From NCBI GenBank assembly GCA_029227055.1, contig JAQXZE010000004.1, forward strand, positions 1 to 60,906: 60,906 nucleotides of DNA, read 5' to 3'. This document shows positions 1-60,906 of the stretch, in pieces. The notes beneath the pieces are model-generated. The model was not told the DNA's origin and ran no database searches. It saw only the letters and a list, made by a program, of their open reading frames with translations. The number at the start of each line of letters is the position of its first letter. Positions within the stretch are counted from its first letter, which is position 1. The position numbers and the translations under genes are program-made. The stretch comes from Oscillospiraceae bacterium. Its GTDB lineage: Bacteria > Bacillota > Clostridia > Oscillospirales > Acutalibacteraceae.

Positions 1-142
1 CAGCATACGATAAATCATTTACCTCAACCCTATTTTTAGTATCAACCCAATCATAATCAAAAATGTTGACGCCAAATAATTGAACATTACCATCAACACC
101 TGTAACTTCAAGTTGCCAACTTTTGCTCTTCCACATTTTCAT
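1..142 (-). CDS. hypothetical protein, N-terminal part (runs off window start)
   Basis: An open frame reads leftward from an ATG at 142 and stays open for 47 codons to the window edge. The product begins MKMWKSKSWQLEVTGVDG and ends within the window at VEVNDLSYA. A purine-rich GAGGCGGTG lies 5 to 13 bases upstream of the ATG and fits a ribosome binding site. No family is recognised. The visible part is hydrophilic, with many Asp, Val and Trp residues, and has no signal peptide or membrane segment. The next gene on this strand upstream is the tRNA-Thr, about 200 bases away across an AT-rich repeat. Confidence 0.5.
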   Translation of the reverse strand, partial: MKMWKSKSWQLEVTGVDGNVQLFGVNIFDYDWVDTKNRVEVNDLSYA

Positions 143-184
143 AAAATCACCGCCTCTTTGTGTATTATAGCATAAAAGCGGCGA

Positions 185-300
185 AGTCGCAATAATTATT
201 CATTATTCATCAGCAAAGCGACTTCATTTTTCATTATTCATTTGAAAATCCGTTCTCTTTTAATGAATAATGAATGATGAATATTGAAAAATGAATAATA
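185..300. repeat. AT-rich ATTATTCATT repeat with inverted copies
   Basis: Several copies of ATTATTCATT and its complement AATGAATAAT occur in both orientations, so the stretch can fold on itself. GAAGTCGC (183-190) and GCGACTTC (218-225) form another pair. It carries no coding frame of note. A similar ATTATTAATTCTTAATTACTC string sits in the ilvC-ilvD gap, suggesting a dispersed, MITE-like or simple-sequence family. Confidence 0.45.
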
Positions 301-301
301 C

Positions 302-339
302 AAACAAAAATCCGCCCACTTACGTGAACGGATTTTCGT
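302..339 (-). terminator. rho-independent terminator after tRNA-Thr
   Basis: Read leftward, AAAATCCG and CGGATTTTT form a hairpin with a U-rich tail directly downstream of the tRNA 3' end. Confidence 0.6.
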
Positions 340-340
340 T

Positions 341-416
<76 letters not shown>

Positions 417-496
417 AAATATTCGGTTGACCAAATTATTATATTATATAGTATCTAAAAAGTCAAGGCTTATTTTAGAACAAAAAATTCGGAAGT

Positions 497-540
497 TTCC
501 TTTTTAGTGCAAAGCCGAAAGACCTCGCACTAAAAGGAAA
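497..540. repeat. inverted repeat downstream of the Stealth genes
   Basis: TTTCCTTTTTAGTGC and GCACTAAAAGGAAA form arms of about 14 bp (one indel) around a 16-base loop. It lies just past the end of the Stealth gene pair and could end their transcript, although no U-run directly follows the hairpin on the minus strand. Confidence 0.5.
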
Positions 541-553
541 AAACAATTACATT

Positions 554-1579
554 TTATTTTTCAAAGGAGGATTTTTTGGGTAAAGCTTCTTCCAAAACTT
601 CTATAAGCTTTTGCTTTTTATCCTCGAAATCAACAGTCTTTGAGGTGTCGTTCATACAAATAATAGAGTGTCTTTTCTCTCTTATGTCGCTGCACACATG
701 TCTGAAGTTTTTATGCTTTATATGATAGCACTGTGAAAATTTGTAGCTTCGCGGCTCAAAATTGCCTGACGCTAGCTGCCAATACTTCATAACCCACTGA
801 TTAACATCACCGCTTTTTCTAAAACGGTTGAGGCAGGTGGAATTTAAAGTGTCAAACTCCTTTTCCCAAACCTCATTAAAGGTGGATTTTAAAAAGTTGC
901 TTGAAACATGCTGATTGAAAATCCCCGGAAACCAAGGCCAATTATAGAGCATGGCGGTTTTAATCATATTACGGTAACCGTTTTTGAAGTTAAACCACTT
1001 TTTAAAATCTTTTTTAACAACTTCCTTTTTCTTAAAGTAGGTGTTTATGATGGTGATATCTGCGGCGTGGAAAAATCCTGCGCTGTCTTTTCCGAAATAA
1101 ATACAATCGAGGGCGGCAGTATCTACGGGTTTTCCGTTTTTGAAGAAGTCTTCGGGGGTTACGGGAGCATTGAGGAAAATATCGTCATTAAAATAAACAA
1201 ACTGCTCGGCAAGTCCCTTAATTCTATGAATATTAAGCTCAATAGTATGTGAACTAAAGGTAGGAAGATACTCTTCGGGAATATAATCCTTATGGTTTAC
1301 AATATTAAGCTTTGGACATTCGGTATTAAGCCAAGAGGGAATATGTCCCCAAGTTACAAAGTGAACCTTGTTAACCCAAGGGGCATAGGTCTCTACAGCC
1401 CTAAACCAATACTGCAGATTATCCCAATCCCTGTATCTCACCTCGCTATTGGCGGTGGTAACGGTACTGCCGTCATACTTTGCTTTTTCCTTTTGCCACT
1501 CTTTATCGTTTCCGTCTACCCAGATAACAACAAAGTCAATTGGTTTTGAAACATCAAAATTTTCGTTTTGCTTTTTCAT
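554..1579 (-). CDS. Stealth family capsular polysaccharide phosphotransferase (copy 2)
   Basis: The 341-aa product matches the Stealth family (GlcNAc-1-phosphotransferase-like enzymes that transfer hexose-1-phosphate to build phosphodiester-linked cell-surface polymers). Stealth conserved regions appear in order: IWVDGND near residues 19-25 (CR1), EVRYRDW near 46-52 followed by SSHTIELNIHRI near 109-120 and FNDDIF near 130-135 (CR2), NQHVS near 222-226 (CR3) and CMNDT near 308-312 (CR4). There is no signal peptide, so a cytoplasmic or membrane-associated site is expected. It starts 3 bases after the stop of a close paralogue, and its AAAGGA ribosome binding site lies inside the end of that gene. 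The N-terminal half is much more like the paralogue than the C-terminal half. The actual sugar donor cannot be read from sequence. Confidence 0.9.
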   Translation of the reverse strand: MKKQNENFDVSKPIDFVVIWVDGNDKEWQKEKAKYDGSTVTTANSEVRYRDWDNLQYWFRAVETYAPWVNKVHFVTWGHIPSWLNTECPKLNIVNHKDYIPEEYLPTFSSHTIELNIHRIKGLAEQFVYFNDDIFLNAPVTPEDFFKNGKPVDTAALDCIYFGKDSAGFFHAADITIINTYFKKKEVVKKDFKKWFNFKNGYRNMIKTAMLYNWPWFPGIFNQHVSSNFLKSTFNEVWEKEFDTLNSTCLNRFRKSGDVNQWVMKYWQLASGNFEPRSYKFSQCYHIKHKNFRHVCSDIREKRHSIICMNDTSKTVDFEDKKQKLIEVLEEALPKKSSFEK

Positions 1580-1582
1580 ATT

Positions 1583-2596
1583 TTATATATCCTTTTCAAA
1601 CTGTGACCTCTCGGGCAATATTTTATTTAGTGCCGCTAAAATACGGGTCTTTTTTTCTTCAAAGTCTATCGTTTTTTCGGTGTCATTTATGCAAATCATA
1701 CCGTGTTTTTCGAGGGGAATTTCACGGCACAGCTCTTCAAAATTATCTTCGCTTATGTGTCGGCAGTAAACAAAGCTGTCGTCTCTGACTTCAAATCTTC
1801 CCGATGCCAACTGCCAGAACTTCATAACCCACTGATTAGCATCGCACTCGCCTCTAAAGCGGTGGCGGCAGGTGGTGTCTAAAATATCAAATTCCTTTTC
1901 CCAAACCTCAGCAAAGGTGGATTTTAAATAACCGTTGGCGCCGTGCTGATAGTAAAAACCTGGGAACCAATGCCAAAGGGATAAAAGAAGAGTTCTAAGC
2001 ACATTTTTTTTGCCGTTTTTAAGGCTAATCCATTTTTTAAGGTTGGCTTTTATTGACGGTCTTAACTCAAAGTTGCTGTTTATGACTGTTATGTCAGAAC
2101 CCTGATAGTGCGCCGCTGTGTCCTTGTTAAAGTATACACAGTTAAGAGCGGCGGTGTCCATAGGAAGACCGCCTTTAAAGAAATCCTCAGGGGATACGGG
2201 TTTGTTTAGAAAAATGTCGTCGTTAAAATAAACGAATTGTTCGGAAAGTCCCTCAATTTTATGAAGATTTAGTTCAATGGTGTGGGAACTAAAGGTAGGA
2301 AGATATTCTTCGGGAATAAAATCCTTATGATTTACAATATTGAGCTTTGGGTTTTCGGTATCAAGCCATAAGGGCGTATGTCCCCAAGTTACAAAATGGA
2401 TTTTATTAACCCAAGGTGCATACTTTTCTACAGCCCTGAACCAATACTGAAGATTATCCCAATCCCTGTATCTTACTTCACTGTTAGCGGCGGTGACTGT
2501 ACTGCCGTCATAAACAGCCTTTTCTTTTTGCCAAGCCGTATCACTCGGGTCTACCCAAGTGATTATAAAATCAATAGGTTTATTTTTGTCAAACAC
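1583..2596 (-). CDS. Stealth family capsular polysaccharide phosphotransferase (copy 1)
   Basis: The 337-aa product begins MFDKNKPIDFIITWVDPSD from a GTG start preceded by AGAAGG. It carries the same Stealth blocks as its downstream neighbour: ITWVDPSD (CR1), VRYRDWDNLQYWFRAVE and FNDDIFLNKPVSPEDFF (CR2), YYQHGANGYLKSTF (CR3) and CINDTEKTIDFEEKK (CR4). Known members form sugar-phosphate linkages in capsule or wall polymers. This is the promoter-proximal gene of a two-gene unit, with a good sigma-A promoter at 2630-2658. Tandem duplication followed by divergence of the central acceptor-side region suggests two enzymes with different substrates in one polymer, which is inference. Confidence 0.9.
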   Translation of the reverse strand: MFDKNKPIDFIITWVDPSDTAWQKEKAVYDGSTVTAANSEVRYRDWDNLQYWFRAVEKYAPWVNKIHFVTWGHTPLWLDTENPKLNIVNHKDFIPEEYLPTFSSHTIELNLHKIEGLSEQFVYFNDDIFLNKPVSPEDFFKGGLPMDTAALNCVYFNKDTAAHYQGSDITVINSNFELRPSIKANLKKWISLKNGKKNVLRTLLLSLWHWFPGFYYQHGANGYLKSTFAEVWEKEFDILDTTCRHRFRGECDANQWVMKFWQLASGRFEVRDDSFVYCRHISEDNFEELCREIPLEKHGMICINDTEKTIDFEEKKTRILAALNKILPERSQFEKDI

Positions 2597-2629
2597 AACA
2601 AAACCTTCTTTTAAGTATCGTTAAAAATT

Positions 2630-2658
2630 ATTATAGCATCAAACTGTTGTGTTTTCAA
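2630..2658 (-). promoter_or_regulatory. sigma-A promoter for the Stealth pair
   Basis: On the minus strand TTGAAA (2653-2658) and TATAAT (2630-2635) are separated by 17 bases, about 35 bases upstream of the GTG start at 2596. Confidence 0.7.
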
Positions 2659-2679
2659 GCGTTCGAGCAAAAAAGACTT

Positions 2680-2819
2680 GAAGAACAAAAATTGAGGGTT
2701 TGCAAATATGTAGGGTTGATTCACGAATCAACCACATTTTCGGGCAATTCGTGAATTGCCCCTACTTTTAGAAAATTAATATAGTGCAAACAAACCCTCG
2801 AAAAACTGTTTTGTTCTTC
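2680..2819 (-). terminator. abrB-side terminator-like inverted repeat, split by a REPIN
   Basis: GAAGAACAAAA...GAGGGTTTGCA (2680-2704) is complementary to TGCAAACAAACCCTC...TTTTGTTCTTC (2785-2819). Read leftward it lies after abrB and is followed by a TCTTTTTT run, so it looks like a terminator. The apical loop holds the palindromic element at 2710-2765. Confidence 0.55.
2710..2765. repeat. REPIN-like paired palindrome, copy A
   Basis: GTAGGG plus a palindrome with 9-bp arms (GGTTGATTC, AC, GAATCAACC) is followed by a short ACATTTTC spacer and a second, inverted unit with arms GGGCAATTC/GAATTGCCC ending in CCCTAC. Related pairs occur at 15163, 46923 and, degenerate, at 60541. A single unit lies inside the transposase gene at 60788. 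Confidence 0.85.
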
Positions 2820-2843
2820 GGGGGTTTGAAAATCAGTATAAAT

Positions 2844-3104
2844 TTAGTCTATTTGGTCTTTTAAAGCGTAAAGCCTTTCGATACAGTTTTTGCAGATAAC
2901 ATGACCGTCTACCTGAATAGTATCTAAAAGGGTATCGCAGAACATGCAGGTTGGTGCAAACTTCTTTAAAATGATTTTATCGTCATCAAGAAAGATTTCA
3001 AAGCTGTCTTTATCGTTTTCCACCTTTAACTGTCTGCGGATTTCTTTTGGGATTACAACCCTGCCCATACGGTCTACAGGTCTTACCATTCCTGAAGATT
3101 TCAT
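2844..3104 (-). CDS. AbrB/SpoVT-type transition regulator with C-terminal Cys4 motif
   Basis: The 86-aa protein has an N-terminal swapped-hairpin AbrB DNA-binding domain, seen in GMVRPVDRMGRVVIPKEIRR, the hallmark of AbrB, Abh and SpoVT. The C-terminal third carries CMFCDTLL and CKNC, a likely zinc or treble-clef site found in a Clostridia subgroup of the family. Such proteins regulate transition-state, metabolic or sporulation genes. I place the start at ATG 3104 because AAAAGGAGTG sits at the right distance upstream; a GTG 9 bases further upstream would fall within that binding site. A consensus sigma-A promoter lies at 3135-3163. Targets are unknown. Confidence 0.88.
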   Translation of the reverse strand: MKSSGMVRPVDRMGRVVIPKEIRRQLKVENDKDSFEIFLDDDKIILKKFAPTCMFCDTLLDTIQVDGHVICKNCIERLYALKDQID

Positions 3105-3134
3105 AATAGACACTCCTTTTCATTTGTTGGCTTA

Positions 3135-3163
3135 ATTATACCATAAATTGTCACAAATGTCAA
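3135..3163 (-). promoter_or_regulatory. perfect sigma-A promoter for the AbrB-like gene
   Basis: TTGACA (3158-3163) and TATAAT (3135-3140) on the minus strand are spaced by 17 bases, a full consensus match about 31 bases upstream of the ATG. Confidence 0.8.
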
Positions 3164-3174
3164 TTAATGTAGTT

Positions 3175-3843
3175 TTATGTCAGTTGCCAATCAATCTCTC
3201 GAAGTCCATTTTGCCTTAAAATTTCGTTGGTTTTTGAGAAGTGCTTACAGCCGAAAAATCCGCCGTAGGCAGAAAGGGGACTAGGATGCACGCTCATAAG
3301 CTTTCGGTGCATTGGATTAGTTATAATCTGTGCCTTTTTCTGAGCGTTAGCACCCCACAAAAGAAAAACGACGGGGTGTTCTTTTCGGTTTAGCTCTGAT
3401 ATTATGCGGTCGGTTACATTTTCCCAACCCATACCCTTATGGGAATTTGGATTGCTCTCTCTAACCGTTAAAACGGCATTGAGCATAAGCACGCCCTGTT
3501 TTGCCCAAGCAGTAAGCTCCCCGTGGGGTACGGGCTGTACTCCCAAATCATCGTAAAGCTCTTTATAAATATTTTTAAGGCTTGGGGGCGGTGTTATTCC
3601 GCGCTTTACCGAAAAGCAAAGACCGTGAGCCTGATTTGGCTGATGATAAGGGTCCTGCCCTATAATTACAACCCTTGTGTTTTCAAAGGAAGTGTACTTA
3701 AGGGAATTAAAAATATCGTGTTTATCGGGATAAATAGTTTTTGTGGCATATTCCTGCTTTAAAAATTCGCGTAAGCGTTTATAATACGGCTTTTCCCATT
3801 CGTCTGCTAAAATTTCATCCCAATCGTTGCCGATATGTACCAT
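3175..3843 (-). CDS. ung: uracil-DNA glycosylase
   Basis: Family 1 uracil-DNA glycosylase of 222 aa, the usual length. It removes uracil from DNA to start base excision repair in the cytoplasm. The water-activating motif GQDPYH is at residues 62-67 and the DNA-intercalation motif HPSPLSAYGGFFGC starts near residue 186; the uracil-binding block LLWGANA is also present. GGGTGAT precedes the ATG. It is the last gene of a minus-strand run that also holds a histidine phosphatase, hemW and the pduL-type gene, with no evident functional link between them. Confidence 0.97.
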   Translation of the reverse strand: MVHIGNDWDEILADEWEKPYYKRLREFLKQEYATKTIYPDKHDIFNSLKYTSFENTRVVIIGQDPYHQPNQAHGLCFSVKRGITPPPSLKNIYKELYDDLGVQPVPHGELTAWAKQGVLMLNAVLTVRESNPNSHKGMGWENVTDRIISELNRKEHPVVFLLWGANAQKKAQIITNPMHRKLMSVHPSPLSAYGGFFGCKHFSKTNEILRQNGLREIDWQLT

Positions 3844-3857
3844 AATATCACCCGATT

Positions 3858-4463
3858 TTAAATAATATCGTATACTTCAATAATACCGCTGCTGTGATAA
3901 AGAGAGGGGGTAACGAGAACAGAATAACCCCGTCCGTTTTCGCTTGTCCACTCAACTGTTTGGCGTCTCGGTACTGCAGAGGCGGACAACAGCATCATAA
4001 TAGCGCCGCCGTGCATAATAACAGCCGCTTCATTTTTGCCGTTTTGCATCATATCGCGAACAACCTCATTAAAGCCTAAGCATATACGCTTTGTAAACTC
4101 TCTTGTAGATTCTCCGTTAGGTACGGTTTCGAGCTTTCCCGAAGCCCAATCAGCAAAGGCGGGGTTTGCCTCTAGCTGTAAGGCGGTTTTACCCTCAAAG
4201 TCACCAAAATCAAATTCCTTAAGGTTTTCAATCTGCGTTGCTTCAAAATCGGGGAAAAGAACAGCCGCCGTTTGTCTGCAACGGAGCATCGGGCTTGTGT
4301 AGAGGCAGTCTATATGAGGGTATTCGGTATTTTCCTTTAATAAACGAAGCTCGTCAACCCCTGATGCCGATAGCGGAACATCGGATTTGCAGCCGATATA
4401 TCTTCCGTCAAGATTTGCGTCTGTAAGACCGTGCCTTATAAGATGTATTTTGTAGGTTTTCAT
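3858..4463 (-). CDS. histidine phosphatase family protein (phosphoglycerate mutase-like)
   Basis: The 201-aa protein has the family's catalytic RHG motif at residues 10-12 (IHLIRHGLTDANLDGRYIG), a glutamate-containing EFDFGDFEGK block near 82-92 and the second catalytic histidine in MHGGAIMM near 151. Members transfer or hydrolyse phosphate through a phosphohistidine. Candidates include broad-specificity phosphatases and the CobC-type alpha-ribazole phosphatase, but no cobalamin genes are nearby, so the substrate is left open. The start codon overlaps the hemW stop by 4 bases (ATGA), which indicates translational coupling. Confidence 0.88.
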   Translation of the reverse strand: MKTYKIHLIRHGLTDANLDGRYIGCKSDVPLSASGVDELRLLKENTEYPHIDCLYTSPMLRCRQTAAVLFPDFEATQIENLKEFDFGDFEGKTALQLEANPAFADWASGKLETVPNGESTREFTKRICLGFNEVVRDMMQNGKNEAAVIMHGGAIMMLLSASAVPRRQTVEWTSENGRGYSVLVTPSLYHSSGIIEVYDII

Positions 4464-5584
4464 ACGATTCTCTCCAAAATCTCTGTAATTATTGTATTTG
4501 AAACTAACATTCCCTCGTTAGTCAGGGAAAGAGTATTGTTTTCGAATTTGGCTAAATTCTGAAGGCATAGCATTTTGATAAATTCATAAAGCTTATCGCT
4601 AGGCTCTGTATTGTAAAGCGTTTTAAGCTTTTGAAACGAAAGTCCGCTTTTAAGTCTTAATGAGAGCATTACAAATTCGTCCATACTGCCGCCGCTGCCG
4701 TCCTCAATTATTTCGGGGTGCTTTATAAAGCCTTTAAGGTCGCTATCATAGAAAAAGCGTTTTCCCTCAAAGAAAGAATGCGCCGAGGGGCCGATACCGA
4801 TATATTCTTCACAATGCCAATATTTAAGGTTATGCCTACCCTCAAATCCTGACCTTGCAAAATTCGATATTTCATAGTGACCAAAGCCGTGGTTTTTAAG
4901 AACTTCGCAGACCAAAAGATATTGATTTGCAGAAGTATCGGCGTCTATTAGAGGTAAATCTTTATTGTAAAGCAGAGTTTTCGGCTCAAGCTTTAAAATG
5001 TAAGCTGAAATATGCTCTATATCAAGCGATACCGCAAACTCTAAGGTTTTTCGGAGCTTTTCATCATTCGATTGGGGAAGCCCTGTCATAATATCAACCG
5101 AAATATTATTAAAGCCTATAGCTTTGGCTTTTTTTACGGCGGATTTGACCTCGGCGTTTGTGTGACGGCGACCGAGTAATAAAAGCTCGCACCTATTTGC
5201 CGACTGCATACCAATAGACAGCCTGTTAGCACCGCTCGACTTTGCCGCATTTAAAAAAGCGTCAGGATTTTCTTCGGGGTTCATTTCAACCGTGATTTCA
5301 GCATCGGGCAAAAGGATGAAATTCTGCCTTGCGGCATCTAAAACGAGGGAGATTTTCTCTCTTAGTACAGAGGGGGTGCCCCCACCTATATATAAAGAGG
5401 CAACAGGGCGGCAAATTTTGCCGCCCCAATTTTTAATTTCCGATATTAAAGCATCTAAATATTTGTCTACCGTATTTTGCTCTGCACAGGCAGAGTAAAA
5501 ATTACAGTATGAACACCTTTTTGCACAAAAGGGAATATGAATATAGATGCCCAAAGCGTCGGCGCTTTTTAGTGAATTATGCAA
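4460..5584 (-). CDS. hemW: radical SAM heme-chaperone-like protein HemW
   Basis: HemN/HemW-like radical SAM protein. The [4Fe-4S] motif is at C20, C24 and C27 (FCAKRCSYCNFYS) counted from the TTG start, followed by IGGGTPS and the HemN C-terminal region (ISNFARSGFEGRHNLKYW). HemW proteins bind heme and act as chaperones rather than coproporphyrinogen oxidases. I choose TTG at 5584: AGGTGA lies 5 bases upstream and the product then starts close to LGIYIHIPFC, as in the family. An ATG at 5623 would add 13 unusual residues deep inside the upstream gene. The TTG start overlaps the pduL-type stop by 8 bases. It encodes about 374 aa. Confidence 0.9.
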   Translation of the reverse strand: MHNSLKSADALGIYIHIPFCAKRCSYCNFYSACAEQNTVDKYLDALISEIKNWGGKICRPVASLYIGGGTPSVLREKISLVLDAARQNFILLPDAEITVEMNPEENPDAFLNAAKSSGANRLSIGMQSANRCELLLLGRRHTNAEVKSAVKKAKAIGFNNISVDIMTGLPQSNDEKLRKTLEFAVSLDIEHISAYILKLEPKTLLYNKDLPLIDADTSANQYLLVCEVLKNHGFGHYEISNFARSGFEGRHNLKYWHCEEYIGIGPSAHSFFEGKRFFYDSDLKGFIKHPEIIEDGSGGSMDEFVMLSLRLKSGLSFQKLKTLYNTEPSDKLYEFIKMLCLQNLAKFENNTLSLTNEGMLVSNTIITEILERIV

Positions 5585-6149
5585 TAATTTCACCTGTGCA
5601 GCTACCGGGAACGGCTGCAGCATTTGCCTCGTCTGTATCGATATGCATAGCTAAAGCGTATTTATCGCTAACACGAGCTACAACATCGTCAAAGGTAAGA
5701 GCGCGGCCTTCGGTAGAAAGCTTAACGCTAACAATCTGCTTATCGGTAATGCCGTATTTTTCAGCGTCAGCAACTGTCATATGAATATGACGCTTTGCAG
5801 CGATAACGCCCTCGCTAAGCTCAACCTCGCCGCAGGGGCCAACTAATTTACAAGCGCCTGAGCCCTTAACATCGCCTGACTCACGGATAGGAGCCTTAAC
5901 GCCTATAGTGCGAGCGTCTGTAAGGGATAGCTCTACCTGGTCCTCAGGTCTTGTAGGGCCTAAGATAGAAGCGGTAAGCTGTGACTTTGTACCAACTATA
6001 GTAACCTTTTCTTCACAAGCAAACTGACCGGGCTGAGATAAGTCCTTTTTATTTGTAAGGGTGTAGCCCTTGCCGAAAAGAGTTTCTAAGGTTTCCTGAG
6101 TTACGTGTACGTGACGCGCAGAAATTTCAACTAAAACGGGTTTTTCCAT
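5577..6149 (-). CDS. pduL: phosphate propanoyltransferase / phosphotransacylase, PduL type
   Basis: The 190-aa protein matches the PduL family, which interconverts acyl-CoA and acyl-phosphate (acetyl or propanoyl) and is unrelated to Pta. Zinc-ligand histidines appear in ARHVHVT (H13, H15) and RHIHMT (H121, H123), with the conserved arginine region LTDARTIG near 77-83. It lacks the N-terminal extension that targets microcompartment versions to a shell, and no shell genes lie nearby, so a cytoplasmic role in acetate or propionate energy metabolism is likely. It has its own promoter, divergent from the symporter gene. Confidence 0.9.
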   Translation of the reverse strand: MEKPVLVEISARHVHVTQETLETLFGKGYTLTNKKDLSQPGQFACEEKVTIVGTKSQLTASILGPTRPEDQVELSLTDARTIGVKAPIRESGDVKGSGACKLVGPCGEVELSEGVIAAKRHIHMTVADAEKYGITDKQIVSVKLSTEGRALTFDDVVARVSDKYALAMHIDTDEANAAAVPGSCTGEIIA

Positions 6150-6179
6150 AATCCTTCATCCTTTTAAAGTTTTTCTTTT

Positions 6180-6207
6180 ATTTTAACATATTTTTTCAGC
6201 TTTTCAA
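6180..6207 (-). promoter_or_regulatory. sigma-A promoter for pduL-hemW-phosphatase-ung
   Basis: Minus-strand TTGAAA (6202-6207), a 16-base spacer and TAAAAT (6180-6185), 31 bases upstream of the pduL start. Confidence 0.6.
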
Positions 6208-6257
6208 GGGGTGAAAACGGCTTTTTTCGATATTTTAGAAAAAGTTTATTTTAGGGG

Positions 6258-6286
6258 TTGACTTTAAGGGTTTAAAGTGTTAAAAT
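6258..6286 (+). promoter_or_regulatory. sigma-A promoter for the symporter/IOR cluster
   Basis: TTGACT (6258-6263), a 17-base spacer and TAAAAT (6281-6286), 38 bases before the symporter ATG. It is back to back with the pduL promoter. Confidence 0.65.
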
Positions 6287-6323
6287 GTAAAAGTCGAAAA
6301 CGAGAACAAAGGGGAGAAAAATA

Positions 6324-7865
6324 ATGCTTGTTAAAATTTTGATGCTTGTAGTGTTTTTTGCTGTTATGATGGGAGTTGGCTTCTATTGCAGAAAACATTC
6401 TACTGATGTAAAGGGCTTTGTCCTGGGAGGCAGAGCAGTAGGTCCTTGGCTTACGGCTTTTGCTTACGGAACATCTTATTTTTCTGCCGTAATCTTTGTT
6501 GGATATGCAGGTCAGTTCGGTTGGAAGTACGGTGTTGCTTCTACTTGGATTGGTATTGGTAACGCTGTTTTAGGCTCGCTGCTTGCTTGGATAGTTTTGG
6601 GAAGAAGAACGAGGCTTATGTCTCAGGGTCTTGAATCGGCTACTATGCCGGAGTTTTTCGGAAAGAGATATTTAAGTCCTGCTTTGAAAATTGTAGCTTC
6701 TATAATAGTTTTCATTTTCCTGATTCCTTATACCGCCTCTCTTTATAACGGCCTCTCAAGGCTTTTCTCAATGGCGTTCCCCGGTATTGATTACTCGGTT
6801 TGCGTTATAGTAATGGCGGTGCTAACAGGTGTTTATGTAATAGCCGGCGGATATATGGCAACCGCTATTAACGACTTTATTCAGGGTGTCATTATGATAG
6901 TGGGCATAGTTTTGGTAATTGCCGCAGTGCTCTCTCAAAACGGCGGATTTATCGGCTCGCTTAATGCTCTTGCTGAGGTTGAGCTTGAAGGTGCCGCTCC
7001 GGGTGCCTTTGCCTCTTTCTTCGGCCCTGACCCGTTAGGTCTTTTGTTCGTAGTAATTCTAACCTCGCTCGGTACTTGGGGTCTTCCTCAGATGGTGCAA
7101 AAGTTCTATGCAATAAAGAGCGAAAAGGATATAAATAAAGGTACCGTTATTTCTACCGTGTTTGCAATAATTGTTGCCGGCGGATGCTATTTCCTCGGCG
7201 GCTTTGGCAGACTTTTTGAGGGCAAGCTCAATGTCACAAACGGTATGCCTGAGGGCGGATACGATGCAATAATTCCAAAAATGCTTGAAAGTCTGCCTGA
7301 TGTACTGATTGGCGTAGTAATAGTGCTTGTACTTTCGGCTTCTATGTCAACACTCTCGTCTTTGGTGCTTACTTCAAGCTCTACCTTGACGCTTGACCTT
7401 ATAAAAGGCCATTTAGTAAAGAAAATGAGCGAGAAAAAACAGGTTCTTACAATGAGAGTTTTTATTGTGGTATTTATTGTGGTTTCAGCGGTTATAGCAC
7501 TTAATAAGGATAAGCTTGGTTACATAGCAGATATGATGGGTATCTCTTGGGGCGCTTTAGCGGGTTGCTTCTTAGCCCCCTTCTTATACGGACTTTATTG
7601 GAAGCGCACCACAAAAACGGCTGTGCTTGTAAATTTCATAGTAGGCGCTACAGTAATGGTCGCAAATATGCTTTTCAGAGCGCAGTTCCCAATTCAATTA
7701 CAGTCTCCGATAAACTGCGGTGTAGTAGTAATGCTATTGGGACTTATAATAGTTCCCGTAGTCAGCCTTATTACAGCTAAACCTGATAAAGCAAAGGTTG
7801 AGGAAATTTTCTCTTGCTATAAAAGAGAGGTTGTAGTTCAGGCGAAGGAATCTCTCGGCGAATAA
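6324..7865 (+). CDS. sodium:solute symporter family protein
   Basis: The 513-aa integral membrane protein has about 13 hydrophobic segments and the SSS-family layout (PanF/PutP/ActP relatives). The N-terminus reads VGFYCRKHSTDVKGFVLGGRAVGPW, followed by AYGTSYFSAVIFVGYAG, and LSASMSTLSSLVLTSSSTLTLDL near residues 338-360 fits the conserved SSS region. It should bring in an organic solute with Na+ across the cell membrane. AAGGGGAG precedes the ATG. It is the first gene of the cluster with acyl-CoA ligases and IOR, so an organic or aromatic acid, or an amino acid, is a reasonable substrate guess, but the sequence does not fix it. Confidence 0.9.
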   Translation: MLVKILMLVVFFAVMMGVGFYCRKHSTDVKGFVLGGRAVGPWLTAFAYGTSYFSAVIFVGYAGQFGWKYGVASTWIGIGNAVLGSLLAWIVLGRRTRLMSQGLESATMPEFFGKRYLSPALKIVASIIVFIFLIPYTASLYNGLSRLFSMAFPGIDYSVCVIVMAVLTGVYVIAGGYMATAINDFIQGVIMIVGIVLVIAAVLSQNGGFIGSLNALAEVELEGAAPGAFASFFGPDPLGLLFVVILTSLGTWGLPQMVQKFYAIKSEKDINKGTVISTVFAIIVAGGCYFLGGFGRLFEGKLNVTNGMPEGGYDAIIPKMLESLPDVLIGVVIVLVLSASMSTLSSLVLTSSSTLTLDLIKGHLVKKMSEKKQVLTMRVFIVVFIVVSAVIALNKDKLGYIADMMGISWGALAGCFLAPFLYGLYWKRTTKTAVLVNFIVGATVMVANMLFRAQFPIQLQSPINCGVVVMLLGLIIVPVVSLITAKPDKAKVEEIFSCYKREVVVQAKESLGE

Positions 7866-7878
7866 TAGTTTAAATTTT

Positions 7879-7912
7879 AAGTGCAGAGGCTTTGGGGCTT
7901 CTGCACTTGTTG
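7879..7912 (+). terminator. hairpin between symporter and acyl-CoA synthetase genes
   Basis: AAGTGCAGAGGC and GCTTCTGCACTT pair around a 6-base loop. The tail GTTGGCGTTTTT is only partly U-rich, so it may attenuate or trim rather than fully stop transcription. Confidence 0.45.
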
Positions 7913-7958
7913 GCGTTTTTAAAGACAATTAAAAATATACTTTTTTGGAGGAAACTCA

Positions 7959-9596
7959 ATGCCCATTACCGAAATTTTACAAAAAAATGCGGATTTTTAT
8001 CCTAATGATGTAAGTCTTGTGGAGATAAATCCGAAATCCTACGAAAACTCAAGAATGACCTGGCAGGAATATTCGCTTATAGTGAACAATCCGAATGAAG
8101 CATACCGCAAGGAAATTACTTGGGGCGAATTTAATAAAAAGGCAAACCGATTTGCAAACCTACTGCTTACTCGAGGCATTAAAAAAGGCGATAAGGTAGC
8201 AATACTTTTAATGAACTGTATGGAATGGCTGCCTATATATTTCGGCGTTCTTAAAACGGGAGCTATGGCGGTTCCGCTTAATTACCGATATGCTGCTGAC
8301 GAAATCAAGTACTGCTTAGATTTAGCCGATGTTGATTTCATAGTTTTCGGCCCTGAATTTACGGGCAGAGTGGAGACTATCTGCAATAAGGTAAGCCGAA
8401 TTAAGACTTGGTTATATCTCGGTGAGGATTGCCCGAGCTTTGCAGAAAGCTACGATGATTTGGTAGCTTATTGTTCTGCGAAAAATCCCGCAATTAAACT
8501 TTGTGACGACGATTTTGCCGCAATTTATTTTTCTTCGGGTACAACAGGCTTTCCTAAGGCTATTATCCATAAGCATAGAAGCCTTATGCATGCGGCTATG
8601 ACCGAGCAAAACCACCACTCTCAAACTAAGGACGATGTATTTTTATGTATACCGCCTCTATACCATACGGGCGCTAAAATGCATTGGTTCGGCTCATTTT
8701 TAGTAGGCGGCAAGGCGGTTATCTTAAAGGGAATAAAGCCTGAGTGGATACTTAAAGCCGTTTCGGACGAGGGCTGTTCTATTGTATGGCTTTTGGTTCC
8801 GTGGGCTCAGGATATTTTGGATGCGGTTGAACGCGGCGAGATAAATCTTGAGGATTACGATTTATCTAAGTGGCGACTTATGCATATAGGTGCTCAGCCT
8901 GTACCGCCAAGTCTTATAAAGAGATGGAAGCAGCACTTTCCGAACCATAGCTATGATACAAACTATGGATTGTCCGAGTCAATAGGTCCCGGTTGTGTAC
9001 ATTTGGGTGTTGAAAATGAGCATAAGGTCGGCGCTATCGGTAAGGCAGGCTTTGGATGGGAAACAAAGATTGTTGACGAAAAGGGCAATACTGTTGAGCG
9101 AGGCGAAGTAGGTGAGCTTGCGGTAAAGGGCCCCGGCGTTATGACGGCTTATTATAAGGACGAAAAGGCTACCGCCGAGGTTCTTAGAGGTGAGTGGCTG
9201 CATACAGGCGATATGGCGTGCGAGGATGAGGACGGATTTATCTTCCTCGTAGACCGCAAGAAAGATGTTATAATTTCGGGCGGTGAGAACCTTTACCCTG
9301 TACAGATTGAGGACTTCTTACGCCGCCACGATAAGATAAGCGATGTTGCGGTTATAGGGCTTCCTGACGCTCGTCTCGGAGAAATAGCAGCAGCTATTAT
9401 TCAGATAAAAGATGGACTTTCGGCGACTGAGGCTGAAATCGAGGAGTTCTGCCTTGATTTGCCGAGATATAAAAGACCGAGGAAAATTATATTTGCCGAT
9501 GTTCCCCGTAATCCTACGGGAAAAATCGAGAAGCCCAAGCTTCGTGAGAAATATTGCGGCGAAAGTGTAGTTGCACAACAAAACGAAATCGGTTAA
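7959..9596 (+). CDS. AMP-forming acyl-CoA synthetase (class I adenylate-forming)
   Basis: The 545-aa enzyme of the ANL superfamily activates a carboxylic acid to acyl-AMP and then acyl-CoA. The phosphate-binding loop YFSSGTTGFPKA is near residue 188, the A5 motif NYGLSE near 336, the WLHTGD hinge region near 410, and the C-terminal catalytic lysine motif PTGKIEK near 520. GGAGG lies upstream of the ATG. It resembles medium/long-chain, CaiC-like or aryl-acid ligases. The position next to IOR and a PaaK-type ligase suggests an aryl or branched acid, but the substrate is not determinable here. Confidence 0.88.
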   Translation: MPITEILQKNADFYPNDVSLVEINPKSYENSRMTWQEYSLIVNNPNEAYRKEITWGEFNKKANRFANLLLTRGIKKGDKVAILLMNCMEWLPIYFGVLKTGAMAVPLNYRYAADEIKYCLDLADVDFIVFGPEFTGRVETICNKVSRIKTWLYLGEDCPSFAESYDDLVAYCSAKNPAIKLCDDDFAAIYFSSGTTGFPKAIIHKHRSLMHAAMTEQNHHSQTKDDVFLCIPPLYHTGAKMHWFGSFLVGGKAVILKGIKPEWILKAVSDEGCSIVWLLVPWAQDILDAVERGEINLEDYDLSKWRLMHIGAQPVPPSLIKRWKQHFPNHSYDTNYGLSESIGPGCVHLGVENEHKVGAIGKAGFGWETKIVDEKGNTVERGEVGELAVKGPGVMTAYYKDEKATAEVLRGEWLHTGDMACEDEDGFIFLVDRKKDVIISGGENLYPVQIEDFLRRHDKISDVAVIGLPDARLGEIAAAIIQIKDGLSATEAEIEEFCLDLPRYKRPRKIIFADVPRNPTGKIEKPKLREKYCGESVVAQQNEIG

Positions 9597-9635
9597 AATA
9601 AAGGTATAAAAATTTTATTCGAAGGGATTTACATA

Positions 9636-11375
9636 ATGAAAAAATTACTTATTGGTAATGCGGCGGTAGCCAGAGGCGCTTATGAAGCAGGCGTTAGGGT
9701 TGTAGCTTCATATCCCGGCACCCCCAGTACAGAAATCACAGAAGAAATCGTAAAGTTTGAGGATGTTTATGCTGAGTGGTCGCCTAACGAAAAGGTTGCG
9801 GCAGAGGTTGCAATCGGTGCATCTATCGGCGGCGCTCGTGCTATGAGCTGTATGAAGCATGTAGGCCTTAATGTTATGGCTGACCCTGTTTTCACAGTAA
9901 GCTATACAGGTGTAAACGGCGGTTTGGTTTTCTGCGTTGCAGATGACCCAGGTATGCATTCTTCCCAAAACGAACAGGACTCAAGACATTATGCTGAGGC
10001 TTCCAAGATTTTAATGCTAGAGCCTGCTGATTCTGCTGAATGTAAGGAATTTACAAAGTCGGCATTCGCAGTGTCCGAAGAATTTGATACCCCCGTATTT
10101 ATCAGACTTTCTACCAGAGTTTCCCACTCTCAGAGCCTTGTAGAGCTTGAGGAAAAACAGGATATAGAGCTTAAACCCTATGAGAAAAATATCGGCAAGT
10201 ATGTTATGATGCCTGCAAATGCTGTAAAGCGTCATGTAGTTGTTGAGGATAGAATTTCAGCCTTAAAAGAGTGGGCAGAAACCTGCGAATTTAACAAAAC
10301 AGAGGAAAACGGCTCTAAAATCGGTGTTATTACAGCGGGCATTTCTTATATGTATGCAAAAGAGGCGTTGGGCGATAGCGTAGACTTCCTAAAGCTCGGT
10401 GCAGTGTATCCGCTTCCCGATAAAAAGCTAAAGGCATTTTGCGATGCTCACGATACAGTGTTCGTTATTGAGGAATTAGACCCCGTTATCGAAACATATT
10501 TAAAATCGCTCGGCGTTACAAATGTAAAGGGCAAGGAAGTATTTACATTACTCGGCGAATATAACCCTGCTATGATTAAAAAGGCGGTTTTGGGTGAGGA
10601 TTTTGCAGAGTTTACTGACCTTTCAGAAGCTATCCCTGCAAGACCGCCCGTAATGTGCGCCGGCTGTCCACATAGAGGAACCTTCTATGTGCTTAAAAAG
10701 TTAGGTCTTACCGTTTCGGGCGATATCGGTTGCTATACGCTTGGTGCCGTAGCACCGCTTGCATCTGTTGATACAACCATTTGTATGGGCGCATCTGTTA
10801 GTGCGGCTCTCGGTATGGCAAAGGCAAGGGGAGCTGAATTTAATAAAAAGCTCGTTTCCGTTATTGGCGATTCTACCTTTATGCATTCGGGAATTACAGG
10901 TCTTGTTGATATTGTTTATAATAAGGGCGCTAATACCGTTATTATCCTTGATAACTCGATTACAGGTATGACAGGTCATCAGGATAACCCCACAACAGGC
11001 TATACAATAAGAGGGGAAGAAACAAAACAGGTAAACCTAGTTGCTCTTTGCAAGGCAATCGGTGTTGAGCATATCGCCGTTTGCGACCCCTTTGATGTTA
11101 AGGAGTTTGAAAGGACAGTTAAGGCAGAGGTTGAGCGTGAGGAGCCGTCGGTTATCATCGCTCAAAGACCTTGTGCACTTCTTAAAACAGTTAAATACAC
11201 AGGTCACTGCAAGATTAATGATAACTGCAAAAACTGCAAGGCTTGTATGAAGCTTGGCTGTCCTGCAATTTCTATTAGGGATAATAAGGTAGTAATCGAC
11301 CGTACTCAGTGTAACGGTTGCGGACTTTGCGTAAATGTATGTCCCTTTAAGTCAATTGAAAAGGAGGGTAACTAA
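9636..11375 (+). CDS. iorA: indolepyruvate:ferredoxin oxidoreductase, alpha subunit
   Basis: The 579-aa thiamine-diphosphate enzyme oxidatively decarboxylates aryl-pyruvates (indole-, phenyl- or hydroxyphenylpyruvate) to aryl-acetyl-CoA and reduces ferredoxin. The N-terminal pyrimidine-binding domain holds PNEKVAAE near residue 50. The TPP-diphosphate domain has CAGCPHRG near 341 and GDSTFMHSG near 410. The C-terminus carries two ferredoxin-like clusters, CKNCKACMKLGC near 530 and CNGCGLCVNVCPF near 560. It starts 39 bases after the acyl-CoA synthetase and ends 2 bases before iorB. It is cytoplasmic and a typical Stickland-type or aromatic amino acid catabolism enzyme of anaerobes. Confidence 0.95.
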   Translation: MKKLLIGNAAVARGAYEAGVRVVASYPGTPSTEITEEIVKFEDVYAEWSPNEKVAAEVAIGASIGGARAMSCMKHVGLNVMADPVFTVSYTGVNGGLVFCVADDPGMHSSQNEQDSRHYAEASKILMLEPADSAECKEFTKSAFAVSEEFDTPVFIRLSTRVSHSQSLVELEEKQDIELKPYEKNIGKYVMMPANAVKRHVVVEDRISALKEWAETCEFNKTEENGSKIGVITAGISYMYAKEALGDSVDFLKLGAVYPLPDKKLKAFCDAHDTVFVIEELDPVIETYLKSLGVTNVKGKEVFTLLGEYNPAMIKKAVLGEDFAEFTDLSEAIPARPPVMCAGCPHRGTFYVLKKLGLTVSGDIGCYTLGAVAPLASVDTTICMGASVSAALGMAKARGAEFNKKLVSVIGDSTFMHSGITGLVDIVYNKGANTVIILDNSITGMTGHQDNPTTGYTIRGEETKQVNLVALCKAIGVEHIAVCDPFDVKEFERTVKAEVEREEPSVIIAQRPCALLKTVKYTGHCKINDNCKNCKACMKLGCPAISIRDNKVVIDRTQCNGCGLCVNVCPFKSIEKEGN

Positions 11376-11377
11376 TT

Positions 11378-11944
11378 ATGACTAAAAACATTATGATTGT
11401 CGGCGTAGGCGGACAGGGTACCCTTCTTGCCAGCAGAATTTTAGGTAACACCGTTATTAACGAGGGCTTTGATGTTAAGGTTTCAGAGGTTCACGGTATG
11501 AGTCAGAGAGGCGGCTCGGTAGTAACCTATGTAAAATACGGTGAAGCGGTTTATTCTCCGATAGTAGATAAGGGCTCTGCCGATGTTATTTTGGCTTTTG
11601 AACTTTTAGAGGCTTACAGAGCATTACCTTATCTTAAAAAGGGTGGAAAGCTTATAGTAAACACCCAGAAAATCGACCCGATGCCCGTAATTACAGGCGC
11701 CGCAGAATATCCTGCAGATATTGAGAAGAAGTTAGCTGACAACGCAGATACGGTTTTGGTAGACGCGCTAAAGCTTGCAGAAGAAGCAGGAAGTGCGAAG
11801 GCAGTAAATGTTGTGCTTATCGGCGTAATGGCAAAAAGCTCGGATATTCCTTATGAAAATTGGGTTGAGACCATTAAAACAACCGTTCCACCAAAGTTCT
11901 TAGAGGTAAACTTAAAAGCCTTTGAGCTTGGTTACAATTATTAA
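11378..11944 (+). CDS. iorB: indolepyruvate:ferredoxin oxidoreductase, beta subunit
   Basis: The 188-aa gamma-domain subunit of the 2-oxoacid:ferredoxin oxidoreductase family. The nucleotide/CoA-type loop [16 protein letters not shown] is at the N-terminus, and [20 protein letters not shown] around residues 39-58 is diagnostic of IorB. It pairs with IorA in an alpha2beta2 enzyme. The GGAGG site sits in the last codons of iorA and the gap is 2 bases, so the two are translated together. Confidence 0.95.
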
Positions 11945-11985
11945 TTTGTATTTTTTCTTTCTTAAAGCTATGGAGGCGAGGTAAA

Positions 11986-13290
11986 ATGAAATTCTGGCAA
12001 GAAAAAATCGAAACTATGCCTCGCGACGAGCTTACCGCTCTTCAAAGTGAGCGTCTCGTTGCGCAGGTAAAAAGAATGTACGAAAATGTAGAGCTTTTTA
12101 GAAACCGTATGGACGAAAAAGGCTTAAAGCCCGAAGACATTAAGGGCGTGGAGGACCTACACCGTCTTCCCTTTTCGTATAAACAGGATTTAAGAGATTA
12201 TTACCCTTATGGTCTTTTTGCTGTACCTATGAAGGATATCAGGCGTGTTCACGCTTCTTCCGGTACAACAGGCAAGCAGATAGTAGTAGGCTATACCGAT
12301 AACGACCTTGAGATGTGGGCAGATTGCTTTGCTAGAATGTTAATAGCTACAGGGGCAGATGAGAATTCCTTTGTTCAGGTGTCCTACGGCTTAGGTCTTT
12401 TCACAGGTGGCTTCGGTGCTCACGACGGCGCAGTTAGAATAGGAGCTACAGCTATTCCGATTTCCTCGGGTAATACTCAGCGCCAGATTCAGACCATGAT
12501 AGATTTCGGCGCCACCGTTTTATGCTGCACACCGTCATACGCTATGTATCTCGGCGAGGTAATAGAGGAAATGGGCGTTAAGGACCAACTAAAACTTAAG
12601 GCAGGTATCTTCGGTGCAGAGCCTTGGACAGAGGAAATGCGCGCTCAGATAGAAGAAAAGCTAGGCCTTAAGGCTTATGATATCTACGGTCTTTCCGAAA
12701 TTATGGGACCGGGCGTTTCGTATGAGTGCGAATATCAGTGCGGAATGCATGTTTGCGAGGATAACTTTATCCCTGAAATTATCGACCCCGATACAGGCGA
12801 GGTTTTACCTGAGGGCGCTCAGGGTGAGCTTGTATTTACTACAATCACCAAAGAGGGCTTCCCCCTTATAAGATACAGAACAAGGGATATCTGTTCTCTA
12901 AACTATGAGCAGTGCAAGTGCGGAAGAACACATGTCAGAATGAATAAGCCACAGGGCAGAACCGACGATATGCTCATTATCAGAGGTGTTAACGTATTCC
13001 CGTCACAGATTGAGGAAGTTTTACTTAAAGTCGGCGGAGATATAACACCTAACTATCAGATAGTAGTAGACAGAGTAAATAATACCGATACATTTGAGGT
13101 TAATGTTGAAATGAGCGAGGAAATGTTCTCGGACGGCGTAAAGGGTATCGAAAAACGCGAGAAGGAAATAACCGAAAAGCTGAGAAGTATGCTCGGTATC
13201 GGTGCTAAGGTAAATCTTGTAAACCCGAAATCTATTGAACGCAGTGAGGGTAAGGCAAAGCGTGTAATAGATAAGCGTAAAATAAAATAA
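11986..13290 (+). CDS. paaK: phenylacetate-CoA ligase
   Basis: The 434-aa AMP-forming aryl-acetate CoA ligase of the PaaK family activates phenylacetate or related acids, or works in reverse to make ATP from aryl-acetyl-CoA. The adenylate loop [16 protein letters not shown] starts near residue 88, [15 protein letters not shown] near 232, and the C-terminal hinge [21 protein letters not shown] near 328. A GGAG site precedes the ATG. Position directly after iorAB and before an ACT protein is a common arrangement, and the three probably act on the same aryl acid. Confidence 0.92.
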
Positions 13291-13304
13291 TAAGGAGAGG
13301 TTCT

Positions 13305-13727
13305 ATGTTTATTAAACAGCTTTCGATCTTTGTAGAAAACAAGGTGGGCAGACTTCAGACTATTATAGACTGTCTTTCTGAAAACGGCGTAAATATCAGA
13401 GCCCTTTCTATTGCCGATACAACCGATTTCGGTGTTTTGAGGGTTATCGTTGATGACGATACAAAGGCAAGAGAGTTGCTTCGCGAAAACGGAGTAATTT
13501 CAAAGGTTACCGATGTTATAGCTGTGTTTATTGACGACCGCACAGGCGGTCTTGCAACGGTGCTTTCTACCGTTTCAAATGCGGGTATAGGTATTGAATA
13601 TATGTACGCATTTTTAGGCAGACGCGAGGGCAAAGCCCTTATGGTATTAAAGGCATCCGATGAAGAGGCGGCAGAAAAGGTATTAAGAGAAGCCGGAATT
13701 CCGATTGCCGACCCTGCTGAAATTTAA
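13305..13727 (+). CDS. tandem ACT-domain protein
   Basis: The 140-aa protein holds two ACT folds: residues 1-70 (FIKQLSIFVENKVGRLQTI...) and 70-140 (VIAVFIDDRTGGLATVLSTVSNAGI...). Each shows the beta-alpha-beta pattern with the Gly turn used to bind amino acids. Stand-alone tandem ACT proteins are often found beside paaK/ior genes and are thought to sense amino acids; no catalytic domain is present. AAGGAGAGG precedes the start. It ends the cluster just before a strong bidirectional terminator. Confidence 0.88.
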   Translation: MFIKQLSIFVENKVGRLQTIIDCLSENGVNIRALSIADTTDFGVLRVIVDDDTKARELLRENGVISKVTDVIAVFIDDRTGGLATVLSTVSNAGIGIEYMYAFLGRREGKALMVLKASDEEAAEKVLREAGIPIADPAEI

Positions 13728-13735
13728 AAAAAGAA

Positions 13736-13769
13736 AAGGTGTTTTGCAAAAAAGCAAAACACCTTTTTA
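13736..13769. terminator. bidirectional terminator between the ACT gene and acpP
   Basis: AGGTGTTTTGC and GCAAAACACCT form an 11-bp perfect stem with T-runs on both sides, serving the plus-strand IOR cluster and the minus-strand acpP. Confidence 0.88.
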
Positions 13770-13788
13770 TATAAGTTCTTATAAAAAA

Positions 13789-14019
13789 TTAATCGATATT
13801 AGCCTGAATGTACTCAACAACATCGCCAATAGTTTTAACATTTTCGATTTCGTCATCAGGTACTTCAACATCAAATTCGTCCTCTATCGCCATAAGAAGC
13901 TCAACAACATCCAAGCTGTCAGCGCCGAGGTCTTCAGCAATTTTGGTTTCCATTGTAAGCTCTTCTTCGTCAACATCAAGTTGTTCAGCTAATATCTTTT
14001 TGATTTTCTCAAATACCAT
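13789..14019 (-). CDS. acpP: acyl carrier protein
   Basis: The 76-aa acidic protein carries [12 protein letters not shown], with the serine that receives 4'-phosphopantetheine near residue 36. It is typical in length and charge for the fatty acid synthesis carrier. It stands alone here, with no fab genes adjacent. AGGAGGC lies upstream of the ATG and a near-consensus promoter is at 14105-14133. It ends at the shared terminator. Confidence 0.97.
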
Positions 14020-14104
14020 AAATTATGCCTCCTAAAATCTTAAAGCCACGACGGCCAAACGGGAAATTATGTTTAACATAAAAACACAAAAACCTACTAA
14101 ACAA

Positions 14105-14133
14105 ATAATATGTTTTCTTTCCACTTTTGTCAA
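14105..14133 (-). promoter_or_regulatory. sigma-A promoter for acpP
   Basis: TTGACA (14128-14133), a 17-base spacer and TATTAT (14105-14110) on the minus strand. The 5' UTR is about 80 nt and shows no recognised element. Confidence 0.7.
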
Positions 14134-14203
14134 TAGGTTTTTTACAAAATTCTTTAGTTTTTCATAAATTTTTAAAATTTACAAAATATTTCATATTTTA
14201 TTG

Positions 14204-14232
14204 GTGACAAAAGAGAAAAGATGTAGTATAAT
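14204..14232 (+). promoter_or_regulatory. sigma-A promoter for the 14257 gene
   Basis: GTGACA (14204-14209), a 17-base spacer and TATAAT (14227-14232), 25 bases ahead of the proposed start. Confidence 0.6.
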
Positions 14233-14256
14233 ACTCATACTAATGGAAATAAGGAC

Positions 14257-15012
14257 GTGAACTTTTTGGATAATAGATTTTATGATAATGTGATGGGAGA
14301 AATGTCTGCTTTTTTTGAGCAGAACGGCTTTAAAGCGCAGGACGACGGCAGCTTTCTTTCTGACACTAAAAAGGTTTTGGTAGAATACAGTGAAGAGCGT
14401 CAGATGTATCTTCTTAAAATCGCCGAGGTTGAAAACGGGGAAGCAGGGGAGTATGCAGAGGCAGAGGCTTGGCTCTTTGACGATACTCAAAACGCTAAGG
14501 ATGCCGAAGCTGTTGGTATTGAATTTACCGCTACTCTTCGCGAGAAGATGGGCATAAAAATCAAGAGAGCGATTGGCATTGATGATGTTGCTCTTCCCAC
14601 CGCAACAAAGAGCGGTAACACCAATATGAACGGCTTTGCAAAGCGTGTGCTTGATATTTATCCCGCCTTTAAGGACGATTATAAGGAACACGTTTCAACC
14701 TACGGAAACATTCTTTATTTAGACTTCTTTGGCGCTACATTAGTACCCGAAGGCAAGCGTGTTTTAGAAGCAAATGAGAAAAAAGCGGTTAAAAAGCTTT
14801 ACGAACTTTTAGAGGATATGTTTATAAAAGGTGATAGAGAAACCGTAAATGCCGCCGTAGCGGTAGCTGCCGCAATGGCATATAAAGACGAGAAGGTTAA
14901 GGCAAATCTTTTTGCGGCTCTTGAAGCAGACCGCCAATTTTACGATAGCGTAAGAAATTTCTTACCCGTATTTTCCAAAAACAAAAAGCTTATATCATTG
15001 CTTGTAAAGTAA
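14257..15012 (+). CDS. conserved-looking hypothetical protein, 251 aa
   Basis: No family is recognised. The protein is acidic, soluble and mainly helical, with no signal peptide or membrane segment. The N-terminal part (about 1-70) reads like a mixed alpha/beta domain, followed by an Ala/Glu-rich stretch, and the C-terminal half (about 125-251) is helical with KRVLEANEKKAVKKLYELLEDM. The start is uncertain: GTG 14257 has AAGGA too close, while TTG 14266 has the same AAGGA at about 10 bases and may be the true start. It has its own promoter and a strong terminator, so it forms a single-gene unit. Confidence 0.75.
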   Translation: MNFLDNRFYDNVMGEMSAFFEQNGFKAQDDGSFLSDTKKVLVEYSEERQMYLLKIAEVENGEAGEYAEAEAWLFDDTQNAKDAEAVGIEFTATLREKMGIKIKRAIGIDDVALPTATKSGNTNMNGFAKRVLDIYPAFKDDYKEHVSTYGNILYLDFFGATLVPEGKRVLEANEKKAVKKLYELLEDMFIKGDRETVNAAVAVAAAMAYKDEKVKANLFAALEADRQFYDSVRNFLPVFSKNKKLISLLVK

Positions 15013-15035
15013 AATTTAATTAAGTAATAAAAATA

Positions 15036-15067
15036 AAAGGACTTGAAGATTGCTTCAAGTCCTTTTT
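15036..15067 (+). terminator. rho-independent terminator
   Basis: AAAGGACTTGAAG and CTTCAAGTCCTTT pair around ATTG and run into a T-tract just after the 251-aa protein gene. Confidence 0.85.
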
Positions 15068-15109
15068 ACTCTAGATAAAATTTATCCTCTTTTCATCTAA
15101 GCTGATTTT

Positions 15110-15140
15110 GTAGGGGGACGATACCTACATTGTCCCCTGC
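15110..15140. repeat. single palindrome related to the REPIN family
   Basis: GTAGGGGGAC and GTCCCCTGC flank GATACCTACATT. It begins with the same GTAGGG as the nearby REPIN but has a different stem, so it may be a divergent or separate REP class. Confidence 0.45.
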
Positions 15141-15162
15141 AGTAAATATTAATTGGGTTTAT

Positions 15163-15219
15163 GTAGGGTTGATTCACGAATCAACCGCATTTTTCGGGCG
15201 ATTCGTGAATCGCCCCTAC
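15163..15219. repeat. REPIN-like paired palindrome, copy B
   Basis: Left unit GTAGGG with arms GGTTGATTC/GAATCAACC, spacer GCATTTTTC, then inverted unit with arms GGGCGATTC/GAATCGCCC ending CCCTAC. It fills the gap between a terminator and the TIGR02206-like gene. Confidence 0.85.
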
Positions 15220-15342
15220 GATGCGAAACAATTAATTTTCTTTATAAGGGTGTGGGTTGGCTTGAATTACTTTTTTATATTTACTCAACTTTTTTAATGA
15301 CTTTTTCGACAAAATGTGATAATATTACCTAGGGTGAAAATT

Positions 15343-16113
15343 ATGTTTTTTCTGACTAAAGATACAATTCCTGAGGGTGTAGGTTTTAGCACATTTGGCA
15401 GCACCCATTTAATATGGCTTGCTGTCATAACGATTATATGCTTAGCGTCAATATTTATATATCGAAAGTTAGATTTCAAAAAACGCAGAGTTATGCGAAT
15501 TGTTATAGGCTCAATGGTCGTTTTATCCGAAGTTATAAAGGATATAGTTGCGGTTATTATGGGAGACTTCGGCGTTGGGCAGCTGCCTTTTCATCTATGC
15601 GGAATAAATGTATTACTGATTGGGTTTGACCTTATAAAAGAAACAAAGGCGCTTCGTAATTTCCTTTATTATTTTTGCATACCAGGGGCTCTCTTAGCTC
15701 TCTTTTTCCCCAATTGGACAGTACTTCCCTGTATGAATTTTTCACACATTCATAGCTTCACAATTCATGCATTACTTGTTATCTATCCGCTTTTATTGGT
15801 ATCAAGCGGCGAAGTAAAGATTGAAATTAAAACAATGCCAAAATGTATATTATTGCTCATTTCTATGGCAATACCGATATATTTTATAAATCTTTTTTGC
15901 GATACAAACTTTATGTTTTTAATGGAGCCTGAAACGGGCAATCCGCTAGGTCTCTTTGAAAAGTATCTTGGCAGTCACCTTTGGGGCTTTCCCATACTTT
16001 TACCCATTGTAATGTTCATAATGTACATACCGCTCGGCATAGTAGCAAGGATTAATAAGAAAAGGGAAGCAGCAGAGAAACCCGAAGAAAAGAAAACTGT
16101 TAGCGTAAATTAA
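15343..16113 (+). CDS. TIGR02206/YwaF-like integral membrane protein
   Basis: The protein has about 256 aa and six to seven hydrophobic segments. It matches the YwaF-like family by STHLIWL near the start and LPFHLCGINVLLIGF in the middle, plus the FSHIHSFTIHALLVIYPL segment with conserved histidines. The function of this family is not established. I place the start at ATG 15343 because AGGGTGA sits 5 bases upstream; a GTG at 15316 would add nine residues without a binding site. The C-terminus is a charged cytoplasmic tail. It stands alone, followed by a terminator. Confidence 0.82.
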   Translation: MFFLTKDTIPEGVGFSTFGSTHLIWLAVITIICLASIFIYRKLDFKKRRVMRIVIGSMVVLSEVIKDIVAVIMGDFGVGQLPFHLCGINVLLIGFDLIKETKALRNFLYYFCIPGALLALFFPNWTVLPCMNFSHIHSFTIHALLVIYPLLLVSSGEVKIEIKTMPKCILLLISMAIPIYFINLFCDTNFMFLMEPETGNPLGLFEKYLGSHLWGFPILLPIVMFIMYIPLGIVARINKKREAAEKPEEKKTVSVN

Positions 16114-16126
16114 AAAGAGAAAAACA

Positions 16127-16160
16127 AAAGCCTTGGAAAATCCAAGGCTTTATATTTTTT
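16127..16160. terminator. terminator between convergent genes
   Basis: AAAGCCTTGGA and TCCAAGGCTTT form an 11-bp stem followed by TATATTTTTT on the plus strand. On the minus strand it lies at the end of the lipoprotein gene. Confidence 0.8.
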
Positions 16161-17547
16161 ATTTGATTTTAGTTATTCCCGAAACCGAGCTAACCTTTTT
16201 GATAGATTTTATTCTTAGTGAATTTACAACAGGCTTCCAACCGCTTATTGTGTAATATTCATAGCCCTCTTCATTTACCTTATTGATTGTAAGGTTAGAT
16301 GCACCGCTATAAGTGTATTCTACTGTATAATAGTACTGATGTACGCGCTCTGCCTCTTCTACATCTTGGCCGCCCTTTTGATAATCGTAGTAAACGGTAA
16401 AGGAGCCTTTTTTGTTATCCTTATAGCCGAGCACCTTGTGGGTATAGTCTGCCACATCGCCCGCAGCCATATAGGGAATGTAGAAATATCCGTTTGAATA
16501 GGAATGATTGCACCAGAAGAATTCGTATTTAGCCTGTGCTTTAAGCTTAGCAAACAAAGTATCGTTTATAACAAATTTTGTTTTTAATGCGTTATAAAAT
16601 ACAGCTTCGGGAACTTCGAACATCCAAGTGTCGCCCTCGTCATTGAGATATTTATCAAGCGTTTCAAAGCCGATTGCATAGTATCCCTCTTGCATCATAT
16701 AATCGAAATCAGGTGTGCCGTCGCTGTTTATTTCTGCGCCGCAGTGACCACTTGGACCACCTGAGATACCGGCATCCCTGAGATTTGTCTTAGAGGTTGC
16801 AAAGTTAGCCTGACCGCAAGCAGTACACTTATTTCCCTTTATAGTGTGCTTTTGTGTACCTACAATAATGCCGCAATCGGTGCAAACCTTGTTGTGATTA
16901 ACAACATCTAACTTGGAGCTGTCGATAATATTCTTACCTGTAGAAACAGAAACGGCTTTTGTTTTGCTGTGACTGCAGGAAGGACTTTCAGAGGATGTGT
17001 TGCCAGGCTGACTAGAGGACTGCGGTTCATCAGAAGAGGTATCGTCCGAAGTGCCCTTAATCTCAACAGAGGCGGTAACCTCAACCTTTACTTTAAGGTC
17101 CTCTAACTTTTCTACTGCTGCAGTTTTAACTTCATTTAAGATTTTATCTGCAGAGACTGTTTTATCAGCAACCTCCGCTACCTTAATATCAATAACAGCG
17201 TCATTTTTAATAAATCCGTTTTCGTTTGCTACGGCGATAAGGTTATCAACAACCTCGCTTGCCTTTTTATTCTCAAAGGTGATTTTTTTGTTAATGCTTT
17301 TTGCATCGTCATTAACAGGCTCTACTGCCAAAACAACATTATCAGCGCCGAGATAAAGACGGAACTGTGGGTTAATGGTAACCAAAACAACCGAAAGGTA
17401 ATTTTCGGGCTTTTGGAAGGTAACTTCGGTGTTGTTCGCGCTCGGTGTAGAGGGGGCATCAGTAGTGTCATTACTGTCCTTCTTACAACCCGCAAAGCAG
17501 GTGAATAAAAGAGTAACAGCAAGTAGCAGGCATAAAACTTTTTTCAT
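16159..17547 (-). CDS. secreted lipoprotein with RsgI-like middle region
   Basis: The 462-aa exported lipoprotein has signal peptide MKKVLCLLLAVTLLFTCFAGC, with the lipobox Cys at residue 21. After a low-complexity linker, residues about 45-185 (SVVLVTINPQFRLYLG...VNDDAKSI) resemble the RsgI-type anti-sigma extracellular domain, although no transmembrane helix or sigma-binding N-terminus is present. A Ser-rich linker leads to a Cys/His segment (CSHSKTKA, CTDCGIIVG, CTACG) that could bind metal, then an aromatic-rich C-terminal domain of unknown type. The start at 17547 is supported by AAGGAGAG; a longer frame reaching 17652 lacks a signal peptide. Function unknown. Confidence 0.8.
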   Translation of the reverse strand: MKKVLCLLLAVTLLFTCFAGCKKDSNDTTDAPSTPSANNTEVTFQKPENYLSVVLVTINPQFRLYLGADNVVLAVEPVNDDAKSINKKITFENKKASEVVDNLIAVANENGFIKNDAVIDIKVAEVADKTVSADKILNEVKTAAVEKLEDLKVKVEVTASVEIKGTSDDTSSDEPQSSSQPGNTSSESPSCSHSKTKAVSVSTGKNIIDSSKLDVVNHNKVCTDCGIIVGTQKHTIKGNKCTACGQANFATSKTNLRDAGISGGPSGHCGAEINSDGTPDFDYMMQEGYYAIGFETLDKYLNDEGDTWMFEVPEAVFYNALKTKFVINDTLFAKLKAQAKYEFFWCNHSYSNGYFYIPYMAAGDVADYTHKVLGYKDNKKGSFTVYYDYQKGGQDVEEAERVHQYYYTVEYTYSGASNLTINKVNEEGYEYYTISGWKPVVNSLRIKSIKKVSSVSGITKIK

Positions 17548-17617
17548 AAAACTCTCTCCTTGTTTTTTGTTGAGAACTTTGTTAACTGTAGTTAATTGCA
17601 ATTTAGTTTGTTTAAAT

Positions 17618-17854
17618 TTACAGTCCAAGAATTTGTTTTTTCTTTGCTTCATATTCTTCGGCAGATAATATTCCGCACTCGTGAAGTTCTTTTAATTTTT
17701 TTAGTTCTTTATAATATTCTGGGGAACAACCAAATTTTTTCTTAAAGCTTCTTTTGTTGTGGGCTCTTGTTGCAAAGACAACCAAAAGCACTATTACGGG
17801 CATTGCGAAAAGTATAAACAAATACATTAACATAATTATTAAACTGCTAGGCAT
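17618..17854 (-). CDS. small membrane protein with C-terminal SHOCT motif
   Basis: The 78-aa protein has one strong N-terminal membrane helix (SLIIMLMYLFILFAMPVIVLLVV), then a basic stretch and a C-terminal SHOCT-type motif (LKKLKELHECGILSAEEYEAKK). SHOCT motifs recur at the ends of many small membrane proteins and are thought to be oligomerisation or binding elements. I choose ATG 17854 over ATG 17866, because GAGG overlaps the upper ATG and sits 7 bases before the lower one. It lies just downstream of the GGGtGRT gene's terminator. Confidence 0.8.
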   Translation of the reverse strand: MPSSLIIMLMYLFILFAMPVIVLLVVFATRAHNKRSFKKKFGCSPEYYKELKKLKELHECGILSAEEYEAKKKQILGL

Positions 17855-17868
17855 TTTGGTCCTCATAA

Positions 17869-17910
17869 TAAAAAACTGCCTGAATTTGAATATCAGGCAG
17901 TCAGTTTTTA
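17869..17910 (-). terminator. terminator after the GGGtGRT gene
   Basis: Minus-strand ACTGCCTGA and TCAGGCAGT form a 9-bp stem followed by TTTTTTATT. Confidence 0.82.
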
Positions 17911-17911
17911 A

Positions 17912-18913
17912 TTACTTATTAAGTGCTTCGTTAACTGCAACTGCACAAGCAACAGTCATACCAACCATTGGGTTGTTACCCGCACCGATAAGACCCATCA
18001 TCTCTACGTGAGCAGGAACTGAAGAGGAACCTGCAAACTGAGCGTCGGAGTGCATACGGCCCATTGTATCGGTCATACCGTAGGAAGCGGGGCCTGCAGC
18101 CATATTGTCGGGGTGGAGTGTTCTTCCTGTACCGCCGCCTGATGCTACTGAGAAATACTTCTTGCCCTGTTCGATACATTCTTTCTTATAAGTACCTGCA
18201 ACGGGGTGCTGGAAGCGGGTGGGGTTGGTGGAGTTACCTGTGATAGAAACGTCAACACCCTCAGCGTGCATGATTGCAACGCCTTCGCGAACATCGTCTG
18301 CTCCGTAGCAGCGAACCTTTGCGCGCTCGCCGTTTGAATAAGCGATTTCTTCAACAACCTTAAGCTCACCTGTATAGTAATCAAACTTTGTCTGAACATA
18401 GGTAAAGCCGTTGATTCTGGAAATAATCTTAGCGGCATCCTTGCCGAGACCGTTAAGGATTACGCGAAGGGGCTCTTTACGAGCTTTATTAGCGCTCTTT
18501 GCAAGACCGATAGCGCCTTCAGCCGCAGCAAAGGATTCGTGACCTGCAAGGAAAGCAAAGCACTTTGTTTCATCGCGGAGAAGCATAGCGCCTAAGTTAC
18601 CATGGCCGAGACCAACCTTGCGGTCGTCAGCAACGGAGCCGGGGATACAGAAGGACTGAAGTCCAAGACCGATTTTTTCAGCTGCCTCAGCAGCAGATGC
18701 TACCTTTTCCTTAATAGCAATAGCACAGCCTACAACATAAGCCCAAGCAGCATTTTCAAAGCAGATAGGCTGAATGCCTTTTACGATATTATAAGCGTCA
18801 ACACCTGCGTTATCGCAGATTTCTTTTGCCTCTTCAATGGAAGAAATGCCGTGACGGCTGAGTTCCGCATTGATTTGGTCAATTCTTCTCTCATAACTTT
18901 CAAATAAAGCCAT
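17912..18913 (-). CDS. GGGtGRT protein
   Basis: The 333-aa protein belongs to the family named for its GGGTGRT motif, seen here as SGGGTGRTLHPDN near residue 258. Conserved Gly/Ala-rich blocks include FLAGHESFAAAEGAIG, SITGNSTNPTRFQHPVAGTYK and SSVPAHVEMMGLIGAGNNPMVG. The biochemical role is not established; members are encoded next to a NifU-like scaffold, as here, and are assumed to act in iron-sulfur metabolism. It starts 18 bases after the scaffold gene's stop, with an AGGAGGAAA site, and ends at its own terminator. Confidence 0.92.
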   Translation of the reverse strand: MALFESYERRIDQINAELSRHGISSIEEAKEICDNAGVDAYNIVKGIQPICFENAAWAYVVGCAIAIKEKVASAAEAAEKIGLGLQSFCIPGSVADDRKVGLGHGNLGAMLLRDETKCFAFLAGHESFAAAEGAIGLAKSANKARKEPLRVILNGLGKDAAKIISRINGFTYVQTKFDYYTGELKVVEEIAYSNGERAKVRCYGADDVREGVAIMHAEGVDVSITGNSTNPTRFQHPVAGTYKKECIEQGKKYFSVASGGGTGRTLHPDNMAAGPASYGMTDTMGRMHSDAQFAGSSSVPAHVEMMGLIGAGNNPMVGMTVACAVAVNEALNK

Positions 18914-18931
18914 TATTCATTTCCTCCTTAA

Positions 18932-19624
18932 TTATTCTTCTCTCGGGTCGATGAGCTTTGCAGCGTCATCAACGCGACCGTACTGTCCGCTAGCCTTTTC
19001 TAAAGCTTCATTAGCGTCCATACCCTTTTTAATCATATCCATCATCTTGCCGAGGTGTACAAACTTGTAGCCGATGATAGCACCGTCGTTATCGATAGCA
19101 ATCTTTGTGATATAGCCTTCAGCAAGCTCTAAATAACGGGGACCCTTAAGCTTTGTAGCATAGGTAGTACCTGTCTGTGAGCGAAGACCCTTACCTAAGT
19201 CCTCAAGGCCTGCACCGATAGGAAGACCGTTTTCAGAAAAAGCAGTCTGTGTACGACCGTAAACAATCTGTAAGAACAACTCGCGCATAGCGGTGTTGAT
19301 AGCGTCACAAACAAGGTCAGTATTAAGCGCCTCTAAAAGAGTTTTGCCAACCAAGATTTCGGAAGCCATAGCAGCAGAGTGTGTCATACCCGAGCAGCCG
19401 AGAGTTTCAACCAATGCCTCTTCGATTATACCTTCCTTAACATTAAGGGTAAGCTTGCAGGCGCCCTGCTGAGGTGCACACCAGCCCACACCGTGTGTAA
19501 GACCGGAAACATCCTTAACCTCTTTAACCTGTACCCATTTGCCCTCCTCCGGAATAGGAGCGGGACCGTGATATGCACCCTTTGCTAAGGGACACATATT
19601 TTCAACTTCTTTTGAATAGTTCAT
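18932..19624 (-). CDS. iron-sulfur cluster assembly scaffold, NifU/IscU-like
   Basis: The protein has about 230 aa and a NifU N-terminal-like fold. Likely cluster ligands are in GWCAPQQGAC near residues 50-59 and LGCSGMTHS near 79-87, with another Cys in NMCPLAKG at the start. The C-terminal part (LVCDAINTAMRELFLQIVYGRTQTAF onward) is an extension typical of the group paired with GGGtGRT proteins. ATG 19624 is used because AAAGGAG lies directly upstream; an ATG at 19642 overlaps that site. It is the first gene of a two-gene operon. Confidence 0.88.
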   Translation of the reverse strand: MNYSKEVENMCPLAKGAYHGPAPIPEEGKWVQVKEVKDVSGLTHGVGWCAPQQGACKLTLNVKEGIIEEALVETLGCSGMTHSAAMASEILVGKTLLEALNTDLVCDAINTAMRELFLQIVYGRTQTAFSENGLPIGAGLEDLGKGLRSQTGTTYATKLKGPRYLELAEGYITKIAIDNDGAIIGYKFVHLGKMMDMIKKGMDANEALEKASGQYGRVDDAAKLIDPREE

Positions 19625-19672
19625 TATATGTACTCCTTTCATAAGTCAGTCGAATTTTGACCATTCGTTAAT

Positions 19673-19700
19673 ATTATAACAGATATAGAAATAAAATCAA
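19673..19700 (-). promoter_or_regulatory. sigma-A promoter for the NifU-like/GGGtGRT operon
   Basis: TTGATT (19695-19700), a 16-base spacer and TATAAT (19673-19678) on the minus strand, about 49 bases before the start codon. Confidence 0.7.
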
Positions 19701-19743
19701 GAATTTTAAATAGGAAAAAACACCATATTTTTACAGGATTATA

Positions 19744-21198
19744 CTATATATTTTGGCGTTTAATGAATTTCAGTTGTTGCTGTTCGGAATATTTAAGGGC
19801 GATAATCAAGGTTAAAAGAAATATAACAAGCGACAAAAGGCGCGGGATAACCTCAAGCGTTGAAAATTCCAAGGAGCCCAAGCGGTTTATAACATTAATG
19901 GTATAAGAGGAGAGGATTTCTGCAGGGCAGAGAATAATGTTTGCAAGGTTATAATTCGGCATAACAAGGCCGACACCTATAGCTATTACCGATATAGAGA
20001 GTATAGCGGTTACGGCAAAAGACACCAAGATATTAGTAAGAATTGAAACGGTTGAAATATATCCGAAAACGAGAATACAAACGGGTGCAGTAAGAAGGGA
20101 TGCCGATACTGTAACCGAAAGGCTCGAAACGAGAGATTTTAAAAACTTTTTTCGTAAAGGACAAAACCTCAAGAAAACTTCGGTAAGATAGGGCGAAAGT
20201 ATAAGAATACCTGCCGTTGACAGCATTGATAACTGAAGAGAAACACTGAAAACCGCAAAGGGAGTTTTAAAAATCATTATAATCATTGCGGCGGAAAGGG
20301 AATTTAAGGCGTCTCGTTCTCTAGAAAAGAGGGGTGCTATCGAGAAAAGCAGATAGGTGATACCCGCCCTTATTACAGACATTGTAAAGCCGCAAAGAGC
20401 AACAATCAAAAAGACAGACAAAAATGAAAAGGCGGCATAAAGATATTTGTTATGCAAAAGAGGTTTAAAGACAGAATAAAACACACCTATAATTATTACA
20501 AGATGCATACCCGAGACCACCAACATATGCGAAACGCCCGACTTTTTAACATTATCGTAAAATTTTGGGTCTAGAGAGCTTCTGTCGCCTATTGTGAGCG
20601 CAGATATTAGTGCTCGGCTTTGGAATGTAAGGTCAGAGGATTTTAGGATTTCGGTTATTTTAAAGCGCAGCTTTGGTACGAAGGTAAGGATACTTTTATC
20701 GTTATTACTATCGCTAAAGCTTTTTATTTGTGCTCCCGCATAAATACCCTCAGAGAAATTATATCGGCGCGTCTTTTCGTTATCAAATTCAAAAAGATAA
20801 AACTTGGCATTCAGGGTATCGCCAACCGATAAATCGGAGTTTTTATAATAAATTTTGATTTTATCACCTTTGTGAAGACTGTTTTCAGAAACACATACTG
20901 CGGTGGCAAAATTATAATATTCGTTACTTTCGGGTGTCTCGGTTATAACCAAATCTTCCGTTATAGGAGTATTTGAAAGGTTGCTGAAGCGGTCAATTTC
21001 ATAAAGGGAAAACAAAAGACTTAAAAACACCAAAATGGAAATTACGGGTACGAGGGTGAAGTGAGGTTTTTTAAGCTTTAGCGCCACAATAAGAAATATA
21101 ATTAAACAAACAGCAATTGCAAATATCGCGGTTTTGCAATAATATACAATTGCTGTCAAAGATACACTTATAACGGCGGCAATAAGAAAGGGACGCAT
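19744..21198 (-). CDS. comEC: ComEC/Rec2-like competence membrane protein, without hydrolase domain
   Basis: The 484-aa polytopic membrane protein has N-terminal helices, a DUF4131/OB-like region (residues about 90-170) and the competence domain with the diagnostic GVSHMLVVSGMHLVII near residue 208, followed by about eight helices. ComEC forms the channel for single-stranded DNA in transformation. Full-length versions of about 750 aa end with a metallo-beta-lactamase domain; here the reading frame stops at a basic tail (KYSEQQQLKFIKRQNI) with no such domain. Other clostridial versions are also short. It starts inside the PFK stop codon (TAATG), so it is translationally coupled to it. Confidence 0.88.
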   Translation of the reverse strand: MRPFLIAAVISVSLTAIVYYCKTAIFAIAVCLIIFLIVALKLKKPHFTLVPVISILVFLSLLFSLYEIDRFSNLSNTPITEDLVITETPESNEYYNFATAVCVSENSLHKGDKIKIYYKNSDLSVGDTLNAKFYLFEFDNEKTRRYNFSEGIYAGAQIKSFSDSNNDKSILTFVPKLRFKITEILKSSDLTFQSRALISALTIGDRSSLDPKFYDNVKKSGVSHMLVVSGMHLVIIIGVFYSVFKPLLHNKYLYAAFSFLSVFLIVALCGFTMSVIRAGITYLLFSIAPLFSRERDALNSLSAAMIIMIFKTPFAVFSVSLQLSMLSTAGILILSPYLTEVFLRFCPLRKKFLKSLVSSLSVTVSASLLTAPVCILVFGYISTVSILTNILVSFAVTAILSISVIAIGVGLVMPNYNLANIILCPAEILSSYTINVINRLGSLEFSTLEVIPRLLSLVIFLLTLIIALKYSEQQQLKFIKRQNI

Positions 21199-22397
21199 TA
21201 TTTCAGGAGAAGATGAACGGGAAGTCCGTTTTTAGTTTTTATATCACATTCACCCTCAATAAGCGGCATAAAATAGGGGATTGCAAGGTCGCTTACATTG
21301 TTTTTATTGGCGGTTATCCACTCACTTGGAAATGCCTTTTCGCCGTTTGCAACAAGAGCTGCGTCGGCTGAGAAAATTTCGGTTTTATAGGGTGCGTCTG
21401 ATACACGCTTTATGCACATCATTTTGCCCGTTTCACCCAAAACGGCAGCCTTTACTGCGGCTTCGCCGATTAAAACCGCCTCATCAATATCGGTTTTAGA
21501 GGCAATATGCGCACAGCAGCGCTGAAGAACATTTAGCTCAATAGAGCGTGTTTTACAACCGATATCGCTGTTTTTGATTACCTCTTCGAGCTGTTTGCCT
21601 ATTCCTGATAGTGCTATATGGCCAAAAGAATCAGTTTTGCTAATCTCTGCCTTGCCGAGCGAGATACCCTCGGACACTGCAACGATTACAGAATCATATT
21701 CCTCAAGCTTTGCAGCTACATCTGATAAGAATTTATCGGTTGAAAACTCAGCTTCGGGGAGATATATAAGGTGAGGGGCAGGGGAGCCGTCTGTATGTAA
21801 AAGACAGGAGGAGGCGGTAAGCCAACCTGCGTGTCTGCCCATTATCTCAATGATAGTTACCGACTTTAAATCGTAAACGGCGCTATCTCTTACAATCTCA
21901 GATAAAACTGTAGCAACGAATTTTGCGGCAGATCCAAAGCCTGGTGTATGGTCGGTTATAAGAAGGTCGTTATCAATGGTTTTCGGCACGCCGATAATCT
22001 TAATATCAAGTCCGTTTTCAGCCATATATTTTGATAGCTTTGCAACGGTATCCATAGAGTCGTTACCGCCGATATAGAAAAAGGCTTTAATATCGTTCTT
22101 TATAAAATTATCTGTTATTGTTTTGTAAACTGAGCTGTCCTTGTCATAGTCGGGCAGCTTATATCTGCAGGAGCCGAGAGCCGTAGCAGGTGTCTGCTTT
22201 AATAAGGCTTTTTTATCATCGGTATCAAGATGGGCTCTAAGGTCAATTAGGTTGTTTTTAACAATTCCCTCAATTCCGTTTAAAGAGCCAAAAATCTCCT
22301 TTATTTCAGGGGTTCTCATCGCCTCATTTACAACACCTAAAAGGGAGGCGTTAATGGCGCAGGTAGGTCCGCCTGACTGTGCTACAGCAATGTTCAT
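21198..22397 (-). CDS. pfp: 6-phosphofructokinase, PPi-dependent type
   Basis: The 399-aa phosphofructokinase family protein phosphorylates fructose 6-phosphate in glycolysis. QSGGPTCAINASL opens the protein. Instead of the ATP-type GGDGS it has GGNDSMDT near residue 104, and it has PKTIDND near 140. The Asp after GGN and the Lys before TIDND are the known marks of pyrophosphate-dependent enzymes, so PPi is the likely phosphoryl donor. MGRHAGW near 185 binds the sugar phosphate. Its stop overlaps the comEC start by one base. This call is by motif, not assay. Confidence 0.88.
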   Translation of the reverse strand: MNIAVAQSGGPTCAINASLLGVVNEAMRTPEIKEIFGSLNGIEGIVKNNLIDLRAHLDTDDKKALLKQTPATALGSCRYKLPDYDKDSSVYKTITDNFIKNDIKAFFYIGGNDSMDTVAKLSKYMAENGLDIKIIGVPKTIDNDLLITDHTPGFGSAAKFVATVLSEIVRDSAVYDLKSVTIIEIMGRHAGWLTASSCLLHTDGSPAPHLIYLPEAEFSTDKFLSDVAAKLEEYDSVIVAVSEGISLGKAEISKTDSFGHIALSGIGKQLEEVIKNSDIGCKTRSIELNVLQRCCAHIASKTDIDEAVLIGEAAVKAAVLGETGKMMCIKRVSDAPYKTEIFSADAALVANGEKAFPSEWITANKNNVSDLAIPYFMPLIEGECDIKTKNGLPVHLLLK

Positions 22398-22592
22398 AAT
22401 ATTCTTCTCCTAGTTTTTTATACCCATTAATTATATAGCAAAACAATACATAATTCAACCACAATTTATGCTTTTATGTTTTCGGGAGTGCGCAGATGCC
22501 CTTCCTTACAGAAATACTAATATTATTTATGCGGCGGGATGGGGGAATCGTCCTGTAACTACAAGTAAAAATGGACGGAGGATAAAAAATTA

Positions 22593-22621
22593 TTGTTTTT
22601 AATCTATTTTGGTGTTATAAT
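22593..22621 (+). promoter_or_regulatory. sigma-A promoter for the LRR-dockerin gene
   Basis: TTGTTT (22593-22598), a 17-base spacer and TATAAT (22616-22621). Transcription would start near 22628, leaving a leader of about 250 nt. Confidence 0.6.
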
Positions 22622-22626
22622 AAGAT

Positions 22627-22805
22627 TACCACACAACAATTAAATATTATTACAAGCATTAAGGTGTGTATTTTTGTCTTTTGGTAAAAATGCAGGCTCT
22701 GTTTTTGCATGCTTTAATGTTTGTAGAAATTGTTGTGTGGTAGCGACAATGAGTCACGCATTTTTCGGTGTGTGTGACTTTAAGTTGCACACACTTTTTA
22801 GTTTG
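22627..22805 (+). promoter_or_regulatory. long structured 5' leader with terminal inverted repeat and terminator-like hairpin
   Basis: TACCACACAACAATT (22627-22641) pairs perfectly with AATTGTTGTGTGGTA (22728-22742). TACAAGCATTAA and TTTAATGTTTGTA nest inside, then a short ATGCA/TGCAT hairpin. Downstream, AGTCAC can pair with GTGACT, or the overlapping GTGTGTG can pair with CACACAC followed by TTTTTA; these two folds exclude each other, as in an attenuator. No known riboswitch class was recognised. The 5' arm coincides with the predicted transcription start. The rest of the gap (22398-22592) shows nothing clear. Confidence 0.5.
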
Positions 22806-22880
22806 GGGGGCTGTAGTTTATTTTTTGTCAATACATTATTTAGTTTTCAATGACATAATAGAATGGAGTTTAAGTATCTT

Positions 22881-24524
22881 ATGAAAAAAATATTATCATT
22901 TATATTAGCTACGGCTTTGTTAATGGGAATATTTAGTATAGCGCCCATTTCTCCAACCGTATCTGCTGCAACAAGTGGATATTATACATATACAGTATCA
23001 AATGGTAGGGCAACTATTACCGAATGTGATATGGCGATAAGGGGTCAGGTCACTATACCTGAAACCTTAGGGGGATATCCGGTAAAAACAATAAGCAGCT
23101 ATGCGTTTTCCTTTTGTACAGATATTAGAAGTGTAGTAATACCTAATAGTGTTACAACAATAGGCAGGTGCGCCTTTATGTCTTGCACCCGTCTTGCAAG
23201 TATAACTATACCAGATACCGTTACATCAATATACCATGATTCTTTTGATGAAACTGCATATTATAACAATACTAGTAATTGGAAAAATAAGGTGCTATAC
23301 ATAGGTAATCATTTAATTGAAGCAAAGGACACTCTTTCGGGGGACATTTTAATTAGAGATGGTACTAAAACAATTGCTACTTATTCGTTTTATGATTGCA
23401 AACTTCTTACAGGGATTACTATTCCCGATAGTGTGACTACAATAGGGAGTAACGCTTTTGAAAACTGCAGTAGCCTTAAAACCGCAGTAATGGGAGACGG
23501 TATTGAATCAATAGGCTATATGGCATTTGCAAATTGTACTAGCCTTGAGGGTATTGCTTTGCCTAAGAGCCTTGGTTCAATAGCTCAAAAAGCCTTCGAA
23601 AATTGCACGGGCCTTGAAAGTATAGTTGTTGATAAAAATAATGAGGTTTATAAGGGTGACGGCAACTGTTTAGTCAATATCGCTGATAAAAAATTAATTT
23701 TAGGCTGTAAAAACAGTGTTATACCCGATGACGCCAGTGTTACTTCAATAGATTATAATGCCTTTAAAAACTGCACAGAGCTTATAAGTATAAATATACC
23801 CGATTGTGTTACATCAATCGGCAGTTTTGCTTTTGATAATACCGGATATTATAACGACGCTTCTAATTGGGAGAACGGTGTATTATATATAGATAATCAT
23901 TTAATTAAAGCCAAGGATACAGTTTCGGGTAAATACACCATAAAAAGCGGCACAAAAACAATTGCCGATTCGGCATTTCAGTATTGCAAAGTAATTACAT
24001 CTGTTGAAATTCCCGATAGCGTTATATCAATAAATGCTTATGCGTTTTATGGTTGTATGAGTATTAAGGATGTAACTCTTGGTGATGCTCTTGAGTCTAT
24101 TGGCGCATTCGCATTTTATGATTGTCATAGGCTTACATCGGTAAAAATTCCTGACAGTGTAACATATATAGGTAGCAGTGCCTTTAAGAATTGCATCACT
24201 CTTACAAGGGTAACTGTCGGAAACGGCGTAGCCTCAATAAATAGCAATGCATTTAGCGAAATTAATAATCTGACTATAGCAACCGATAACACCTATGTTA
24301 AAGAATATTGCAATGAAAATCAGTTTGCTTGCGAGCCCATTCTTGAAGCAGGTGATATTAATGGGGACGGGGAAGTTAATCTAAGCGACTTTATAGGGCT
24401 TAAAAAGCGAATATTAGGCTTGTCGGACACCGCATACAACATACCCTGTTATCTTAATAATGACAATAACATAGACATACTTGACTTTATAAGATTTAAA
24501 AAAATGATGGTAAACATGGCCTAA
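22881..24524 (+). CDS. secreted leucine-rich repeat (BspA-type) protein with dockerin
   Basis: The 547-aa exported protein has signal peptide MKKILSFILATALLMGIF...VSA (about 29 residues). The body is built of BspA/LRR_5 repeats of about 23 residues with the pattern IPDSVTSIGxxAFxxC. A block of about 75 residues starting YYNNTSNWKNKVLYIGNHL recurs as YYNDASNWENGVLYIDNHL, an internal duplication. Residues about 488-547 form a type I dockerin with two calcium-binding repeats, DINGDGEVNLSDF and LNNDNNIDILDF, which should anchor the protein to a cohesin. No cohesin or scaffoldin is in the window. The start at 22881 is chosen for the signal peptide, although GGAG is a little distant (12 bases). Confidence 0.9.
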   Translation: MKKILSFILATALLMGIFSIAPISPTVSAATSGYYTYTVSNGRATITECDMAIRGQVTIPETLGGYPVKTISSYAFSFCTDIRSVVIPNSVTTIGRCAFMSCTRLASITIPDTVTSIYHDSFDETAYYNNTSNWKNKVLYIGNHLIEAKDTLSGDILIRDGTKTIATYSFYDCKLLTGITIPDSVTTIGSNAFENCSSLKTAVMGDGIESIGYMAFANCTSLEGIALPKSLGSIAQKAFENCTGLESIVVDKNNEVYKGDGNCLVNIADKKLILGCKNSVIPDDASVTSIDYNAFKNCTELISINIPDCVTSIGSFAFDNTGYYNDASNWENGVLYIDNHLIKAKDTVSGKYTIKSGTKTIADSAFQYCKVITSVEIPDSVISINAYAFYGCMSIKDVTLGDALESIGAFAFYDCHRLTSVKIPDSVTYIGSSAFKNCITLTRVTVGNGVASINSNAFSEINNLTIATDNTYVKEYCNENQFACEPILEAGDINGDGEVNLSDFIGLKKRILGLSDTAYNIPCYLNNDNNIDILDFIRFKKMMVNMA

Positions 24525-24565
24525 GCCTTGGGAATGAAGCGCCTCACTAAGAAAACAAAAACATA

Positions 24566-24608
24566 AAAAACAGACACATCAAAAAATTCTCGATGTGTCT
24601 GTTTTTTT
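24566..24608 (+). terminator. terminator after the LRR-dockerin gene
   Basis: AAAAACAGACACATC and GATGTGTCTGTTTTT form a 15-bp stem with an 11-base loop and a long T-tract. Confidence 0.88.
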
Positions 24609-24740
24609 ATTTATATATCTTAAGTCCGCCTAAAATTACGGCAAGAACAAGCTTTAAAACTGTTTCTAAAGCATTTTCAAAAATAAAAACTGACAAATAA
24701 ATCCTTCTTTTATTTTACATAGAAGATTATCTATATGTAA

Positions 24741-26639
24741 TTATTCAGCCTCAGAACTCAAAGCTTCCCATTTTTCCATAGCATTAAGCAGTTCTTCTTC
24801 GAGAGCCTCAATCTTTTCACCGAGCTCACCGAGTTTTATATAATCCGAAATATTTTCATCTAAAGAAAGCTCGGCTTTAAGGATATCAATTTCTTTTTCC
24901 AAGGCAGAAATCTGCTCTTCGGCTTTTTTGAGGGCGCGCTCACGCTTTGCCTTTTCTTTGGCGGGTGTGGTGTAGCCCTTTTTGGATTTTTTAGGTGTGT
25001 CTTCCTTTGAAGTCGGGTTTGTTTTGTTTTCGGCTTCGTCCTTTGCGGCTTTCGATTTTTCATAATACTCGTCATATCCGTAGTTGTAAAGAGATACGGT
25101 ATCGTTTTCAAAAACTGCAAGACGGGAGGCGAGCTTTTTAACGAAATATCTATCGTGGGATACGAAAAGGAGAGTTCCTTTAAACTCGCTAAGCAGATTT
25201 TCGAGGGTTTCTTTGCCTACCATATCCATATGGTTTGTAGGCTCGTCTAAAATCAGGAAATTAGGCTTTGTTTTTAAAATTTTGCAAAGGGCAAGCCGCA
25301 CTCGCTCTCCACCCGAAAGCATATCGACCCTCTTAAAAACATCCTCGCCGCTAAACTGAAAGGCGCCTAGTGCCGACCGCGCTTCAAAATTTCCCATGCC
25401 TTTAAAGGTGTTTAGAAAATCGTCAAGCACGGTATCACTTGAGGAGTGCTGAGCTATCTGCTGGTCAAAATATCCGATTTTAACTCCACCGCCGATAGTC
25501 ACACTGCCCGACAGGGCGGGGATTTGACCTACTATCGTTTTTAAAAGGGTGGATTTGCCAAGCCCATTTCCGCCTATAATACCGAGCCTCTCTCCTCTTT
25601 GTAAAAGAAAATCGACGGTAGCAAGCGGTTTATCAAAGCCGATGGTTAAATCTTTTATTAAAAGAACATCCTTAACGCTTTGAGTTTCGGGCTCGAAGCT
25701 TCCGTGAAAGGTTCGTAAATCGTAAGTTTCAGGTGCGTCAATCGGTTCTATACGCTCAATTTGTTTTAACTTAGACTGCGCCATAGCAGCCTTTGTAGCC
25801 TTGTACCTAAAACGCTCTGCAAGCTCGTTTAAACGGGCAATCTCTTTTTGCTGAGCTATATATTCTTTTGTTTGCTGCTCGAAAGCCAACTTTTTCTGTT
25901 TTGTAAAATCGGTATAACCGCCTATATATTTAGTGATTTTTCCATGCTCGATTTCGTAAACGATATTTACGGTGCGGTCTAAAAACATACGGTCGTGCGA
26001 TACAATTACAACCGCTTTTTTATAGTCCTTTATATAGCTTTCAAGCCAATTTACCGCATTTATATCGAGGTGGTTTGTCGGCTCGTCTAAAAGCAGAACA
26101 TCGGGCTTTGAAAGAAGCAGCTTTAAAAATGCAATTTTTGTTCGCTGCCCGCCCGAAAAATCAGACAGCGGTTTATAATTTTCTTCCTCACTAAATCCGA
26201 AGCTTTTTATTGCCGCCTCGTATTCTTTTTCAAAATAAAAACCGCCATTTATAGTGAACAAATCGAGCAGAGAGGTATATTCGGCGATTATCTTTTCGTC
26301 GCCGCCGTTCATCTCCTCTAAAAGATACTGAAGTCTATCCTTCATACTAAGAAGCTCACTGTATGCTGAGCGAATTTCTGCAACTAAAGAGCGTGAATTA
26401 TCGGCAAAAGTCATCTGATTTAAAACACCGATAACCGTCCCCTTAGAGCGTGAAAAAACGCTATCGGGACGGTTGGCTATACTAAGTTCACCTGATAAAA
26501 GGCGCAAAAGGGTGGTCTTTCCGCACCCGTTTCGGCCTACTATTGCAATTTTATCGCCGTCGTTTATTTCGATGTTTATATCGTGGAGAAGTGTTTTTCC
26601 CGACAGCTCAACTGCGGCATTTTGTAGCTTTAATTGCAT
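24741..26639 (-). CDS. ABC-F family ATP-binding protein
   Basis: The 632-aa cytoplasmic protein has two ABC ATPase domains and no membrane part. Walker A motifs are GRNGCGKTT near residue 36 and GGNGLGKST near 357; signatures are FSGGQR and LSGGER; Walker B motifs LLLDEPTNHLD and LILDEPTNHMD. A linker of about 80 residues, rich in Glu and Lys, joins the domains. After a Lys/Pro-rich stretch the C-terminus (about 560-632) is a predicted coiled coil, as in the Uup/YdiF group. Such proteins act on ribosomes or on translation and antibiotic protection; the exact group is not set by motif alone. It starts 12 bases after the polC stop. Confidence 0.92.
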   Translation of the reverse strand: MQLKLQNAAVELSGKTLLHDINIEINDGDKIAIVGRNGCGKTTLLRLLSGELSIANRPDSVFSRSKGTVIGVLNQMTFADNSRSLVAEIRSAYSELLSMKDRLQYLLEEMNGGDEKIIAEYTSLLDLFTINGGFYFEKEYEAAIKSFGFSEEENYKPLSDFSGGQRTKIAFLKLLLSKPDVLLLDEPTNHLDINAVNWLESYIKDYKKAVVIVSHDRMFLDRTVNIVYEIEHGKITKYIGGYTDFTKQKKLAFEQQTKEYIAQQKEIARLNELAERFRYKATKAAMAQSKLKQIERIEPIDAPETYDLRTFHGSFEPETQSVKDVLLIKDLTIGFDKPLATVDFLLQRGERLGIIGGNGLGKSTLLKTIVGQIPALSGSVTIGGGVKIGYFDQQIAQHSSSDTVLDDFLNTFKGMGNFEARSALGAFQFSGEDVFKRVDMLSGGERVRLALCKILKTKPNFLILDEPTNHMDMVGKETLENLLSEFKGTLLFVSHDRYFVKKLASRLAVFENDTVSLYNYGYDEYYEKSKAAKDEAENKTNPTSKEDTPKKSKKGYTTPAKEKAKRERALKKAEEQISALEKEIDILKAELSLDENISDYIKLGELGEKIEALEEELLNAMEKWEALSSEAE

Positions 26640-26651
26640 AAAATCTCTCTT

Positions 26652-29600
26652 TTAAAACATTGATATCTGGTTGGTTTCGGGTAAATCCTTCATGGCGCCA
26701 AGGTCGGCAAGATTTTTAATGATTGTGCTAGAAACACCCGCTTCAAGCTGAAAGTCCTCAAGGGATACGAAATTGCCTTTTTGTGCGGTTTCGTATATAG
26801 CGTAGGCAGCCTTCTCGCCAACACCCGAAAGAGCGCCGAAGGGAAGCCTCATTTTGCCGTCCTCGGGCAGATATTTCATAGCGTGTGATTTATCAAGGCT
26901 TATCGGAAGCACTTCAATTCCGCGTGACATAAGTTCATTGAAAATAAGCATATTTTCGTAAACATCAAGCTCTTTTTGGGTGGCTTCCTTGCCCTTTGCC
27001 TTTATATTCTGAAGATATCTTCTAACTGCCTCTTTGCCGCCCATAATTGTCTTAACATCAACATCTTCGGGGCGGGCGGTAAAGTATGCGCAGTAAAATT
27101 CAAGCGGACGGTAAACCTTGTACCAAGCAAGTCGCAAAGCGCCTATAACATAGGCGGCGGCGTGGGCTTTGGGGAACATATATTTAATCTTATGGCAGCT
27201 GTCTATGTACCATTCTGGTACATTTACGGCGCGCATATCGTCCTCCATAGCGCCCCATTCCTCTTTAGATACCTTGCCCTTAGCAACAAGGCCTTTACGA
27301 ACAGTTTCGGTAATCTTGAAGGCTCTGCCCTCCTCCATACCCTGATGGATAAGGTAAACCATTATGTTATCACGGGTACCGATAACCTCGGAAATTGTAC
27401 ATATACCTTTATGAATAAGCTCCTGAGCGTTGCCTAGCCAAACATCTGTACCATGGGAAAGGCCCGAAATCTGCAGTAAATCGGCAAAGTTTTTTGGGTT
27501 ACATTCGGATAACATTCCTCTAACGAAGTCAGTACCGAATTCGGGCAGACAGAATGTACCTGTTTTAGAGTCGATTTCCTCTGCTGTAACACCTAGCGCT
27601 TCGGGAGATACAAACAGACTGTATACCTTTTCGTCACTCATAGAAACCGAGTTTACGGGGATACCCGAATATTCCTCAAGATATTTGTATGTAGTAGGTA
27701 CAACATGACCGAGCTCGTCAAGCTTTAGAATTGTATCGTGAATTGAATGGAAGTCAAAATGTGTGGTGGTAATACCGCAGTCTACCTTGTTTGCAGGGTG
27801 CTGTATGGGGCAGAAATCGTAAATAGTTTTGTCCCTTGGCACTACAATCATACCTGCAGGGTGCTGACCTGTGGTGGTCTTGATTTTAGAAGCCTCAACA
27901 AGACCTGCAAGGCGGTTTAATTCAGCGTTGCTTAAATGTATGCCCTTCTTCTCGGCATAAGCCTTTGCAAAGCCGAAGGCGGTCTTTTCAGCAACGGTAG
28001 AAATAGTACCTGCCTTAAATACATTTTCGCTACCGAAAAGAGTTTCTGTGTATTTTTGTACTTCGGTCTGGAATTCATCAGAGAAGTTAAGGTCGATATC
28101 AGGCACCTTGTCTCCCTTAAAGCCTAGGAAGGTTTCGAAGGGGATATCGTGACCGTCGCGAAGCAGCGGAGTATTACAGTGTGGACAGTTTTTCTCAGGC
28201 AAATCGAAGCCTGAGCCTACCTCACCCTTTGTAAAAAATTCGTTATACTGACAGTTAGGGCATACATAGTGGGGGGCTAGGGGGTTAACCTCGGAAATTC
28301 CCGCCATAGTAGCAACAAACGACGAGCCTACCGAGCCTCGAGAGCCAACTAAATAGCCGTGCTCTTCACTGTAGGCAACGAGCTTTTGCGCCGAAATATA
28401 CATTATGGAAAATCCGTTGTTGATAATAGCGTTAAGCTCTTTTTCAAGACGCTTTTTAACGATATCTGGCACAGGATTTCCGTATTTTTTATGGGCGTTT
28501 TCCCAACAGATATCGCGAAGTAATTGGTCGGAGCCCTCGATTACGGGTGGGAAGTTGCCGTCAGGCACAGGGATAACATCATCCGATACCATTTCTGCAA
28601 TTTTGTTCGGGTTGTCTATTACAAATTCACGGGCGCGCTCGCCAAAGTATGAGAAATCTTCAAGCATTTCGGCAGTGGTCTTAAAGTATAGGGGAGCCTG
28701 ATAGTCAAATTCCTCTCGCTCATAGCCTTGTCCTGCCATAAGAATTTTACGGATAACCTCGTCCTGCTTTTTAAGGAAGTGCACGTCCCCCGTTGCAACA
28801 ACGGGTTTACCGAGCTTATCGGCGATTTCTACTATCTTTTTGTTGTAAGCCTTTAAAACTTCAACGCTGGTTACATGCCTGAAGCGGTTCTTGATAACAT
28901 TTCCCTTTTTATCAACCTTATCGGGCAGAGAGGACTCGCGTACCATAAAGTCGTTATTACCAAGAGGCTGAATTTCGAGATAATCGTAATAAGAGGCAAT
29001 TCTTTCGAGCTCCTCATAGGGCTTGTTCTCTAAAATTGCCTGGAAAAGCTCGCCCGCTTCACAGGCAGAGCCTACAATAAGACCCTCGCGAAGCTCATCT
29101 AATTTACTGCGCAAAGTTAGCGGTCTGCCCTTAAAGTTATTTATGTGGGCATCCGATACAAGCTTATATAAATTTTTAAGACCTGTAAGGTTTTTAACCA
29201 AAATAATCTGATGGTATCTTTTAATCTGCTTTGCGGTAAGCTCTGATATATCGTTGTTTACATCGTCTACAAAGTAGGCTTCAACGCCGTAAATAAGCTT
29301 AAAATCTCCGCCGCTTTTTCTGATTTTCTTAACTGCACCTGCGGCGGCAGGGTAGGCTTGAACAACGCCGTGGTCGGTAATGGCAACTGCCTTGTGTCCC
29401 CACTTATATGCCGTTTCAATGATGCTTTCGGCTGAGCAAACGGCATCCTTTTCGGACATATTGGTGTGGCAGTGTAATTCTACTCGCTTTAGTCCATCAA
29501 AATCGTCGGTCTCGGTATATTTTTGAAGCAAAGCTATAGCGCGCGGCTTTACGATAAATTCCTTTTTATAATTATCAAATTCGTATGTACCGTTTACAAG

Positions 29601-30467
29601 CACAAAGGCGCCGTTTTTAAGGGGCGCGATATCACCCATTTTTGAGGGGTCCATAAACATAGAGGCCGAAAGCGAATTTGTATGGTCGCTAAAGCTAAAG
29701 CTTACAATATTAGAGGGGCCTCTTTTAGTGTTGATACCTCTCACTTCAAAACCGAATACCTCACCGAAACAACAAATTTCGGTGTCGTTTTCGCTAACCT
29801 GTGACATAGGCTTTATATTGTTATCTATTCTTCTGCCGTAGAAAAGCTTGGGGTTATCAAGGTAAACCATATTGTTGTAGGGCTTACCTTGAGGCTCACC
29901 AAAGGTGATTTCCCGCTTTTGAGAGTTTTCTTTCGGTTTGTTAGCGGAGGGTGTGGATGCCTCGGGGGGATTTGGAGGGGGCGGTGCAATCTCAACATCG
30001 TCGAGCTGACCCGAAAAGGAAATAGCTACACTAATATCAAAATAGTTTAAAGCTTGTCTTTTAAAGAGTTCTTCAAAGCCTAGCTCACAAACCTTTTTAT
30101 AACCGCCGTGCTGAAGCTCAATATTAACGGTATTGCCCTCTAAAGCATACTTTGCACCGTTAAAATATCCGTTTAAAGAGGCATTTTTGCGTCTTATATC
30201 GGCAGTAATATCTATGCAAGCCGATTCGCAGAATGCCGTTTTGTCAAAATAGCATTCTGCTGTAATATCATAAAGATTTAAAACTGATTTAATTGCAGCT
30301 TTAAACTCTGTAATATCGTTATGTGTTATGTATTTTTCGCTTTTTAGTTTTAAGTAGAGTGTTCGCTCGTCAAGCTCAAGGTTTACCTTTTCTGCTAAAA
30401 CATCCGCAAATATATTTAAAAGCGAGGGGGAGAGATATTCTCCGAAAAGTTCCCTACAGGAAGTCAT
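26652..30467 (-). CDS. polC: DNA polymerase III PolC-type alpha subunit lacking the exonuclease domain
   Basis: The 1271-aa replicative polymerase of Gram-positive type. In order: N-terminal domains (1-200), an OB fold (about 225-310), a PHP domain starting HCHTNMSEKD near 332 with ITDHG near 363, then the polymerase core with GSRGSVGSSFVATMAG, a zinc finger CPNC...CPHC, the catalytic PDIDLNFSDE, and the C-terminal helical part. In typical PolC (about 1430 aa) a DnaQ-like exonuclease with DxETTG is inserted in the PHP domain; here YGVEAYFVDD runs almost directly into YHQIILVKN (near 394-426) and no exonuclease motif is found. The missing length matches. Proofreading must then come from another protein or be absent. 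GGAGG precedes the start. Confidence 0.95.
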   Translation of the reverse strand: MTSCRELFGEYLSPSLLNIFADVLAEKVNLELDERTLYLKLKSEKYITHNDITEFKAAIKSVLNLYDITAECYFDKTAFCESACIDITADIRRKNASLNGYFNGAKYALEGNTVNIELQHGGYKKVCELGFEELFKRQALNYFDISVAISFSGQLDDVEIAPPPPNPPEASTPSANKPKENSQKREITFGEPQGKPYNNMVYLDNPKLFYGRRIDNNIKPMSQVSENDTEICCFGEVFGFEVRGINTKRGPSNIVSFSFSDHTNSLSASMFMDPSKMGDIAPLKNGAFVLVNGTYEFDNYKKEFIVKPRAIALLQKYTETDDFDGLKRVELHCHTNMSEKDAVCSAESIIETAYKWGHKAVAITDHGVVQAYPAAAGAVKKIRKSGGDFKLIYGVEAYFVDDVNNDISELTAKQIKRYHQIILVKNLTGLKNLYKLVSDAHINNFKGRPLTLRSKLDELREGLIVGSACEAGELFQAILENKPYEELERIASYYDYLEIQPLGNNDFMVRESSLPDKVDKKGNVIKNRFRHVTSVEVLKAYNKKIVEIADKLGKPVVATGDVHFLKKQDEVIRKILMAGQGYEREEFDYQAPLYFKTTAEMLEDFSYFGERAREFVIDNPNKIAEMVSDDVIPVPDGNFPPVIEGSDQLLRDICWENAHKKYGNPVPDIVKKRLEKELNAIINNGFSIMYISAQKLVAYSEEHGYLVGSRGSVGSSFVATMAGISEVNPLAPHYVCPNCQYNEFFTKGEVGSGFDLPEKNCPHCNTPLLRDGHDIPFETFLGFKGDKVPDIDLNFSDEFQTEVQKYTETLFGSENVFKAGTISTVAEKTAFGFAKAYAEKKGIHLSNAELNRLAGLVEASKIKTTTGQHPAGMIVVPRDKTIYDFCPIQHPANKVDCGITTTHFDFHSIHDTILKLDELGHVVPTTYKYLEEYSGIPVNSVSMSDEKVYSLFVSPEALGVTAEEIDSKTGTFCLPEFGTDFVRGMLSECNPKNFADLLQISGLSHGTDVWLGNAQELIHKGICTISEVIGTRDNIMVYLIHQGMEEGRAFKITETVRKGLVAKGKVSKEEWGAMEDDMRAVNVPEWYIDSCHKIKYMFPKAHAAAYVIGALRLAWYKVYRPLEFYCAYFTARPEDVDVKTIMGGKEAVRRYLQNIKAKGKEATQKELDVYENMLIFNELMSRGIEVLPISLDKSHAMKYLPEDGKMRLPFGALSGVGEKAAYAIYETAQKGNFVSLEDFQLEAGVSSTIIKNLADLGAMKDLPETNQISMF

Positions 30468-30484
30468 AATATAGAGGTCCTCCG

Positions 30485-31537
30485 TTAAAGTTTTTCTATT
30501 TCTTCTAAAAGCGCATCAAGAAGCTTTGCTTCTTCTACCTTGCGCAAAATTTCACCCTTTTTAAAGAGCACACCGCAGCCGTCGCCGCCGGCAATACCGA
30601 TATCAGCCGCTCGGGCCTCTCCGGGTCCGTTTACAACACAGCCCATAATGGCTACGGTTATATTTTTGTTTACATTTTGAAGTCTCTCTTCGGCGCGCTT
30701 TGCAAGACCGATAAGGTCTATTTTTGTTCTTCCACAGGTAGGACAGGATATGAATTTAATGCCGTCTTGTCTTAGTCCCAATGCTTTTAATAGGTTGATA
30801 CCTGCCTTTACCTCTTTTACGGGGTTATCGGTAAGGGAAATTCTTATTGTGCCGCCGATATCCCGAAGAAGTAGACCGCCTATACCTGCGGCGGATTTAA
30901 TAGTGCCCATATTTTCGGTGCCTGCCTCGGTAACACCTAAATGCAGAGGATATTTGCAATTCTCTGCCGCTAAAACATATGTATCGTACATAGTTTTTGT
31001 ATCGGAAGACTTAAGGGATAAAACAATATCGTCAAAATCGAATTTTTCGAGTAAGGATATGTGATAAAGTCCGCTTTCAACTAGAGCCTTTGGTGTAGGT
31101 GAGCCGTATTTTTCTAAAATATGCTTTTCGAGGGAGCCTGAATTTACACCAATTCTTATAGGTACGCCTGCCGCTTTACAGGTTGCGGCTACGGTTTTGA
31201 TTTTGTCTTCGTCGCCAATATTACCCGGGTTAATTCTAACCTTGTCCACCCCTGCGGCAACGCTTTCAACCGCTAAGCGCCAATCGAAATGGATATCCGC
31301 AACAACGGGGATTTTAACCGCCTCTTTTACAGCGGCAAGGGTTTTAACGGCGTTCATATCGGGCACAGAAATGCGAACTATCTCGCAGCCCGCAGTCTCT
31401 AATTCCAGAGCCTGACGAACATTCCCCTCAATATCATTTGAGGGGATAGATAGCATTGACTGCACCGATACGGGTGCTCCTCCGCCTATTTTCAAATTAC
31501 CGACAGTAATACATTTTGTTTTATCGTTAGTAAACAT
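30485..31537 (-). CDS. ispG: 4-hydroxy-3-methylbut-2-en-1-yl diphosphate synthase
   Basis: The 350-aa MEP-pathway enzyme converts MEcPP to HMBPP with a [4Fe-4S] cluster, using flavodoxin or ferredoxin. The TIM barrel carries ADIHFDWRLA and DKVRINPGNIG. Cluster cysteines are in SCPTCGRTKIDL near 265-276 and IMGCVVNGPGEA near 302-313. It lies between polC and the site-2 protease in a run that also holds dxr, so two MEP enzymes are co-located. The start is in a tight gap of under 30 bases after rseP. Confidence 0.97.
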   Translation of the reverse strand: MFTNDKTKCITVGNLKIGGGAPVSVQSMLSIPSNDIEGNVRQALELETAGCEIVRISVPDMNAVKTLAAVKEAVKIPVVADIHFDWRLAVESVAAGVDKVRINPGNIGDEDKIKTVAATCKAAGVPIRIGVNSGSLEKHILEKYGSPTPKALVESGLYHISLLEKFDFDDIVLSLKSSDTKTMYDTYVLAAENCKYPLHLGVTEAGTENMGTIKSAAGIGGLLLRDIGGTIRISLTDNPVKEVKAGINLLKALGLRQDGIKFISCPTCGRTKIDLIGLAKRAEERLQNVNKNITVAIMGCVVNGPGEARAADIGIAGGDGCGVLFKKGEILRKVEEAKLLDALLEEIEKL

Positions 31538-31564
31538 TTAAAATCCTCCGATGTTTAGCTTTTA

Positions 31565-32620
31565 CTAGGTCACAAGCGACCAGATATCCTTTGCGGTAAT
31601 AATCAGCATAAATACAATCAGTATTATAAAGCCTACTGTGTGTACTACCGCTTCGTACTTTTGAGGTACGGGGCGGCGGAAAATCATTTCAAAAAGGATA
31701 AAGACTAGTCTGCCGCCGTCAAGGGCAGGGAGAGGTAATAAATTGAAAAGACCTAAATTCACGGTTATAAGCGCCATAATGGGAATTAAATTTTTAAGGC
31801 TTTGCTTTGCAACGCTGCCGATTGCCGCCGTAACTCCAACAGGTCCCGACATTGCGCTAATTCCGTATTTACCTGCGATAAGGTCTATAAGAGAGCGCCA
31901 GATTACCGCGCAGTATGAGAATATAGAATTAAAGGTTTCTCTAATAAAGGATAAAAAGGTTTTTTCTCGTCCGTAAACATAAAAATCTACTGTTAAATAG
32001 GTAATATCGTTTTCCTTTTTTGTGTCAAACTTTACATCTTCGAGCAAAACTTTTTCGCCCTTACGCTCAACAGTTAAATCAACCTTGCCGTCAGCTACAT
32101 TTGTAAAAGCATAGCTTAAATCATAGGTTGTAAAAATTCTTCTGCCGTTTACTTCAACAATTTTATCGTTAACCTGAAGTCCGTAATCTGAGCTTACTGC
32201 ATTTTCTCTGAATTCCGCTACAACGGTGGTTGTAAAGCGGTCTTGGGGAATAAGGGTACAAGCGATTAAAACAACACCCAAAAGCAGATTAAAAACGGCG
32301 CCCATTATAACTATTAAAAATCTGCGCCAAGCCTTTTTGTTGCAAAAGGCTCTCTCGTCGGTGCTGTTTTCGTCCTCACCCTCCATAGCGCAGTAGCCGC
32401 CAAGCGGTATTAAATTTACACTGTATTTGGTCTCTCCCCACTGTCTTGAAAAGAGCTTTGGGCCAAAGCCTACCGCAAATTCGTTAACTCTAACCCCTAG
32501 CGTTTTAGCGGCTATAAAGTGACCGAATTCGTGTATTATAATAAGGATTATAAAAATGAGTATAGCTACAAGATAGGGCCATATATTGTTTAAGGCATTT
32601 AAAACGGCTGAAATATAAAT
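31565..32620 (-). CDS. rseP: RseP-family site-2 zinc metalloprotease (probable ATT start)
   Basis: Intramembrane protease that cuts membrane-bound regulators or signal peptide remnants. The zinc motif HEFGH is at residues 30-34, in a first membrane helix, and is followed by the LIPLGGYCAMEGE block. A PDZ domain (about 125-205) and the second-site motif PALDGGRLVFILFEM near the C-terminus complete the family layout. The frame upstream of ATG 32386 is open through HEFGH to a TAA at 32632-32630, yet contains no ATG, GTG or TTG. An ATT at 32620 with AAAAGGA just upstream (or ATT 32614) is the likely start. A start at 32386 would remove the active site. The protein is about 351 aa. Confidence 0.88.
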   Translation of the reverse strand: MYISAVLNALNNIWPYLVAILIFIILIIIHEFGHFIAAKTLGVRVNEFAVGFGPKLFSRQWGETKYSVNLIPLGGYCAMEGEDENSTDERAFCNKKAWRRFLIVIMGAVFNLLLGVVLIACTLIPQDRFTTTVVAEFRENAVSSDYGLQVNDKIVEVNGRRIFTTYDLSYAFTNVADGKVDLTVERKGEKVLLEDVKFDTKKENDITYLTVDFYVYGREKTFLSFIRETFNSIFSYCAVIWRSLIDLIAGKYGISAMSGPVGVTAAIGSVAKQSLKNLIPIMALITVNLGLFNLLPLPALDGGRLVFILFEMIFRRPVPQKYEAVVHTVGFIILIVFMLIITAKDIWSLVT

Positions 32621-32647
32621 CGCTTCCTTTTAGTGTATTTAATACGG

Positions 32648-33787
32648 TTAAGATACAAAATCTTTAACAAGCTGACGGGCAGCCTTGTCGGTATTCAGAA
32701 TATCTTCAACTGTAAAGCTTTGTTTGTTTTCTGTGTTTAGCATTGCCTTTTCGGCAAGCTCTGCAATTTGCAGGAATTTAATTTTGCCCTGTAAAAAGAG
32801 GGATACCGCCTCTTCGTTGGCACCGTTTACTGCAGTCGGGTAAAGACCGCCTTTATTTATCGCCTCTATGCAAAGGGGTAGCGCTCTGAATGTATTAGTA
32901 TCGGGGCGCTCAAAGGTGAGAGTGCCGATATCCGCAAGGGAAAGACGCTCAAAGGCGTTATTACTGCGTGCAGGATAAGTCAGGGCATACTGTATCGGTA
33001 GTCGCATATCAGGGGTGCCGAGCTGAGCTATAACTGCACCGTCGGATAATTCCACGCCCGAATGTAAAATGCTCTGTCTGTGAACCAGCACCTCAATATC
33101 ATCGGCAGAGATACCGAAAAGGTGCACCGCCTCAATAACCTCAAGACCCTTATTCATAAGGGTAGCAGAGTCAATAGTAATTTTAGCGCCCATATCCCAA
33201 TTCGGATGCTTTAAGGCGTCCTTTGCCGTAACATTTTCAAGGTCACTTCTCGTTTTACTGAAAAACGGACCGCCCGAGCAGGTCAAAATAATCTTTTTAA
33301 GCGAGCCCTCAGGCGCACCCACAAGCGACTGAAAAATCGCAGAATGTTCGCTGTCAACAGGCAATATTTTAACTCCGCGCCTCTTTGCTTCGCGGTTTAC
33401 TATAACGCCGCCCGTAACCAAGGTTTCCTTATTCGCAAGGGCTATATCGTTGCCTGCTTCTATGGCAGAAAGGGTCGGCAAAAGACCTGCAATACCAACA
33501 ATAGAGTTTAAAACCATATCGCAGCTTTGCGATGCTGCCTCTAAAATTCCGTCCTTTCCCGATAAAACCTTAATATCGGTGTCCTTAAGGCGCAGCTTTA
33601 AATCTGCGGCGGCTGTCTCGTCCTGCAAAGCGCAGATTTCGGGTTTTAATTTCCTTGCCTGTTCTTCAAGTAATTTTGAATTTTTGCCGGCGGTCAGAGC
33701 TTTTACTTTAAAGCCCTCTTTTTCGCAGACTTCAAGGCTTTGTGTTCCTATTGAGCCTGTAGAGCCCAAAATAACAATATTCTTCAT
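32648..33787 (-). CDS. dxr: 1-deoxy-D-xylulose 5-phosphate reductoisomerase
   Basis: The 379-aa enzyme makes MEP from DXP with NADPH, the committed step of the MEP isoprenoid pathway. The NADPH loop GSTGSIGTQSLEV is at residues 8-20, the metal and substrate motif PVDSEHSAIFQ near 145-155, and GAKITIDSATLMNKGLEVIEA near 202-222. Its start overlaps the cdsA stop by one base (TAATG). The order cdsA-dxr-rseP-ispG is a conserved Gram-positive gene arrangement. Confidence 0.97.
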   Translation of the reverse strand: MKNIVILGSTGSIGTQSLEVCEKEGFKVKALTAGKNSKLLEEQARKLKPEICALQDETAAADLKLRLKDTDIKVLSGKDGILEAASQSCDMVLNSIVGIAGLLPTLSAIEAGNDIALANKETLVTGGVIVNREAKRRGVKILPVDSEHSAIFQSLVGAPEGSLKKIILTCSGGPFFSKTRSDLENVTAKDALKHPNWDMGAKITIDSATLMNKGLEVIEAVHLFGISADDIEVLVHRQSILHSGVELSDGAVIAQLGTPDMRLPIQYALTYPARSNNAFERLSLADIGTLTFERPDTNTFRALPLCIEAINKGGLYPTAVNGANEEAVSLFLQGKIKFLQIAELAEKAMLNTENKQSFTVEDILNTDKAARQLVKDFVS

Positions 33788-34668
33788 TATAATACCCCAA
33801 TTCTAATGCAAAGATACAAAAGGGGAGCAATCATAAGTATGCTGTCAACCCTGTCCAATATTCCGCCGTGACCGGGGATTAGTGAACCATAATCCTTAAG
33901 ATTTACTGACCTTTTAATTGAGGACGCAAAAAGGTCGCCTAACATTCCTAAAATGCAAAGCGGTATTGTAAGAATTAGTATTGCAATAAGCTTTTCGGGA
34001 AGAGAAAAGCTTAAAACTATAACTATACTGAAAATGATACTTGATGCAATTCCGCCGAGCGCTCCCTCAACCGTCTTTTTAGGACTGATTTCAGGGCAGA
34101 GCTTATGCTTGCCTAAGGTAACGCCCACAAAGTAAGCCCCCATATCGCAAACACTTGAGAAATTAAGAAGTAAAAGAAGATAGAAAAGTCCCGAAGTATG
34201 ATTTAAAATGGCACCGAGACTTGAAAATGCATAGGATAAAAATAGCGGCATAGCAGAGAGTGTTACTATCTTCGCGAGGTCAAAATCCTTATGACATTTT
34301 AAAATTACACATACCGAGAAAATGAAGTATAAAACGGTAAGTATAGTTGGGAAAACAGACCAATTTGATGCTATAAAATATGCAAACTTTTTCTTTTCGT
34401 CATAAAGAGAAGTCATCAATGGTGAAGTAATGTAAAGATAAAGTGTGCCGTCACGAAGAATTACCGATAGTGCGGTATATGCACAGGCGGTGTAAACGGC
34501 GGCCTTTGATTTAATTCCTGCTGCATTATGGATAAGCTCATAACAGCCTACTGCCGCTACTATTGCTATAAAAGCGGTTATAAAGTAGGGGCTGACTAAA
34601 AATCCCAATACCAAAACACCGACAACAATAGCTGCCATAATTATTCCCGAAATAATTCTTGTTTTCAT
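33787..34668 (-). CDS. cdsA: phosphatidate cytidylyltransferase
   Basis: The 293-aa membrane enzyme makes CDP-diacylglycerol from phosphatidate and CTP for phospholipid synthesis. Seven or eight hydrophobic segments are present. The C-terminal signature SSIKRSVNLKDYGSLIPGHGGILDRVDS near 243-270 is that of the CDS family. It is preceded by uppS with a 3-base gap and coupled to dxr by overlap. Confidence 0.96.
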   Translation of the reverse strand: MKTRIISGIIMAAIVVGVLVLGFLVSPYFITAFIAIVAAVGCYELIHNAAGIKSKAAVYTACAYTALSVILRDGTLYLYITSPLMTSLYDEKKKFAYFIASNWSVFPTILTVLYFIFSVCVILKCHKDFDLAKIVTLSAMPLFLSYAFSSLGAILNHTSGLFYLLLLLNFSSVCDMGAYFVGVTLGKHKLCPEISPKKTVEGALGGIASSIIFSIVIVLSFSLPEKLIAILILTIPLCILGMLGDLFASSIKRSVNLKDYGSLIPGHGGILDRVDSILMIAPLLYLCIRIGVL

Positions 34669-34671
34669 AGT

Positions 34672-35385
34672 TTAAATACCTCCAAAGCGCCTGTTACGGC
34701 GATTGAATTCCTCGATAGCCTCTTCTAGATGACGGGGCTTAAAGTCAGGCCACAGAACATCAGAAAACCAATACTCTGCATAAGCCGACTGCCATATAAG
34801 ATAGTTAGAAAGTCTGTATTCGCCGCTCGGTCTTATGATAAAGTCAGGGTCGGGCTGACCTTTGGTATAAAGGCGTTCGCTTATTGTCTGCTCGGTGATT
34901 TCGTCGGGCGAGATACCCTCTGCTACGATTTCTTTTACGGCATTTATGATTTCATCTCTGCCGCCGTAGTTAAGGGCAATATTGAGGTGAAGTCCCGTAG
35001 CGTTAGCAGAGGCATCCTCGGCATCCTTTATAAGAATACGGATATCCTCGTCTAAAACAGAAATATTGCCAATAAACTTTACCTTTATGTTTTCGTCCTT
35101 GAAATTCTTAGCGTCTTTAAGATAGTCGCGAAGAATGTTCATTATGTTAGAAACCTCATCGGCAGGTCTTTTCCAATTCTCTGTAGAAAAGGCGTAAACC
35201 GTAAGGTATTTAAGACCTATTTTGTTGCAGTAGCGGGCAATATCCTTAAAGTTTTTAGAGCCCGCCGCGTGACCTGCTGTACGGGGTAGATTTCTCTTTT
35301 TTGCCCATCTGCCGTTGCCGTCCATAATAATGGCGATATGCTCGGGCAGAGGTCTTGAAAGTCTTTTCTTTTTAAATAGAGACAT
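34672..35385 (-). CDS. uppS: isoprenyl transferase (undecaprenyl diphosphate synthase)
   Basis: The 237-aa cis-prenyltransferase builds undecaprenyl diphosphate, the lipid carrier for cell wall and surface polysaccharide synthesis. HIAIIMDGNGRWAKKRNLPRTAGH near residues 17-40 holds the catalytic Asp and the phosphate-binding residues; TVYAFSTENWKRP and RPSGEYRLSNYLIWQ follow as in the family. The binding site before the ATG is weak (GGACGGTG). It sits 3 bases before cdsA and about 80 bases after frr. Confidence 0.97.
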   Translation of the reverse strand: MSLFKKKRLSRPLPEHIAIIMDGNGRWAKKRNLPRTAGHAAGSKNFKDIARYCNKIGLKYLTVYAFSTENWKRPADEVSNIMNILRDYLKDAKNFKDENIKVKFIGNISVLDEDIRILIKDAEDASANATGLHLNIALNYGGRDEIINAVKEIVAEGISPDEITEQTISERLYTKGQPDPDFIIRPSGEYRLSNYLIWQSAYAEYWFSDVLWPDFKPRHLEEAIEEFNRRNRRFGGI

Positions 35386-35464
35386 AAAGCACCGTCCAAA
35401 TAGAATTTTGCTTGCAAAAGACGGGGCTTGCCGCGTAAAAGCGAAAGCCCCGTTTGATGAAAAT

Positions 35465-36019
35465 TTAGATTTCCATAATTTCTTTTTCTTTGTCGGATGA
35501 CATAGAATCTACTTCTTTGCAGAACTTGTCGGTAAGATTTTGGATTTTCTTCTCTCCGTTTGCTTCGTCGTCCTCAGTAATGGAGTTTGACTTTTTAAGA
35601 CCCTTTAATTTTTCAAGGGCGTCTCTTCTAAGGTTTCGGATAGCAACCTTGCTTTCTTCAGCAGTTTTCTTTATTTCCTTAACGATATCGCGTCTTCTCT
35701 CCTCTGTAAGAGGGGGGAACATAAGGCGGATAACCCTACCGTCATTCTGAGGATTGATACCGATATCAGAGGTTAAAATTGCCTTTTCGATATCGCGAAG
35801 GGTAGAAGCATCCCAAGGCTGAATCATAAGTGTTCTAGCTTCGGGAACAGACACAGCCGCCATCTGCTGAATGGGGGTGGGAGCGCCGTAGTAGTCAACG
35901 GTGATACGGTCAAGCACAGCTACATTTGCTCTGCCTGCTCTTACTGCTTTATAATCACGCTCTAAAGCGGATATTGTTTTTTGCATTTTTTCTTCGGTGT
36001 TTTTAATTAATTCGTTCAT
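35465..36019 (-). CDS. frr: ribosome recycling factor
   Basis: The 184-aa protein has the standard length. It splits post-termination ribosomes together with EF-G. RAGRANVAVLDRITVDYYGAPTPIQQMA near 27-54 and FPPLTEERRRDIVKEIKKTAEESKVAIRNLRRDALEKLK near 105-143 are the family hallmarks. It starts about 20 bases after pyrH, the usual neighbour in bacteria. Confidence 0.98.
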   Translation of the reverse strand: MNELIKNTEEKMQKTISALERDYKAVRAGRANVAVLDRITVDYYGAPTPIQQMAAVSVPEARTLMIQPWDASTLRDIEKAILTSDIGINPQNDGRVIRLMFPPLTEERRRDIVKEIKKTAEESKVAIRNLRRDALEKLKGLKKSNSITEDDEANGEKKIQNLTDKFCKEVDSMSSDKEKEIMEI

Positions 36020-36039
36020 AAGTTTGCCTCCGATATAGA

Positions 36040-36744
36040 TTATTTAACAAGGGTGCCGTTATGGTCACCAACCATTGCTTTTGTGATATTTTCAGGTTTA
36101 TTAAGGTTAAATACAAGAATTTCAATGCCGTTATCCATACAAAGAGAAGCGGCAGTGCTGTCCATAACATGAAGACCCTTTTGTAAAACCTCATAATGAG
36201 TAAGAGTGTCGAACTTTTTAGCGTCGGGATTGAGTTTCGGGTCGCTGTCATAAACACCGTCAACATTAGTAGCCTTAAAGATAACATCCGCACCGATTTC
36301 TGCTGCACGAAGAGCCGCCGCTGTATCGGTAGAGAAAAAGGGGTTACCTGTTCCGCAGCCGAAAATTACAACCCTGCCCTTTTCTAAATGGCGGGTAGCC
36401 TTGCTTCTGATATAAGGCTCTGCAATCTGACGCATCTCTATTGCGGTTTGTACCCTTGCGGTAACGCCGATTTGCTCAAGCGCATCGGCTAAAGCTAACG
36501 AGTTTATTGTGGTTGCAAGCATTCCCATATGGTCAGCACGGGTGCGGTCCATTTTACCGCTAGAGCGTCCTCTCCAGAAATTGCCGCCGCCTACAACGAT
36601 GGCAACCTGAACGCCCATCTCAACGCAGTTTTTAACCTCCTCGCAGACCTCAAGCACCTTATCGAAATCAATACCTGAGCCCTTTTCACCTGCTAAAACC
36701 TCGCCGCTGAGTTTCAAAAGTACACGCTTATAAATAGGTTTCAT
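36040..36744 (-). CDS. pyrH: UMP kinase
   Basis: The 234-aa amino-acid-kinase-fold enzyme phosphorylates UMP to [23 protein letters not shown] at the N-terminus, [10 protein letters not shown] near 50-59 and the [16 protein letters not shown] block near 160-175 are diagnostic. AGGAGTG precedes the ATG. It is the first gene of the pyrH-frr-uppS-cdsA-dxr-rseP-ispG-polC run and has a promoter at 36817-36845. Confidence 0.98.
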
Positions 36745-36765
36745 AACAAAACACTCCTACCAAAT

Positions 36766-36799
36766 ATTGAAGATAAAATATTATTGAAGATAAAATATT
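36766..36799. repeat. 17-bp tandem direct repeat in the pyrH 5' UTR
   Basis: ATTGAAGATAAAATATT occurs twice without a gap between the promoter and the start codon of pyrH. It may be a slippage duplication. Confidence 0.75.
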
Positions 36800-36816
36800 A
36801 TTTATATACTTTAACT

Positions 36817-36845
36817 ATTTTACAATATAACATACATAAAGTCAA
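36817..36845 (-). promoter_or_regulatory. sigma-A promoter for the pyrH-polC gene run
   Basis: Minus-strand TTGACT (36840-36845), a 17-base spacer and TAAAAT (36817-36822), 73 bases upstream of the pyrH ATG. Confidence 0.7.
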
Positions 36846-36951
36846 TTATAAATAACCGCTGAGAAGACAAATTTTAATTATTTTAAACTCGCTTTAAAGT
36901 CTGACTTTTGCTAGAGCACAGTAAAAAAATTAAAAAAGATTGATTTTTTGC

Positions 36952-36980
36952 TTGACAAAGCGCTTAAAAAAGGGTAAAAT
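36952..36980 (+). promoter_or_regulatory. sigma-A promoter for the leu-ilv operon
   Basis: TTGACA (36952-36957), a 17-base spacer and TAAAAT (36975-36980), directly upstream of the T-box leader. Confidence 0.75.
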
Positions 36981-36987
36981 AGCCTCA

Positions 36988-37269
36988 ATAAAAGCAATGA
37001 TGGGGTAAAAGTTCTATTAGTCGCTTTAAGAGAGCTGCCGGTTGGTGCAAGGCAGTACGGCAATAGCAATATAGCTCTCCCCTGAGCTGTTGGCTGAAAA
37101 GTGCATACTTAGTAGGTTTAACCGGGCTCTCCCGTTATAGAGAAGGATGTTGGTTGACATCTGCCGAGAGGATGAGAAGTCATCAAAAAGAGTGGTACCG
37201 CGGAGAATAGGAAATCTTCGTCTCTTTTGCACATTAACATTGGGTGTTTGTGCATAAGAGCTTTTTTTA
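36988..37269 (+). promoter_or_regulatory. T-box leader of the leu-ilv operon
   Basis: A full T-box riboswitch precedes leuA. Stem I contains GAGAGCT/AGCTCTC and the GGTTGGTGC distal loop element (37020-37080). AACCGGG/CCCGTT is a further helix near 37120. The conserved T-box AGTGGTACCGCGG is at 37191-37203. A terminator with stem CTCTTTTGCACA/TGTGCATAAGAG and seven Ts lies at 37220-37269. Uncharged tRNA binding should favour the antiterminator and turn the operon on. The triplet at the usual specifier place before TGAA reads GGC (37092-37094), with CTG and TTG just upstream, so I do not assign the tRNA. Confidence 0.92.
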
Positions 37270-37318
37270 TATTATGATAAAAATCTCTTTGCGAAATACC
37301 GAGGAGGAAAATTTTTAA

Positions 37319-38983
37319 ATGAACGGCTACCAAAAGTACGAAAAACAGTTTTTCCCTGTGGCAGACGCCGCTGCCGATTGGAGACAAAAAACCTATATTG
37401 AAAAGGCACCGATTTGGTGCAGTGTCGATTTGCGAGACGGAAATCAGGCGCTTATAACTCCTATGAACCTTGGAGAAAAGCTCGAATTTTTCAAATTACT
37501 TGTAAAAATCGGTTTTAAGGAGATTGAGATAGGCTTTCCTGCCGCTAGTGAAACAGAGTATGAGTTCTGCCGAACACTAATAGAAAACAATCTTATTCCC
37601 GACGATGTTACAATTCAGGTTTTAACACAGTCGAGAGAGCATATAATCGCTAAAACCTTTGAGGCTCTGCGCGGTGCAAAGCACGCCGTTGTGCATCTTT
37701 ATAACTCTACCTCTGTGGCTCAGCGTGAACAGGTTTTCCGCAAGTCAAAGCAGGAGATTATAGAAATTGCAAAATTCGGCGCAAAGCTTTGTAAGGAGTA
37801 CAGAGCCAAAACAGAGGGTCATTTTACCTTTGAATATTCCCCCGAAAGCTTTACGGGAACAGAGCCCGAATATGCAGTAGAAATCTGTAACGAGGTTATT
37901 GATATTTGGGAACCCTCGGCTGACGATAAGGTTATAATTAATCTTCCCGTTACCGTTTCTCATTCAATGCCGCATATCTACGCAAATCAGGTAGAATATA
38001 TGTGCAAAAACCTCAAAAACCGCGAAAACCTTATTATTTCACTTCATCCCCATAACGACCGCGGATGCGCCGTGGCAGACAGTGAAATGGGTCTTCTTGC
38101 AGGGGCAGACAGAATTGAGGGTACGCTTTTCGGCAACGGCGAGCGCACAGGTAATGTTGATATCATAACACTCGGTCTTAATATGTATTCTCAGGGTGTT
38201 GACCCCGAGCTTGATTTTTCTAATATGCCCGAAATTTGCGAGGTTTACGAAAAGGTAACCCGTATGCATGTTTATGAGCGTCAGCCATATAGCGGCGCCC
38301 TTGTGTTTGCGGCGTTCAGCGGCTCGCATCAGGATGCTATCGCAAAGGGTATGCATTATAGAGAAGAAAAGAATACAAATATATGGAATGTTCCGTATTT
38401 ACCTATCGACCCTACCGATTTAGGCAGAGTTTATGAGGCTGATGTTATAAGAATAAATTCTCAGTCGGGAAAGGGCGGTATAGGCTACCTTTTGGAAACT
38501 GCTTATTCCCTTGTTTTGCCGCCTAAAATGCGTGAAGTGTTCGGCTATCATGTAAAGAGCATTTCCGACCACGCTCATAAAGAGCTTATGCCCGAAGAAG
38601 TATACAATATATTTATGGATAACTATGTAAATATAGAGGAACCTTTAAAGATAAGCGAAGCTCATTATGCTCAGGGTGACGGAATTTCCGCTACCGTTTC
38701 TATGGAGTTCAGCGGGGAAACTAAAATCGTAACTGCCAAGGGTAACGGCCGTCTTGATGCGGTTTCAAATGCGGTTAAAGAAGTGCTTGGAAATATATAT
38801 ACGCTTGAAAGCTATACCGAACACGCTCTTGAGGACGGCTCCCATTCGGCAGCTGCTTCCTATGTAAGCGTTAAGGATTTAAACGGCAAGGTGTATTTTG
38901 GTGCAGGTATTGACAGCGATATCGTCGTATCATCAGTAAAGGCATTTTTGAGTGCCGTAAACCGTATGCTTAAAGACAACTAG
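37319..38983 (+). CDS. leuA: 2-isopropylmalate synthase (LeuA2 type)
   Basis: The 554-aa enzyme condenses acetyl-CoA with 2-oxoisovalerate, the first step of leucine synthesis. The catalytic HMGL-like barrel opens with WCSVDLRDGNQALITPM near residues 33-49, with LHPHNDRGCAVA near 240 (metal-binding histidines). The C-terminal part (about 430-554) is the LeuA allosteric domain expected to bind leucine. The N-terminal extension and the sequence place it in the long LeuA2 form rather than the classic Escherichia form. GAGGAGG precedes the ATG. First gene of the T-box operon. Confidence 0.96.
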   Translation: MNGYQKYEKQFFPVADAAADWRQKTYIEKAPIWCSVDLRDGNQALITPMNLGEKLEFFKLLVKIGFKEIEIGFPAASETEYEFCRTLIENNLIPDDVTIQVLTQSREHIIAKTFEALRGAKHAVVHLYNSTSVAQREQVFRKSKQEIIEIAKFGAKLCKEYRAKTEGHFTFEYSPESFTGTEPEYAVEICNEVIDIWEPSADDKVIINLPVTVSHSMPHIYANQVEYMCKNLKNRENLIISLHPHNDRGCAVADSEMGLLAGADRIEGTLFGNGERTGNVDIITLGLNMYSQGVDPELDFSNMPEICEVYEKVTRMHVYERQPYSGALVFAAFSGSHQDAIAKGMHYREEKNTNIWNVPYLPIDPTDLGRVYEADVIRINSQSGKGGIGYLLETAYSLVLPPKMREVFGYHVKSISDHAHKELMPEEVYNIFMDNYVNIEEPLKISEAHYAQGDGISATVSMEFSGETKIVTAKGNGRLDAVSNAVKEVLGNIYTLESYTEHALEDGSHSAAASYVSVKDLNGKVYFGAGIDSDIVVSSVKAFLSAVNRMLKDN

Positions 38984-39008
38984 TAGATATTAAAAGAGGA
39001 ATGAAAAT

Positions 39009-40688
39009 ATGAAGATGACAGGAGCGCAAATCATAATTGAGGCCCTTATTGAACAAGGCGTTGAAACCGTTTTCGGTTATCCCGGCGGTCAGGTACTCAA
39101 TATTTATGATGAGCTTTATAAGAACAGCCATCGTATAAATCACGTTTTGGCAGCACACGAGCAGGGCGCTGCTCACGCGGCAGACGGATATTTCAGAGCT
39201 ACCGGTAAAACGGGTGTTGTAATAGCAACCTCGGGTCCCGGAGCTACAAATCTTGTAACGGGTATCGCTACCGCTATGCTTGACTCTGTACCGATGGTTG
39301 CAATTACAGGCAACGTGCCTTGTGACCTTATCGGCAGAGACAGCTTTCAGGAGATAGATATAACAGGTATTACCCTTCCTATTACAAAGCATAACTACTT
39401 TGTAAATAATGTAGAGGATTTAGCCTTTGCTATAAGAGAGGCTTTTCAGATTGCCCGTTCAGGCAGACCCGGTCCTGTACTTATAGATGTACCGAAGGAC
39501 ATTCAGATTGCTTTAACCGAGTTTGAAAACGAGCCGATATTCAAAAAGTTTGAAAATTCTATAGCGCCCGATGAAAAAATAGAGGCAGCCCTTGAGCTTA
39601 TAAACGCCGCTAAAAAGCCTTACATATACATAGGCGGCGGAGCTATGGGTGCAGGCGTTGAAGAGGGCGTTCAGGAATTAGCCGAGAAAATCGACGGTGT
39701 AATCGGCTGCTCGCTTATGGGTCTTTCTGCAGTACCTACCGATAATCCGAGATTTTTAGGTATGCAGGGAATGCACGGTCATTATGCATCCTCTATGGCG
39801 CAGAACAATGCCGATTTAATACTTGCAGTAGGTGTTCGTTTTAGTGACAGAGCAACAGGTAACAAAAAGAAATACGCTAAGAATGCAAAAATAATTCAGC
39901 TTGATATTGACTTTGCAGAGATTAACAAAAACATAAATGTTGATTTGGGTATCTACGGAGATATTCACGATGCTTTTGGTAAGATAGCGAAGGGTGTTAA
40001 GGAAAAGAAAAACCCTGAGTGGATGGAATTTGTAAAGGGACTTATAGAAAAGGAAGAAAGCTCTTACATAAAAACCGATAAGCTTACTCCCAAAACCGCT
40101 ATTGATATAATTAATGATACAACTACCCCCGAAACAGTAATTGCTACCGATGTCGGTCAGCATCAGATGTGGGCGGCGCAGTATGTAAACTTTAAAAAGT
40201 CGAGAAAGTTTGTATCAAGCGGCGGTCTTGGCACAATGGGATTTGGTTTAGGTGCTGCGATAGGTGCTGCAATAGGCAGTAATTGCCCTACCGTTTTGAT
40301 TACGGGTGACGGCAGCTTCGGTATGAACCTAAACGAGCTTGCAACCGCCGTTTCAACAAATGCAAATGTTAAGATAGTAATCTTTAATAACGGCGTGCTC
40401 GGTATGGTTCGTCAGTGGCAGACCCTTTTCTATAATAAGCACTATTCGAGCACAACCCTTGCTCGCAAAACCGACTTTGTAAAGCTTGCAGAGGCATTCG
40501 GTGCAGACGGCTACAGAGTTTCTACCCCTGAAGAGTTCAGTAAGGTTTTCAAAACCGCCTTCGAAAAGGACGGTCCTGTACTTATTGACTGCGCTATAGA
40601 CAAGGATGAGTTTGTTCTTCCTATGCTTCCGCCCGGCGGCAGTATTGACGATATAATTGTCGAAAAGGAGGTAGACTCTGATGAATAA
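39009..40688 (+). CDS. ilvB: acetolactate synthase, large (catalytic) subunit
   Basis: The 559-aa TPP- and FAD-dependent enzyme makes 2-acetolactate (or 2-aceto-2-hydroxybutyrate) from pyruvate. VFGYPGGQVLNIYDEL with the catalytic Glu in AAHEQGAAHAADGY near residue 50, SGPGATNLVTG, and the TPP motif TGDGSFGMNLNEL near 433 with NNGVLGM are all present. The QEIDITGI...PITKHNY block is typical of biosynthetic AHAS. It overlaps ilvN by 8 bases. Confidence 0.96.
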   Translation: MKMTGAQIIIEALIEQGVETVFGYPGGQVLNIYDELYKNSHRINHVLAAHEQGAAHAADGYFRATGKTGVVIATSGPGATNLVTGIATAMLDSVPMVAITGNVPCDLIGRDSFQEIDITGITLPITKHNYFVNNVEDLAFAIREAFQIARSGRPGPVLIDVPKDIQIALTEFENEPIFKKFENSIAPDEKIEAALELINAAKKPYIYIGGGAMGAGVEEGVQELAEKIDGVIGCSLMGLSAVPTDNPRFLGMQGMHGHYASSMAQNNADLILAVGVRFSDRATGNKKKYAKNAKIIQLDIDFAEINKNINVDLGIYGDIHDAFGKIAKGVKEKKNPEWMEFVKGLIEKEESSYIKTDKLTPKTAIDIINDTTTPETVIATDVGQHQMWAAQYVNFKKSRKFVSSGGLGTMGFGLGAAIGAAIGSNCPTVLITGDGSFGMNLNELATAVSTNANVKIVIFNNGVLGMVRQWQTLFYNKHYSSTTLARKTDFVKLAEAFGADGYRVSTPEEFSKVFKTAFEKDGPVLIDCAIDKDEFVLPMLPPGGSIDDIIVEKEVDSDE

Positions 40689-41178
40689 GTTTGTAATTGC
40701 AGTTTATGTAGAAAACAAATTCGGTGTACTAACCCGTGTTACAAGTATGTTTACAAGGCGCGGCTTTAACATTTCGGCTTTAACGGTTGGAGAAACAGAG
40801 TCGCCCGAGTATTCGCGTATCACCATCTCTATGGAGGGTGACGGATATGCAAGAAATCAGATGATAAATCAGTTAAGAAAGCTTTACAATGTTAAAAAGG
40901 TTGAGCTTTTAGAGCCTGAAAAATCAATAAATCGTGAGCTTATGCTCATTAAGGTTAAGAATAAGACCGAAACCCGTCAGGATATATTATCGGCGGCAAG
41001 CATATTCCGTGCTAATATAATTGATTACTCAGCCGAAGCTCTTTGTATAGAGGCTACGGGCGAGCCCTCAAAGATAGATGCTTTCATTGAGCTTATGAAG
41101 CCCTTTGAAATCATAGAAATGTGTAGAACAGGTATTGTAGCCCTCGAACGAGGCAGCGGCAGTATACTGAATAAATAA
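40681..41178 (+). CDS. ilvN: acetolactate synthase, small (regulatory) subunit
   Basis: The 165-aa regulatory subunit has an N-terminal ACT domain (VYVENKFGVLTRVTSMFTRRGFNI, residues 6-29) that binds valine for feedback control, followed by the AHAS small-subunit C-terminal domain (80-165). It starts inside the last codons of ilvB, with GGAGG in ilvB, so the subunits are made together. Confidence 0.95.
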   Translation: MNKFVIAVYVENKFGVLTRVTSMFTRRGFNISALTVGETESPEYSRITISMEGDGYARNQMINQLRKLYNVKKVELLEPEKSINRELMLIKVKNKTETRQDILSAASIFRANIIDYSAEALCIEATGEPSKIDAFIELMKPFEIIEMCRTGIVALERGSGSILNK

Positions 41179-41198
41179 TTTCAAAATTTAAAAGTTAA

Positions 41199-42250
<1,052 letters not shown>

Positions 42251-42404
42251 AGGTAAAAGGTAAGAGGTAATAGTGAAGAGGTAAGGTGTGCCTTCGGCAC
42301 GAAATTATTCGTTTTTCATTATTAATTCTTAATTACTCATTATTCTGTAATTTTAAGGGCGGGTGATTTCATCCGCCCCGAAACACATTTTTTTGGAGGC
42401 AATT

Positions 42405-44069
42405 ATGATTAAAGATACCATAGTAGACGGCTTCGGCAATGCGCCCCACCGTTCTTTATATCACGCTTTAGGACTGACAAAAGAGGAGCTATCACGACCC
42501 CTTATTGCAGTAGTAAGCTCTTACAATGAAATTGTACCGGGACATATGAATTTAGATAAAATTACCGAGGCTGTAAAGCTCGGTGTTGCTATGGCAGGCG
42601 GTACACCTATCGTTTTCCCGGCTATTGCTGTTTGTGACGGTATTGCTATGGGACATACGGGTATGAAATATTCCCTTGTTACCCGTGATTTGATTGCCGA
42701 TTCTACCGAATCTATGGTCTTGGCTCACGGATTTGACGGTATGGTAATGATACCAAACTGCGATAAAAATGTTCCGGGACTTTTAATGGCTTCTGCCCGT
42801 CTTAATATACCAACAATCTTTGTAAGCGGCGGTCCAATGCTCGCAGGCAGAGTAGAGGGCAAGAAGACAAGTCTTTCAAGTATGTTCGAGGCAGTAGGCG
42901 CTTACAGTGCAGGTAAAATTGACGACGATAAGCTTCGTGAATTTGAAGAAAAAACCTGTCCTACCTGTGGCTCTTGCTCGGGTATGTATACCGCAAATTC
43001 AATGAACTGCTTAACCGAGGTGCTCGGTATGGGACTTGGCGGAAACGGAACAATCCCCGCAGTTTACAGTGCGAGAATTGAACTTGCAAAGCACGCAGGT
43101 ATGCAGATTATGGAGCTTGTAAGAAAAAACATTCGTCCTCTTGATATTATGACAAAGGACGCTTTCCACAACGCTCTTACCGCCGATATGGCGCTAGGCT
43201 GTTCAACAAACAGTATGCTTCACTTGCCTGCAATCGCTAACGAATGCGGTGTAGAATTCAATCTTGATATGGCAAACGAAATCAGCGAAAACACACCCAA
43301 CCTTTGCCACTTAGCTCCTGCAGGCAGAACTTATATGGAGGATTTAAACGAGGCGGGCGGTGTTTATGCGGTGCTTAAAGAGCTTGATAAGTTAGGTCTT
43401 ATCAAAACCAATGCCTTAACTTGTACAGGTAAAACAGTAGGCGAAAACATTAAAAATGCTGTAAATCTTGATAGCGATACCATAAGAACAATTGATAACC
43501 CCTATTCAAAAACAGGCGGTATTGCCGTACTCAGAGGTAATTTAGCGCCCGACGGCTGCGTTGTAAAGCGTGCCGCAGTAGCAGAAGAAATGCTTGTGCA
43601 TAAGGGCCCTGCCCGTGTATTTAACTCTGAAGAAGAGTGCATAAAGGAAATTTATGCAGGTAATATAAGCTCGGGTGATGTTATAGTAATCCGCTACGAA
43701 GGTCCTGCAGGCGGCCCCGGTATGAGAGAAATGCTTTCTCCCACCTCAGCTATTGCAGGAATAGGTCTTGATAAAGAGGTAGCTCTTATAACCGACGGTA
43801 GATTTTCAGGCGCTACAAGAGGTGCCTCAATAGGTCACGTATCTCCCGAGGCTGCAAAGGGCGGTCTTATAGCCTATGTTCAGGACGGAGATATGATTTC
43901 TATCAATATCCCCGAATATAAAATTGAGCTTTTGGTAAGTGATACCGAAATCGAAAATAGAAAGAATGAGATGCCCATACTCAAAAAGGATAATCTTTCG
44001 GGCTATTTAAAGAGATATTCACAGATGGTATCCTCAGCAGATAAGGGTGCTATCATCAATATAAAGTAA
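42405..44069 (+). CDS. ilvD: dihydroxy-acid dehydratase
   Basis: The 554-aa iron-sulfur enzyme makes 2-oxoisovalerate and 2-oxo-3-methylvalerate. Cluster cysteines appear in [12 protein letters not shown] near 118 and [20 protein letters not shown] near 190, and the conserved C-terminal [20 protein letters not shown] is near 470. The start is ATG 42405, with TTTTGGAGG 5 bases upstream; an upstream ATG at 42363 would read through this site. It is in the same operon as ilvC after a 174-base gap. Confidence 0.97.
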
Positions 44070-44090
44070 ATTAGATTTTAGAGGAGTTGT

Positions 44091-45359
44091 ATGTCCGTGT
44101 CAATGACAATGACCCAAAAAATACTTGCCGCTCACGCAGGGTTAGACCATGTTGAAGCAGGAGAGCTTATTCTTGTATCCCTCGACCGCGTACTCGGCAA
44201 CGATATAACCTCTCCCGTAGCAATAAGAGAATTTGATAAGCTCGGCTTCGATGAGGTTTATGATAAAAACAAGGTTACAATGGTTATGGACCATTTTGCG
44301 CCTAACAAGGATATTAAGGCGGCTATTCAGTGTAAAATGTGCAGAGATTTCTGCAAGGAAAAGGAAGTTGTTAATTTTTACGATGTAGGTAAAATGGGTG
44401 TTGAACACGCACTACTACCCGAAAAGGGACTTGTTATTGCGGGCGATACCGTAATCGGTGCCGACTCTCATACCTGTACATACGGCGCTTTGGGTGCTTT
44501 CTCAACAGGCGTTGGCTCTACCGATATGGCTTGCGGTATGGCTATCGGCAAGGCTTGGTTTAAGGTGCCATCGGCTATTAAGTTTAACCTAAAGGGCAAG
44601 CTTTCTCCCTATGTTTCGGGTAAGGATGTAATTTTACATATTATCGGTATGATTGGTGTTGACGGCGCTCTTTATCGCTCTATGGAATTTTGCGGCGAGG
44701 GTGTAGCTTCCCTTTCTGTTACAGACAGACTTACCATTTGCAACATGGCGATTGAAGCAGGCGCTAAAAACGGTATATTCCCCGTTGACGAGCAGACACT
44801 CAGCTATATTGCCGAGCGTTCTGACCGAAAGCCCGTAATTTACGAGGCAGACGAGGATGCCGTTTACGATGCGGTTTATGAGATTGATTTATCTGAAATT
44901 CGTCCTACAGTGGCTTTTCCGCATCTTCCCGAAAACACCAAAACTGTTGACGAAATAGACGAGGTTAAAATCGACCAGGTAGTAATCGGCTCTTGCACTA
45001 ACGGTTACTACGAAAATATAAAAGAGGCGGCTGACATTATAAGAGGCAAAAAGGTAGCCGACGGGGTCAGAGCTATTATAATTCCTGCAACTCAGGAGAT
45101 TTATATGAGAGCTATGAAGGAAGGCTTACTTGCTGACTTTATTGAGGCAGGCTGTGCCGTTTCAACTCCAACCTGCGGTCCGTGTCTTGGCGGTCATATG
45201 GGTATTTTGGCACCCGGTGAGCGTGCAGTAGCTACTACAAACCGCAACTTTGTAGGCAGAATGGGTGACCCCACATCCGAAGTTTATCTTGCTTCCCCTG
45301 CAGTAGCAGCGGCAAGTGCAATAATGGGGAGAATAGCTAGTCCTGAGGAGGTAATGTAA
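44091..45359 (+). CDS. leuC: 3-isopropylmalate dehydratase, large subunit
   Basis: The 422-aa aconitase-family subunit of isopropylmalate isomerase has the shorter form common in archaea and Clostridia. The [4Fe-4S] ligands are in [15 protein letters not shown] near 300 and in [14 protein letters not shown] near 360. [23 protein letters not shown] near 123-145 is the substrate and cluster-proximal region. It starts 21 bases after ilvD with a GAGGAG site, and leuD follows after 2 bases. Confidence 0.96.
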
Positions 45360-45361
45360 TC

Positions 45362-45856
45362 ATGTTGTTTGACGGTAAAGTAATTAAATATGCTGATAAT
45401 GTCGACACTGATGTTATCATTCCTGCCCGTTATCTTAATACCATTGATAAAAAGGAACTAGCAAGTCACTGTATGGAAGACCTTGACTTAACCTTTAAGG
45501 ACAGAGTAAAGGAATGTAAAATAATTGTTGCAGGCAACAACTTTGGCTGCGGCTCTTCCCGTGAACACGCGCCCTTAGCTATAAAGGAAAGCGGTATAGA
45601 GCTTGTAATTGCCAAGAGCTTTGCAAGAATTTTCTATCGCAATGCTATAAATATCGGTCTTGCGATTTTTGAGTGTCCTGAGGCTTGTGACGCTATTAAA
45701 GACGGCGACATAGTAAAGGCAGACGCTGATACAGGTATAATTTTGAATGAAACCACAGGCGAGGAATTTAAAACAAAGCCGTTCCCCGAATTTATTGCAA
45801 AAATTATCGCAGACGGGGGACTTATCGAGTCTATAAGAAAGGGCAGTGTAAAATAA
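45362..45856 (+). CDS. leuD: 3-isopropylmalate dehydratase, small subunit
   Basis: The 164-aa swivel-domain subunit partners LeuC. The opening [11 protein letters not shown] near residues 17-27 and [20 protein letters not shown] near 59-78 are diagnostic. It overlaps leuB by one base. Confidence 0.96.
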
Positions 45857-46923
45857 TGGAAATGAATATTGCGTTACTAAAGGGTGACGGTATAGGCCCT
45901 GAAATAGTAGACAGTGCCGTTTGTGTTTTAGAAAAAATAGGGGAGAAGTTCGGTCATAAATTTAATTTTACACCGTATCTTATAGGCGGCTGTGCAATTG
46001 ACGCTGTGGGCGAGCCGCTACCTAAAGAGACTGTTGAGGGTTGCCTTGCCGCTGATAGCGTATTGCTCGGCGCAGTAGGCGGACCCAAGTGGGATACCCT
46101 TCCCGGAAATATGCGTCCCGAAAAGGCACTGCTCGGTATAAGAGCTGCTATGGAGCTTTATACAAATCTTCGCCCTGCAAAGCTTTATCCCGCTTTAAAG
46201 GACGACTGTCCGCTTCGTGCTGATATAGCAAAGGACGGATTTGATATTTTAATCGTCCGCGAGCTTACAGGCGGTATCTACTTTGGAGACAGAGGCTACC
46301 GCGAGGGTAAGTACGGTGAGGAAGCTTATGATACAGAGTGCTACAGCCGTTTTGAAATTGAGCGTATAGCAAGAGCTGCCTTTGAAGCGGCAAAGCTTCG
46401 TCGATGCAATGTAATCAGTATTGATAAGGCTAATGTGCTTGAGTCTTCAAGACTATGGCGCAAAACAGTACACGAAATCGCAGAGGAATATCCTGAGGTT
46501 ACCTGTACTGATATGCTTGTTGATAATGCAGCAATGCAGCTTGTTAAAAATCCCTCTCAGTTTGATGTTATTGTAACCTCAAATATGTTTGGTGATATTT
46601 TGTCCGATGAGGCATCCCAGATTACAGGCTCTATAGGAATGTTGGCGTCCTCCTCGCTAGGTGACACAAAGAGAGGTCTTTATGAGCCGATTCACGGCTC
46701 TGCCCCCGATATTGCAGGTCAGAACAAGGCAAACCCGATTGCTACAATTCTTTCTGCTGCTATGATGCTTCGCTACGCCTTTTCTCTTGAAGCAGAGGCT
46801 AAGTGCATTGAGGACGCAGTAGATGCAGTTTTAGAGGCAGGAATCCGTACTGCCGATATAGCAAAAGATGGTAAGTCTATAGGCACTAAGGAAATGACCG
46901 CAGAAATTTTAAAGAGAATATAG
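45856..46923 (+). CDS. leuB: 3-isopropylmalate dehydrogenase
   Basis: The 355-aa NAD-dependent decarboxylating dehydrogenase completes leucine synthesis to 2-oxoisocaproate. [15 protein letters not shown] near 7-21, [15 protein letters not shown] near 135, and [25 protein letters not shown] near 239 are present. It is the last gene of the T-box operon. The stop TAG shares its last base with a REPIN (46923-46987), so the element abuts the coding end exactly. Confidence 0.97.
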
Positions 46924-46987
46924 TAGGGTCGATTCACGAATCGACCGCAATCTGTGTATATACGGGCAATTCGTGAATTGCCCCTAC
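46923..46987. repeat. REPIN-like paired palindrome, copy C
   Basis: Left unit GTAGGG with arms GGTCGATTC/GAATCGACC and inverted right unit with arms GGGCAATTC/GAATTGCCC ending CCCTAC. The spacer GCAATCTGTGTATATAC differs from copies A and B. It begins at the last base of the leuB stop. Confidence 0.85.
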
Positions 46988-47034
46988 ATAAATGAATATT
47001 TATCATAATCAAACTACAATTTGAAGGTAAAGAT

Positions 47035-48228
47035 ATGAATTTAAACGAATTAAATATCGCTCTTTCTTCGATAAGTCTTTATAAAGGGGTTTTGGGAGAA
47101 AAGGTGTTTGAAAATCTGCTTTCACTTTTAAGATTGCCGGAAAACACTGCCGAATTTTTAAAGGTAAAATGCTATTCGGATTTTGTATCGGCACTTTATG
47201 AAGAGGGCTGTGATTTTGGCGAGTACATAGAAAAGGCGCTTCGATGTGACGATAATGTTTATGTAAGAAGCTATGCCGCGGGGGACGATATACCAAGGCT
47301 TATGCAAGACTGCTTTATGCGTGAGCTTGGAATTTTCACCCACCTTACAGAAATTTCGGCAGAAGCCTTGATTTCGGAATTAAGGTTAAACCCCGATTGC
47401 CCGAAATTTTATAACACCAAAAAGGATTTTTGTAATATTATCCCCGAAAGTCTTAAAAATTCACATAAATTCGGTTACGGAATTTATGCTAAATACGGTA
47501 TGTTCTCGCTCGATAACGAGGGTAAAATTATCCCCGTTTTATCGCCTGATAGTATTAGTCTTTCTTCCCTTATAGGCTACGATAACGAGAGGCGTCAGGT
47601 GTTAGAGAATACAAGGGGTCTCTTAAACGGCAAGCCCTCTGCAAATGTGCTTCTTTGCGGAGACGCGGGTACAGGCAAGTCCTCTACCGTAAAGGCGGTT
47701 GCAAACGAGCTTCGAGGCGACGGTATAAGACTAATTGAGGTTAGAAAAGACCAACTAAGGCATTTGCCCTCCGTAATGGGAGAGATTGCGCATAATCCTC
47801 TTAAATTCATTATATTTATAGACGATTTATCCTTTTCGCCCGATGATGATGCATTTAGTTCGCTAAAGGCTATTTTAGAGGGCTCTGCGGCGGCAAAAAC
47901 CTCTAATGCAGTAATCTATGCAACAAGTAACAGACGCCACATTATAAAGGAAACCTTTTCTGCCCGTGAGGGTGACGAGATTCACCGCAAGGATACTATT
48001 GAAGAATCGCTGTCGCTTTCTGCCCGCTTTGGTCTTACAATACTTTTTGCAAAGCCCAACAAGCAGCTTTATCTCGATATTATTCACGCGCTAGCCGAGG
48101 ATAACGGTATTGAGGTAAACGCTGAGCTTGATATTAAGGCAGAGGCGTTTGCGCTCGCAAAGGGTGGTAGGTCTGCCAGAACGGCAGGTCAGTTTATAAA
48201 TAATGTTTTGACAATTTCACAAAACTAA
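47035..48228 (+). CDS. DUF815-type AAA+ ATPase
   Basis: The 397-aa protein resembles DUF815 family ATPases. The Walker A motif LLCGDAGTGKSS is near residues 203-214 and the Walker B IIFIDDLSF near 261-269, followed by YATSNRRHII and ARFGLTILF as in AAA+ sensor regions. The N-terminal 180 residues are a helical family-specific region without a clear function. It lies between leuB and ilvA on the same strand, after the REPIN. The cellular role of this family is not established; loading or remodelling of a partner is only a guess. Confidence 0.85.
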   Translation: MNLNELNIALSSISLYKGVLGEKVFENLLSLLRLPENTAEFLKVKCYSDFVSALYEEGCDFGEYIEKALRCDDNVYVRSYAAGDDIPRLMQDCFMRELGIFTHLTEISAEALISELRLNPDCPKFYNTKKDFCNIIPESLKNSHKFGYGIYAKYGMFSLDNEGKIIPVLSPDSISLSSLIGYDNERRQVLENTRGLLNGKPSANVLLCGDAGTGKSSTVKAVANELRGDGIRLIEVRKDQLRHLPSVMGEIAHNPLKFIIFIDDLSFSPDDDAFSSLKAILEGSAAAKTSNAVIYATSNRRHIIKETFSAREGDEIHRKDTIEESLSLSARFGLTILFAKPNKQLYLDIIHALAEDNGIEVNAELDIKAEAFALAKGGRSARTAGQFINNVLTISQN

Positions 48229-48256
48229 TTTTATGTTTAAAAAGAAGGAATTTTTT

Positions 48257-49450
48257 ATGTTAACACTCGATAAGGTTTATAATGCAGGTTATGTACTAAA
48301 AAATGTAATTCGCAAAACCGATGTTATTATGGCACCGAATATCAACCCCGAATCTGAGGTTTATCTTAAAACCGAAAACCTACAAATTACGGGCTCCTTC
48401 AAGGTTAGAGGCGCGTACTATAAAATGTCGCAGCTAACTGAAGAGGAAAAAGCTCACGGTGTTATTGCCTGCTCTGCGGGAAATCACGCTCAGGGCGTAG
48501 CCCTAGCGGCTACTAAAAACGGCATTAAATCGGTAATTTGTCTGCCTGACGGCGCCCCCATTTCAAAGGTTGAGGCAACCAAGAAATTCGGCGCCGAGGT
48601 TTGTCTTGTTGAGGGCGTTTATGATGACGCTTACAAAAGAGCTCTTGAGCTCAGAGACGAAAAGGGATACACCTTTATACACCCCTTTAATGACGAAAAT
48701 GTAATTGCAGGTCAGGGCACAATAGCCTTAGAGCTTATAGACCAAATTCCCGACCTTGATGCAGTTGTAGTGCCGATAGGCGGAGGCGGACTTATTTCGG
48801 GTGTGGCATTTACCATTAAAAGCTTAAATCCGAAAATTAAGGTTTACGGTGTTCAGGCACAGGGCGCACCGAGTATGGCAAACTCTGTAAAGGACGGCGA
48901 AATTGAGCGACTTGATAGCGTTTCCACCATCGCTGACGGTATTGCCGTTAAGGAACCCGGTGACCTTACCTTTGAGCTTTGCAGCAAGTATGTTGACGAA
49001 ATCGTAACTGTTAGCGACGATGAAATCTCTGCCGCAATCTTAGCCCTTATCGAACAGCAAAAGCTTATAGCAGAGGGTGCGGGTGCAGTAGCGGTTGCCG
49101 CTGTTATGTTCAATAAAATTCCTGTTAAAAATAAAAAGGTTGCCTGTCTTATCTCGGGCGGTAATATTGATGTTACTATACTTTCCCGTGTTATAAAGCG
49201 CGGACTTATGATGTCGGGCAGAAGCTGTCAGTTAATGCTCGAGCTTGTGGATAAGCCCGGTCAGCTTATGAATGTATCGAGAATTATTGCCGAAAAGGGA
49301 GGAAATGTTACCTCTGTTCTTCACGAGCGTTCAAGCGAGGGCTCTGATGTTAACGGTTGTTATCTGCGTATCAATATGGAAACGAGAAACTACGCTCATA
49401 TTGAGGAAATTAAAAAAGCCCTTACGGACTTTGGATTTAAAATTATATAA
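48257..49450 (+). CDS. ilvA: threonine ammonia-lyase with ACT domain
   Basis: The 397-aa PLP enzyme deaminates threonine to 2-oxobutyrate, the entry to isoleucine. TGSFKVRGAYYKM near residues 46-58 holds the PLP lysine; SAGNHAQGVA and the phosphate-binding GGGGLISG follow. The C-terminal 75 residues (LELVDKPGQLMNVSRIIAEKG) form one ACT domain, as in the TdcB/IlvA short form. ATG 48257 is chosen for its AAGAAGGAA site; ATG 48233 would add eight residues over that site. ridA follows after 14 bases, and the neighbours supply the rest of the isoleucine pathway. Confidence 0.95.
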   Translation: MLTLDKVYNAGYVLKNVIRKTDVIMAPNINPESEVYLKTENLQITGSFKVRGAYYKMSQLTEEEKAHGVIACSAGNHAQGVALAATKNGIKSVICLPDGAPISKVEATKKFGAEVCLVEGVYDDAYKRALELRDEKGYTFIHPFNDENVIAGQGTIALELIDQIPDLDAVVVPIGGGGLISGVAFTIKSLNPKIKVYGVQAQGAPSMANSVKDGEIERLDSVSTIADGIAVKEPGDLTFELCSKYVDEIVTVSDDEISAAILALIEQQKLIAEGAGAVAVAAVMFNKIPVKNKKVACLISGGNIDVTILSRVIKRGLMMSGRSCQLMLELVDKPGQLMNVSRIIAEKGGNVTSVLHERSSEGSDVNGCYLRINMETRNYAHIEEIKKALTDFGFKII

Positions 49451-49464
49451 AGAGGTTTTACGCT

Positions 49465-49836
49465 ATGAAAATTATATCTACTGATAAAGCTCCTGCCGCA
49501 ATAGGCCCCTATTCGCAGGCGGTAATTTCGGGCAATATGCTCTACACTTCGGGACAAATCGCTATAAACCCCGAAACAGCAACGGTTGTTGAGGGCGGAA
49601 TTGAGGCTCAGACCGAGCAGATTATGAAAAATTTAGGCGAGGTTTTAAAGGCTGCGGGGGTTGACTTTACCGCCGCTGTTAAAACTACTTGTTTCTTAGC
49701 CGATATAAATGATTTTGCCGCATTTAACGAGATTTACGGCAAGTATTTTACAGGCAAACCCGCAAGAAGCTGCGTTGCAGTAAAGGACCTACCCAAAGGT
49801 GTTCTTGCAGAGGTTGAGGTTATAGCTGAGCTATAA
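49465..49836 (+). CDS. ridA: RidA family reactive enamine/imine deaminase
   Basis: The 123-aa YjgF/YER057c/UK114 protein hydrolyses 2-aminoacrylate and related enamines released by PLP enzymes such as threonine ammonia-lyase. IGPYSQAVISGNMLYTSGQI near 13-32 and the conserved Arg in PARSCVAVKDLPKG near 99-112 are present. It is placed directly after ilvA, a sensible pairing because RidA removes the toxic intermediate made by it. A strong terminator follows. Confidence 0.96.
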   Translation: MKIISTDKAPAAIGPYSQAVISGNMLYTSGQIAINPETATVVEGGIEAQTEQIMKNLGEVLKAAGVDFTAAVKTTCFLADINDFAAFNEIYGKYFTGKPARSCVAVKDLPKGVLAEVEVIAEL

Positions 49837-49852
49837 AATTTATAAAAAAACA

Positions 49853-49885
49853 AAAAAGAGCAATCGCAAACTGCGATTGCTCTTT
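49853..49885. terminator. bidirectional terminator between ridA and the cyclophilin gene
   Basis: AAAGAGCAATCGCA and TGCGATTGCTCTTT form a 14-bp perfect stem with a 3-base loop, T-rich on the plus side and A-rich upstream, so it can serve both convergent genes. Confidence 0.88.
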
Positions 49886-49892
49886 TTGACTT

Positions 49893-50492
49893 TTAACCTA
49901 TAATTTCGATTACTTCAATAACCACATCGTTAACGGGTTTGTCCCCACCGTCTACTTCTGTTTCGGCGATTTTATCAACAACCTCCATACCCTCGAAAAC
50001 CTGACCGAATACTGTGTGGCGGAAATCGAGCCAAGGTGTGCCGCCGAGCTCCTTGTAAGCTTCGGTAATTTCTGTCGGGAAGCCTTGCTCTGCGGTAAGT
50101 CCTTCTAGCTGTTCAATCATTCCGTCGGGCACCTTTTTCGCCTGAACGATAAAGAACTGACTGCCGTTTGTACAGGGTCCCGCATTCGCCATTGAAAGCG
50201 CACCTCTAAGGTTATGAAGGTCAGGGGTGAATTCATCTTCAAAAGAGTGTCCCCAAATAGAATTGCCACCCATACCTGTAGCGGTAGGGTCGCCCCCCTG
50301 AATCATAAAGTCTTTAATTACACGGTGGAAAACAATGCCGTTATAATAACCATTTTTAGCGTGGGTAGTAAAGTTTTCAACCGCTTTGGGAGTTTTCTCG
50401 GGGAAAAGCTTTATTTTAATATCGCCCATATTAGTGTGCATAATTGCAACGGTATCTTCATTTGTGGGCTTAGTTAACTGAATACAAGACAT
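49893..50492 (-). CDS. peptidyl-prolyl cis-trans isomerase, cyclophilin type
   Basis: The 199-aa cyclophilin speeds proline isomerisation in protein folding. [50 protein letters not shown] and [18 protein letters not shown] are the family blocks; the catalytic Arg is in FHRVIKDF. There is no signal peptide, so it is cytoplasmic. It carries an insert ([31 protein letters not shown]) longer than in minimal cyclophilins. ATG 50492 has TAGGAGG at 8 bases; an ATG at 50516 overlaps that region. Confidence 0.94.
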
Positions 50493-50562
50493 AAATTTAT
50501 ACCTCCTAAAAGTCATGCCTTTAATTTTAACAGAAACAAAACAATATTACAAGCAAAAGAAT

Positions 50563-52395
50563 TTATTTGCCTTGATTAAAGAAATTATAAACCGACTCTG
50601 CCGCCGTCTTGGTCATACCCTCGGCGCAAGAAAGCTCATCTATCGTAGCCGATTTAATTTTTGAAATGGTTTTAAAATGCTTTAAAAGGGCGGCTGCTCT
50701 TGCTTTCCCGATACCCTCAATCTCTAAAAGCTCGCTTAAAAGCATTTTTTTTGTTCTACTCGCCTTATGGTAGCCGATAGCAAAGCGGTGTACCTCATCC
50801 TGAATGGCAGTTACAAGGGTAAAGGCAGACCTTGTTGATTTTATCGAAATATCCTCACCGCCCGCCGTTATAGCTCGGGTTTTGTGCTTTGAATCCTTTA
50901 CCATACCAAAAAGGGCAATATCTAAATTATGTTTTAAAAGTATCGGGCGTACCGCCGATAGCTGACCCTTGCCGCCGTCAAGCAAAATAAGGTCGGGGAG
51001 TCTCGAAAAGCCCTCGTCCTCACCCTTTTTATATTCATTAAAGCGCCTGTCAAGAACCTCTGCCATAGAACGATAATCGTCCTGACCCGAAAAGCTCTTG
51101 ATTTTGAACTTTTTGTACATGGCTTTTGCAGGTCTGCCGTCCTTGAAAACTACCATACCAGCTACATTTTCGCTGCCTGCGGTATTCGAAATATCGTAGG
51201 CTTCGATATATCTCGGAACCTGTTTTAAGCCGAGCAGGTGGGCAAGCTCGTCTAAAGCAGACATTTCTCTGCCGCTTCGCTCGGTTTTTTCGGAGAGGTT
51301 TTCTGCCGCATTACTGCGGCACATTTTTACAATTTCAAGTCCTTCACGAAGCTTTGGTATTATAATGGCAACTTTTTTGCCCGATTTTCCACTAAGCCAC
51401 TGTTCTAAAAGTAAATTGTTTTCAGTATCGGTATCAAGTAATATTCGAGGGGGAATATCCTCGCGCTCAAGATAATACTGCTGTAAAAATTCAGAGTAGA
51501 GCCTTGCCTTATCGGTAATTCCTTCAACAAAATAATGCCGTTTATCCGAAAGGCGCCGATTTCTGAAGCTTAAAACACTTACACACGCCTTTTCCCCTAA
51601 AAAAACGCTGGCAAAAACATCTTGGGCAGGGTAGGATATCTGCACAACCTTTTGCTTTTGGCGCATTTTGTTAATGGCGGATATACGGTCCCTGATACGC
51701 GCCGCCTGTTCAAAATCAAGCTTTTCGGAGGCTTGCTCCATCTGCTCTGTTAAATAGGCGGTTAACTGCTCACTGTCACCCTTTTTGATAAATTTTATTG
51801 CTTCGTCAAGAGTATTGTTATAATCTGAAAGAGAGGTTTTGCATCTGCAGGGCGCGTCACAAATTCCTATGTGGTAATTAAGACAGGGCTTTGAGGGTTT
51901 GTCAAAGCTTCGGTTACAGTCGGGAAGCTTGAAAATTTTTCTGACTTCGTCTACCGTCTCTTTTACTATATACCACGAATTAAAGGGGCCTATATACTGT
52001 CCGCTTTTCTCCTTTAGTTTGGTTGGCAGTATCTTGCGCCATTTATCGTCGGTAATTTTAATATAATGGTAGCCCTTGTCGTCCTTTAAAAGTATGTTGT
52101 ATTTGGGTTTATGTTGTTTAATGAGGGAGTTTTCAAGGATTAGCGCCTCAAATTCGCTGTCGCAGAGGATATATTCAAAGTCTGATACCCTTTGTACCAT
52201 TTGGCGCACCTTTTCGGTATGCTGATTTCCGCTGCCGAAATACTGAGTTACTCGGTTTTTAAGCGCTTTTGCCTTTCCAATGTATATAATATTACTGTTT
52301 TTATCCTTCATAATATATACGCCGGGTGTTAGCGGCAGCTTGTTTGCCTTCTGCTTTAAGGCTTTAATTTTCTCGTTGGTTTCTTGGCTATACAA
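50563..52395 (-). CDS. uvrC: excinuclease ABC subunit C
   Basis: The 610-aa nucleotide excision repair nuclease cuts on both sides of UvrAB-marked lesions. The GIY-YIG domain starts PGVYIMKDKNSNIIYIGKAK near 24-43. A UVR motif is near residues 210-245, the RNase H-like C-terminal nuclease domain follows (YDISNTAGSENVAGMVVF near 398) and a tandem HhH region ends the protein (LLEIEGIGKARAAALLKHFKT). The start is TTG 52395 with GGGAGTGAT upstream; no ATG is near. Confidence 0.96.
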   Translation of the reverse strand: MYSQETNEKIKALKQKANKLPLTPGVYIMKDKNSNIIYIGKAKALKNRVTQYFGSGNQHTEKVRQMVQRVSDFEYILCDSEFEALILENSLIKQHKPKYNILLKDDKGYHYIKITDDKWRKILPTKLKEKSGQYIGPFNSWYIVKETVDEVRKIFKLPDCNRSFDKPSKPCLNYHIGICDAPCRCKTSLSDYNNTLDEAIKFIKKGDSEQLTAYLTEQMEQASEKLDFEQAARIRDRISAINKMRQKQKVVQISYPAQDVFASVFLGEKACVSVLSFRNRRLSDKRHYFVEGITDKARLYSEFLQQYYLEREDIPPRILLDTDTENNLLLEQWLSGKSGKKVAIIIPKLREGLEIVKMCRSNAAENLSEKTERSGREMSALDELAHLLGLKQVPRYIEAYDISNTAGSENVAGMVVFKDGRPAKAMYKKFKIKSFSGQDDYRSMAEVLDRRFNEYKKGEDEGFSRLPDLILLDGGKGQLSAVRPILLKHNLDIALFGMVKDSKHKTRAITAGGEDISIKSTRSAFTLVTAIQDEVHRFAIGYHKASRTKKMLLSELLEIEGIGKARAAALLKHFKTISKIKSATIDELSCAEGMTKTAAESVYNFFNQGK

Positions 52396-52478
52396 GGCTT
52401 TTATATCACTCCCTCGTGCTTGACTTATCTATCTAAAAGTAATATAATTATTATATATTGGTAGTTGGGGTAAATGCG

Positions 52479-52832
52479 ATGAAAAGGCTTTTATTAGCGG
52501 TTCTATTGGTATCTTTAATAGTGGTTTTGTCAGGCTGCAAAAAGGCAGAAAAGCAGGACGATATGTCCTCGCCGTTTAAGGTTACATTGCCTAGCGATAA
52601 CAGTGTAAACGGGTATAGAATTGAGCCCGATAAAAATGTCACACAAAGCAGCGAGTCTGATACTAACCCTGACACAGAAACTACCTACTACGCCAATGTT
52701 AAAACCAAGAAAATTCATTTAAAAGAGTGCACTTATGCAAAGAATACAGATAAAGATAACATTTACATTACCGATAATAGAGCAGAGCTTATAAATATGG
52801 GATATTCTCCCTGTAAGCGCTGCAACCCTTAA
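52479..52832 (+). CDS. small secreted lipoprotein with C-terminal Cys/His domain
   Basis: The 117-aa lipoprotein has signal peptide MKRLLLAVLLVSLIVVLSGC with the lipobox Cys near residue 20, then a hydrophilic linker. The C-terminal 45 residues, YYANVKTKKIHLKECTYAK...NRAELINMGYSPCKRC, match the small Ada-like domain with three Cys and one His that appears at the end of extracellular nucleases and some ComEC-linked hydrolases. Here it stands without a catalytic domain. It is likely attached to the outer face of the membrane. A TTG at 52458 would add seven residues with no better site. Function unknown. Confidence 0.8.
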   Translation: MKRLLLAVLLVSLIVVLSGCKKAEKQDDMSSPFKVTLPSDNSVNGYRIEPDKNVTQSSESDTNPDTETTYYANVKTKKIHLKECTYAKNTDKDNIYITDNRAELINMGYSPCKRCNP

Positions 52833-52911
52833 AACCATTATACTATTTTTACAAGGTTTCGGCAAGGGTAATTTAAAGTCTTAAAAATATGTAACGAACA
52901 AGAAAAAATCG

Positions 52912-53433
52912 TTACCAAATAAAATTCGGGCTATCCTTTATTCCGTATATCAGCATTACCGCCGTTGCGGCAAGGAGACTGTAGCAATTATACGGACTTT
53001 TCTTTAACACCTTTATCTCGCAAGGCTCTACCATGTTTCCGTTTATATCGGTGATGCTTCTTTGAAGGCAGAGCAGTACTGAGTCTCTTTCGTTGCTTGA
53101 TACAGTAAGGGTGTTTTTCCTGCCCATTCCGCAGGTGATAATAGGCAGATTGTTGCTTTTTAAAAGCTTTAGGCCTGTAAGATTGTTTTCCGAGCAGATA
53201 CCTATAATATTAGACGGCAGCTGTTGATTTTTAAAATTCCAAAGGCGCTCTCCTAAAACAACAGTGCCCTTGTTCATTGTGATTTTTGATGTTTTGTGGC
53301 GACTTACAACGCAAAGCGGACTTATCCCTTCGGTGACCTCGCTGTCACTTATAATTGTGGCTTTGCACCCATGAAGAATTTTAGCAAAAGAATCCTCAAA
53401 ATCAGTTTTTTTATCCGATAATACGATAATCAT
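52912..53433 (-). CDS. hypothetical protein, 173 aa
   Basis: No family is recognised. The N-terminal part reads MIIVLSDKKTDFEDSF and the middle has an alternating alpha/beta pattern (VVSRHK, GTVVLGER, IIGICSENN, LPIITCGMG), similar in layout to a Rossmann-like or Mur-ligase N-terminal fold, but no nucleotide motif is evident. The C-terminus has a weakly hydrophobic stretch (YSLLAATAVMLIYGI) that could touch the membrane. It faces copA divergently with about 60 bases between the two, so some promoter sharing is possible. Gene reality is supported by length and an in-frame start preceded by a GGAGTG. Confidence 0.7.
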   Translation of the reverse strand: MIIVLSDKKTDFEDSFAKILHGCKATIISDSEVTEGISPLCVVSRHKTSKITMNKGTVVLGERLWNFKNQQLPSNIIGICSENNLTGLKLLKSNNLPIITCGMGRKNTLTVSSNERDSVLLCLQRSITDINGNMVEPCEIKVLKKSPYNCYSLLAATAVMLIYGIKDSPNFIW

Positions 53434-53492
53434 TTTATCACTCCGCAGTTAGTATTTGCGACAACAAAAAAATTATTAAAGAAGGAAGTTAA

Positions 53493-55727
53493 ATGAAAAC
53501 CGAACTTTTTGAAATTACGGGTATGTCTTGTGCGGCTTGCTCGGCGTCTGTCGAGAGGGTTTGCCGTCGGCTTGATGGGGTAATTGACTGCAGTGTAAAT
53601 TTAATTTTAGGCAGACTTACCGTAACCTATGACGAAGAAAAGCTTTCAAGTGACGACTTTTTAAGGGTTGTAGAAAAGGCAGGATTCGGTATAAAGCCTT
53701 TTGCCGAAAAAAGCGAGGGTAAAGCGAGCTTTAAAAAGCCTATTGAAGAAAAGAAGCCGAAGGCCCCTTATGACCTTATAATTGCAGGAATCGCGGCGGC
53801 ATTTTTGCTTTATATTTCTATGGGACAAATGCTATTTGAAAACATTTATATGCCAAAGATTTTTGATATAAATGAAAACCCTTATAACTTTGCAATTATT
53901 CAGCTTTTGCTGACACTGCCTGCTTTATTTGTAGGTCGAAAGTTCTTTAAGGTGGGAATACCGTCCTTGTTTAGAGGAAATCCTAATATGGATTCCTTAG
54001 TCGCTGTGGGAGTTGGCGCTTCCTTAATATACAGTATTGTAATGACCTTTACTATAAATTCTAATCCTCACGCCGTTCATAACCTTTATTTTGAATCGGT
54101 AGCAGTGGTGATAGTTCTTATAAGGCTTGGAAAATATTTGGAGGAGAGAAGCCGAAACCGCACGAAAGGCGCTATTGAAGCGTTAATGTCGCTAGCCCCC
54201 GATTATTCAACACTTATCAGAAAGGACGAGCAGATAAGGGTTCCTACCGAACAAATAAAGGTAGGGGATGTACTGCTTGTTCGCGCGGGTGAAAAAATAC
54301 CCCTTGATGCTGAAATATTAGAGGGTGGCGGCAGTGTTGACGAATCAATGCTGACGGGAGAGAGTATGCCTGTAGAGAAAACTGTGGGCGACACCGTTAC
54401 AGGCGGCAGTCTTAATATCAACGGCGCTCTTTTTATAAAGGTAATCAGGGTAGGCGAGGATACAACCCTTTCAAAAATTATAAAGTTCGTAGAGGAAGCC
54501 CAAGGCAAAAAAGCCCCCATTTCTAAAACTGCTGATAAGGTAGCGGGTGTTTTTGTACCCGTTGTTATGGCGATAGCTGTAGTGTCGGCGGTAGTTTGGT
54601 TTTTAATAAAGGGAGATTTTTCCTTTGCTCTTAAAATATTTACAAGTGTTTTAGTGGTTGCCTGTCCCTGCGCTTTGGGACTTGCTACCCCTACCGCCGT
54701 TATGGTAGGAACGGGACTTGGCGCCCAAAACGGTATTTTAATCAGAAACGGCGAAGCGCTCGAAATAATCGGTAAAACGAAGGTTGCTGTATTTGATAAA
54801 ACAGGTACAGTAACAAAAGGTACACCCGTTGTAACCGATATGTTTTCAGAAAACGAAGAAACGCTTATAAGCCTTGCGGCATCGGCAGAGTCGGTATCAA
54901 GTCACCCCTTAGCCCTTGCGGTTTTAGAGTATGCAAAGGCAAAAAATATATCCTTTGATTCGAGTTTTAGCGAATTCGAAAATTTAGCAGGAAAGGGCAT
55001 AAAGGCTACAGTCGGTGAGAAAAAGATACTTGCAGGAAACAAAACCTTAATGCTTGAAAACGGTGTGGATACAAAGGCTTTTGATGAGGCTGCCGACAAA
55101 ATAACTATGATGGGAAAATCCCTTATATATGTATCGAGTGACGGCGTGCTTTTAGGAATAATTGCGATAGCCGACGAGTTAAAGCCGACCTCTGTAGACG
55201 CCATATCGCGTCTTAAAAAGCAGGGAATAAAAACCGTTTTACTGTCGGGAGATAACAAAAGGTCTGCAGAATATATAGGCGAGTTACTCTCTGTTGACGA
55301 GGTTTATTCAGAGGTATTACCCGAAGAAAAAGCCGAGATAATAGAGAATATAAAGGCAAAATACGGAACAACCTTGATGGTTGGCGACGGCATTAACGAC
55401 GCCCCCGCGTTATCCTCTGCCGATATTGGTTGCGCTATAGGCGGCGGCAGTGATATAGCTATTGAGGCGGCGGATTTGGTTCTTATGAAGAGCGACCCTG
55501 TTGATGTGTCAAAGGCCATAAACTTAAGCCGTATGACTATTAAAAATATTAAAGAAAATCTTTTTTGGGCGTTTTGTTATAACACCGTTTGCATACCCAT
55601 AGCGGTAGGTATTTTTTACAGCATCGGACTTCTTATGAACCCAATGCTTGGCGGTCTTGCAATGTCGCTAAGCTCGGTTTGCGTAGTATCAAACGCGCTT
55701 AGACTTAAATTAAAGAAATTAAAATAG
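53493..55727 (+). CDS. copA: copper-exporting P-type ATPase
   Basis: The 744-aa P1B-type ATPase pumps Cu+ out of the cell. One N-terminal HMA domain carries [10 protein letters not shown] near residues 10-18. Eight membrane helices are expected. TGES near 287, CPCALG in helix 6 near 390 (metal site), DKTGT near 431 (phosphorylated Asp), SHPLA near 470 and [10 protein letters not shown] near 632 complete the machine. Met-rich YN...MxxxS residues near the end ([14 protein letters not shown]) match the Cu class. AGAAGG precedes the ATG. copZ follows after 18 bases. No CsoR or CopY regulator is in the window. Confidence 0.95.
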
Positions 55728-55745
55728 TTTTAGGAGAGATATAAA

Positions 55746-55940
55746 ATGGAATTTAAAATTTCGGTACAGGATATGCACTGTGAACACTGTGTAAAAAGAA
55801 TTGATACAGCACTCGAAGAAGCAGGCCTTTCCTACGATATCAGCCTAGAGGATAAAACCGTTAGTATAACAGGCTGTGAGAAGTGTTTAGAAAAGGCGGT
55901 ATCTGCTATTGAGGACTTAGGCTTTACCCCTGAAGTTTAA
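55746..55940 (+). CDS. copZ: copper chaperone, HMA domain
   Basis: The 64-aa single HMA domain has VQDMHCEHCVKRIDTALEE near residues 6-24 with the CxxC metal site. Such chaperones carry Cu+ to CopA. It lies 18 bases after copA with AGGAGA upstream, so the two form an operon. A second Cys pair (GCEKC near 47-51) is less usual. Confidence 0.93.
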   Translation: MEFKISVQDMHCEHCVKRIDTALEEAGLSYDISLEDKTVSITGCEKCLEKAVSAIEDLGFTPEV

Positions 55941-55963
55941 AATTTAATCCCTCACAAAAAAAT

Positions 55964-55998
55964 CACCCTTTTCGTAGTATGTAATACGAAAGAGGGTG
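55964..55998 (+). promoter_or_regulatory. hairpin sequestering the yunB ribosome binding site
   Basis: CACCCTTTTCGTA and TACGAAAGAGGGTG pair across 8 bases. The 3' arm contains the GAGGGTGG that would serve as the yunB binding site 4 bases before ATG 56003. There is no T-run after it, so it is not a standard terminator. Confidence 0.55.
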
Positions 55999-56002
55999 GA
56001 AA

Positions 56003-56701
56003 ATGAGACGAAAATCTAACTTTAAAAGGTGTTTTTTTGTTTTTTTATGCTTTGTTTTGTGTTTGGCGATTATTTTCGGCGGCATATTTTTAAAAATAAA
56101 GCCCTTGGTTTTTACTTACGCTAAGAGCTACGCCGAAACGCTGTTTTTAAATGAGACCAACAGATCGGTAGTAAAAATACTTGAAGAAAACGGTATTTCC
56201 TATTCTAATATGGCGGCGTTATCGAGAAACAGCGAGGGTGCCGTTACAAGCCTTGAAATAGACATAGAAAAGATAAATTTGCTGAAAAGTCTTATCTCAA
56301 ACAAAATTTCAGATTCGCTTATAAATTCCGAATATTACGATTTGAGAATTCCTATAGGTACACTGCTTGGCAGTGAATTTACAACGGGAATAGGACCTCG
56401 AATAAAATTTTCAATGCAAACCACCTGTACTGTCTTTGTGGACTTTAAAAGTCTGTTTTTTGCGGCGGGGATAAATCAGGTGTTGCATCAGATACTTATA
56501 AAGATAAAAATTGTCGGCAATATATTAATGATAGGGTGTACCGATAGTTTTTCTGCCGAAACCTCGGCTATAGCCGCCGAAACGGTTATAGTCGGTATGA
56601 CGCCTGACGCCTTTACAAATGTTATAGAGGGAACGGGTGGCAGTATAGTAGGCGATATTTTCGATTACGGACATATTGAATACGACTCTAACGGAGAATA
56701 A
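56003..56701 (+). CDS. yunB: sporulation protein YunB
   Basis: The 232-aa protein has one N-terminal membrane helix (FFVFLCFVLCLAIIFGGIFL) and the YunB domain: residues 60-232 include IPIGTLLGSEFTTGIGPRIKF near 118-138, which is the family's conserved core. In Bacillus yunB is SigE-controlled and needed for normal sporulation. Its presence implies endospore formation or a recent sporulating ancestor. It starts directly after an RBS-covering hairpin and is followed by ligA after 19 bases. Confidence 0.9.
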   Translation: MRRKSNFKRCFFVFLCFVLCLAIIFGGIFLKIKPLVFTYAKSYAETLFLNETNRSVVKILEENGISYSNMAALSRNSEGAVTSLEIDIEKINLLKSLISNKISDSLINSEYYDLRIPIGTLLGSEFTTGIGPRIKFSMQTTCTVFVDFKSLFFAAGINQVLHQILIKIKIVGNILMIGCTDSFSAETSAIAAETVIVGMTPDAFTNVIEGTGGSIVGDIFDYGHIEYDSNGE

Positions 56702-56720
56702 TAAATAAAGGAAGTTTTAA

Positions 56721-58691
56721 ATGGAACTCAAAAAGGCAAGACTTCGCGCAAAGGAGCTCAGAGAGGTTATAGAGTATCATAATAACAGATACTATAACGA
56801 GGACGCCCCCGAAATTGAGGACTTTGAGTATGACGCGCTAACCCGTGAACTTAAAGCAATAGAGAAAGAATTTCCCGAGCTTTTAACCGCGGATTCGCCG
56901 ACACAAAAGGTTGGTGGTGCTGCCCTAAAGCTCTTTTCACCCGTAACTCATAGGGTAAAAATGGAAAGTCTGCAGGATGTTTTTAGTTTTGATGAGCTTT
57001 ATTCTTTTGCGGAAAAGATAGATTTGAGCAAAACTGCTTTGTCGGTCGAGCCCAAAATTGACGGACTTTCTGTCTCCCTTGAATATAAAGACGGACTTTT
57101 CTTTCGCGGCTCTACAAGAGGCGACGGTACAACAGGTGAAGATGTTACTGCAAACCTTTTAGAAATTAAGAGTATACCGAAGTCGATTGATTTTAAGGGT
57201 GAATTGGAAGTCAGAGGCGAGGTTTATATGCCGCGCCAAAGCTTTATAAAGCTTGTTGAGCGTCAAGAGCTTATGGGCGAGGTGCCTGCCAAAAATCCGA
57301 GAAATGCGGCGGCAGGCTCTCTTAGGCAAAAAAATTCCAAAATCACCGCCGAACGCGAGCTTGATATATTTATTTTCAACATTCAGTATATTGAAGATAA
57401 AGAGTTTAAAAGCCATATCGAAACCTTGGAGTTTTTGAAAGCTCTTGGTTTTAATGTTTTGCCGAGCTTTATATCCTGTAGCAGTGCAGACGAGGCGGTA
57501 GAAGAAATAAAGCGCATAGGTGATACAAGGGGAACACTTGCCTACGATATAGACGGCGCCGTTGTAAAGGTAGATAATCTCGATTACCGCACCGAGCTTG
57601 GCAGTACCTCTAAATATCCTAAATGGGCAGTAGCATATAAGTATCCGCCCGAAGAAAAGGAAACTGTCATATTAGAGGTTGAGGTTAATGTCGGCAGAAC
57701 GGGAGCTCTTACTCCTATTGCAGTTTTCGAGCCGATAACTTTAGCCGGTACCACCGTTTCGAGAGCTACCCTTCATAACGAGGGCTTCATAAACGAAAAG
57801 GGAATAGCTATCGGGGATACGATAGTTGTCAGAAAAGCGGGGGATATTATCCCTGAAGTGCTGTCTGTTTCAAAGCATATCGAAGAAAGCCCCGTCTTTT
57901 CTATGCCGAAATTCTGCCCTTCGTGTAATAGCCCTGTAACAAGGGAAAAGGGCGAGGCGGTAACAAGGTGTACAAATGCCGAGTGTCCCGCTCAGCTTTT
58001 AAGGCATTTAATTCACTTTACTTCTCGTGACGCTATGGATATTGAGGGACTAGGCCCTGCCGTTTTAGAACAGCTTTTAAATGCAGGGTTTATAGGAAAT
58101 ATTGTTGACCTTTATACCCTGAAAGCTGAGGATATCGAAAAGCTAGACCGAATTGGTGAAAAATCGGCATCAAACTTTATAAACGCCATTGAAAATTCAA
58201 AGCAAAACGATTTATCAAAGCTGATTTTCGCCTTAGGTATTCGTCATATCGGAAGCCGCGCGGCAAAGCTTATGGCAGAGCATTTTTTAAGTATAGAAAA
58301 TATTTTAACTGCCGAAAAATCAGATTTTGAAAAGATAGACGGCTTTGGCGAAATTTTAGCCGAGTCTGCCGCCGAGTTTTTCAGCTTAGAGGAAACAAAG
58401 GCTACAATAAATAGACTATCCCAGCTCGGCGTTAATATGAAATCGCTAAAAGAGGTAACCGATAGCCGATTTGCAGGGCTTACCTTTGTGCTTACAGGCA
58501 CGCTTCCTACCTATACCCGAAACGAAGCCGCTGATATAATTGAGAGCATGGGGGGTAAGGTGTCGTCCTCTGTTTCTAAAAAGACCTCGTATGTCTTGGC
58601 GGGCGAGGAGGCAGGCAGTAAGCTTGATAAGGCAAATGCGCTTGGCGTAAAGGTTATAGACGAAGCCGAGTTTAACAGTATGATTTCTTGA
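56721..58691 (+). CDS. ligA: NAD-dependent DNA ligase
   Basis: The 656-aa ligase joins nicks in DNA during replication and repair using NAD+. In order: NAD-binding Ia domain, adenylation motif EPKIDGLSVSL with the active Lys near residue 114, OB fold, a four-Cys zinc finger (CPSC...CTNAEC near 395-420), HhH repeats (IGEKSASNF, GIRHIGSRAA), and a BRCT domain at the end (FAGLTFVLTGTLPTYTRNEA). It is standard in length. GGAAG precedes the ATG, and a terminator follows before the 6S-like RNA. Confidence 0.97.
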   Translation: MELKKARLRAKELREVIEYHNNRYYNEDAPEIEDFEYDALTRELKAIEKEFPELLTADSPTQKVGGAALKLFSPVTHRVKMESLQDVFSFDELYSFAEKIDLSKTALSVEPKIDGLSVSLEYKDGLFFRGSTRGDGTTGEDVTANLLEIKSIPKSIDFKGELEVRGEVYMPRQSFIKLVERQELMGEVPAKNPRNAAAGSLRQKNSKITAERELDIFIFNIQYIEDKEFKSHIETLEFLKALGFNVLPSFISCSSADEAVEEIKRIGDTRGTLAYDIDGAVVKVDNLDYRTELGSTSKYPKWAVAYKYPPEEKETVILEVEVNVGRTGALTPIAVFEPITLAGTTVSRATLHNEGFINEKGIAIGDTIVVRKAGDIIPEVLSVSKHIEESPVFSMPKFCPSCNSPVTREKGEAVTRCTNAECPAQLLRHLIHFTSRDAMDIEGLGPAVLEQLLNAGFIGNIVDLYTLKAEDIEKLDRIGEKSASNFINAIENSKQNDLSKLIFALGIRHIGSRAAKLMAEHFLSIENILTAEKSDFEKIDGFGEILAESAAEFFSLEETKATINRLSQLGVNMKSLKEVTDSRFAGLTFVLTGTLPTYTRNEAADIIESMGGKVSSSVSKKTSYVLAGEEAGSKLDKANALGVKVIDEAEFNSMIS

Positions 58692-58705
58692 AATACAAAA
58701 ACAAA

Positions 58706-58735
58706 ATCCACCCTTTTCTAAGGGTGGATTTTTCT
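58706..58735 (+). terminator. terminator after ligA
   Basis: AAATCCACCCTT and AAGGGTGGATTT form a 12-bp stem followed by TTTTT. Confidence 0.88.
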
Positions 58736-58746
58736 GTTCATTTTGT

Positions 58747-58937
58747 GTCCCGCCCTGCCGTAGTGGCTTAAGATAACCTGCGAAAAACACAGGGTGGGTG
58801 CCCGCCGAAAAGCTTCGTGCTCCCTTCTTCCGAACTCGGCACCGCCGCGGGAGGTCTGCAGACCCACTTTTCGAGCAAAAGCCCCTTTTAAAAGGTTGTA
58901 GGGTTATAAAAGACGCAATTCGCGAACAGGGTAGGAC
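58747..58937 (+). ncRNA. ssrS: 6S RNA-like structured RNA
   Basis: The gap between ligA and the DUF1292 gene is G/C-rich and folds as one long irregular hairpin: GTCC..CCCTG at 58747 pairs with CAGGG..GGAC at 58937; AACCT with AGGTT; GGGTGGG with ACCCAC; GCTCCC with GGGAG. The internal AAGCTTCGTGCTCCC stretch and the roughly 190-nt closed rod with a central open bulge are typical of 6S RNA, which binds RNA polymerase holoenzyme and lowers sigma-A transcription in stationary phase. The family call rests on shape and length, not on a model score. Confidence 0.6.
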
Positions 58938-58966
58938 AAAATTTAGTTTTTCTCTAAATTTACCGA

Positions 58967-59275
58967 TTATTTCTCGGAAATTTCAAAAAAGTTTTCAAGA
59001 CGGTCAACAAAAGCGTCTGCAATTGTTTCGTACTCGTCGTCGTCTTCAATTTCGGAATAGAATTCCTCGCCGTTTTCTTCTTCGACTTTAACAATTACGA
59101 GCTCGCCGCTGTCATCAAGCAGACTTTTCGGGTCCTCATAAACAGGAAGCATTGCAAGGTATCTTCCGGTGTCGGTCTCAATAGCGTCAAGCACCTCAAA
59201 GGTGTATTCTTTTCCGTCGTCGTCCGAAAGGGTTACGATATCGGGATTGTATTCCTCGTTTAAAATATCACTCAT
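58967..59275 (-). CDS. DUF1292 domain-containing protein
   Basis: The 102-aa acidic protein matches the DUF1292 (YrzB-like) family: DIVTLSDDDGKEYTFEVLDAIE, YLAMLPVYEDPKS and a C-terminal VKVEEENGEEFYSEIEDDDEYE. The function is unknown in all members; in many Firmicutes the gene lies near ruvX and alaS, but not here. GGAGG precedes the ATG and a sigma-A promoter lies at 59306-59334. Confidence 0.9.
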   Translation of the reverse strand: MSDILNEEYNPDIVTLSDDDGKEYTFEVLDAIETDTGRYLAMLPVYEDPKSLLDDSGELVIVKVEEENGEEFYSEIEDDDEYETIADAFVDRLENFFEISEK

Positions 59276-59305
59276 TTTTTGTTTCCTCCAAATCTTTATA
59301 AGGTA

Positions 59306-59334
59306 ATTTTAATATATATTGATAAAATAGTCAA
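59306..59334 (-). promoter_or_regulatory. sigma-A promoter for the DUF1292 gene
   Basis: Minus-strand TTGACT (59329-59334), a 17-base spacer and TAAAAT (59306-59311). Confidence 0.7.
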
Positions 59335-59343
59335 TCGAAAACT

Positions 59344-60396
59344 TTAGTTTATGCTAGAAAAAAGTTTCGGTAAAAACTTTTTGATAAGATAAATTATACG
59401 GGCTATTAAAAATGCCGAGCGCATATCCGCAGACTTTAAGGTTGCCGCCATTATTCCGATAAGACTTTCCGTCGGGAAGTAAGGCTTTAGATTTTTATAT
59501 AGATTAGTGTCTATGTGTTTTTTGAAGAATTCAGCGCGCGCTTTTCGGTTGAGCTTTGAACGGGGGTCAAGATTTCGCTCAAGGGCTGAAAATGTGTATC
59601 TGACATATTCGCCTGCTAACAGCTTCATAGCGTTGTGGTCTAATATACCGAAGCTTTCAAACTGTAGGTATAGCTCTTTTATTTTATACATAATATCGCG
59701 GTGATATGTGGGGATAAATTTACCTGTAGTGCTGCCGAAACGCTTTGCATAGTGATAGGGCGCAATGCCTAATAAATTAAGGCTTTTTACCGAGTAAAAG
59801 AGTTTAATGTTAAATATTATATCCTCATTAAAGCCCATCTTTTCAAAGCGGACACCGCTCTCTCGTATAAGGGACGCTTTATATAGCTTGTTCCAAGGAT
59901 AACCGTAAAGGGTTGTGGCTTCAAGGGATATAGCTTCGCGGCGAATTTGTTCTAAATCGGTAAGACTTTTTTCCTCAGGGCAGATAACATTTTTTTTATA
60001 GAATTCACCATTTTTGTCGTAGTATTCCTCTATAAGACCGAAAACCGAAACATCGGCGGGGTTCACCTTTATTGTGGCGGCCAACTTTTCAAATAGATAA
60101 TCTTCTATGTAATCGTCGCTGTCTAAAAACAAAATATATTCGCCGTTTGCTTTTTCAATCCCGACATTACGGGCGTTGCTTACCCCACCGTTTTTCTCTA
60201 AATGAAAAACCTTTATTCTCCCGTCCTCTTTTGCAAGGTTGTCGCAAAGGAGGGGAGAAGTGTCAGGAGATGCATCGTCAATAAGTAAGATTTCAAAATC
60301 TGTAAAGGTCTGGCGCAGAACAGAGATTACGCATTTCTCTAAATATTTCTCTACATTATATACAGGGATGATTACCGAAATCAAGGGGCTATTCAT
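59344..60396 (-). CDS. family 2 glycosyltransferase
   Basis: The 350-aa inverting glycosyltransferase with GT-A fold uses a nucleotide-sugar donor to build a surface glycan. The N-terminal block LISVIIPVYNVEKYLEKCVISVLRQ near residues 5-29, the DDAS motif near 41, and the metal-binding FLDSDDYIED near 90-99 are present. The C-terminal 100 residues are helical and basic. It has no membrane helix. It is alone in the window, not next to other polysaccharide genes, with its own promoter at 60430-60458. Confidence 0.92.
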   Translation of the reverse strand: MNSPLISVIIPVYNVEKYLEKCVISVLRQTFTDFEILLIDDASPDTSPLLCDNLAKEDGRIKVFHLEKNGGVSNARNVGIEKANGEYILFLDSDDYIEDYLFEKLAATIKVNPADVSVFGLIEEYYDKNGEFYKKNVICPEEKSLTDLEQIRREAISLEATTLYGYPWNKLYKASLIRESGVRFEKMGFNEDIIFNIKLFYSVKSLNLLGIAPYHYAKRFGSTTGKFIPTYHRDIMYKIKELYLQFESFGILDHNAMKLLAGEYVRYTFSALERNLDPRSKLNRKARAEFFKKHIDTNLYKNLKPYFPTESLIGIMAATLKSADMRSAFLIARIIYLIKKFLPKLFSSIN

Positions 60397-60429
60397 ATTA
60401 CACCGCCTAAGGATTAATTTTATATGTCA

Positions 60430-60458
60430 ATTATACTTCACTTTAGGAATATTGTCAA
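60430..60458 (-). promoter_or_regulatory. sigma-A promoter for the glycosyltransferase gene
   Basis: Minus-strand TTGACA (60453-60458), a 17-base spacer and TATAAT (60430-60435), a full consensus pair. Confidence 0.78.
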
Positions 60459-60510
60459 TTTTAAAAGAATAGGTTATATTTTGTCCACACGCGCGCGTAT
60501 ATATTATATG

Positions 60511-60597
60511 TGTAGGGCAAATCGTGATATGGTTTTGTTCGTAGGGGGATTCCTGAATTGCCCGAAAAATGCGGTTGGTCCATAAATCAACCCCACA
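60511..60597. repeat. degenerate REPIN-like element, copy D
   Basis: GTAGGGCAAATCGTGATA at 60511 is followed by GTAGGGGGATTCCTGAATTGCCC, the spacer GAAAAATGCGG and TTGGTCCATAAATCAACCCCAC. It has the order of copies A and B in reverse orientation, with several arm mismatches. It lies just upstream of the transposase gene. Confidence 0.65.
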
Positions 60598-60667
60598 CAC
60601 AAAAAATTAATCTCCCCGCAAAATTTTATTGTGGATTAATCGATGCTATGTTAAAATAAATTTGGTG

Positions 60668-60906
60668 ATGAAAATGGAATTACTCAAACGAAAGTCCACA
60701 AGGCTCAAAAATTATGATTACAGTAGCGAGGGCGCATATTTTATAACAATATGTTCGCATAACCGCAAAAGGTTATTTTCAGATATTGTAGGGGCGATTC
60801 ACGAATCGCCCGAAAGCAAATTAAATTCAAACGGAATAATTGTTGATGATTATATTAAAAAATTAAATGTTCGTTTCGGTTTAAATGTTGATAAATATGT
60901 AATAAT
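60668..60906 (+). CDS. REP-associated tyrosine transposase (RAYT), N-terminal part, cut by window end
   Basis: An open frame from ATG 60668 (or ATG 60674) runs off the window after 79 codons. MELLKRKSTRLKNYDYSSEGAYFITICSHNRKRLFSDIV matches the start of the Y1_Tnp/REP-associated transposases of the IS200/IS605-like single-strand transposase group, which act on REP/REPIN palindromes. The HUH motif and catalytic Tyr would lie beyond the window. Codons 41-49 (VGAIHESPE) are encoded by a GTAGGG-type palindrome at 60788-60815, the same unit as the nearby REPINs. No frameshift is seen in the visible part. Confidence 0.88.
   Translation, partial: MKMELLKRKSTRLKNYDYSSEGAYFITICSHNRKRLFSDIVGAIHESPESKLNSNGIIVDDYIKKLNVRFGLNVDKYVI
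60788..60815. repeat. REP unit embedded in frame in the RAYT gene
   Basis: GTAGGG with arms GGGCGATTC/GAATCGCCC and the trailing GAAA equals one half of REPIN copy B. It keeps the transposase reading frame open. Confidence 0.88.

Follow-up and report, generated by a model that had tools for sequence, protein, structure and literature searches.

The window, i.e. the whole stretch of 60,906 nucleotides that was analysed, comprises the full contig C4 (60906 bases) of an Oscillospiraceae assembly (G000; 1.5 Mb, 70 contigs). At its 3' end lies the 5' part (79 codons) of a gene for a REP-associated tyrosine transposase (RAYT/TnpAREP) at 60668..60906 (+), which is truncated by the end of the contig, short of the HUH motif. 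The surrounding ORF extends without a stop from 60629 through the last base of the contig and has ATG codons at 60668 and 60674. Within this frame, at 60788-60811 (+), an embedded REP was located, GTAGGGGCGATTCACGAATCGCCC, which consists of a GTAG foot and a perfect 9-bp stem with a 2-nt loop (GGGCGATTC/AC/GAATCGCCC) and is translated as V-G-A-I-H-E-S-P (VGAIHESP). The initial annotation of this DNA, made from the sequence alone, had read the locus as a RAYT gene carrying an in-frame REP; the perfect hairpin in the open frame, together with the full-length homologues described below, bears this out. An artefact of the contig end as the source of the embedded REP was ruled out, because homologues in other assemblies carry the REP as well.

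Dispersed REPINs were present in the window at 2710..2765 (+ REP 2710-2733, inverted REP 2742-2765), 15163..15219 (+ REP 15163-15186, inverted REP 15196-15219) and 46923..46987 (+ REP 46923-46946, inverted REP 46964-46987), respectively. At each of these, two perfect REPs face each other, the partners being slightly different, and the inverted REP at 15196-15219 has the same 24 nt as the RAYT-embedded one. Perfect hairpins of a GTAG foot and a 9-bp stem were counted 7 times in the window versus a mean of 0.0 in 100 first-order Markov simulations, which rules out a chance palindrome. The pattern GTAGGGN{8,16}GCCCGN gave 19 matches in the assembly and 0 in the reversed control; one of the matches (L020) has no hairpin. 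Apart from that one and the RAYT copy, none of the other matches in the assembly overlapped an ATG-started ORF of at least 100 aa (0/17). A degenerate REPIN lies 5' of the RAYT gene at 60541..60596 (left REP 60541-60564, right inverted REP 60573-60596); its left half matches the pattern and the pair as a whole has decayed.

Identity of the window gene

The 79-aa piece alone matched no transposase model in Pfam and nothing in NCBIfam; the RAYT identity of the window gene was taken from its full-length homologues. Homologues of the window protein were detected in 53 of the 149 genomes searched, its own genome included. Scanning the contigs of GTDB turned up 29 loci, partly the same genes, three of them from Oscillospiraceae MAGs at 72-80% identity; the plasmid and phage collections yielded 4 records and 1 record, respectively, all at <60% identity. 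Four full-length products scored 67.1-74.2 bits on NCBIfam NF047646 (REP_Tyr_transpos), in each case the best family, with all four below its curated cut-off of 80 bits, and the Pfam Y1_Tnp cut-off was passed by 4/4. M-P-x-H-x-H and the C-terminal Tyr column (Y151) were invariant in 19/19 aligned homologues. By the E. coli numbering, Y151 is presumably the catalytic Tyr. The frameshift or loss of HUH and Tyr residues against which the initial annotation had cautioned was thus not found in the orthologues, on which the check was done since the window gene ends 5' of HUH.

The product of L061 (GenBank SVPF01000011; 167 aa) was modelled by AlphaFold2 with a pLDDT of 85, and the best PDB fold match of the model was 4er8, the REP-bound E. 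coli RAYT. According to this model, the orthologues have a Y1-transposase fold that is closest to the REP-bound E. coli RAYT. The match to 4er8 came from the fold search; a PDB sequence search returned three chance-level ribosomal-protein matches and no RAYT. When the C-terminal half of an orthologue was used as the query, the second half of the window gene was not found in its own assembly, a result of little weight. IS200-like transposase remnants were met at C25:35044-35378 (frame interrupted) and C45:4-66 of the same assembly; these other Y1 transposases of the assembly were set aside, as they look IS200-like and are broken or partial.

Two REP sites inside the gene

Two sets of related genes were collected. 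The first, 83 distinct genes out of loci L032-L149, was retrieved with the protein that holds VGAIHESP, by which REP-bearing genes were possibly favoured. The second, class-wide set was retrieved with a mixed profile; 50 of 291 genomes matched profile A1, and the 50 loci examined (30 given, 20 fetched) contributed 47 further genes. GTAGGG-footed REPs occupied both sites in 61 of the 83 genes; 22 genes were left out of this count, 7 because one site lacked the GTAGGG foot and 15 because a site was absent or of insufficient length. By the strict stem score, 57 of the 83 genes passed at site 1 (26 failed), 69 passed at site 2 and 51 at both. Of the 47 genes of the second set, 31 had site 1, 41 had site 2 and 29 had both, so that 90 of the 130 pooled genes carry GTAGGG-footed REPs at two sites.

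Site 1 begins at about nt 105-156, on the coding strand, before the first long helix. Site 2 is inverted and lies between the HUH motif and helix alphaC, with its foot on the non-coding strand. The two feet face outward, as in a REPIN, with the HUH-coding segment in between, and the site positions give a spacer of roughly 105-190 nt. REPs of differing length sit at the same two sites. In the L061 model, site 1 is predicted to be a beta-hairpin turn (residues 40-47), in accordance with the loop position that had been anticipated for the insert, and site 2 (approximately residues 92-99, counted on the sequence) would run into the long helix 98-122. Most homologues of other phyla have a plain turn at site 1, e.g. 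VNGEMVLNEYG, and several other-phylum homologues have a REP solely after HUH. An in-frame REP in the RAYT gene is general in this clostridial clade of gut bacteria and no one-off. The embedded copy singled out as unusual in the initial annotation is real; its rarity did not stand, as it is common in the clade and is accompanied by a second, inverted copy after HUH in full-length orthologues. The window REP is best explained as one half of such an inverted embedded pair, of which site 1 alone is visible in the window gene.

Concerted turnover of the pair

REPs differ widely from gene to gene, and the two within one gene match. In the first set, 15.95 of the 18 nt after GTAGGG agreed between site 1 and site 2, versus 7.4 when permuted (maximum 9.15 in 10,000 permutations); genes and genomes share ancestry, and the permutation values therefore overstate independence. 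With one gene per REP cluster (17 clusters), the agreement was 15.1 versus 6.8, and the gene's own site 2 was strictly the best match to site 1 in 13/17 clusters. The second set replicated the result (15.6 versus 7.7 shuffled; 15.1 versus 7.0 for 13 clusters). The lowest within-gene matches of the first set were 5, 5, 9, 12 and 12.

Site-1 REPs of the first set fell into 21 types among 65 genes. A quick tree was built from 81 genes after masking of the REP residues, 27 of its 78 inner branches being weak. On it, the 21 types over 63 labelled rows required 24 changes, versus a minimum of 20 and a shuffled mean of 48.3. The pair thus turns over in concert within RAYT lineages, and the data suggest that enzyme and target change together. 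Nearest neighbours shared the REP type in 36/59 cases for the middle segment, 38/59 for the C-terminal part and 23/59 for the N-terminal part; this sharing does not support a cassette-like exchange of the segment between the REPs, and the comparison with L034 was ambiguous. One exception was L043 (G066:C116), in which site 1 and site 2 are of different types and a third embedded REP follows further on; it may be a mosaic or a type switch in progress.

Covariation with helix alphaC

For this comparison, alphaC was defined as running from site 2 up to the following WQ or FQ. After controlling for the other segments, REP similarity covaried with alphaC similarity at a partial r of 0.448 (60 genes) and, in the replicate, 0.531 (28 genes). 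The corresponding values were 0.04 and 0.13 for the N-terminus, -0.04 and -0.08 for the C-terminus, and 0.17 and 0.19, weak yet significant, for the middle segment between the REPs. Helix alpha3 of the E. coli RAYT touches the REP via K82, according to the available text of PMC8266576. Since both helices are placed between HUH and WQ, alphaC probably corresponds to alpha3.

Constraint at the DNA level

Where residues were the same, codons inside the REPs were identical in 225/225, 607/636 and 314/324 cases, versus fractions of 0.53-0.56 elsewhere, a comparison that is partly circular because the gene groups were picked by REP similarity. It was therefore repeated without such a choice, with gene pairs binned by protein identity outside the REPs. 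At 70-80% identity (39 pairs), codon identity outside the REPs was 0.59 and on average 31.9 of 36 REP bases matched, 28 pairs matching at least 32/36. At 60-70% identity (215 pairs), at least 32/36 REP bases matched in 46 pairs, 20 or fewer in 91, and 78 were intermediate. The embedded pair is preserved as DNA, its codons being conserved beyond the residues that they encode. A neutral scar, which the initial annotation had offered as one reading, is disfavoured, because the REP codons have stayed almost constant against a background of divergence in the remainder of the gene.

Stem complementarity was counted in 44 distinct 26-nt REPs: pairs 3-5 were complementary in 44/44 (16-19 expected from shuffles), pair 6 in 43, pair 7 in 27 and pair 9 in 26. 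This complementarity is partly built in, because the REPs counted had been preselected for a stem of at least 7 pairs with at most 1 mismatch.

Dispersed copies across genomes

Three REP families were searched in 149 genomes, allowing at most 2 mismatches. At least 3 dispersed copies were found in 3/6, 7/11 and 6/8 genomes with the embedded type and in 8/143, 4/138 and 8/141 genomes without it, respectively, genomes whose sole gene is truncated or broken (G037 and G069, for example) being scored as without. The repeats thus follow the gene, as had been expected in the initial annotation, and they are not equally abundant in genomes that lack it; yet copies also occur in certain genomes in which no gene was detected (family 1: at least 1 copy in 19/143, at least 5 copies in 5). 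The dispersed GTAG REPs are presumably cognate to the RAYT. In G101, 25 family-1 REP copies were found and the window protein had no match; a different RAYT may drive the copies there. Since G011 and G067 (family 1) and G028 (family 2) hold a perfect or near-perfect embedded pair and zero dispersed copies of its type, the embedded pair is not always a member of a repeat family. The dispersed variant GTAGGGTCGATTCACGAATCGACC was also present at site 2 of L033.

Flanking REPs and deletion products

The available text of PMC2817692 states that a RAYT gene invariably stands between two inverted REPs. Flanks of up to 500 nt were searched for REPs of the gene's own type only, with at most 5 mismatches in 24. 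Same-type REPs on both sides were found in 1/58 genes of the first set (upstream 2, downstream 5) and 1/28 of the replicate (upstream 5, downstream 1). In effect, the REP pair has shifted from the flanks into the gene.

In L109 (G037:C16) and L139 (G007:C25), the N-part up to site 1 is followed by one double-foot REP and then by the C-part in another frame, resuming just after site 2, with the junctions judged by alignment to relatives. Both look like deletions that joined site 1 to site 2 with loss of the HUH segment. Among the five remnants with an N-part and then a C-part, a full double-foot REP was present in these 2 and a partial REP in 1 (L207); L200 has no REP at the junction though its breaks are near the sites, and L147 is broken elsewhere. 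In L145 (G027:C26) and L149 (G071:C7), the N-part is followed by a double-foot REP (GTAG-hairpin-CTAC) and the C-part was unmatched. A central deletion between inverted REPs has been suggested as the origin of double-foot REPs (PMC6006769, in the text available). Because each REP is itself palindromic, a site-joining deletion could also occur via short homology without the enzyme.

Stacked REP-derived stretches were observed at site 1 of L107 (G045:C56; VGQGLARS...VGDDAHIVP) and L103 (G079:C60; VGARVSGG...VGEGLCALP), as though a new REP had come to lie next to an old one. L210 (G155:C53:14400-16137, truncated at a contig edge) holds a RAYT ORF at 1031-1738 whose site 1 consists of roughly nine REP-derived units of 42 nt (14 aa each), in tandem and in frame, and like REPs form an array upstream of the gene. 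Its genome, G155, gave 11 profile matches and 49 candidates and has numerous RAYT fragments as well as fusions and REP arrays; the system there is possibly active.

Discussion

Embedding as such is already known, because in-frame REPs were reported for tnpAREP genes of subclass 2.4, generally inserted between HUH and Tyr (Quentin et al. 2018, PMC6006769, in the text available). The genes described here share with that subclass the in-frame REPs, the canonical long REPs and the REP between HUH and Tyr, which corresponds to site 2 and was seen in all 90 genes with two sites. A stem base of three G-C pairs is a further criterion of the subclass; in the 44 distinct REPs of 26 nt, G-C was invariable at pairs 1 and 2, and pair 3 was A-T or T-A in 17. 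Whereas the insertions of subclass 2.4 are described as additional to flanking REPs, here there are two fixed sites of opposite orientation, of which one precedes HUH, most genes lack flanking REPs of their own type, and the pair turns over in concert, following alphaC. In the E. coli RAYT/TnpAREP (4er8) and REPtrons the pair stands around the gene, whereas here it stands inside. Two inverted REPs with outward feet also make up REPIN/BIME elements, but here what separates them is coding sequence that includes the HUH motif. Palindromes read in frame are also known from intragenic REPs and Rickettsia palindromic elements (Di Nocera et al. 2013, PMC3733652, in the text available); those occur in many unrelated genes, whereas 17/17 other copies in G000 lie outside ORFs of at least 100 aa. 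The available texts of PMC6006769, PMC3733652, PMC2817692, PMC12306157 and PMC8266576 describe neither a fixed inverted pair, its concerted turnover and a link to alphaC nor in-gene site-joining deletions. What seems to be new here is how the embedded REPs are organised, as a fixed inverted pair with concerted turnover, a link to alphaC and deletion products.

Our preferred reading, to which we give about an even chance, is that the embedded pair is a cis-acting target of its own enzyme. The RAYT genes of the clade would hold the inverted cognate REP pair within the reading frame instead of on the flanks, and the RAYT would recognise its own gene as single-stranded DNA, the substrate being inherited together with the enzyme. 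When the REP family changes in a RAYT lineage, both embedded copies and alphaC would change along, and an occasional joining of the two REPs would excise the HUH segment. Selection would then be the cause of the conserved codons, and a regulatory effect on the gene is conceivable. A serious, if less probable, alternative is that the RAYT or recombination repeatedly recopies REPs of the current family into the REPs in two permissive loops, where they are tolerated; the within-gene match would then be a by-product that needs no function. The codon data alone fail to separate this recopying from a cis-acting target, because recopied REPs give equal codon identity. Both sites are predicted loops in the model, insertions in flexible loops may be harmless (PMC6006769, in the text available), the stacks of L103 and L107 and the tandem units of L210 suggest copying into site 1, and the occurrence of GTAGGGTCGATTCACGAATCGACC in L033 is in line with it too. 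However, tolerated self-insertion would have to strike one and the same pair of sites, with opposite orientations, in 90/130 genes, and G011, G067 and G028 keep their pairs without dispersed source copies. The loss of those copies may be recent; such genomes, though few, tilt the balance toward the cis-acting target.

Two readings that dispense with a DNA target fare worse. That the stems act in the RAYT mRNA, on translation attenuation or stability, with DNA recognition irrelevant, is improbable: the outer stem pairs stay complementary despite sequence variation and palindromes fold on either strand, yet a stem requires neither a GTAGGG foot at both sites, nor identity with a dispersed family, nor a link to alphaC, and the foot of site 2 is on the non-coding strand. 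Still less credence is given to the encoded peptides (VGAIHESP, RAIRESPL etc.) as specificity loops of the protein. Site 2 is directly 5' of helix alphaC, and peptide and REP are coupled by construction, but the codons are conserved beyond the residues, REPs of unequal length share the sites, and the model for subclass 2.4 in the available text of PMC6006769 places its variable region, the insertion, away from the DNA.

If the cis-acting target is carried further, the locus can be read as a REPtron turned inside out, in which the in-frame cognate pair and alphaC would switch family jointly and pair-joining would cut out the catalytic segment, the gene silencing itself; this full scheme is tentative and, on balance, rather doubtful. 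If true, such a gene would be enzyme, seed and substrate of its own repeat family. Because each gene displays its presumed target in its own sequence, enzyme-target pairs and the matching helix can be read from genomes alone, which bears on how RAYTs and their REPs remain matched. The recognition code thereby becomes testable via alphaC swaps between types, e.g. GTAGGGGCGATTC and GTAGGGGACGATG, and the natural deletion products can be sought by PCR.

A further variant of gene structure was observed at L076:2983-3945, where the RAYT frame continues into a second domain (321 aa in total). The extra domain looks like an endonuclease of the YraN type (UPF0102).
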